Assembly (NCBI GenBank): GCA_016218805.1
Contig: JACRCW010000054.1
Coordinates: 1-32,245, forward strand
DNA from: Deltaproteobacteria bacterium
Lineage (GTDB): Bacteria > Myxococcota > JACRCW01
Direction: 5' to 3'
DNA: 32,245 nt
A model generated the notes under the pieces. That model saw nothing but the letters and a program-made list of their open reading frames with translations. It was not told the origin of the DNA and searched no databases. Shown one piece after another: positions 1-32,245 of the stretch (position 1 is the first letter of the stretch; each line of letters begins with the position of its first letter). A program made the translations under genes and the position numbers.

Positions 1-30
1 AATACGCCACCACGACAATGCTTGAGGAAA

Positions 31-77
31 CAACGGGTTCTCTCGTCATGCGGTCCTCCGAAGGAGAACACCCGTTG
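31..77. repeat. imperfect palindrome at the left edge
   Basis: A 12-base arm (31-42, CAACGGGTTCTC) is matched by a 14-base arm (64-77, GAGAACACCCGTTG) with one extra CA step, across a 21-base loop. The rest of 1-163 shows no convincing gene. It lies beyond the 3' end of the minus-strand operon, so the hairpin could be a transcript end, but there is no T-tract. A second short inverted pair, AGCCTCC at 112-118 and GGAGGCT at 151-157, sits closer to the last stop codon. Function unknown. Confidence 0.35.
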
Positions 78-163
78 ATCAAAATCCTGCGCCGCTGCCA
101 AGGTCACCCCGAGCCTCCGGGAGTTGTGTAGAAGAGAAAGCCAAAAGGGGGGAGGCTACCTAC

Positions 164-985
164 CTACGGCGAGGCAGGGAACAACGCCTTCAACCTCTCC
201 ATCAGCGCGTGCGTCTCCGCGGACCCAGGCGCCACCGGCGCGCCTCCCACCGGTGCCTGCTTCACCGAGTAATGCCGCACCACCGTGAGCAGTCCGTGGA
301 ATTCCGCGGGATCGTGCGGGCCCGTACCGACGAGACCGGGGTCCTCCGCCCGCTTCAACAGCACCGCGAATTCACCGGATTCATCCTCTGACAAATCCCG
401 TTCCGATTGCGTCCATTCCAGGTCATCCGGCGGCTCACTGGAAAGATCATACCGCGGCGCGCGCACGCTGCGCGCCATGGCCAGCGGATGCGCGCCCTCC
501 CACAGCCGAACCTCCACCAGCCACCGCCACCCGCGCTCCCGCACGCCCCCTTGCAGCAACACCACCGCGGACGGTCCCCGCTCCGCGGACATCCACGCCT
601 GCGCGCGGTCCACCAGCCGCGCCGGAGGCTCCTGCCCCAACCGCCGCAGCAACTCCACCCGGTACGGACCGGACCGCCACAGCGCCGCCGTCGTCGCGGC
701 CAGCGCGCCCGCCACCGCACACACCACCATCCCCGCAAATGCCACCGCCGGCGGCCAGCTGGCCCACAGTGCGGTGGCCGGCAGCGCGGCCACCACGCCC
801 GCCCACGGTGCTGCGCGGTGCAGCGTGCCCTCCCAGCGCCGGGTGGTTGCCCCGTTCAGGATCTGTTCCGCCGGCAGCCGCGCCAGGTCCCGTGCACGCC
901 ACTCCGTCAGCGTCACGCGCGTGCGCGGCAGCGGACTGGCCGAGGTTGACGGAATTCCCGCGCCGTCCTCCCCGGCATTTCCCAT
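164..985 (-). CDS. small membrane protein, last gene of the ether-lipid-like operon
   Basis: A 273-residue protein that I do not recognise. Residues 1-58 are polar. Residues 59-102 are hydrophobic and form two probable transmembrane helices (about 60-75 and 79-102). The remaining 170 residues are soluble, mixed in charge and probably cytoplasmic, with an acidic patch at about 180-205. It starts four bases after the stop codon of the SDR gene, so it is almost certainly co-transcribed with the ElbD-like operon. No catalytic motif is visible. Coding is supported by the tight spacing and normal third-position G/C bias. The role is unknown; a membrane anchor or accessory factor for lipid synthesis is only a guess from position. 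Confidence 0.72.
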   Translation of the reverse strand: MGNAGEDGAGIPSTSASPLPRTRVTLTEWRARDLARLPAEQILNGATTRRWEGTLHRAAPWAGVVAALPATALWASWPPAVAFAGMVVCAVAGALAATTAALWRSGPYRVELLRRLGQEPPARLVDRAQAWMSAERGPSAVVLLQGGVRERGWRWLVEVRLWEGAHPLAMARSVRAPRYDLSSEPPDDLEWTQSERDLSEDESGEFAVLLKRAEDPGLVGTGPHDPAEFHGLLTVVRHYSVKQAPVGGAPVAPGSAETHALMERLKALFPASP

Positions 986-989
986 GGTT

Positions 990-2087
990 TCAGCCCTGGG
1001 GCGGACGCTGCGCGGCCGCCTTCTTCATCCAGCGGTCCACCGCCCGCCACGTGTCCGCCAGGAGCGCCTCGGCCAGGCCGGACCCCGCGGGCGCCTGTCC
1101 CGTCGTGGTCACGCCGTGCGCGCGCAGGTCATGCACCGTGTCCAGCAGCGTGAGGTTGGGATCCCGGAACTCCACTCCCAGCTCCTCCTGCGCCTTGTGC
1201 GGGCTCACGTACCAGCAATAACCGGCCATTTCCACGCTCACGGCGTCCATCGGGTTGTATCCGTCCACCGTCTTTGCCAGCGCGTCCAGGAAACGCGCGG
1301 AAATCTCCCCCATGGGGCGGCTCATGGGAATCAGCGGCGCGGCCACGCCGGAAACCCGGGACACGCGTTCAAAGAAGGCCTTCACCGTGGTGTTGAGCCC
1401 GGTCACCAGGTAGCGCTCGCCACTGCGCCCCTTTTCCATGCCCAGGATCAGCGCCTGCGCGGCGTCACGGACATCCACAATGGACACGCCGCCCGCGGGA
1501 ATCCCGGGAATCTTCCGCTCCATGAACAGCCGGATATCGCGCGTGCTTTCGCCGCGGATGTCACCGGGGCCCAGCAGGAGACTGGGGTTGATGGACACCA
1601 CTTCCAGCCCGTCACGCGCCGCGGCCAACGCCGCCTGTTCCGCGTAGATCTTGCTCAGGTAATACGGCCATTTCCCCACCACGGTCAGGTCCGGCTGCGC
1701 GGATTCATCCAGTTCCTCGCCGGGGGGCAGCGTCACGCCCACCGTGCCGGAGGTGGAACAGTGCACCATCCGCTTCACCCCCGCGGTCCGGCACCCGTCC
1801 ACCACCGCCAGGGTCCCCTGCACGTGCAACCGGTGCAGTTCCGCCGCCGCCGCGGGGTCGCGTGACACGCGCCCCGCCAGGTGGAACACGCCGTCGGTAC
1901 CCTTGAGCGCGTCCGCCACCGCCGCGCGGTCCAGCACGTCGCCACGGCGCACGTCCACGCCGGCCTCCCGCAGGTTGCCCGCCTCCCCGCGGCACAGCGC
2001 GCGGACCTTGTGCCCGGCGCCCAGCAGCGCTTCGCACAGGTGAATTCCCAGGAAACCCGTTGCCCCCGTCACCAGGTACGTAGCCAT
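990..2087 (-). CDS. extended SDR / NAD(P)-dependent epimerase-reductase (dihydroflavonol-reductase-like), possible ElbE equivalent
   Basis: 365 residues. The N-terminal Rossmann motif GATGFLG (residues 8-14) binds NAD(P). A serine-containing segment STSG (111-114) and the YxxxK pair (Tyr142/Lys146) make up the expected SDR catalytic set. The length and layout fit the extended SDR group that includes dihydroflavonol-4-reductases and 3-beta-hydroxysteroid dehydrogenases. These enzymes reduce or oxidise a carbonyl/hydroxyl on a hydrophobic substrate. The gene lies 15 bases downstream of the ElbD-like gene and four bases upstream of the small membrane protein, all in one operon. In this context a lipid or acyl intermediate is the likely substrate, which is inference. 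Family assignment is strong; substrate is unknown. Confidence 0.88.
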   Translation of the reverse strand: MATYLVTGATGFLGIHLCEALLGAGHKVRALCRGEAGNLREAGVDVRRGDVLDRAAVADALKGTDGVFHLAGRVSRDPAAAAELHRLHVQGTLAVVDGCRTAGVKRMVHCSTSGTVGVTLPPGEELDESAQPDLTVVGKWPYYLSKIYAEQAALAAARDGLEVVSINPSLLLGPGDIRGESTRDIRLFMERKIPGIPAGGVSIVDVRDAAQALILGMEKGRSGERYLVTGLNTTVKAFFERVSRVSGVAAPLIPMSRPMGEISARFLDALAKTVDGYNPMDAVSVEMAGYCWYVSPHKAQEELGVEFRDPNLTLLDTVHDLRAHGVTTTGQAPAGSGLAEALLADTWRAVDRWMKKAAAQRPPQG

Positions 2088-2102
2088 TGCCTGCCCTCCC
2101 GC

Positions 2103-5100
2103 TCACGCCAGCCCAAAGAACTTCTGGAACTGCAGCAACAATTCCGGATCATTGCTCTTGACCGTGCCGCTCATGAACTCCATCACCGTGGGCGTGTAGC
2201 GCTCCTCCACGATGCGGCGGAACATCTCCGCGGAGGTTTTCAGCACGCAATCCGCCTGGTCCGCCGTCTTCTGGTTCACAATGGACACGGCATCCTTGGT
2301 GACCTTCACGGTCCACTTGGCGTCCGCCCCGTCACCCAGGCTGAAATAGTACGTGACCGGCTGCTCCACGCGCGCGGGGTCAAACGTTTTCTCCAGTGAT
2401 CCAAACAGCCGGGGCAGCAGCGGCCCGTCATCCACGGGGCCGCCCACGTCCGCATCCGCGCGGGACAGGTCCAGCAATGACCCGTCCCGCAGCAACTCCA
2501 CCGCGCGCTGGCACAACCGCGCCGCCTCCCGGTACGCGTCTGAATGTCCCAGTCCGCGCGTGCGCTCCCGCAGCTGCTCAATGGTCAGCGGCACGCCGAA
2601 CGTCACCGTGAGGTCCCGCTTGCGCGGAATGATGGCGCCCTTGGGCATGCTGTCATGCGTGCCGCCCAGCCACACCGGCACAATGTCCACGCCGTGGTGC
2701 AGCGCCAGGTAGCCCAGCACGGACTTGAATTCCTGCATTTGCCCGTCGGGACTGCGCGTGCCTTCCGGGAACAGCAGCAGGCTCCGGCCCTGGTCCAGCA
2801 CTTCCCCCGCCTTGCGGAGGGACTGCTTGAGGCTGCCGCTGCGCTCCATGGGGACCAGGTTGGTGAAGTTCTCAAAATAGAACCGCCGCAAAGGCCCGTC
2901 GAAGAAGTAGTCCCGCGCAGCCAGCGATTGCAGGTCCAGCCCCGCATCCCCCAGGGCCACCTTCACCAGCCCCATGTCCAGGTGTGACGCATGGTTGGCG
3001 GCGACAATGAGGTTGCGGTTGAGCGGCACCCGTTCCCGCCCGTGCACGCGCGTGCGGAACGCGCGCTCATACAAGGCGCGCTGGCCCACCCCCAGCACGT
3101 CCCGCACCACGCGTTTCACCGGCGCCGGCAACTCCACGTCCACGTCCTCCGGGTTGACCACGGGCGAGGGGTCCCTGGGCGTGGGATCACCCAGGACGGG
3201 CGCGGGCGTGGTCCGGATCAATTCCACCAATTCCTGCACTGTGTCCGCCTGCGTCACGCGGTCCGGGTCCACCGGCCCGCCGCGCAGGCGCTCCAGCGCT
3301 ACCAGGATTTCCGTCCGCGCCAGGCTGTCCACGCCCAGGTCCGCCGCCAGGCGCGCGTTGATGCGGACATCCGCCACGGGGCGGGCCAGCGCTTCGGCCA
3401 CGGCCACGCGCACCCGCAACGCCAGGCCCTCCTCCAGCACCGCGGATTCCGCCACGCCCTGCTGCCGCTGCTCCTCCAGCCGCTGCAACTCCTGCACAAC
3501 TTCTGAACGCCGCACCTTGCGCGTGGCCGTGCGCGGCAGGGGAATAGATGTGGAATGCACCACCCGCGGCCGGTCATTTTCGGGCAATTGCCGGATGCGA
3601 TCCCGCAGCGCGCGCTCCGACCTCGCGCGGATGAAAGCCTCACTTTCGCCTTCACCCGGCGTGCGCGGGACCCAGAGGCAGGCAACCACTTCGCCGCCCT
3701 GCCCGTCCGGGAGCCCCACAATGGAAATCTCGGAAACGCCCTCCACGCCCTCCAGGTCCGCCTCCACCTGGTCCGGGTACACGTTCTCCCCGGACGCGGA
3801 AACAATGACTTCCTTAGCCCGCCCCACGACAAACAGCCGCCCCTTGCTGTCAATCCGCCCCAGGTCCCCCGTGCGCAGCCACCCATCGGTGATGACCGCC
3901 TGCGTGGCCTCCGCGTTGTCCTCATAACCGCGCATGATGGTGGGACCGCGCGCCAGGATCTCCCCCACCCCGGCGGCGTCCGGCGCATCAATCTTCATCT
4001 CCACGCCGGGCACCGCCACGCCCACGCTGCCTGGGAGCGCGTACTTGCCCATGCGGTGCACGCTGATCACCGGCGAAGCCTCCGTGAGGCCGTAGCCCTG
4101 CAGCAGTTCAAACCCCAGCCCCTGGAAGAACTCCTGCGTGGACGGCGGCAGCGCGGCGCCGCCGGAGATGAGCGCGCGGATGCGGCCCCCCATGCGGTCA
4201 TGCGCGTCACGGAAGAACAGCCGCCCCAGGTTCAGGTTCATGTCGCGCCACAACCAGCGGTTGAGCGCCAGTAACCCGTCAAAGACCGCCGTGGTCACCA
4301 GTCCGCGCTGCTGCACTTCACTGCGAATGCGCCGTTCCAGCAGTTGCCACAGCGCGGGCACGCCAATCATCGCCGTCACGCCGCCGGCTTTCATGCCCGC
4401 GCGCAATTGCTCGGCATTGATTTCCTGCAGATACGTGACACGGCCGCCCTTGTGCAGCGGCATCAACAGCCCGCCGGTGAATTCAAACGTATGGTGCAGC
4501 GGCAGGACGGACAGGCCCGCATCCCGGTGGCCCAGCGGGAAGATGGGCGCCAGGCCGGCCATGAGGCTGGTGAAGTTGGCGTGCGTGAGTTGCACGCCCT
4601 TGGGCTTGCCGGTGGTTCCGGACGTGAAAATCAGGCTCGCAATCTCGGAGCGCTGCGCGCGCGGCACCAGCGCCCGGGGCGTGTCCCATGCGGCGCGGTC
4701 CGTGGCCTTTTCCGCCAGTTCCTCCAGCACCAGGATGTGCGGGACGTGCTGCGGGTCTTCGTCAGATGAACCGAGCAGGTCATTGAGCAGCCGCCCGATG
4801 GCCTGGTGGCGCTTGCGTGACAACAGCACGGCCGAGGCACGGGAGGCGCGCACCAGGCGGGCCAGCGTCTCCGCCGGCAACGCGTGATCCACGGGGACCG
4901 CCGTGCCGCCCGCCTTGAGGATGGCGAAATACCCGATGGACCACGCGGACTGCCCCTCCGAGCACAGCACCACGCGGTCCTGCGGCTTCACGCCCATTCC
5001 CAGCAATTCCACCGCGGCGGCATCCGCGCGGTCCCGCAGTTGGCGGTAGGTGACCTGCTTGAGCCCGTCCGGCGTGAGGTCCTGCAGCGCAATCTTGTTG

Positions 5101-6842
5101 CCCCAGGTGCGGCTGACCTCGTCAATGAGCTGCACCAGGTCATCAAAGCGCGTGACCGGCTGGATCTCCCGCGCCAGGCGCCGGTCAATCTCCGGGTACA
5201 CCCACTTCTCCAGGCCGGGCAGCTGCACCTCGTGCCAGTAATGCCGCCAATCAATCTGCTCCGGCCAGTACGGGAGGCGGATGCGGTCCTGCTCCAGGAC
5301 GTGGTCGCGCAGCTCGCGCATGTGGCCGCACACAAACGTGTAGCGGTTGATCCACGTGAACGGCATGAACAGTTCAAAGATCTTCTGCGTGTTGGAGGCC
5401 TGCTTTTCCAGCGCACTGAGCGCGCCGGCCACCGCCTTGAGCGGCGGCACCGCGGGGGACGCGGCGCGCAGCGCGCGGGACAACCCGCCGGCCACAGCCT
5501 TCACCATGGGTGACGACGTGCGGCGCCACTCCGCCTCCGGCACCGCAATGGGCTCCAGCTTGCGCAGCAGCGGCACCAGCGCGGGCGGACCCAGCGGCCG
5601 GACGCGCGCGCGCGTGCGCTTGTAGAGCCCCGTCAGCTCCACCACGCGGTCCATGGGGAACGGCGCCAGGTCGGAGGTGCCCAGTTGGTAGACCTCGCGC
5701 TGCTTGCCGTGAAGCAGCGCGGCCAGCGCCAGGATGAGCCCTGCGCCCACCCAATCCACCGGGATGATGTCCAGTGACACCACGCCGTCACCCACAAACC
5801 CCAGTTGCCCCTTGAGACCCAGGTACGTCAGCGGCGCGCACGTGTTGACGCCCTCATTCCACCCTTTGACCGGCCATTCCATGGAGCATTCCACAATGGC
5901 GGGGCGCACAATGGTGAACGGCAGGGCACCCTGCTTCACCAGCAATTCGCCCACTTTCTTGGTGAACGTGTAGATGTTGGTAAAGCCCCACTGCTCGGCG
6001 CGCTGCGTGCCCTGGCGGATGAGCTCCTCGCGCACCCACTTGCGTCGCTCGTCGGCAACCAGCTTGCGGTGGCCGGCGCCGTCCTGCGGTTCGCCATGGC
6101 GCTCCGCGCGGGCCCGGGCCCGCTCCGCAAACATCACCTGCTTGTCCGCGTGGTCTGCCTGCGCGCGCGCGGCCTCAATGAGCGCAACGCATTCCTCCAC
6201 TTCGCGCTCGGGGTCAAACACCACGCCGGGCAGGTCGTCCTGGCGGGGGAATGCCTTGGTATCCGGCGGGTCTTCGCGCACGGTGCCGCTGATGGCGCCG
6301 GCCACGTAGCACGTGGAGGTATGCACCACCGGGACGTTCCCCAGCACGCGCGCCACCTGCAGGATGTGCTGCACGCCGCGGCAGTTGACGTCAATGGCCT
6401 CATCCAGCGGCGGCGTGAAATCCACCACGCCGGACACGTTGAATACCGCGGCAATGCGCCCCTGGAGCTTCACCCAGTGATCGTCGTCAACCCCAAGGCC
6501 CGGCAGCGTGATGTCACCGTCAATCACGTCAAACAGCGTCCGCGCGTGTTCAATCCACGCGTCCATTCCCATGGATTCCTGCCAGTGGCGGAAAGGAACG
6601 GAACGGAGGAATTCCTCCTCCAGGCGCTGCCACGCGTTGCGGTAGCCCCCGCGGCGCATCAGCAGGTGCAGCTTGCCAATGCCGGGATACCGCGCCAGCA
6701 GCAGGGACACGGTGACCTTGCCCACAAACCCGGTCCCGCCCAGCACCAGCAGTTCCTTGCCGGCAAGCGTCTTCTCGACGTCAATGGGCGCGCCCGACAG
6801 CAGGGCGTCCGTGGTGCGCGGTCCGCGGGGAAGCCGTTTCAT
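2103..6842 (-). CDS. elbD: ElbD-like multidomain ether-lipid enzyme (acyl reductase - AMP ligase - ACP - PlsC - SCP2)
   Basis: 1579 residues in one frame. Residues 1-560 form a fatty acyl-CoA reductase (NAD_binding_4) with GGTGFVG at 35-41 and Tyr291/Lys295 as YxxxK. Residues about 565-1120 are an AMP-forming acyl ligase: P-loop TSGTTGKPKG (740-749), GYGLTE (916-921), TGDLG (991-995), C-terminal Lys1109. Residues about 1140-1210 are an acyl carrier with phosphopantetheine Ser1173 in LGVDSL. Residues about 1240-1455 are a PlsC acyltransferase with NHASHLD (1283-1289) and FPEGTRS (1358-1364). The last 95 residues look like SCP2. This order is, from memory, that of myxobacterial ElbD, needed for ether lipids in Myxococcus xanthus. 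It would activate, carry, reduce and transfer acyl chains on one polypeptide. It starts three bases after the LarA-like gene. All catalytic motifs look intact. Confidence 0.85.
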   Translation of the reverse strand: MKRLPRGPRTTDALLSGAPIDVEKTLAGKELLVLGGTGFVGKVTVSLLLARYPGIGKLHLLMRRGGYRNAWQRLEEEFLRSVPFRHWQESMGMDAWIEHARTLFDVIDGDITLPGLGVDDDHWVKLQGRIAAVFNVSGVVDFTPPLDEAIDVNCRGVQHILQVARVLGNVPVVHTSTCYVAGAISGTVREDPPDTKAFPRQDDLPGVVFDPEREVEECVALIEAARAQADHADKQVMFAERARARAERHGEPQDGAGHRKLVADERRKWVREELIRQGTQRAEQWGFTNIYTFTKKVGELLVKQGALPFTIVRPAIVECSMEWPVKGWNEGVNTCAPLTYLGLKGQLGFVGDGVVSLDIIPVDWVGAGLILALAALLHGKQREVYQLGTSDLAPFPMDRVVELTGLYKRTRARVRPLGPPALVPLLRKLEPIAVPEAEWRRTSSPMVKAVAGGLSRALRAASPAVPPLKAVAGALSALEKQASNTQKIFELFMPFTWINRYTFVCGHMRELRDHVLEQDRIRLPYWPEQIDWRHYWHEVQLPGLEKWVYPEIDRRLAREIQPVTRFDDLVQLIDEVSRTWGNKIALQDLTPDGLKQVTYRQLRDRADAAAVELLGMGVKPQDRVVLCSEGQSAWSIGYFAILKAGGTAVPVDHALPAETLARLVRASRASAVLLSRKRHQAIGRLLNDLLGSSDEDPQHVPHILVLEELAEKATDRAAWDTPRALVPRAQRSEIASLIFTSGTTGKPKGVQLTHANFTSLMAGLAPIFPLGHRDAGLSVLPLHHTFEFTGGLLMPLHKGGRVTYLQEINAEQLRAGMKAGGVTAMIGVPALWQLLERRIRSEVQQRGLVTTAVFDGLLALNRWLWRDMNLNLGRLFFRDAHDRMGGRIRALISGGAALPPSTQEFFQGLGFELLQGYGLTEASPVISVHRMGKYALPGSVGVAVPGVEMKIDAPDAAGVGEILARGPTIMRGYEDNAEATQAVITDGWLRTGDLGRIDSKGRLFVVGRAKEVIVSASGENVYPDQVEADLEGVEGVSEISIVGLPDGQGGEVVACLWVPRTPGEGESEAFIRARSERALRDRIRQLPENDRPRVVHSTSIPLPRTATRKVRRSEVVQELQRLEEQRQQGVAESAVLEEGLALRVRVAVAEALARPVADVRINARLAADLGVDSLARTEILVALERLRGGPVDPDRVTQADTVQELVELIRTTPAPVLGDPTPRDPSPVVNPEDVDVELPAPVKRVVRDVLGVGQRALYERAFRTRVHGRERVPLNRNLIVAANHASHLDMGLVKVALGDAGLDLQSLAARDYFFDGPLRRFYFENFTNLVPMERSGSLKQSLRKAGEVLDQGRSLLLFPEGTRSPDGQMQEFKSVLGYLALHHGVDIVPVWLGGTHDSMPKGAIIPRKRDLTVTFGVPLTIEQLRERTRGLGHSDAYREAARLCQRAVELLRDGSLLDLSRADADVGGPVDDGPLLPRLFGSLEKTFDPARVEQPVTYYFSLGDGADAKWTVKVTKDAVSIVNQKTADQADCVLKTSAEMFRRIVEERYTPTVMEFMSGTVKSNDPELLLQFQKFFGLA

Positions 6843-6845
6843 CCG

Positions 6846-8612
6846 TCAGCTCCCGTGCTGGCCGTTGCCGTTGCCGTGACCGCCGGTATGCCGGTCCGCG
6901 GGCTCGCGCGGGGACACGTTGGGGTCCTCCACGTCACACAGCATGATGGGCGGCGAATGCACCATGGTGAAACTGGGATTCTGCGGCGCGGTGTCCTTGG
7001 CCATTTCAATGGCCTCCGCCAGGTTGCGCGCGGGCTCGTAGCCCAGCGTCTCACACACCTGGTCAGACTTGGCCCCCGCGACGATGACGCGGCCCATGTG
7101 CGCGCGCCCGGCCTCGCCCCAGTACCACATGTAGAACGGGTGCACGGCGTGGTACGCGTTCCCGCGCCGGTACATCTGCTTGTAGATGGGATTGTCCGCG
7201 AATTCCTGCTCATACTTCTTGTGCAAAACCGTGGAATCGCGCGTCAGGGGCAGCAGCCGGTGGAAGAACTCAATGTAGGAGGGGTGCTGCTCCGCATCAA
7301 AGCGGTCCTCCGCCGGGTTGCTGATGATGAGCGTGCCACCCTTCTTCAGCAGTGGAACACCCCGATACAGGTTGTGCATGTATCCGCTGGCCAGCACCTG
7401 CACGAGCACCGGGTTGAGGATGGAATGGATGTTGTACGGGCTGATGAACGGCATCCCCTGGATGACCACGTCCGACTGCCCGCGCACCGGCACGGAGTAC
7501 TGCTGGTAGACGCGCTCCAGCGTCTTCTCGTGCACCGCGTTGGTCTTGCCGGCCCACACCCCCGTCATGGCGTACGGTGCCTCAATGCGGCTGAATACCG
7601 CCGTGCGCGCATCCGCGGGCATCTTGGACAAACCAAACATCAGCCCCTTGAAACGCAGCCAATCAAAATCAGTCCAATCCTCCTCGCGCTTCATGAGGAA
7701 GCCCATCTGGCCGTCAAACATGTGGTTGTTGATGGAGGTTTCAATGTGGAAGACGTCAATCGTCTCGTTGACGATCTTCCCCATCCGGTCCACCGAGTCC
7801 GACAGCGACGAGCGTTTGGGGTCCATGTACGAGTGGCACTCGCGCATGGTGTACGGGTTGTGGTGCGCCTTGAGCGACCGGTACCCGGCCAACCCGACGG
7901 AGACGCTCTTGTTGCCGCCGTCCATGGGCACCAGGTTCACGTTGACGTAGATGAGCAGGTCACTGTCCAGCACACGGCGCGGCAATTCCACCACTTCCCC
8001 GCGCTCCGTTGTCCCGACAATCTCCAGGCCCTCATCCTCGCCGTCAAAGTTGTACAGGCGGTCCGGCCAGTAGTCGCGGAAGATCTTCTCCCCCACGGTG
8101 TGGCGAACCTCCCAGTCCTTCATGCGCCGGTGCAGCGCCGTGGCAATGATGATCTCAATGTCCGTGACGCCGTGGTCCGCCATCATCTGCAGCACAATGG
8201 TGAGCACGCGCTCGCGGATGTCCGGGCGCTTCATGGGCGGCAACGGCAGTGAAATGTCATCAATGGCAATGGTGACCTTCATGCCCGGGTACAGCTTGGC
8301 GTACAGCGGTTCGCTCTGCTCCGGGTGATTCAACGCGTAACGGATGGCCGCGTCCGGGTTGTTGAGTCCCGCCATGGGCGGCTTGGGGAAGATCACGCGC
8401 GTGCCAACGGGCAGGTTCTCCAGGCGGAAATCATCGCCGTAATAGAGCACCCGCGGTGGGCTGTTCTTCTCCGTGTAGACAATGCCGCCGTCCCACGCCG
8501 GCGCGTTGGGTTCGCGGCGGATGCGGACGGTGGGGCCCTGGGGCTTCCGTTCAGGCGCCCGTGCAGGGACGGTGGCCGGGACGGAGGGAGCGGGGGTCTT
8601 CTGCGTCGTCAT
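6846..8612 (-). CDS. LarA / DUF2088-family protein (nickel-pincer lactate racemase-like), in ether-lipid operon
   Basis: 588 residues, longer than typical LarA (about 420-430), with a proline/alanine-rich N-terminal tail of about 35 residues. The family signature is visible: DDISLPLP (118-125), equivalent to the DDxTRPxP motif, and ALHRRM (159-164) where LarA has its GTHR histidine. A second His (171) follows. Where I expect an NHD-type motif, this protein has YNFDG (187-191), so one of LarA's functional histidines may be replaced. The start fits a TGAGG ribosome site a few bases upstream. The gene sits 21 bases after the HAD gene and three bases before the ElbD-like gene. Lactate racemization is therefore doubtful; a reaction on a hydroxylated lipid precursor is an inference. 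It probably corresponds to one of the accessory elb genes. Confidence 0.8.
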   Translation of the reverse strand: MTTQKTPAPSVPATVPARAPERKPQGPTVRIRREPNAPAWDGGIVYTEKNSPPRVLYYGDDFRLENLPVGTRVIFPKPPMAGLNNPDAAIRYALNHPEQSEPLYAKLYPGMKVTIAIDDISLPLPPMKRPDIRERVLTIVLQMMADHGVTDIEIIIATALHRRMKDWEVRHTVGEKIFRDYWPDRLYNFDGEDEGLEIVGTTERGEVVELPRRVLDSDLLIYVNVNLVPMDGGNKSVSVGLAGYRSLKAHHNPYTMRECHSYMDPKRSSLSDSVDRMGKIVNETIDVFHIETSINNHMFDGQMGFLMKREEDWTDFDWLRFKGLMFGLSKMPADARTAVFSRIEAPYAMTGVWAGKTNAVHEKTLERVYQQYSVPVRGQSDVVIQGMPFISPYNIHSILNPVLVQVLASGYMHNLYRGVPLLKKGGTLIISNPAEDRFDAEQHPSYIEFFHRLLPLTRDSTVLHKKYEQEFADNPIYKQMYRRGNAYHAVHPFYMWYWGEAGRAHMGRVIVAGAKSDQVCETLGYEPARNLAEAIEMAKDTAPQNPSFTMVHSPPIMLCDVEDPNVSPREPADRHTGGHGNGNGQHGS

Positions 8613-8633
8613 GGAGCGTGCCTCAGGATGAAA

Positions 8634-9302
8634 TCAGGAGAGTTCAATGACCGGCCAACGCTGGCTCTGCGCCATCCGCCGCAACCGGGGCCCGGGGTTC
8701 ACCGCGGCCGGGTGCCCCACCACGGACAGCATCGGCGCATCGGCGCTGTCGTCGGAATAGGCGTAGCAGTCCGTGAGCCGCCAGCCGTGCTGGTCGGCCA
8801 GTTCGCGCATCATGGCCGCCTTGCGGGGACCTGCCAGCACCGGCGGGAGAATGCGCCCCGTGCAGGTGTTGCGGACGAATTCAAGTCGATTCCCGAAACA
8901 GAAACGTTCGTCAAACCCGAGGCGCTGGCCGAACGGCTTCACCAGGAAATCCGGGCTGCCGCTGATGAGCACCAGCGTCATGCCCTGCGCGGCGCAGGCG
9001 TCCACCAGCTGGCGCGCGCCGGGGAACAGGCCGGGCAGCAGCAGGCGGTCCACCACCTCGTCAGCCAGCACGCGCAGGCGGTCCTCAGAGAAGCCTTGGT
9101 ACGCGGCAAACAGCTGCTCATTGAAGCTGCCCCGGTCCATGGCCTCCGCCCAGGTCAGCAGCGGCAGCCGCGCCACCTGCTGCGCCACGCGGAAGGCACC
9201 CAGCAACGGGTTCTGAAGGCTCTGCAGGTAGTACCCCAGCGCGGACGCAATGTTGGTCCGGGTCAGGGTGCCGTCGACGTCAAAGAAGGCAGCGCGCGAC
9301 AT
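8634..9302 (-). CDS. HAD-IB family phosphatase (SerB-like), first gene of the ether-lipid-like operon
   Basis: 222 residues from the chosen ATG at 9302. An upstream in-frame extension to 9440 was rejected because it is low-complexity and the HAD fold starts directly at this Met. Motif I is FDVDGT (Asp8 nucleophile, Asp10 acid/base), motif II SGSP (Ser114), conserved Lys161, and motif III YSDDSAD (182-188). These are the HAD-IB subfamily features of phosphoserine-phosphatase-like enzymes, and many members dephosphorylate lipid phosphates or neighbour PlsC acyltransferases. A weak GGAAAA sits before the start. Its stop is 21 bases upstream of the LarA-like gene. In this operon it may remove phosphate from a glycerolipid intermediate (inference). 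Confidence 0.88.
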   Translation of the reverse strand: MSRAAFFDVDGTLTRTNIASALGYYLQSLQNPLLGAFRVAQQVARLPLLTWAEAMDRGSFNEQLFAAYQGFSEDRLRVLADEVVDRLLLPGLFPGARQLVDACAAQGMTLVLISGSPDFLVKPFGQRLGFDERFCFGNRLEFVRNTCTGRILPPVLAGPRKAAMMRELADQHGWRLTDCYAYSDDSADAPMLSVVGHPAAVNPGPRLRRMAQSQRWPVIELS

Positions 9303-9427
9303 GGGTTTTCCGTGGCCCGGGGAGCGGGGGTCGTCCCTCATGCGGCGAAGGCCGGGGCATGTCAAGAACGCCCGCGGGGCGGCCCGGTAGCGCACCCCCC
9401 ACCGCCCACCGCCGCCGGCGGCAGGCT

Positions 9428-9450
9428 GCCTCCCCCACACGGGCGGAGGC
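9428..9450 (-). terminator. candidate hairpin between the RdgC unit and the ether-lipid-like operon
   Basis: GCCTCC (9428-9433) pairs with GGAGGC (9445-9450) across an 11-base loop, 15 bases beyond the stop of the 9466-10050 gene. No T-run follows, so it is at best a weak terminator. The rest of 9303-9465 is G/C-rich without a gene and must contain the promoter of the ether-lipid-like operon, but I see no clear -35/-10 boxes. Confidence 0.3.
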
Positions 9451-9465
9451 TACGGGGGACCGACG

Positions 9466-10050
9466 TCACTTCGCGTTCTTGTCCACCCACGCGCGGAACG
9501 CCTCCTGCCACTTTGCCCAGCCCTTGCCCGCGCGCAGCTCCAGGAACTCGCGGAACGCGTCATCCAGTGCGTCCTGGACCTGGTCCAGCAGGCCCATCCG
9601 CGTCAGCAGCCGCGCCTCGTCCTCCATGCGCGTGCGGTCCTGCTCCTGCTCCGCTCCTGCCTTCTCGCCCATCTCAACGGCCACGCCGCTTTCCACGGGC
9701 TTGCCCGCGTCCTTGGGCAGCTTGCAGCCGTTGAGCGTGAGCGACTCCGCCCGCAGGTTCCCCGCCACCACCGTTCCGTTGAGGTCCACCTGCGCTTTGG
9801 CCGTGACAATGAGCGCCCCGCGCTGCAACGCCACAAACAACTCCCGTGACGTGGACGCGTGCTCGCCCTTGATCACCACCTCCGCGCCCGTTCCATCCGG
9901 CGCGCGCAGCTTGAACTGCTGGCCCAGCACCACGCGCACCGGCGCGCCGTCGTGGGTGCGCTCCTCGCCGGACTCACCCGCGTGCCACAGCCACGTGAGG
10001 TACTCCGCACCCACCTCGTCGCCACCGACGGGAATCTCAGAACGGGGCAT
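9466..10050 (-). CDS. conserved-type partner protein encoded next to RdgC, function unknown
   Basis: 194 residues from the ATG at 10050, chosen because AAGGAG lies eight bases upstream. A longer reading to 10113 would add an Arg-rich stretch and a large overlap. The N-terminal half holds a short GxEYLTWLW segment (about residues 14-22) and beta-rich sequence. The C-terminal half is helical with an acidic, Glu/Asp/Gln-rich coiled-coil-like region and ends in a Trp/Lys-rich helix. No enzyme motif is visible. It overlaps the RdgC-like gene by 14 bases, indicating translational coupling. I recall similar proteins beside rdgC in other deltaproteobacteria, but this is memory and not checked. A role in RdgC assembly or DNA binding is inference. 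Confidence 0.75.
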   Translation of the reverse strand: MPRSEIPVGGDEVGAEYLTWLWHAGESGEERTHDGAPVRVVLGQQFKLRAPDGTGAEVVIKGEHASTSRELFVALQRGALIVTAKAQVDLNGTVVAGNLRAESLTLNGCKLPKDAGKPVESGVAVEMGEKAGAEQEQDRTRMEDEARLLTRMGLLDQVQDALDDAFREFLELRAGKGWAKWQEAFRAWVDKNAK

Positions 10051-10660
10051 CGTCGTCTCCTTCCTTGGCCGCGGCCACCTTCTTGGGCTCCGGCGCCGGG
10101 CGCGCCGCACCAAACCCCGCCCGGTGCATCAACCCATCCGGCGTGACCTCCTCCATGGAGATCTCAAAGGTCCGCTCAAACAGCTCGCAGCACGCCGTCG
10201 CGGACGCCTTGTTGGCGCCGAACAACCGCGCCTCCTGCCGCTCCGGGTTCCACACCAGCTCGGCCACCTTGCGGCGGATCGTCGCGCGCGCGCGCATCTC
10301 AGCCAGCACCACTTCCTTGAGGGCGCCGCGTTCGGAACGCGTGAGCCGCCGCCCGCGTTCGTACTGCAGCTCGCGCGTGCGCATCTTCAGCTCGTCCCGC
10401 ACGTCAGCGGCGCGCACCACGCGCTCATCCATGCGGAAGCCCAGGCAGACGTGCTCGCCCACAAACAGGTCCTCCTGCAGCAGCTTGTCCGCCAGCGGGT
10501 CCGTCATGGGCACCCACCCAAATGACACGGTCTCCACCTCCGTCGTCGGGGCGAACCGCCGGGCGTTGGCGGCACGCGCCGCCTTGGCCAGGAATCCCTT
10601 GTCAGGTTTTGCGCCGATGAAGAACCGTTTGAACGTGGCACTGCCGAATAGCGCGGGCAT
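10037..10660 (-). CDS. rdgC: RdgC-like recombination-associated protein (short form)
   Basis: 207 residues from the ATG at 10660, which has an AGAGG ribosome site. Escherichia coli RdgC is about 300 residues, so this is a compact form. Features that fit RdgC are FGWVP near residue 48, a central helical stretch of Arg/Lys/Glu with repeated R-x-L pattern (about 90-140), and a C-terminal strand-helix segment with VWNPERQEARLFGANKAS. RdgC forms a ring dimer around double-stranded DNA and limits RecA loading. The gene overlaps its downstream partner by 14 bases and diverges from a methyltransferase across 91 bases, which must hold both promoters. The assignment is by eye from distant similarity and moderately sure. 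Confidence 0.68.
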   Translation of the reverse strand: MPALFGSATFKRFFIGAKPDKGFLAKAARAANARRFAPTTEVETVSFGWVPMTDPLADKLLQEDLFVGEHVCLGFRMDERVVRAADVRDELKMRTRELQYERGRRLTRSERGALKEVVLAEMRARATIRRKVAELVWNPERQEARLFGANKASATACCELFERTFEISMEEVTPDGLMHRAGFGAARPAPEPKKVAAAKEGDDDAPF

Positions 10661-10751
10661 GGTGCACCTCTGTCCGGAAGGGGCCGGCCTCCTATCCGAA
10701 CCCGCCCACCGTTGCACGCCGGCACCGCGGCCGCCCACACTGCCCCGCGCC

Positions 10752-11390
10752 ATGCCAGACCGCCGCGACGTCCGCGCCCGCTATGACACGCTGAGCCGGT
10801 ACTACGACGTCATTGCGGGGTGGACCGAGCAGCCCGCGCGCGACCGCGGGCTGGCGCGGCTGGCGCCGGCCGCGGGGGAGCGCATCGTTGAGGTGGGCGT
10901 GGGCACAGGGCGCACGGCGGCGGCCCTGGCCCGCGCGGTGGGGCCGCTGGGGATGGTGGTGGCGGTGGATGTGTCCGCCGGGATGTTGCGCAGGACGGTG
11001 GCCCGCGGCGGCCCTTCCCTTCACGCGGCGCGCGCGTGCTGCGGGGACGCGGTGGCCCTGCCGCTGCGGGCGGGGGCCTTTGACGCGGCGTGCATGATCT
11101 TCACGCTGGAGCTCCTCCCGGACGGTGAGATGGCCCAGGCGGCGCACGAACTGGCGCGCGTGCTGCGCCCGGGCGGGCGGGCCTGCGTGGTGAGCCTGTC
11201 ATCGGCCGGGGCGGAGACCATGGCGCGGCGGTGGTACGTCCGCGGTCACCAGGCGTTCCCCGGTGCGCTGGATTGCCGCCCCATTGCGGTGAAACCCGTC
11301 CTGGAAAGCGCGGGATTCAGCAGTATTTCAGTGGATTCCATGCGGCTGTGGGGCCTGCCGGTTGACGTCGTCACGGGATGCCGGACGTGA
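10752..11390 (+). CDS. class I SAM-dependent methyltransferase (UbiE/COQ5-type)
   Basis: 212 residues from the ATG at 10752. Motif I, EVGVGTGRT (47-55), binds S-adenosylmethionine. It is followed by VVAVD (69-73), whose Asp contacts the ribose, by CGDAVALPL (97-105), and by the LRPGG loop (138-142) common in the Methyltransf_11 group. The N-terminal YDTLSRYYDV matches the start of UbiE-like enzymes. The substrate cannot be read from the sequence. No strong Shine-Dalgarno is visible before this Met. An open frame continues upstream across the rdgC gene but is an antisense shadow. The stop codon lies one base before a 140-bp inverted-repeat element, so that element may provide or interrupt the 3' end. 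Confidence 0.85.
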   Translation: MPDRRDVRARYDTLSRYYDVIAGWTEQPARDRGLARLAPAAGERIVEVGVGTGRTAAALARAVGPLGMVVAVDVSAGMLRRTVARGGPSLHAARACCGDAVALPLRAGAFDAACMIFTLELLPDGEMAQAAHELARVLRPGGRACVVSLSSAGAETMARRWYVRGHQAFPGALDCRPIAVKPVLESAGFSSISVDSMRLWGLPVDVVTGCRT

Positions 11391-11391
11391 T

Positions 11392-11531
11392 CCTGGGAGG
11401 GCGAGGCTCCTGCCGAGCCCGCGTCCGGCGGTCACCGCTTCACGGCAGCGCGCACTCGCACCGGGCGTCACCCGGAGGGAGCCGCGCCGCGCGCCTGGCC
11501 CAGGGCTCGGCAGGAGCCTCGCCCTCCCAGG
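11392..11531. mobile_element. 140-bp element with perfect 29-bp inverted ends (MITE/REP-like)
   Basis: Arms 11392-11420 and 11503-11531 are perfect reverse complements over 29 bases, around an 82-base G/C-rich centre. The arm core reads GGGAGGGCGAGGCTCCTGCC. Read on the minus strand it would encode a WEGEAPAEP-type peptide, which I recall as a common spurious protein fragment in environmental genomes, so the sequence is probably a dispersed family. No clear target-site duplication and no transposase are present, so any mobility would be in trans. It lies exactly between the convergent methyltransferase and nuoF genes and its transcript would form a long hairpin, so it may also act as a bidirectional terminator. 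Confidence 0.7.
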
Positions 11532-11585
11532 TGCTCCTACGGCCGACTTTGTTCTCGGTGACGTCGTCGCGTGTGTTCCAGCTCC

Positions 11586-12944
11586 TCACGGGCCGATGGT
11601 CACCTGCCGCGGCGCCACTTCGTGTTCGCCAAAGCGGCACTTGCCGGTCTTCACGTGCTCCTCAAACTCGTGCCGGAACTTCTTGAAGTAGCTGATGGTG
11701 GGCATGGCCGCGGCGTCACCCAGCGCGCAGATGGTGTTGCCCATGATGTTGTTCGCCACCTCGTCAATAAGCGTGAGGTCCTGCTCACGCCCCTCGCCGT
11801 GCTCAATGCGCGTCAGCATCTTCGCCAGCCAGTGCGTGCCTTCCCGGCACGGCGTGCACTGCCCGCAGCTTTCGTGCGCGTAGAACTTCAAAAGCCGCGC
11901 AATCGCCCGCACCATGCACGTGCTCTCGTCCATGACAATGGCACACGCCGTCCCCAGCATGGTGCCCGCCTTCTTGATGGAATCAAAATCCAGCGGCGTG
12001 TCCAGCTGGTCCGGCAGCAGCAACGGGCAGGACGCGCCACCCGGGACAATGGCCTTGAGCTTCTTGCCGTCCCGGACGCCGCCCGCAAACTCCAGCAGCT
12101 CGCGCATGGTGGAGCCAAACGGCAGCTCATACACGCCCGGTTTGTTCACGTGGCCGCTGATGCCGTACAGCTTGGTCCCCGGCGCCCCATTCTTTCCCAG
12201 CGCCTTCCACTTCTCGGCGCCCATCTCCACAATCGGCACCACGTGCGTGAGCGTTTCCACGTTGTTTACAATGGTGGGGCACCCGAACACGCCAACGACG
12301 GCAGGAAACGGCGGCTTCAACCGCGGCTGGCCCTTCTTTCCCTCCAGCGACTCGATAAGGCCGGTTTCCTCGCCGCAGATGTACGCGCCCGCACCGCGGT
12401 GCACGTGGATATCCAGGTCAAAGCCGCTGCCCAGGATGTTCTTCCCCAGCAGCCCGGCGGCGCGCGCCTCGTCAATGGCGGCCTCCATGCGCTTCACTTG
12501 GAACAGGAACTCACCGCGCAGGTAGATGTAACAAACGTGCGCGTTGATGGCGTAGCTGGACAGCATGCACCCCTCAATGAACATGTGGGGGTCCAGCTCC
12601 ATGATGTAACGGTCCTTGAACGTGCCCGGTTCGCCCTCATCCCCGTTGACGACGAGGTAGCGCGGCTTGGGATTGTCCTTGGGAAGAAAGCCCCACTTCA
12701 CGCCGGTGGGAAACCCGGCGCCGCCCATGCCGCGCAGCCCGGCGGCCTTCACCGTGTCAATGAGTTCCTGGGGTTTGAGTCCCTGGCCCTTCACCGTCTT
12801 CTCCCACAGCTTGTAGCCGCCGGAGTCACGGTAGCTGGGCAGCGTGTGGCTGTTGGGCTTGCCCCAGTTGCGGCTGACCACGCGCACCGTCTTGACGGGC
12901 AACGCGGGTGCGGGGGCGGGAACGGTGGCGGTCTCAGTGACCAT
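11586..12944 (-). CDS. nuoF: NADH-quinone oxidoreductase subunit F (NuoF)
   Basis: 452 residues. It carries the FMN/NADH site motif RGMGGAGFPTG (71-81), the second glycine-rich NADH loop GAGAYICGEETGLIESLEG (185-202 region), a SLBB-like middle (about 255-335), and the N3 [4Fe-4S] ligands Cys360, Cys363, Cys366 and Cys406. NuoF accepts hydride from NADH and passes electrons through FMN to the iron-sulfur chain of complex I. The first 18 residues are an Ala/Pro-rich extension. It follows nuoE by 30 bases. No nuoG or other complex I gene follows; the next gene is convergent. Relatives in NAD-dependent formate dehydrogenases or bidirectional hydrogenases share this fold, so its partner complex is not fixed by the sequence. 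Confidence 0.94.
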   Translation of the reverse strand: MVTETATVPAPAPALPVKTVRVVSRNWGKPNSHTLPSYRDSGGYKLWEKTVKGQGLKPQELIDTVKAAGLRGMGGAGFPTGVKWGFLPKDNPKPRYLVVNGDEGEPGTFKDRYIMELDPHMFIEGCMLSSYAINAHVCYIYLRGEFLFQVKRMEAAIDEARAAGLLGKNILGSGFDLDIHVHRGAGAYICGEETGLIESLEGKKGQPRLKPPFPAVVGVFGCPTIVNNVETLTHVVPIVEMGAEKWKALGKNGAPGTKLYGISGHVNKPGVYELPFGSTMRELLEFAGGVRDGKKLKAIVPGGASCPLLLPDQLDTPLDFDSIKKAGTMLGTACAIVMDESTCMVRAIARLLKFYAHESCGQCTPCREGTHWLAKMLTRIEHGEGREQDLTLIDEVANNIMGNTICALGDAAAMPTISYFKKFRHEFEEHVKTGKCRFGEHEVAPRQVTIGP

Positions 12945-12974
12945 GGCGGTACCTCGTCGGAAATCTGCGGTTCG

Positions 12975-13478
12975 TCAGGGAAGATCGCGGAGGATCTTGA
13001 GGGCCTTCTCCACGGTGAGATGCTCGTGATAGTCGTCATTCACCTGCATGGCGGGGCCGCTGCCGCACGAGGCCAGGCATTCCACCTCAGCCAGCGTGTA
13101 GCGGCCGTCCTTGGACGTCTCCCCGGGCTTGATGCCCAGCGCCTGGGACAGCCCGTGGATGAGCTTGTCCGCGCCGGTGAGGTGACAGCTGATGTTGCCG
13201 CACAGCTGCACGTGGTACTTCCCGACGGGCACCTTGTTGTACATCGTGTACCAGGTGGCCACTTCGCGGACCCACGTCTCGGGGATGTCCAGTTCGCGCG
13301 CCACGGTGGCCATGGCGGCAGGGGACACGTACCCGAACTCGCGCTGGGCAACGTACAGCGCCGGCAGCGTGGCAGCGCGGCGGTCCGGGTACTTGGCAAC
13401 GTGGTGCTTGATCTCGTCCTTCGCCTTCGCGGAGAACTCAAGCGGCCCCTTGGGGTGTTCAGACTGGGCAAGCGACAT
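12975..13478 (-). CDS. nuoE: NADH-quinone oxidoreductase subunit E (NuoE, 24-kDa type)
   Basis: 167 residues from the ATG at 13478; upstream in-frame sequence is low-complexity and was excluded. The thioredoxin-like [2Fe-2S] domain has its four ligands: Cys93 and Cys98 (CGNISC) and Cys134 and Cys138 (CLASC). The N-terminal helical bundle contains the family segment ALYVAQREFGY-x-S (40-52). NuoE holds the N1a cluster beside the FMN in NuoF. The gene is directly upstream of nuoF on the same strand. The 219 bases between this start and the divergent SEC-C gene at 13698 contain no gene and presumably both promoters. Confidence 0.94.
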   Translation of the reverse strand: MSLAQSEHPKGPLEFSAKAKDEIKHHVAKYPDRRAATLPALYVAQREFGYVSPAAMATVARELDIPETWVREVATWYTMYNKVPVGKYHVQLCGNISCHLTGADKLIHGLSQALGIKPGETSKDGRYTLAEVECLASCGSGPAMQVNDDYHEHLTVEKALKILRDLP

Positions 13479-13697
13479 GGTGCACCCTACGGACGGTGGT
13501 TCGTGACGACGTGACGACGCCGTCCGGCGTGGCGTGGCGACGTAGTGGCGACCGGCCGGGGTGTCAACGTGTGGGCGCCCTGTCCGGCCCCGCGGGGTTG
13601 TGCGGCGGGCGCGGCCGCCGGATAACCGGCAGCGCAACAAGCGTGGGCGTCATCGCGGGCCCCGGCCCGGGAGGCGCGCGCCGTCGACGGAGCATCC

Positions 13698-15080
13698 GTG
13701 TCCCAGCCGCTGCATTTCCTGGAGAGACTGGCGCGCGTGACGCCCGCGGAGGCGGCGCTGGCCAGTGAGCTGGCGCGTGATTCGGTGGCGGTGCGCGGCT
13801 TCCTGGTGAAGGCACGCGCCCGGGATCCGGCAGTGCCTGACGCGGAACGCTTTGCGCTGCCGCTGTCCGCCGCCGCCCAGCGCAGCCAGATGATTGTGAG
13901 CCGGGACGGGAACGCGGTGACGTGCCTGGGGCCGGGGATGGAGCACAAGGACGCCGCGGCGCTGCCGTGGGCGTGGGTGGACGCGTTTGCGCGGGAGCTG
14001 CGCGAGGCGGTGCACGCCACGGTGGTCCTGCAGCGCGAGGTGGCCGGCCAGGCGGGCGGCCACGTGCTGGACCGGCTGGTGCACGCTCCCGGATCCATCA
14101 CGCACGCGGACCACGCCACGCTGGAGGCGCTGGTGCCGTTGCTGGGCGGGCTGCTGACGGAGAGCGTGCTGATGGCGGCGGACCTGGTGCGGACGGAGAT
14201 TCCCGCGTGGGCTGCGGGCCGCCACGTGGATGACGCCACGCTCAGCGAGTGGTGGACGCGTTACCTGCGCGGGGCGCTGGCGATGTTCCTGGGCGGGGCG
14301 CGGGCGTTTCCGGCGCGCGCGGTGGTGCTGCACGCGGCCACGCCGGACGTGTACCTGTCCGCGCGGGCCTCCTGGTGGGCGGCACGGCGCGGCGCGGAGA
14401 CGCTGGACGTGCTGGAGGAGTTGGCCGCACAGCACGGGCTGTGGGGCGGGGAGCATGAGCTGTCCGTGGCGGTGGCGACGGAACAGCCGCTGCTGGCGGG
14501 GCGGGTGCGTAAGTTTGTCAAAACGCACCGGCACCAGGCCGGCGCGCAGTACCTGGAGTTGCTGCAGCGTGCGCTGGATGATCCGCGGGGCGCGCTGGAC
14601 CACGCGCTGTGGGCGGTGCTGCCGGTGCTGCCGGCGGTGCTGGTCCCCGCTGAAGCGGGCCCCGGGTCCCCGCTGTCCACCGAAGCGCTGGTGGAGACGC
14701 GCCGGGGGCTGGGCGCGGTGCCGGGTGAGGCGCCGCGCAAGGTGGCCGCGCGTATGCACCGGCGGCTGGGCCAGCTGGTGGATGAATGGATGGACGGTGA
14801 CGACGCCACGCGGCTGCGTCACTGGCGGCGCCTGGTGCGGTGGACGCCGCTGCGGTTCAACGCGTTCCCGCTGGGCACGCTGTTGTGTGCGCGCGCCCCG
14901 CGCGAGGCGTTTCTTCCTGACGTCACGCCCACGCGGGACTGGGACGCGGACACGGGGCGCGCCTACCTGGGCACCGTGCTGCGCGGGCTGGCCCGCCCGG
15001 CGGCCCCCCGCCCGGGACCCAATGCACCCTGCCCGTGCGGCAGTGGTAAGAAATACAAAAAGTGCCACGGGCGCGCGTGA
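13698..15080 (+). CDS. large helical protein with C-terminal SEC-C zinc motif
   Basis: 460 residues. The only recognisable domain is at the C-terminus: CPCGSGKKYKKCHG (445-458), the SEC-C motif that binds one Zn through Cys445, Cys447, Cys456 and His457, as at the end of SecA. The preceding 440 residues are rich in Ala, Leu and Arg, mostly helical, and match no family I know; SecA motor motifs are absent. The start has no strong ribosome site, but the frame shows strong coding bias from here. The last 48 bases of this gene are duplicated at 17002-17049 beyond the ATPase module, so the present 3' end may have been rebuilt by an insertion. Confidence 0.82.
   Translation: MSQPLHFLERLARVTPAEAALASELARDSVAVRGFLVKARARDPAVPDAERFALPLSAAAQRSQMIVSRDGNAVTCLGPGMEHKDAAALPWAWVDAFARELREAVHATVVLQREVAGQAGGHVLDRLVHAPGSITHADHATLEALVPLLGGLLTESVLMAADLVRTEIPAWAAGRHVDDATLSEWWTRYLRGALAMFLGGARAFPARAVVLHAATPDVYLSARASWWAARRGAETLDVLEELAAQHGLWGGEHELSVAVATEQPLLAGRVRKFVKTHRHQAGAQYLELLQRALDDPRGALDHALWAVLPVLPAVLVPAEAGPGSPLSTEALVETRRGLGAVPGEAPRKVAARMHRRLGQLVDEWMDGDDATRLRHWRRLVRWTPLRFNAFPLGTLLCARAPREAFLPDVTPTRDWDADTGRAYLGTVLRGLARPAAPRPGPNAPCPCGSGKKYKKCHGRA
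15033..15080 (+). repeat. left copy of 48-bp SEC-C 3'-end direct repeat (attL-like)
   Basis: These 48 bases, from the CCG codon of CPCGSG to the TGA stop of the SEC-C gene, recur at 17002-17049 with 47 of 48 identical; the difference is C against T at the third-last codon. Identity stops at both borders: upstream codons differ (TGC here, CGA there) and the base after TGA differs. It contains an A-rich stretch, AAGAAATACAAAAAG, that stands out in this G/C-rich region. Confidence 0.9.
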
Positions 15081-15228
15081 CCAGGGCCGTGCCAGGAGCC
15101 GCTGGTGGCGCGGAACTCGCGGTGACGCGTGGACGGTCAGGGTCAGGACGTCCGCTTTGCGCGTCAGGAAGCTGGAATCCGACGCCCGGGTGGCCTACAT
15201 CCAACGATGGACGGCCTCCGAGGACTCC

Positions 15229-16296
15229 ATGGCCCTGATCGAACAGCTCGACATCGCCGGCTATCGCCTGTTCGACCAGTTGCGGGTCAGCGGCCTGACC
15301 CGAGTGAACCTGGTTGTCGGGAGGAACAACGCCGGCAAGACGGCGCTCCTCGAGGCCGTGGAGGCGCTCGTCTCGGAGGGGTCGCCCTTCGCGTTTTATC
15401 GGGCGTCGCTGGAGCGCGGCGAGACACGCCGCGGCGTGCTCAAGCAGGACTCCGAGGCAATCGCGATCGATGTGCGCCGCTGGTTCCGAAACCACCTCCT
15501 GAAGCCGGGCGCCCACATCCGGATTGCGTCGGGCGGCTCGCTGCCGCGCGTTCTCGAGTGCAAGGTCCTCGAGGTTTCTTCCGACCAGGGCCCACCCTTT
15601 GTTCCCGGGGGCTTTCGTCTCGACACCAAGCGGGAGCCGCGCGACCGGGCCTCCGAACTACAACTGCCCGTCCAACCGAACGGTCTCCTCGGTGCCCCTC
15701 CAGTGACGATGTTTCTTGATTTCGGACCCACGCTCCCGAGGCCGGTCAGTTTTGTGACGACGCGGCGCCAGACTGTGACGGAGCTTCTTCCCCTGTGGTC
15801 GCGCGTTGTGCTGACGCCCCAGGAGACGGACGTCGCCGTCGCGCTCCGTGCGATCGACCCGGCGATCGAGCGCGTGGCGCTGTCGGGGCTCGGCGACGAA
15901 GCGGTCGGTTCCGTGCTCCTCCATGGCGCGGTCGAGCCGGTCCCGCTGGGCAGCCTCGGCGAAGGCACCACGCGCATGCTCGCCATCGCGCTGAGCCTCG
16001 CCACCGCGAAGGGAGGCTTCCTCCTGGTGGACGAGATCGACACCGGCCTCCACCACACGGTCATGGCGGACATGTGGCGACTGGTCATTGAGACGGCGAA
16101 GCGTCTCGACGTGCAGGTGTTTGCGACCACGCACAGCCTCGATTGCGTCAATGCCCTGGGCTGGCTCGTGGAGACGAACGTGGCGCTCGGCGCGGAGGTT
16201 TCGCTCCACCGGATTGAGCGTGGCCGCGACCGGACCACGCCTTACACCGCCGCGGAGATTGCCGCCGCTGCCCGTCACCACAGCGAGCTGCGCTGA
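15229..16296 (+). CDS. AAA/ABC-type ATPase of the OLD-like group, first gene of a putative defence pair
   Basis: 355 residues from the ATG at 15229, preceded by GAGG. The N-terminus (IAGYRLFDQL..L..VNLVVGRNNAGKT) is that of RecF/OLD-like chromosomal ATPases. It has Walker A GRNNAGKT (31-38), ABC-type signature SLGEGTTRM (242-250), Walker B LLVDEIDTG (265-273, catalytic Glu269) and H-loop ATTHS (299-303). The stretch from about 60 to 235 is the variable insert between the two ATPase halves. No TOPRIM domain is fused; it seems to be supplied by the next gene, whose ATG overlaps this TGA by one base (TGATG). No membrane segment or transporter subunit is nearby. A role in anti-phage defence or DNA surveillance is inferred from this architecture. 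Confidence 0.85.
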   Translation: MALIEQLDIAGYRLFDQLRVSGLTRVNLVVGRNNAGKTALLEAVEALVSEGSPFAFYRASLERGETRRGVLKQDSEAIAIDVRRWFRNHLLKPGAHIRIASGGSLPRVLECKVLEVSSDQGPPFVPGGFRLDTKREPRDRASELQLPVQPNGLLGAPPVTMFLDFGPTLPRPVSFVTTRRQTVTELLPLWSRVVLTPQETDVAVALRAIDPAIERVALSGLGDEAVGSVLLHGAVEPVPLGSLGEGTTRMLAIALSLATAKGGFLLVDEIDTGLHHTVMADMWRLVIETAKRLDVQVFATTHSLDCVNALGWLVETNVALGAEVSLHRIERGRDRTTPYTAAEIAAAARHHSELR

Positions 16297-16961
16297 TGGG
16301 CCGTCCGGCCAGGTCCAGCCCGCACCGCCTCCTCGTCGAGGGACAGGACGACCTCTTCGCGATCGCGCACCTGATCCGCGCCCGCTTCGCTGCGGCGCAA
16401 TCCGCGATTGACCTCGACGCACCTTCGCCGAACGCGCCGTGGATTGAACAGCACGACGGCCTCGAAAACCTGCTCAAGGCGGGCAACATCGAGTCGGCGG
16501 CCAAGACGTATCTGCGACTCGGGATTGTCGTCGACGCCGATCAGGTGCCGGCAGCTCATTGGAGGGCCGTGGTGGGGCGACTCGCGACGGTCGGAGTGAC
16601 GGTCCCGGCGTCGCCCGCAACGGGAGGCGTTATCGTCCCGGGCTATCAGGAGGGGTGGCGGGTCGGCGTCTGGCTCATGCCGGACAACGCGCGCCCCGGT
16701 GCCCTTGAGGACTTCCTCCTGCCGCTCATGCCCGGGGAGGACGCGCTGTGGCCCGAAGCGGTCAGGGCCACTGACGCGGCCGTGCAGGTTGAACGCCGCT
16801 TCGGCGTCAACGACGACCTCAAGGCGCGCCTGCGGTGCTGGCTGGCCTGGCAGGCGGAGCCCGGCGCGAACCTCGGCGTGGCCGTATCCAGGGGCGTGCT
16901 CGACCCGCTCAGCCCAGCGGCCGATCCCTTCGCGCGGTGGGTCGAAGCCCTGTTCGCGTGA
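16296..16961 (+). CDS. DUF3226/TOPRIM-like protein coupled to the ATPase
   Basis: 221 residues. Motifs in order are LLVEGQDD (12-19), GIVVDAD (76-82) and GVWLMPDN then GALEDFL (124-141). This E...DxD pattern of acidic residues is what a TOPRIM-type metal site looks like and fits the DUF3226 family, whose members commonly sit beside AAA ATPases. Predicted candidate metal ligands are Glu15, Asp80, Asp82 and Glu138/Asp139. Start codon overlaps the ATPase stop, so the two are translationally coupled and probably form a complex. In OLD and PARIS systems an ATPase senses and a TOPRIM nuclease acts; the same division of labour here is inference. Nuclease activity is not shown by sequence alone. Confidence 0.8.
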   Translation: MGRPARSSPHRLLVEGQDDLFAIAHLIRARFAAAQSAIDLDAPSPNAPWIEQHDGLENLLKAGNIESAAKTYLRLGIVVDADQVPAAHWRAVVGRLATVGVTVPASPATGGVIVPGYQEGWRVGVWLMPDNARPGALEDFLLPLMPGEDALWPEAVRATDAAVQVERRFGVNDDLKARLRCWLAWQAEPGANLGVAVSRGVLDPLSPAADPFARWVEALFA

Positions 16962-17001
16962 CGCGTGCGCCGCGCAGCCCCTCACGCCCACGCGACTGCG
17001 A

Positions 17002-17049
17002 CCGTGCGGCAGTGGTAAGAAATACAAAAAGTGCCACGGGTGCGCGTGA
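17002..17049 (+). repeat. right copy of 48-bp SEC-C 3'-end repeat (attR-like or gene remnant)
   Basis: This copy reads through the SEC-C codons from PCGSG to the TGA but has no gene body in front: the bases before it (16962-17001) follow the DUF3226 stop and do not resemble the SEC-C protein. It could be the original 3' end of the SEC-C gene displaced by the insertion, or a remnant of a second SEC-C gene. Near-identity at synonymous positions argues against convergent coding of the same motif. Confidence 0.88.
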
Positions 17050-17094
17050 ATCCCGGCGCGGGAACCCGGCGCCGCCTCCGGTGTCCCACCCGGC

Positions 17095-17514
17095 ATGGGA
17101 ACACTTGTCATGTTTGCGCTGCTGGCGGCGCAGTATCCCGGTGAGCCGCTGTGGCTTCCCGGCGGCTCCCCCTCGCGTTCCGGCCGCGTGGTTGAGCTGA
17201 GCCAGCCCTGCCCGCGCGTGGTTGCTGCGCTGCGACAGCACTACCGGAACGCGAGTGCCATTGTGTTTGACCGCAGCGACGGGGCGGACCGCCTCCGTTC
17301 CAAGCGTGTGGGGGACGCGTGGGAGCGCGCGGTGCTGGAACCGCGGGACGGCGCGTGCTGCGTGACCATCACGCCCATGTTCCGCGGGGCCGCCGTCGTC
17401 GTGGATGGCGCGCCGCCGCGGTTTGTGACGCTGGTGCTCCACCGCAATGACGAAGCCCGCCGGCAAGCCGCGGACATGGACCACCTGCGCAAGCCGGCCC
17501 GCCCGATCCGGTGA
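17095..17514 (+). CDS. hypothetical protein, possibly exported
   Basis: 139 residues. It opens with a short hydrophobic stretch (MGTLVMFALLAAQ) that could be a weak signal peptide, with an alternative start at the second Met five codons later. The rest is soluble with a pair of cysteines (CC, about residue 87-88) and short beta-strand-like segments ending in a basic tail. No family recognised. No clear ribosome site. It follows the right SEC-C repeat by 45 bases; its codon use (CTG, GTG, GCG) matches the chromosome rather than the insert. Coding is plausible from length and third-position bias but not certain. Confidence 0.55.
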   Translation: MGTLVMFALLAAQYPGEPLWLPGGSPSRSGRVVELSQPCPRVVAALRQHYRNASAIVFDRSDGADRLRSKRVGDAWERAVLEPRDGACCVTITPMFRGAAVVVDGAPPRFVTLVLHRNDEARRQAADMDHLRKPARPIR

Positions 17515-17617
17515 CCTGCCCCGACGGGGCACCGCTGACTTTCCGACGTCAGCGGTGAGCCGCCACGCTGGACGGGCCTGTGCGGCTGCGACATGCTCTC
17601 GCCTCAGGCGGATGCGC

Positions 17618-17622
17618 GGAGG
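17618..17622 (+). promoter_or_regulatory. ribosome binding site deciding the start of the Cys-repeat lipoprotein
   Basis: GGAGG lies four bases before the ATG at 17627. It fixes the start there instead of at the upstream in-frame codon at 17447, which would extend the protein by 60 residues over the preceding gene, and it places the lipobox correctly. Confidence 0.75.
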
Positions 17623-17626
17623 TGGG

Positions 17627-20170
17627 ATGCGTAGGCTCGTGGTTCGGCTGGCGTGGGTGGGAGTACTTGCCGGGTGTCCGCGGCCCGTGGACGAGACGGT
17701 CAAGTGCAACTCCACGGCGGACTGCACGCGCGTCCAACGCTGCCAGGACGGCATCTGCGTGCTGGATACCGGCGGGGGCAGTTCCGGTCTGGCTGGCGCG
17801 AGCAGCGGCAGCGCCACGGCGGCGTCCTCGTTGGGCGGGGTGAGCAGCGGATCTGGCGTGTCCAACAGCGGCTGCCCCCCGCAACACATGCGCTGTGATG
17901 GCCTGTGCGTGGACCCCGCCACCGACGAGATCTTCTGCGGCGCTTCCGCGGACTGTCTGGGCACCCACCGCGGGCAGATCTGCGTGGGGGAGGTGTGCGT
18001 TGCGGGAGCCTGCGTGTCGGGCTGCCCGTCGGAATACGGACTGGTCCAATGTTCCACGGCGTCCGGGACGGGCACGTACTGCGTGGATCCCGCCAGCAGC
18101 ACGGTGTTCTGCGGCGCGCATGATGACTGCGCCGGCACCAACGCGGGCGCCACCTGTGCGGAAGGCGGTACGTGCGTGGGAGGTACGTGCAGTTGCCCGG
18201 ACGGCGGGCGTGACTGCAACGGCGCCTGCGTACCCGGTGCGGCCTGTTGCACCACAACGGAGTGCTCGGCGGGCAGGCAGTGCCTGGGCGTGCCGGACGC
18301 GGGCCACAAGACCTGCGCGTGCCAACCTGGGGACGTGGACTGCGCGGGAACCTGCGTGAGCAACCAGGGATGTTGCAGCAACGCGGACTGCACCGGCGGC
18401 CGCATCTGTGGTGCGCCGGTGGTGGCGGGCGCCGGCCTCATCCGTCGCTGCGAATGCCCGGCGGGACAATCCCTCTGCAACGGGACCTGCTCAGTCAACG
18501 CGGGCTGCTGCGCGGCGGCGGACTGCGCGCCCGGCCAACAGTGCGTGCCCCCCGGTGACGGCGGAACCGCAATGATCTGTGTGTGTCCGGGCGGCACGTT
18601 TTGTGAGCCTTTGGCCCAATGCGTGGCGGCCGGAGCCTGCTGCCGCAACGCCGACTGCAGCGGCGGGCACGCGTGCCTTGCCGGGGCGGACGCGGGACCC
18701 TCCTGCGTGTGTCCGCTTGGAACGCGGGAGTGCCAGGGCGCCTGCCTGGCCACGGACCGCTGCTGCCTGGACGCGGAATGCACCGGCGGCCGGACCTGCC
18801 AGTCCAACAACTGCCTGTGCCCTGCGGGGACCCGCCTGTGCGGCAGCGCGTGCGTCCCGCTGGACCGTTGCTGCACGCAGCCCCAGGACTGCCCGGCGGG
18901 CCAGACCTGCCCCGCCGACGGAGCCTCCTGCCAGTGCACGGGCGGCGGCGAAGGCTGTGGGACCGGGTGCATCCCCGCCGGGACGTGCTGTTCCACCGTG
19001 GCCAGTTGCACCGGGGGCAAGGTCTGCACCGCTCCCGGTTCCACATGCACCTGCCCGTCGCCCACCCGGGAGTGCGGCGGGACGTGCATCCCCGCGGCGT
19101 CCTGCTGCGTGGATGCGGACTGCGGCGGCGGTCAGGTGTGCCCCAGCCCAGGCGCCACGTGCGCGTGCGCGGCCGGCACGCGCCTGTGCAACGCGGCGTG
19201 CATCCCGGACGGAACCTGCTGCTCCAGTACAGACTGCGGCGGTGGGAAGACGTGCGCCGCCCCGGGTGCAACCTGCGCCTGCCCGTCGACAAAGTACGAT
19301 TGCGCGGGAACTTGCGTGGCCAGCGGGACCTGCTGCAACGCGCCGGACACCTGCGTTGCCACCCAGCACTGCCCGGCACCCGGCGGGACCTGCGTGGCCA
19401 ACTGCGCCGCCAATGCGGGGGATGCGTGTGGAAGTTGCGGCGGCATCGTCCAATGCGACGGTTCCTGTTCCGTCGCCACGCCGGGGAATTACGCGCAAAC
19501 CTGCGGCAGCTGCGGTGGCACGTATCAATGCAACGGTTCCTGTTCCGTCGCCACACCGGGGAATTACGCGCAAAGCTGCGGCAGCTGCGGCGGCACCATC
19601 CAATGCGACGGTTCCTGTTCCGTCGCCACACCGGGGAATTACGCGCAAAGCTGCGGCAGCTGCGGCGGCACCATCCAGTGTGACGGCAACTGTTCCGTGG
19701 CCACGCCGGGGAATTACGCGCAAACCTGCGGCAGCTGCGGGGGCACCATCCAGTGTGGCGGCAACTGCTCCGTGGGGACGCCCGCAAACTACGGCCAGAA
19801 CTGCGGCAGCTGCGGTGGCACGTATCAATGCAACGGTTCCTGCTCCGTTGCCACGCCGGGGAACTACGGTGTGGCCTGCGGCAGCTGTGGCGGCACCATC
19901 CAGTGTGACGGCAACTGCTCCGTGGGGACGCCGTCCAACTACGGTGATCCGTGCGGCTGCTATGGGACCATCCAGTGCAACGGGTCGTGTTCGCAGGCGG
20001 CGTGTGGAGCCGGATTCTCCTGCTACGGCGGCGGCTGCAATCCCACGGCGGAATGGCCGTGCGGCGGCGCGGGCGGTTGGAATTGCGGCGGAACCAAGCA
20101 CTGCTGCGGTCAGGGCGAACCCGGGACGGATTCGCACGGGTGCATGAACAACGGCCTCAACTGCTATTGA
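17627..20170 (+). CDS. cysteine-rich repeat lipoprotein (Stig1-like / myxobacterial Cys-repeat type)
   Basis: 847 residues. The signal peptide ends in lipobox LAGC, with Cys17 as the lipidated residue. A short Ser/Gly linker (about 45-80) leads to two copies of a motif like CVDPATDxxxCGAxxDCxGTxxGxxC (about 85-175), which resembles the Stig1-like repeats seen in myxobacterial secreted proteins. Next come roughly a dozen units of about 35-40 residues with a CC..ADC.GG..C....CxCPxGTxxCxGxC pattern (about 180-595). The C-terminal array has seven 25-residue CGSCGGTIQCDGxCSVATPGNY units (601-775) and a degenerate eighth, then a Cys/Gly-rich cap. The many cysteines imply disulfide-bonded domains outside the cytoplasm, probably at the cell surface. 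Binding partner unknown. Confidence 0.88.
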   Translation: MRRLVVRLAWVGVLAGCPRPVDETVKCNSTADCTRVQRCQDGICVLDTGGGSSGLAGASSGSATAASSLGGVSSGSGVSNSGCPPQHMRCDGLCVDPATDEIFCGASADCLGTHRGQICVGEVCVAGACVSGCPSEYGLVQCSTASGTGTYCVDPASSTVFCGAHDDCAGTNAGATCAEGGTCVGGTCSCPDGGRDCNGACVPGAACCTTTECSAGRQCLGVPDAGHKTCACQPGDVDCAGTCVSNQGCCSNADCTGGRICGAPVVAGAGLIRRCECPAGQSLCNGTCSVNAGCCAAADCAPGQQCVPPGDGGTAMICVCPGGTFCEPLAQCVAAGACCRNADCSGGHACLAGADAGPSCVCPLGTRECQGACLATDRCCLDAECTGGRTCQSNNCLCPAGTRLCGSACVPLDRCCTQPQDCPAGQTCPADGASCQCTGGGEGCGTGCIPAGTCCSTVASCTGGKVCTAPGSTCTCPSPTRECGGTCIPAASCCVDADCGGGQVCPSPGATCACAAGTRLCNAACIPDGTCCSSTDCGGGKTCAAPGATCACPSTKYDCAGTCVASGTCCNAPDTCVATQHCPAPGGTCVANCAANAGDACGSCGGIVQCDGSCSVATPGNYAQTCGSCGGTYQCNGSCSVATPGNYAQSCGSCGGTIQCDGSCSVATPGNYAQSCGSCGGTIQCDGNCSVATPGNYAQTCGSCGGTIQCGGNCSVGTPANYGQNCGSCGGTYQCNGSCSVATPGNYGVACGSCGGTIQCDGNCSVGTPSNYGDPCGCYGTIQCNGSCSQAACGAGFSCYGGGCNPTAEWPCGGAGGWNCGGTKHCCGQGEPGTDSHGCMNNGLNCY
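19427..19951 (+). repeat. 75-bp coding tandem repeat, seven units
   Basis: Units begin at 19427, 19502, 19577, 19652, 19727, 19802 and 19877, each 75 bp and each encoding 25 residues starting CGSCGG. Some neighbours, such as units 2 and 3, differ at only a few bases. A degenerate unit follows from 19952. The repeat length is a multiple of three, so copy-number change would keep the frame. This pattern points to recent expansion by slippage or unequal recombination. Confidence 0.92.
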
Positions 20171-20187
20171 CCCGCGCGCGGGTTTCT
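20171..20187. terminator. candidate terminator between convergent genes
   Basis: CCCGCGCGCGGG (20171-20182) is a perfect 12-bp palindrome followed by TTTCT on the plus strand, right after the TGA of the Cys-repeat lipoprotein and ten bases before the end of the convergent cupin-like gene. The T-run is short, so intrinsic termination is possible but not certain. Confidence 0.4.
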
Positions 20188-20191
20188 CAAC

Positions 20192-20512
20192 TCAGTTGGG
20201 CCACGTTTCCGGCGGGAGCCTGTAGACCGCCAGGAACGCCACCGGGCCTTCACACGCAAACAGGAACTCGCCCTCGGGAACGTCGACGAGATCACCGGGC
20301 TCCACCACCTGTTTGTCACCGGCCACCGCGATGAGGAACCGGCCCTGGAGGCCCACCAGCGTGCGCCCCTCCGCTTCGCCGGCAAAGCGCGAGGCCTCCG
20401 GAATCTCACGCCGGAAGACCCGGTACTTGTATTCCGGCTGGTAGAGGGCGCGCGCGGACTCTTCGCCCAGCGGCCCGTCCTTGTCCAACCAACGGCGGAC
20501 TTTCATGGGCAT
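20192..20512 (-). CDS. small cupin-like protein
   Basis: 106 residues from the ATG at 20512, chosen because it overlaps the upstream gene's TGA by one base (TGATG); GTG at 20515 and ATG at 20506 are alternatives. The middle, GDKQVVEPGDLVDVPEGE, has the PGD..xxPxGE spacing of a cupin beta-barrel. The metal-binding histidines of catalytic cupins are missing, so a binding or structural role is more likely than an enzyme. It is translationally coupled to the 165-residue protein upstream, and the two form a small minus-strand unit. Confidence 0.65.
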   Translation of the reverse strand: MPMKVRRWLDKDGPLGEESARALYQPEYKYRVFRREIPEASRFAGEAEGRTLVGLQGRFLIAVAGDKQVVEPGDLVDVPEGEFLFACEGPVAFLAVYRLPPETWPN

Positions 20513-21009
20513 CACCCCTTCTTGGGGCCCGGGTTGTTGAGGATGCCGCGCACCCGCTCCGTGAGGCCCTGTGCGGGATGGGCCGGCCCCGAAGCATCCA
20601 CCGGGGCCGGATTCTTCACGCGCGCCATTCCCACCAGCGTCACGCCGGACTGCACCCCGGTGGCCATCACTTCCTGGAGCAGGCGGTCCTTCACGTCGTC
20701 AGGCAGCGTGTCCACCATGGCGGGAAGGCGGACATTGACGCCCAGTTTCTGTTCGCGCTTCTTGAGGAACAGCAGGACGGCGGCCACCTCACCGCTCTTT
20801 ACTTTGGGATTGGCGGCCAGGTGCTCCCCCACCGGCCCCAGGTCCAGGGTGCCGTCCCGGAACAGCCGTTCCCACTGGTCTGAAATGAACGCGATCACCT
20901 GGCTGACGTCCACACGGGCCGCCATGGTGGAGGTCCGCATGATGGTGAGCATGACGCCCAGCAGCGTGCTCTTGAACAATTCTGACGACGGACCGCGGGG
21001 CGCGCTCAT
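20512..21009 (-). CDS. hypothetical protein, coupled to the cupin-like gene
   Basis: 165 residues from the ATG at 21009. The frame stays open much further upstream (to 21885) but that part is antisense to the Ser-rich lipoprotein and is a shadow. An internal Met about 28 codons later is an alternative. The protein is soluble: a helical N-terminal half with QWERLFRDG and FLKKREQKLG segments, and a Pro/Gly-rich C-terminal tail. No family recognised. Its stop overlaps the cupin-like start by one base, so the pair is likely functionally linked. The 142 bases between this gene and the divergent lipoprotein hold both promoters. Confidence 0.62.
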   Translation of the reverse strand: MSAPRGPSSELFKSTLLGVMLTIMRTSTMAARVDVSQVIAFISDQWERLFRDGTLDLGPVGEHLAANPKVKSGEVAAVLLFLKKREQKLGVNVRLPAMVDTLPDDVKDRLLQEVMATGVQSGVTLVGMARVKNPAPVDASGPAHPAQGLTERVRGILNNPGPKKG

Positions 21010-21140
21010 GGAAGCCAGGACCCTACCACGGGCGGGCAGCGGCTGCCCGTGCACCGTGTGGCGCGCCGCCTTGATTTGCGCGGGCCGGCCCTCTATCGGC
21101 GTCGGCATCGCGCGGCCCCGGGCGGGGCGGCGCTGGGACA

Positions 21141-21145
21141 AGGAG
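21141..21145 (+). promoter_or_regulatory. ribosome binding site of the Ser-rich lipoprotein
   Basis: AGGAG six bases before the ATG at 21152 fixes this start and the signal peptide, in preference to the open frame that continues upstream to 20522. Confidence 0.7.
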
Positions 21146-21151
21146 AAAGCA

Positions 21152-22972
21152 ATGCGCATGAATCGCTGGCTGGGCATGGCGTTGGTTTCCGCGCTCGCAC
21201 TGGGCGCGGGTTGCACCGGAACCTCGGATGATGATGATTCCTCGTCTTCCTCGTCGTCTACGGGCGGTACCTCAGGAGGATCCTCCGGAAACGTGACCTC
21301 CAGCAGCCACGCGGCGGGTTCCACCAGCGCGGCGGGCGGGTCCTCCAGCGCGGCGGGAACGTCTTCCAGCGCGGCAGGCGGCTCGTCCGGCGCGGTCAGC
21401 ACCTCCGGCGGCAGCAGCGCCGCCGCCACCTCGCAGGGTACCGGGTCATCCACCGCTACCGTGTCGTCGTCCGGTACCGTGGTGCAGAGCTCGTCGGCGG
21501 CGGTGACGTCGTCCTCTGCGGCCCCGCAGTCTTCCTCCACGGTGGCCGCCAGCAGCAGCGGCGTCACCGTTTCCTCCAGCGGCACCACCACGGTGTCCTC
21601 CAGCGGCGGCGGTGCATCCTCCACGGGCACGGCCAGTTCCGGCGGGTCCACGGGTGACGGCATTGCGGCCGCACGCGCCGCGGCGGATGGCACCGGGTTG
21701 TCACTGCCGGTGAGCTCAGTCGTCGTGACGTACCTGAAGAATGATCCGGAAGGCCCGGGCTTCTTCATCCAGTCCCAGACGGCCGGCGGCCCGGCGCTGT
21801 ACGTGCACGTGGACCCGGCCTCGCTCACGCCCTCCCCCGCCGTGGGGAACGTGGTTTCCATGACCATCACGGACATGGGCACCACCGGCGGTCAGCGCCG
21901 CGCGCTCGCGGTGTCCGGCGTGGTGGTGAACTCCACCGGCTTTAACGTGGGGTCGCTGGTGCAGGACGCCACCGCAGTGGATCTCGTCGCGCAGCTGGAC
22001 GCGCATGAAAGCGAGCTGGTCACCGTGTCCGGCTCCATTGCCAGTGCGCAGGGCACCGCCGGTACGGGGTTCCGCGCGTACCAAATCACCACCACGGGCG
22101 TGGCCGCGCCCTCCAACGCGTTCCGGCTGCGCATGCCGGACACGGTGGGCTCCGCGCTGGGCACCATTGCGGCCGGATGCAGCTTCACCGCCACCGCCAC
22201 GCCGCTGTGGCGCTTCAACACGGACGCGCAGGTGCAGGTGTGGCAGACCAGTGAACTGAGCATCACCAACTGCCCCTCCGCCGGTGCGGCGCGCCTGGCC
22301 GTCAACGAGTTCAACACCAACATTGCCAACGGCTGCGACATCATTGAGCTGCGCGTGGTCACCGGCGGGGACCTGAGCGGGTACACGGTGCAGGCGGGCG
22401 GCCCCACGGCTCCCGTGCTCACCTTCCCCAGCTTCAATGTTGCCAAGAACGACTTCATCCTGGTGCACACCGGCACGGGCACCAACATGGTCTCCTGCGG
22501 TGGCGCCGCGTCCGGCACGGTGGTGCCCACCAACGAAACCACCGCCAAGACGGACGTGCCGCCGGCCACGGCACCGGCCAACTCGGACAGCGCGTGGGAT
22601 TTCTGGACGGGCGCGGGCGGCCTCACCAACACCACCAACATTGTGCTGGTTGCGGACAACCTTGGCGCGGTGCAGGACGCCGTGGCCTGGTGGGACGGCG
22701 CCGCAACCAGCGTGAACAGCACCACCACGGGCCTGATGGCCATTGCCAATGGCGGCACCACGCCGCAGTGGGTGGACGTGAACGGCAACGCGGCAGTGAC
22801 CAGCCCGGTGGCCAGCTACACGGATGCCGCGGTTTCCGGCGCGGCCGGCAACACGCGCACGGGAGACTCCGCCCAGCGTCCCTCTGACGCGGACACCAAC
22901 CGGAAGGCGGACTGGGGCGTCGCCGCGCCGACGTGGGGCGCGCTGAACGCCGGTCAGTCCATCCTTCCCTGA
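21152..22972 (+). CDS. serine-rich lipoprotein with lamin-tail-like C-terminal domain
   Basis: 606 residues. The signal peptide ends in LGAGC (Cys21 lipidated) and is followed by an acidic DDDD patch. Residues about 30-165 are an extended Ser/Gly/Ala/Thr linker, typical of surface lipoproteins of myxobacteria. Residues about 170-365 form an OB-like region (GPGFFIQS, ALYVHVDP, GNVVSMTI, ELVTVSGSI) similar to domains found in extracellular nucleases. Residues about 370-600 open with RLAVNEFNTN then DIIELRVV and DLSGYTV, the pattern of a lamin-tail (LTD) domain. Such domains occur in secreted or surface proteins and may bind DNA or other polymers. No catalytic nuclease domain is visible. It diverges from the cupin unit. 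Confidence 0.82.
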   Translation: MRMNRWLGMALVSALALGAGCTGTSDDDDSSSSSSSTGGTSGGSSGNVTSSSHAAGSTSAAGGSSSAAGTSSSAAGGSSGAVSTSGGSSAAATSQGTGSSTATVSSSGTVVQSSSAAVTSSSAAPQSSSTVAASSSGVTVSSSGTTTVSSSGGGASSTGTASSGGSTGDGIAAARAAADGTGLSLPVSSVVVTYLKNDPEGPGFFIQSQTAGGPALYVHVDPASLTPSPAVGNVVSMTITDMGTTGGQRRALAVSGVVVNSTGFNVGSLVQDATAVDLVAQLDAHESELVTVSGSIASAQGTAGTGFRAYQITTTGVAAPSNAFRLRMPDTVGSALGTIAAGCSFTATATPLWRFNTDAQVQVWQTSELSITNCPSAGAARLAVNEFNTNIANGCDIIELRVVTGGDLSGYTVQAGGPTAPVLTFPSFNVAKNDFILVHTGTGTNMVSCGGAASGTVVPTNETTAKTDVPPATAPANSDSAWDFWTGAGGLTNTTNIVLVADNLGAVQDAVAWWDGAATSVNSTTTGLMAIANGGTTPQWVDVNGNAAVTSPVASYTDAAVSGAAGNTRTGDSAQRPSDADTNRKADWGVAAPTWGALNAGQSILP

Positions 22973-22983
22973 CCCCGCTGCAT

Positions 22984-23018
22984 CCCGCGGTGCGCGCCCA
23001 ACTCGCGCGCACTGCGGG
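22984..23018 (+). terminator. strong hairpin after the Ser-rich lipoprotein
   Basis: Fourteen-base arms (22984-22997 and 23005-23018) pair with a single G-T wobble across a 7-base loop, 11 bases after the stop codon. No T-run follows. It probably ends or protects the transcript of the lipoprotein gene. Confidence 0.5.
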
Positions 23019-23114
23019 AGGGCCGGGTTGCGCTGGCAACGGCTGAACAGTGGCCATGCCCGCCTTTGCACGTTGAGGTTGTGCCGGCCCGTACGCGCGG
23101 GAAGGGCAAGCCCG

Positions 23115-23151
23115 CCTTGAAAGTTGGGAGGCAGCCTCCCGGTTTTCAAGG
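23115..23151. repeat. 37-bp palindrome, distal copy
   Basis: The sequence opens CCTTGAAAGTTGGGAGG and closes with its near-perfect reverse complement; all 18 positions pair if G-T wobbles are allowed. It shares 29 of 37 bases with the copy at 23448-23484, the shared scaffold being CCTTGAAA.TTGGGA..CAG..TCCC..TTTTCAA. No gene is attached to this copy. Confidence 0.72.
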
Positions 23152-23447
23152 TGTCAGGATACGTGCGCCTGCCCTCCCCGCCTGCGCGTGACGACGACGT
23201 ACGAGCGCGCGCCACACGGAGGGTCAACAGCGGATGCCCAGCGCGCCAGGGAACCGCGGGTTCTCCGGCGCGGGTCTTGGCAGGGCGCACCCAGGTCAGC
23301 GCCATGCACGCGGGTGCGGCGGTGAGCGGCCACATTCGTGTCCTCGCGTCGCGGCGCTCCGCGTCGGCCCACGCGCCGGCACGGGCTCGCCAGGAGGCGC
23401 GCCCCCGAAAGGCCCCATGGACGAAGAGGGACGAACCCGTCCCCGGA

Positions 23448-23484
23448 CCTTGAAATTTGGGAATCAGTATCCCTATTTTCAATG
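23448..23484. repeat. 37-bp palindrome next to the DUF4143 start
   Basis: It opens CCTTGAAATTTGGGAATC and closes TCCCTATTTTCAATG, ending five bases before the ATG at 23490. It therefore covers the place where a ribosome site would be, and no Shine-Dalgarno is visible. It could be an operator for autoregulation or an RNA hairpin that controls translation. Pairing is less complete than in the distal copy. Confidence 0.7.
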
Positions 23485-23489
23485 TGACC

Positions 23490-24650
23490 ATGAAACGCAT
23501 CCGTGCGCTCCGCGCCGTCCGGGAACTGTTCCGGACCCATCCGGTGGTGACCCTGGTAGGCCCGCGGCAGTGTGGGAAGACCACGCTGGCGCGGGAACTT
23601 GCGCGGGGCCCTGGGTTCAAGGGCGGGCCGGCAACGCGGTTTGACCTGGAGGACCCCGTGGACCTGGCCCGCCTGGCCAACCCGCGGCTGGCCCTGGAGA
23701 ACGCTTCCGGCCTGATCATTATTGACGAGGTGCAGCGCCGGCCCGACCTGTTCCCTCTCCTCCGCGTCCTGGTGGATCAGCGCCGTCCGCGGAAGTTCCT
23801 CATCCTGGGCAGCGCGTCCGGCGGCCTGCTGCGCCAGAACAGCGAGTCCCTGGCAGGCCGTTCAGCCTTCCTGGAGCTGACGCCCTTCTCCCACCACGAG
23901 GTCGTTGGCCTGGACCGGCTCTGGCTGCGCGGCGGCTACCCCCGCGCGTGGCTGGCGCGCACCGACGCAGACGCTTTCACGTGGTTGTCCCAGTACGTGA
24001 CCACGTTCCTGGAGCGGGACATCCCGGCGTTGGGTCTCCGCATCCCGCCGGTGGCGCTGCGGCGCCTGTGGATGATGCTGACGCACACGCACGGCCAGAT
24101 CCTCAACCGGTCAGACCTGGGACGCGCCATGGGCCTGGACCACAAGACGGTGGCGAATTACCTGGACGTGCTGACCTCCGGGTTCATGGTTCGGCAGCTG
24201 CAACCGTGGTTTGCCAACGTGAGCAAGCGACAGGTCAAAGCACCCAAGCTCTATTTCCGGGACTCCGGCCTGTTGCACCAGTTGCTCGGCGTGCGCTCAC
24301 GGGCCGCGCTGGACGTCCACCCGAGCGTGGGCGCGTCATGGGAGGGGTTTGCCCTGGAGTGCGTCATCCGCGAGCTGGGCCTTGGGCCCACGGAGGTCTT
24401 CTTCTGGTCCACGCACGCAGGCGCCGAGTTGGACCTTTTTGCGCACGTCAACGGGAGCCCCTACGGGTTTGAGATGAAGCGGGCGGACGCGCCCGTCCTC
24501 ACGCCGTCCATGCGCATTGTGCTGGAGGACCTCAAGCTCCGCCACCTGTTTGTCATCTTCCCGGGGAACACCACCTACCCGCTGCATGACCGGGTGACCG
24601 CCCTGGGGTTGGGGCTGCTGGACCGCCGCCTCTCCCGGTTGTTGCGCTGA
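23490..24650 (+). CDS. AAA_14 / DUF4143 family ATPase
   Basis: 386 residues from the ATG at 23490; TTG at 23457 and GTG at 23484 are in-frame alternatives that fall in the palindrome. Walker A GPRQCGKT (24-31), Walker B LIIIDE (75-80) and the sensor-like ILGSAS (105-110) form the AAA_14 domain. ERDIP (175-179) starts the DUF4143 part with a winged-helix-like segment. The C-terminal WEGFALECVI, then AELDLFAHV and FEMKRAD has the D...ExK spacing of a PD-(D/E)XK-like fold. Members of this family are often multi-copy in genomes and of unknown function. The gene stands alone and is convergent, 19 bases apart, with the haem lipoprotein gene. The predicted nuclease-like fold may be structural only. 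Confidence 0.88.
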   Translation: MKRIRALRAVRELFRTHPVVTLVGPRQCGKTTLARELARGPGFKGGPATRFDLEDPVDLARLANPRLALENASGLIIIDEVQRRPDLFPLLRVLVDQRRPRKFLILGSASGGLLRQNSESLAGRSAFLELTPFSHHEVVGLDRLWLRGGYPRAWLARTDADAFTWLSQYVTTFLERDIPALGLRIPPVALRRLWMMLTHTHGQILNRSDLGRAMGLDHKTVANYLDVLTSGFMVRQLQPWFANVSKRQVKAPKLYFRDSGLLHQLLGVRSRAALDVHPSVGASWEGFALECVIRELGLGPTEVFFWSTHAGAELDLFAHVNGSPYGFEMKRADAPVLTPSMRIVLEDLKLRHLFVIFPGNTTYPLHDRVTALGLGLLDRRLSRLLR

Positions 24651-24669
24651 GCCGCCAGTAGCGGCGCGC

Positions 24670-25824
24670 TCACCGCGGGAGCACCGGGTCCTCCTGCAGC
24701 GGCCCAAACGGCGGTAATGCCCATTCTCCAACGGTGAGCCGCGCGAGGAAACGCGCGCGGGCCGCCAGTTCCTTCACATAGAACGGGCTGAACGCGCGCT
24801 CGTGGTCCACGTGGAGAAACGGCGCGTCCACGGCGTGGCACGCGCCGCAGCCCACGATCTCCATGTTGCGGCGCAGGTCCGGGTGCGCCTCCAGCACCGC
24901 GGGCGCCACGCCACTCAGATCCAGCTTCACCCACGGGTAGCCCTGGTTGACCCACTGGAACGGCCCGCGGAACGCCTCCGGGATGAGCGCCCGCCGCGCG
25001 TCCAGCGCTTCCGCGTTCTGCGCCACCCACCTGAGGAACGCCTCCCGCTGCGCGCCACCCACGCCCACCTTCAGCGAATCCGTCTGCTGGAACAGCGGCG
25101 GGTTGGTCAGCGTGCAGGTCCGCCCGGGCGCGCTGCCTTCATCCGTGTTCCACATCCGCCACTCCCAGGGCTGCTGCGTGAATTCCACGCTTTCAGCGGA
25201 CAGGAAGCGTTCCGGGACCAGGCTTTCAGTCACCAGCGCGCGCGCTTCCGCCAGGAACGCTGGCTCCTCCAACGACGACAGCGCTGCCAGGCGGCGCGCC
25301 AGTGTTTTGCAGTCCGTACCCGGCAGGCGGAACAACCACAGGAAATGAATGGGTGCATATACCGGATGCGTGGAGGCCATGGCCACGCGGAATTCACCGC
25401 AATGGCTGGCGCCGTCCGCCAGGTCCGGCCGGTGCACCAGCGCGGTGACCTTCACGGGAAACGCGCCCAGGTCCCACGTGGCCGGGTCCGCCCCGTGCGT
25501 GGCGGCAAAGTCCTCCAACAGCGCGCCGAATGCGGGCCGTTGGGACGCGTCCGTGGTGGTGAACGTGCGCAGCCAGTGTTCCCACAGCACGCCCGCGTTG
25601 CTGCCGGGGCACATGGTGCCCACCACGCGCGGCAGGCCTGCCACCTCCGGGTCATCCAGCAGCGCGGGCTGCGTCCACGTGAGACTGCGCGCGTCATCAA
25701 TGGGCGGAGGCTGATAGCCGTCAGCAGGGTCGCGCAGTCCCGCGTCAACCGCGCCACCGCCCGCGGGCGCACAGCCCCAGGCGGCCAGGAGAAGGAAGAG
25801 GTGGCATCGCATGCGCGGCCTCAT
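24670..25824 (-). CDS. secreted lipoprotein with one c-type haem motif
   Basis: 384 residues from the ATG at 25824; ATG at 25812 is an alternative and no ribosome site decides. The N-terminus MRCHLFLLLAAWGC is a signal peptide with an imperfect lipobox. The main body (about 30-320) is a soluble domain with many Trp and Pro and scattered cysteines, which I do not recognise. CGACH at 326-330 is a CxxCH site for covalent haem c. It lies in a short C-terminal segment with further histidines (HVDHER) that could supply a ligand. It may be a periplasmic electron carrier or a haem-bearing enzyme. Frames open well upstream of 25824 are antisense to the hydratase gene and were ignored. Confidence 0.78.
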   Translation of the reverse strand: MRPRMRCHLFLLLAAWGCAPAGGGAVDAGLRDPADGYQPPPIDDARSLTWTQPALLDDPEVAGLPRVVGTMCPGSNAGVLWEHWLRTFTTTDASQRPAFGALLEDFAATHGADPATWDLGAFPVKVTALVHRPDLADGASHCGEFRVAMASTHPVYAPIHFLWLFRLPGTDCKTLARRLAALSSLEEPAFLAEARALVTESLVPERFLSAESVEFTQQPWEWRMWNTDEGSAPGRTCTLTNPPLFQQTDSLKVGVGGAQREAFLRWVAQNAEALDARRALIPEAFRGPFQWVNQGYPWVKLDLSGVAPAVLEAHPDLRRNMEIVGCGACHAVDAPFLHVDHERAFSPFYVKELAARARFLARLTVGEWALPPFGPLQEDPVLPR

Positions 25825-26017
25825 AGCCGTGGCGTCGTCACGGCGCACCGTGACGGCTGGGAAGGACAGCGGGTGTGCATGCCCGGCCGCGCCGCGCTTG
25901 CGTCCCAGGTCCGCTTGCCGCGGCGCCGTGCGGCGCTGTCCCGCCTTGGAGAACGGATGCGTTGCCCCGGGCTGCGCTTTCCGCCACATTCCGCGGCCCC
26001 CACGCAAGGGACCACCC

Positions 26018-26797
26018 ATGACGGACACGCTGCTCATCTCCACGTCCGACGGCATCCGCACCCTCACACTGAACCGCCCGGAGCGGCGCAACGCGCTGTC
26101 CGCGGAACTGCAGGCCGCGCTCCACGGGGCCCTGCGTGACGCGGCGGTGGACAGCGCAGTGCGCTGCGTGGTGCTCACCGGCACGGGTGACAAGGCCTTC
26201 TGCTCCGGCGGGGACCTGCAACAGATGGGCATGGAGGAGGGCTGGCTTGCCGTGCATGACGGGCGGTTCGGGTTTGCGGAGCTGCTGCTGGGAATGCTGG
26301 ATTTCAACAAGCCGCTGGTGGCGCGCGTGGGTGGCAACGTGCTGGCGGGGGGCGTGGGCCTGGTGCTGGCGTGTGACCTGGTGATTGCCGCGGATGACGT
26401 CACGGTGAGCACGCCGGAGCTCCAGCGCGGGCTGTTCCCCATGATGATCAGCGCGCTGATGGTCCGCGAACTGGGCCGCAAGCGCGCCACCGAACTCATC
26501 CTGCTGGGTGACAAGTGGAGCGCGCAGCAGGCGCGCGAGGCCGGCATGGTGAACTTCGTCGTCCCGCGCGCGGCGCTGGACGACAAGACCAGCGAAGTCG
26601 CCAGCAAACTGGCGGCGGCCAGCCCGGCGGTGATGGGCCTGGGCAAGAAGGCGTTGCGCGTCTCGTCGGAAATGGGCTTGCGTGAAGCGCTGGCGTTTCT
26701 GCATTCGCAGCTTTCCATCAACCTCATGACGGAGGACGCGATGGAGGGTATCGCCGCGTTTCTCGAGAAGCGGCCGCCCCAGTGGAAGGGCCGGTGA
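26018..26797 (+). CDS. enoyl-CoA hydratase/isomerase family protein
   Basis: 259 residues from the ATG at 26018, with AAGGG eight bases upstream. Crotonase fold: oxyanion-hole segments FCSGGDL (61-67) and GGNVLAGGVGL (105-115). Both acid/base glutamates of true hydratases seem present: Glu134 in TPELQRG and Glu159 in ATELILLGD. This fits hydration of 2-enoyl-CoA to 3-hydroxyacyl-CoA; the chain length or branch is not readable. The BKACE gene starts ten bases after its stop, so the two are co-transcribed. Together they point to breakdown of an amino acid or short acyl chain through a 3-oxo intermediate. Confidence 0.9.
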   Translation: MTDTLLISTSDGIRTLTLNRPERRNALSAELQAALHGALRDAAVDSAVRCVVLTGTGDKAFCSGGDLQQMGMEEGWLAVHDGRFGFAELLLGMLDFNKPLVARVGGNVLAGGVGLVLACDLVIAADDVTVSTPELQRGLFPMMISALMVRELGRKRATELILLGDKWSAQQAREAGMVNFVVPRAALDDKTSEVASKLAAASPAVMGLGKKALRVSSEMGLREALAFLHSQLSINLMTEDAMEGIAAFLEKRPPQWKGR

Positions 26798-26807
26798 AGG
26801 AGCACGC

Positions 26808-27695
26808 ATGCACAAGTCCGCCGAAGCGATCATGAAGGACAAGGTTGTCATCACCTGTGCGGTCACCGGCGTGCTGGCAAACCGCAAGCAGTGCCCGTGG
26901 GTGCCCTATACGCCCGAGGAGATTGGCGAGGAGTGCCAGCGCGCGTACGAGGCCGGCGCCTCCGTCTGCCACATCCATGCGCGCGACCCGGACAGCGGTG
27001 GGCCCGCCTTTGGCCCCGCGATCTACCAGCGCATCCACGACGAGGTCCGCAAGCGTTCCCCGGTGCTGGTGAACTTCTCCACGGGGGCCATTGGGATGCC
27101 GGTGGAGGAGAAGATTGCGCACATTCCCGTGGTCCGGCCGGCCATTGCGGCGCTGAACATGGGGTCCATGAACTACGCCAAGTATTCTGAGAAGCGGAAG
27201 GACTTTGTGTTTGACCTCCTGTTTGCGAATCCCTTTGGGGAGATTGTGCACACGCTGCGCACGTTCCAGGAGCACCGTGTGAAGCCGGAGCTGGAGTGCT
27301 TTGACAGCGGGCACACCAACAGCATCTGGCCGCTGCTGGACCTGGGCGTCCTCACGCCGCCCCTGCAGTTCTCATTCATTCTCGGCGTGGTGGGCGGTAT
27401 CCCGGCCACCGCGGAGGCGCTGGCGTTCCAGAAGGCGCAGATCCCGGACCACAGCCAGTGGGAGGTGATTGGCATCAGCCATGAGCAGTGGTTGCTGGTG
27501 GCGGCGGCGTTGTCACTGGGCGGGAACGTGCGCGTGGGCCTGGAGGACAACTTCTACGTGGCACCGGGCGTGATGGCCAAGAGCAACGGCGAGCTGGTGG
27601 CCAAGGCAGCGCGCATGGCGCGTGACGTGGGACGGGAACCGGCCAGTGTGGCGGAAGCCCGGAAGATCCTGGGCATCCCTGACGACCGTTTCTGA
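26808..27695 (+). CDS. beta-keto acid cleavage enzyme (BKACE, DUF849)
   Basis: 295 residues, start ATG at 26808 with GAAGGAG in front. TIM-barrel family that cleaves a 3-oxo acid with acetyl-CoA to give acetoacetate and a new acyl-CoA; the lysine-fermentation enzyme Kce is a member. Zinc ligands are visible as His55 and His57 in HIHARD and Glu246 in VGLEDNFY. NFSTG (89-93) and GHTNSIW (168-174) line the active site in relatives. The exact 3-oxo substrate is set by residues I cannot assign. It lies between a hydratase and, after a small membrane protein, a biotin carboxylase. Confidence 0.9.
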   Translation: MHKSAEAIMKDKVVITCAVTGVLANRKQCPWVPYTPEEIGEECQRAYEAGASVCHIHARDPDSGGPAFGPAIYQRIHDEVRKRSPVLVNFSTGAIGMPVEEKIAHIPVVRPAIAALNMGSMNYAKYSEKRKDFVFDLLFANPFGEIVHTLRTFQEHRVKPELECFDSGHTNSIWPLLDLGVLTPPLQFSFILGVVGGIPATAEALAFQKAQIPDHSQWEVIGISHEQWLLVAAALSLGGNVRVGLEDNFYVAPGVMAKSNGELVAKAARMARDVGREPASVAEARKILGIPDDRF

Positions 27696-27741
27696 CCCCG
27701 TTGACAGCCCTTCCACGACGGGGCATGTGCCCCAGCCCGCC

Positions 27742-28437
27742 ATGATCGCCATTGCCGCCCTGCTCTGTGCCATCCCCGTTGCCGACGACGGCGCGCTGCC
27801 TCCCATTCCCGCGGAGCAGCGCCTGGCGGATGCGGACGCGCTGGCGGCGGCGATGAACCTGCAGGGTGCGGCGGGCGCGCTGGGCGCGCTGGCGGATGAC
27901 CCCACCGTTCCCCCCGCCCTTCGTGCCAAGGCGGCGCTGAAGCTGGGCCTGGTGGAGCAGCAGCGCGGGCTGCCGGACCGCGCGGTGCTGGCGTTCAAGG
28001 CGGCCCTGGCGCAGGACCCGTCCATCACGTTGCCGGCGCAGGCCGCTCCGGAAGCGGGCGCATTGTTCCAGCAGGCGCGCGGGGAGCTGGCCGCGTGGAA
28101 GCCGCCACCAGCGCCGCTGCCCGCCAAGGTGGTGCCCGTTTCTGATCCCGCGCTGGGGTGGATCCGCCCGACGAGCTACGCGGTGATTGGCGCGGGCGGC
28201 GTCATGCTGGTGGCGGGCGCGGTGGTGGCCATGGGCGGGTTTGTGCTGCGCGAGTACACCTTCCGCTTTGCCGCCGCGGACTACGCGCCCACGCTGACGC
28301 GCGCGCTGCTGCCGGTGGCGGTGGCGGCGGCGGCGCTGGTGCTGCTGGCCATCCCGACGGGGGGAACGGGCCTGGCGCTGTTCTTCCTCTCCGGCCGCGA
28401 CGGCCCGCTGCGCGACCGCACCACCGACACCGACTGA
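27742..28437 (+). CDS. exported TPR-like membrane protein
   Basis: 231 residues. A short hydrophobic N-terminus (1-12) is a signal peptide or first anchor. Residues about 25-115 are Ala/Leu helices with a TPR-like pattern (AALKLGLVEQQRG, AVLAFKAALAQDP). A Pro-rich hinge (121-128) leads to two transmembrane helices, about 146-168 and 188-215, and a charged tail. Such small TPR-plus-TM proteins are common in myxobacteria with no fixed role. It lies 46 bases after the BKACE gene and 18 before the biotin carboxylase gene, so it is probably in the same transcript, though its link to metabolism is unclear. No clear ribosome site. Confidence 0.7.
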   Translation: MIAIAALLCAIPVADDGALPPIPAEQRLADADALAAAMNLQGAAGALGALADDPTVPPALRAKAALKLGLVEQQRGLPDRAVLAFKAALAQDPSITLPAQAAPEAGALFQQARGELAAWKPPPAPLPAKVVPVSDPALGWIRPTSYAVIGAGGVMLVAGAVVAMGGFVLREYTFRFAAADYAPTLTRALLPVAVAAAALVLLAIPTGGTGLALFFLSGRDGPLRDRTTDTD

Positions 28438-28455
28438 CTGTTCACGGAGGCGTGC

Positions 28456-29808
28456 ATGTTCCAGAAGATCCTCGTCGCCAACCGCGGCGAAATCGCCCGG
28501 CGCGTGGTGCGCACCGCGCGGAGACTTGGCGTGAAGACCGTGGCCGTGCACTCGGACGCGGATGCCGGCGCACTGTTTGTGCGTGATGCGGACGAGGCCG
28601 TGCGCATTGGCCCGCCGCCGCCGCGGGAGAGCTACCTCAACGTGGCCGCCATCCTGGCCGCTGCCCGGGACACGGGCGCGCAGGCCATCCATCCCGGCTA
28701 CGGCTTCCTCTCCGAAAACGCTGCATTTGCCACGGAGGTGGCCCGCGCGGGGCTGGTGTTCATTGGCCCTCCCCCGTCCGCCATGAACGCGCTGGGAGAC
28801 AAGGTGGAGGCCAAGCGCAACGTGTCCGCCGTGGGCGTGCCGGTGGTGCCCGGGTTTGTGGGCGTCCTGGAGAATGAGGACCACGCCGTGGCGGAGGCCA
28901 ACCGGATCGGGTTTCCGGTGATGCTCAAGGCGTCCGCCGGTGGCGGCGGTATTGGCATGCACCGCTGCCGGTCTGAGGCGGACCTGCGCAAGAACTTTGG
29001 TGATGCGCGCAAGAAGGGCGAAATGTTCTTTGGGAAATCCCACGTATTCCTGGAGAAGCTCATTGACCGGCCGCGCCACGTGGAGGTGCAAATCATCGGC
29101 GATGCGGGCGGCACGGTCCACGCGCTGTCCGAACGCGAGTGCTCCATCCAGCGGCGGCACCAGAAGGTGCTGGAGGAGGCGCCCAGTCCCGTGGTGGATC
29201 CGCCCATGCGCGCGCGCATGCTGGAGGCGGCGCGCAAGGCCGGCGAGGCGGCCGGGTACCGCAACGCGGGCACGGTGGAGTTCATTGTTGACGGGAATAC
29301 GCGGGAGTTCTTCTTCCTTGAGGTGAACGCGCGGCTCCAGGTGGAACACCCGATTACCGAGGCGGTGATGGGAATTGATCTCGTGGAGGCGCAACTCCGC
29401 GTGGCCGCGGGCGAACCGCTGCCGTTTGACCCCGCGGCGTTGCGCATGGATGGCCACGCGATTGAAGCGCGCATCTGCGCGGAGGATCCGGATAAGCGGT
29501 TTGTCCCCAGCCCGGGCACCATCAGCGCGCTGTCCTTCCCATCCGGCGAGGGCATCCGCGTGGACACCGGCGTGGAGTCCGGCTCCGTGGTGACGCCGTA
29601 CTATGACAGCCTGCTGGCCAAGCTCATCTGCCACGGGAAGGACCGCGCGCAGGCGTGTGACCGCCTGGTGGCCGCGCTGCGCCAGTGCAAGGTGGAGGGA
29701 ATCAAGACCAACATCCCGCTGCTGGAAAAGGTCGTGGACAGCGAGGTGTTCCGCAGCGGCAAACTGCACACCGACCTGCTGGCCGAATCGTTCGGTCTGA
29801 AGTCATGA
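28456..29808 (+). CDS. biotin carboxylase (AccC-like subunit of an acyl-CoA carboxylase)
   Basis: 450 residues with GGAGG before the start. Full ATP-grasp biotin carboxylase: HPGYGFLSEN (79-88), glycine-rich loop AGGGGIGM (161-168), ECSIQRRHQK (228-237), and EVNARLQVEH (289-298) with the catalytic Arg. It carboxylates biotin with bicarbonate and ATP. The length fits AccC without a fused biotin carrier, so a carrier and a carboxyltransferase must be encoded elsewhere. The glycine loop has Ile where AccC usually has Arg or Lys (GGGGxGM). Context suggests a carboxylase for propionyl-, methylcrotonyl- or a similar CoA rather than the housekeeping AccC, but this is inference. Its TGA overlaps the next ATG (ATGA). 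Confidence 0.9.
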   Translation: MFQKILVANRGEIARRVVRTARRLGVKTVAVHSDADAGALFVRDADEAVRIGPPPPRESYLNVAAILAAARDTGAQAIHPGYGFLSENAAFATEVARAGLVFIGPPPSAMNALGDKVEAKRNVSAVGVPVVPGFVGVLENEDHAVAEANRIGFPVMLKASAGGGGIGMHRCRSEADLRKNFGDARKKGEMFFGKSHVFLEKLIDRPRHVEVQIIGDAGGTVHALSERECSIQRRHQKVLEEAPSPVVDPPMRARMLEAARKAGEAAGYRNAGTVEFIVDGNTREFFFLEVNARLQVEHPITEAVMGIDLVEAQLRVAAGEPLPFDPAALRMDGHAIEARICAEDPDKRFVPSPGTISALSFPSGEGIRVDTGVESGSVVTPYYDSLLAKLICHGKDRAQACDRLVAALRQCKVEGIKTNIPLLEKVVDSEVFRSGKLHTDLLAESFGLKS

Positions 29809-30680
29809 GGCACATCCCGTTTGTTCAATTGGACGTATTCACGCAGCGGCCGCTGGAGGGCAACCAGTTGGCGGTGTTCCCGGACGCGGGCTCGCTCACC
29901 GGGGACGACATGCAGGCGCTGGCCCGGGAGACCAACTTCTCCGAGACAACCTTCATCATCCCGCGCGGTGGCGACGTGGAAGGCCGCGCGGGCGTGCGGG
30001 TGCGCATCTTCACCGTGCAGCAGGAACTGCCCTTTGCCGGCCACCCCACGCTGGGCACCGCGTGGTTCCTGCACCGCCAGCGCAAGGTGGACCGCGTCAC
30101 GCTGGACCTGGGCGTGGGACCGGTGACGGTGGAATTCGGCGCGGATGGCGCGGGCGTGATGACGCAGAAGGACCCGGTGTTTGGTGCCACGCATGACCGG
30201 CGTGACGTGGCGCCGCTGGGTGGGCTTTCTGTGGACGACCTGCGCGACGATCTCCCGGTGCAGGCGGTGTCCACGGGCCTGCCGTTTGTGGTGGTGCCGG
30301 TTCGGACGGCACAGGCGCTGCGGCGCATGAAGCTGGATGCCACGCGGACGGACGCGTACCTGGCAGCGGCGGAGGCAAAGTTCCTCTACTGGATTGCGCT
30401 GGACGGCGGGGGACGGGACGGCGTGGACGCGCAGGCGCGCATGGTCTTCTACGGCGGCGAGGACCCGGCCACGGGCAGCGCCGCCGGGTGCGGCATCAGC
30501 CACCTGGTGCACCACGGCGCGGTTCCGTCAGGAAAGACAATCACCATCCTGCAGGGACTGGACGTGAAGCGGCCCAGCCTGGTGCGTACATCCGCGGAAC
30601 GGGTGATGGACGCGGTGTCGCGCGTGCGCGTGGGCGGTCACGTCGTGGAAGTGGCCCGCGGTGAGTACGCGGTCCCCTGA
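29805..30680 (+). CDS. PhzF family isomerase-like protein
   Basis: 291 residues, start ATG overlapping the carboxylase stop by four bases. PhzF fold with catalytic Glu47 in NFSETTF, the ELPFAGHPT loop (74-82) and the C-terminal GGEDPATGSAAG motif. PhzF enzymes shift double bonds or act as isomerases; most family members have unknown substrates and are not phenazine enzymes. No other phenazine gene is present. The tight coupling to the biotin carboxylase suggests a shared metabolic route. Confidence 0.9.
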   Translation: MRHIPFVQLDVFTQRPLEGNQLAVFPDAGSLTGDDMQALARETNFSETTFIIPRGGDVEGRAGVRVRIFTVQQELPFAGHPTLGTAWFLHRQRKVDRVTLDLGVGPVTVEFGADGAGVMTQKDPVFGATHDRRDVAPLGGLSVDDLRDDLPVQAVSTGLPFVVVPVRTAQALRRMKLDATRTDAYLAAAEAKFLYWIALDGGGRDGVDAQARMVFYGGEDPATGSAAGCGISHLVHHGAVPSGKTITILQGLDVKRPSLVRTSAERVMDAVSRVRVGGHVVEVARGEYAVP

Positions 30681-30703
30681 CACGCGCGACCCGTCGGCGA
30701 ATT

Positions 30704-30719
30704 GCCCTGGATTCAGGGC
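30704..30719. terminator. short hairpin between convergent genes
   Basis: GCCCTG (30704-30709), loop GATT, CAGGGC (30714-30719) is a perfect 6-bp stem. It lies between the phzF-like stop and the end of the convergent gene at 30713, overlapping its stop codon. No T-run, so bidirectional termination is only possible. Confidence 0.35.
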
Positions 30720-31471
30720 GCAGGGTCGGGTGGAGGATTGGCGGGCTTTCGGCCAAGCGGGGCCCACAAGGCCAACCCGAGTCCGCCCACGAGACCGCCG
30801 ATGGGGAGCGCCAGCAACAGCGGGTTGTCCAGCGCGCACACGCCCAGGAGCGCCAGCCCCAGTGCCACCACCAACCCGCAGACCAGCCCAGACGCCCACC
30901 CGCCCACGACGTCACCGCGGTGCCTTCCACCGGGCGGCCTGCGGGAATGCATGGCCAGCCAGACGTTGCGCAGGGCAAGTGCGCCAAGAAACAGGAAGGC
31001 CCACGCCAACGGGCTGCTTCCTTCCAGTTCCACGGTGGCAGTTGCGCCGCAGGTGGTCCCGTCAGGCGCAGTCTCCGTGATGCGCACCGGTGCGCGCACG
31101 CCGCCCGCAAAACCGGAGAAGAAGTAGTGGTAGCTGCCCTGTGAACGCGTGGGCAGCGGCTTGCCGTCGTCACCCCAGGTGCGCAGCGCGATCTCGCCGA
31201 GCGGCGAGGGCAGCACGATGGTCGCCACACCCCGGCGCGGGCCGGCGGTGGGGCGCGCCACCACCCAGTGGATATCTCCCTCGGTGGGGATTGCCAGCGT
31301 TTCGGTGGATGCCAGCGCGTAGGACGTGGAGCCGATGCGGAGGTCCGCGCGGCATTCGCCGCTTAGGGACGCGCGCGTGGGCAGAGGCGCCAGGCACACA
31401 GCCAGCACCACGGTGGCAACGTGGCGCCATGCATTGAACGGGGTGGAGGGTAGCCTGTGCGGGGTGCGCAT
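30713..31471 (-). CDS. exported membrane protein, function unknown
   Basis: 252 residues. Signal peptide to about residue 35 (APLPTRASL), then an extracytoplasmic beta-rich domain (36-150) with two cysteines (Cys40 and Cys142) that could form a disulfide. Three transmembrane helices follow (about 154-175, 192-213, 217-239) and a short Pro-rich tail. No family recognised. It follows the lipoprotein gene at 31495 by 23 bases on the same strand, so the two probably form one unit of envelope proteins. Confidence 0.72.
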   Translation of the reverse strand: MRTPHRLPSTPFNAWRHVATVVLAVCLAPLPTRASLSGECRADLRIGSTSYALASTETLAIPTEGDIHWVVARPTAGPRRGVATIVLPSPLGEIALRTWGDDGKPLPTRSQGSYHYFFSGFAGGVRAPVRITETAPDGTTCGATATVELEGSSPLAWAFLFLGALALRNVWLAMHSRRPPGGRHRGDVVGGWASGLVCGLVVALGLALLGVCALDNPLLLALPIGGLVGGLGLALWAPLGRKPANPPPDPAP

Positions 31472-31494
31472 GAATGCCGTCCTATCCAGCCGGC

Positions 31495-32034
31495 TTACGG
31501 GGGAGGCACACCGCCAACATAGGCCCGGTACGTATAGGCCGTGATGGGCGTGGAGTGCAGGACCAGCGCGAGTTGCGCCGGGCCGGTCACGGCGTCACGG
31601 AAGCGCACGAACAGGTCCCCATCCCGCGTGAAGGACGGCGTGACGGCGACGCGGCTGCCGGGCTGCCATTCCACGGGTCCCTCCGTCTCCACGTTCACCT
31701 CACCCACAAAGCCCTCAATGACAACCGCGGGGGGCAGCGGGCGACCAGGCTGGTGGACGAAGAACACGGCAAGGTGACGCCCAGCCGGGAGAACCGCCGC
31801 GGCCATGTCCGAATTGTACGGATAGACATTGCCCAGGCAATCCACCGCGCACACGCCGTTGTAGGCTCTGGAACCACCGGTGCGACACGTCGCCTCGGGC
31901 GGCTGCAACTCGTCATAACCGCACCCCGCCGCCGTGTCGTCCGTCTTGGCGCCGCCGCTCCCGGGCCCGTCCGCGCAGCCCAGCGCCGACGCCATCAGTG
32001 CGGTGAAGACCATGGTGCGAAAGACGGGATTCAT
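31495..32034 (-). CDS. small lipoprotein, function unknown
   Basis: 179 residues from the ATG at 32034; an in-frame extension to 32088 adds an Arg-rich stretch that would spoil the signal peptide. The signal ends in SALGC with Cys20 as probable lipid site. The mature part is about 160 residues, beta-rich, with four more cysteines in the first 65 residues (GCGY, ATC, GVCAVDC) that suggest disulfides. No family recognised. It is the first gene of a two-gene envelope unit with 30713-31471. Its promoter would lie in 32035-32245. Confidence 0.72.
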   Translation of the reverse strand: MNPVFRTMVFTALMASALGCADGPGSGGAKTDDTAAGCGYDELQPPEATCRTGGSRAYNGVCAVDCLGNVYPYNSDMAAAVLPAGRHLAVFFVHQPGRPLPPAVVIEGFVGEVNVETEGPVEWQPGSRVAVTPSFTRDGDLFVRFRDAVTGPAQLALVLHSTPITAYTYRAYVGGVPPP

Positions 32035-32176
32035 CGGCAGCCCCCAGTGAAGGCGCCGGACGCTACGAGCGCGTGGGCGTGTTGGCAATGACCCGGGTCA
32101 GGCGGGGTGTGATCGCCCATGGTTGTGGTCCCTGGGGGTGGGGCAGCCACAGGATCCCAAAGAGCCGTTGTGGTGT

Positions 32177-32199
32177 GGCACAGCCGCCCCGGCTGTGCC
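32177..32199. repeat. perfect 9-bp-arm hairpin at the right edge (dispersed-palindrome type)
   Basis: GGCACAGCC (32177-32185), loop GCCCC, GGCTGTGCC (32191-32199). The sequence resembles short palindromes I remember as dispersed repeats in environmental genomes; this could not be checked. It is in the 211-base non-coding end (32035-32245), where nothing else was recognised. Confidence 0.5.
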
Positions 32200-32245
32200 G
32201 GTGCATGGCGACGTCACGGATGTCCCGCTGGCGTCCCGGCCGGGG

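Follow-up and report, generated by a model that had tools for sequence, protein, structure and literature searches.

A gene pair encoding an ATPase and a DUF3226 protein is flanked on either side by a copy of the 3' end of a SEC-C gene and is on balance probably a remnant of an integrative element for which this gene end was the attachment site. The window, i.e. the whole stretch of DNA that was analysed (32,245 nt), is contig C7 of a 6.43-Mb genome in 170 contigs. As expected of an integrative element, a direct repeat is formed by a gene end, with one copy completing the gene, and the cargo is foreign relative to its flanks in codon usage, but the recombinase expected of such an element is not encoded in the unit.

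The duplicated end of the SEC-C gene

The SEC-C gene (13698..15080, plus strand, GTG start) encodes 460 amino acids with a C-terminal SEC-C motif (Pfam PF02810, 36.7 bits, residues 442-459). Its last 48 nt, stop codon included, form the left repeat copy and putative attL (15033..15080, plus strand), and recur as an orphan right copy, the putative attR, in which the SEC-C motif lacks its first part (17002..17049, plus strand). The recurrence of this gene end 1,969 bp downstream, on which the original prediction was built, was confirmed by a direct-repeat search and by script (47/48 identical, 98%, start-to-start distance 1969 bp), the sole mismatch being a C to T change at position 40. On the 3' side the identity stops with the final base of the SEC-C stop codon, and the bases flanking each repeat end differ between the copies. 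The abrupt ends that had been claimed for the identity agree with these adjoining bases, but less well with the 5' edge of the right copy, which is slightly ragged: CTGC and two inserted bases precede it, and a short stretch beside it (16982..17001, plus strand) is weakly SEC-C-like. In frame, this stretch is similar over 22 alignment columns to a part of the gene located 88 bp further up (14923-14944), with a score reached by 14 of 2000 shuffles and by none of 314 other window pieces, a modest similarity that was noticed post hoc.

In a control with random segments of the genome, a spanning direct repeat with a score of at least 25 was obtained in 26 of 2884 draws, four of which are the window locus itself, the others coming from eight stretches, several with duplicated genes. 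Since random segments rarely reach 25 and the locus scores 45, chance is excluded as the origin of the repeat. Of the 48 repeat bases, 33 also occur without any difference at the end of secA in this genome, and part of the identity is therefore a trait of the genome's SEC-C coding DNA.

The SEC-C motif is kept in four orthologues (P0001-P0004, 48-54% identity), and two more distant proteins (P0005 and P0007) terminate in KCHGRA like the left copy, while the right copy reads KCHGCA. The left copy is therefore the working gene end. The reading frame that is open in the right copy extends upstream across the DUF3226 gene in a different frame and is for this reason taken as no gene. Further downstream follows a gene for 139 amino acids (17095..17514, plus strand), native-looking by its codon usage, which would adjoin the SEC-C gene in an empty site; among 188 other genomes searched, 10 have weak homologues of it.

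The in-frame similarity left of the right copy (TPTR, by inspection) bears on another origin, which the original prediction had itself raised as an objection: the right copy could be the last piece of a tandem second SEC-C gene, the body of which was deleted during or after the insertion of the pair between the two genes. This objection is kept alive by the similarity and by C64, where SEC-C genes do stand in tandem with one gene between them and tails identical at 30 of 33 positions; in addition, an orphan SEC-C tail lies at C72:13048-13086. However, a tandem remnant requires three events (duplication, insertion and a deletion halting at 48 bases), and the rest of the putative second gene would be gone, yet its tail is 47/48 identical. 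With the extra similarity being as modest as described, we regard this origin as rather unlikely. The trace to the left of the right copy would equally be expected if the attachment site stemmed from a SEC-C gene, and the models were not told apart by terminator and promoter scans or by hairpin folding of both downstream flanks. The tail on C72 had also been considered as a second tail beside an integrase, and was rejected because it is an orphan with no partner among the 12 SEC-C matches of the genome.

A foreign gene pair between the copies

The unit-specific sequence between the repeats comprises 1921 bp (15081..17001) with a GC content of 69.1%; the SEC-C gene has 74.7% and the downstream 2 kb have 71.9%. 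Its first gene (15229..16296, plus strand) encodes an AbiLi-like AAA/ABC-type ATPase of 355 amino acids, which matches PF13304 in Pfam (67.9 bits) and PDLC04611 in PADLOC (205.4 bits); for its structure model (pLDDT 91.2) Foldseek returned PtuA, OLD and Rad50 heads. The second gene overlaps the first by one base (16296..16961, plus strand) and encodes a DUF3226 protein of 221 amino acids, a predicted Toprim nuclease. The best alignments of its structure model are with Toprim regions of OLD nucleases, AriB being matched as well, and a Toprim fold with the acidic motif is predicted. As adjacent A and B genes, the two match the PADLOC candidate system PDC-M38 (PDC-M38A, 205.4 bits; PDC-M38B, 110.4 bits). 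Judged from the models the pair looks like a split OLD/PARIS-like system, and we infer that it is a defence-type cargo.

The claim that only these two genes lie between the copies was upheld, since both match Pfam and codon-likelihood gene calls add no other. Between the repeats, Pfam recognised the ATPase and the DUF3226 protein but no recombinase or recognisable remnant of one, and the six translations of 15081-15231 gave zero matches. A transposase, as expected of an insertion sequence or transposon, was not recognised between the repeats by ORF and Pfam check. An identical DUF3226 protein is found on two contigs, the longest of 1,990 bp, and an identical ATPase on one contig of 32,245 bp. 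The length of 1990 equals 1969 plus a 21-base overlap and is compatible with a circle, a plain fragment of the same length being equally possible.

A codon profile built from ten host genes gave a mean log-likelihood per codon of -1.016 and -1.017 for the pair, compared to -0.763 for the SEC-C gene, -0.898 for the gene at 17095-17514 and -0.628 to -0.981 for the ten host reference genes. For the pair, the ratio CTG/(CTG+CTC) amounts to 0.40 and 0.35, compared to 0.62-0.98 for the 14 other genes; two of the other genes nearly match the low log-likelihood of the pair, but none matches its CTG share. In codon usage, the gene pair is foreign to the host, and the SEC-C and downstream genes look native.

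Comparable loci in other genomes

Across the other phylum genomes, 35 places with a DUF3226 match were located. Stretches were taken for 20 of these, and 16 were testable after one off a contig end and three without one of the two genes (tblastn) had been dropped. The top flanking direct-repeat score at these 16 ATPase-DUF3226 loci is at most 19, compared to 45 in the window, and the second ATPase-DUF3226-like pair of the genome itself, on C131, scores 14. Since comparable loci are without such a repeat, the repeat belongs to the SEC-C site and not to the pair.

A close SEC-C orthologue with its context was found neither among 58 relatives, which apart from the motif hold only partial homologues of 34% identity, nor in the two genomes of the class, nor in viral contigs. 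In the genome contig collection, a first scan gave no relative, and a second gave three distant loci among the 593 stretches listed. The idea that the SEC-C end serves as attachment site of an integrase-less defence cassette is supported as far as the insertion of a foreign defence-type pair is concerned, but an empty site, other cargo at the site or a recombinase acting in trans were not found in the relatives and contig sets searched. A general role of SEC-C genes as integration sites is not supported by the yecA tail of E. coli, which occurs at 5049 places in 5045 records and is essentially single copy. In viral contigs, two exact tail patterns had 0 matches, and a degenerate pattern matched eight contigs, with a second tail in none of the stretches examined. 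Candidate insertions in phages and plasmids were rejected as well: three tail matches (L049, L050 and L051) are by inspection one secA end and two SEC-C genes, with three further matches checked by script only, and in two phage records ending in yecA (P2-like by inspection) the phage sits 5' of a complete yecA and hence not at a SEC-C end. Among the open-access literature matches listed, a set in which subscription papers are mostly absent, no case of SEC-C or secA as integration site, of DUF3226 or of PDC-M38 was found, and this includes the accessible part of PMC3491183.

Other repeat-bounded modules of the genome

A scan for direct repeats 350-8500 bp apart over 1,246,196 bases (1.246 Mb) of the genome revealed three more two-gene modules between perfect repeats. 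On C85, a tRNA-Met gene is followed by an integrase gene (PF00589) and, 8.07 kb on, by a second copy of the tRNA end, after which come 1158 bp with a ParE toxin (PF05016) and an antitoxin (PF09720) and then a third copy of 26 bases. By inspection, the 1158-bp unit starts like the first element, including part of the integrase reading frame. On C38, 27-base copies 70 bp past a tRNA-Pro gene enclose a ParE toxin gene together with a putative antitoxin gene (RHH_5, below cut-off); an integrase-like fragment was noted here by inspection, while Pfam detects none. On C54, finally, DUF4160 and DUF2442 genes are enclosed by perfect copies of 35 bases in intergenic sequence. Two of the four ParE matches of the genome have repeats and two do not. 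Altogether four of seven modules tested have repeats (C131, C28 and C162 are without), a count that is biased because the window was given and the three other modules were found through the repeat scan itself. Among further repeat-bounded segments, L183 carries a repeated hairpin element, and L187, L225 and L181 showed no clear module on inspection; L224, L195, L185, L228, L214 and others were left out.

C85 thus holds a reduced unit whose cargo lies between copies of an attachment site, and the window unit fits this picture. The pair on C54 demonstrates that repeats of such size also arise away from gene ends. Together with Ku, which is encoded in the genome (C124), it brings into consideration that the ATPase-DUF3226 pair was captured during Ku-type end joining at a staggered break, where the fill-in of a 48-base overhang would have made the repeat without any attachment site. 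Under break repair, however, a repeat ending precisely on the stop codon would be luck, and overhangs of 35-48 bases are long, and we consider a capture of this kind improbable.

Insertion at the gene end, which we prefer, is supported by the codon usage, the PADLOC and fold matches, the 16 loci without repeat and the reduced tRNA-end unit on C85. We propose that the last 48 bases of the SEC-C gene recombined with a copy of them on a circular element. The incoming copy would have restored the SEC-C protein and displaced the old gene end 1969 bp downstream, where it may have lost its function and undergone a single R to C change. The gene for the recombinase could have been lost by deletion, or the enzyme may have acted in trans. 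If the pair acts like a split OLD system, the ATPase would keep the Toprim subunit inactive and permit nucleic acid cutting upon phage sensing.

Uniformity of SEC-C tails in the genome

The secA tail on C95 is identical in 33/33 bases to the corresponding part of the repeat, while this gene, assigned by inspection of a 1024-aa translation, is otherwise unrelated to the SEC-C gene. Under host codon frequencies, the chance of the same eleven codons in a given gene with the tail peptide is 7e-6. The shared 33-base stretch contains rare codons. Six of eight complete SEC-C motifs of the genome (window gene, secA, C54, first of C64, C48 and C77) encode the glycine ahead of the lysines by GGT, and the others by GGC (second of C64) and GGA (C133); this count leaves out the right copy of the window (GGT), the C72 orphan (GGA) as well as C44 and C88, which were missed by the scripts. 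With GGT as background in 421 of 4016 glycine codons of the genome, the binomial probability is 3e-5. Among genes with GC3 >0.8, GGT is found in 5/6 here versus 0/27 in other genomes, and GGT-AAR is not preferred (5 of 131 glycine-lysine pairs). With up to three mismatches allowed, the 33-mer occurs in 9 of 195 genomes of the phylum, the eight others each at three mismatches, and a looser GGT pattern in 2 of 189 genomes, once outside the source genome. This tail uniformity could stem from gene conversion, or from tails having been exchanged repeatedly through insertion and excision.

SEC-C tails that are alike at the DNA level within one genome, as seen for secA and the GGT codons, could also have served as homology only, if the host recombined with a donor that already held the pair beside a SEC-C tail. 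Since 48 bases are short for RecA-type recombination and no donor was found, we consider this very improbable. A wider reading of the proposed integration, which we put forward as speculative and probably not correct in this breadth, is that the lineage harbours a class of two-gene defence or toxin-antitoxin modules without recombinase, which move in trans, each with a 26-48-bp copy of its landing site, and for which SEC-C tails, including that of secA, are a shared landing sequence made uniform by repeated insertion.

Comparison with known systems

If integration at the SEC-C end is true, the coding tail of a zinc motif in many genes, secA included, becomes an attachment site, and a defence pair of less than 2 kb travels without its own recombinase. 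This would help to explain the scatter of PDC-M38-type candidates and small toxin-antitoxin pairs among genomes, and gene-end repeats would be a simple mark for finding such modules.

Integrative elements at gene 3' ends are characterized by a direct repeat of the gene end, a left copy that completes the gene and foreign cargo inside. An example of an island at the 3' end of a protein-coding gene is SGI1 at trmE (PMC8409611). In contrast to such elements, the window unit is without integrase, comprises 2 kb only and has a SEC-C gene as its site. The absence of a recombinase gene has a parallel in the microcin H47 island of E. coli, which is small, bounded by direct repeats and excised and integrated by host functions (13 kb, imperfect repeats of 148/144 bp with 76% identity, antibacterial cargo; PMC3191183). 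The follow-up describes RecA-independent recombination between short direct repeats (PMC5426353). Like the H47 island, the window unit is repeat-bounded without a recombinase, but the H47 site is not a SEC-C gene, and the mobility of the window unit is putative.

Regarding the cargo, both the A and the B model of PDC-M38 are matched; these models are silent on flanking repeats, and the 16 loci of the phylum are without the repeat. PARIS (AriA and AriB) and OLD nucleases combine an ATPase with a Toprim domain (PMC10568477). By its predicted structures, the pair is PARIS-like in distributing ATPase and Toprim over two genes and in its matches to OLD Toprim regions and AriB. Unlike in PARIS, the Toprim partner is a DUF3226 protein, and the ATPase scores higher with PDC-M38A and AbiLi than with AriA. 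If integrated as proposed, the unit is of a kind already known from gene-end elements and integrase-less islands, while the SEC-C site and the minimal split-OLD cargo would be new.

SEC-C coding tails and repeat-bounded gene pairs

Part of the 48-bp repeat, of which the left copy forms the end of the SEC-C gene, is found again in the 3' tail of secA (so named from its 1024-aa translation) on contig C95, where 33 bases on the minus strand of the fetched stretch L004 (13153-13185) are identical to window positions 15036-15068. Rare codons are present in this common stretch, and GGT is used in six of the eight complete SEC-C motifs of this genome. On C72 an orphan SEC-C tail (L110:13048-13086) shares its PCGSG starting point with the right, orphan copy of the window, and a tyrosine recombinase gene lies 4.4 kb away from it. 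Contig C64 holds two SEC-C genes in tandem, separated by a 247-aa gene without assignment (L083:4373-8470). The viral loci L151 and L152 contain related genes, and both stop about 70 bases past a SEC-C coding tail.

Other gene pairs of the same genome are also bounded by repeats. The intergenic segment C54:57477-58223 carries DUF4160 and DUF2442 genes and has at its ends the two perfect copies of a 35-base direct repeat (L082:478-512 and 1190-1224). On C85, three copies of a tRNA-Met end (L115:7788-17092) accompany an element with an integrase, followed by a 1158-bp unit holding a ParE/antitoxin pair. On C38 a tRNA-Pro precedes perfect 27-base repeats enclosing a ParE toxin together with a putative antitoxin (L219:18364-19772). 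For the DUF3226 protein of the window (16296-16961), the protein database lists an identical sequence on a 1,990-bp contig, approximately the repeat-to-repeat length in the window.

The window itself contains further repeats, namely an inverted repeat of 41 bases (11380-11543; arms 88% complementary, 82-base spacer) and six overlapping copies of a repeat with a 75-base period inside a cysteine-rich ORF (19352-19943).

Candidate defence genes

The window gene at 23457-24650, 6.4 kb downstream of the ATPase/DUF3226 unit, matches the PADLOC candidate system PDC-S01 (274.2 bits). On C133 (L113), HEC-01A-like and PDC-M41-like genes are located close to a SEC-C protein gene, a neighbourhood which perhaps represents a defence island.
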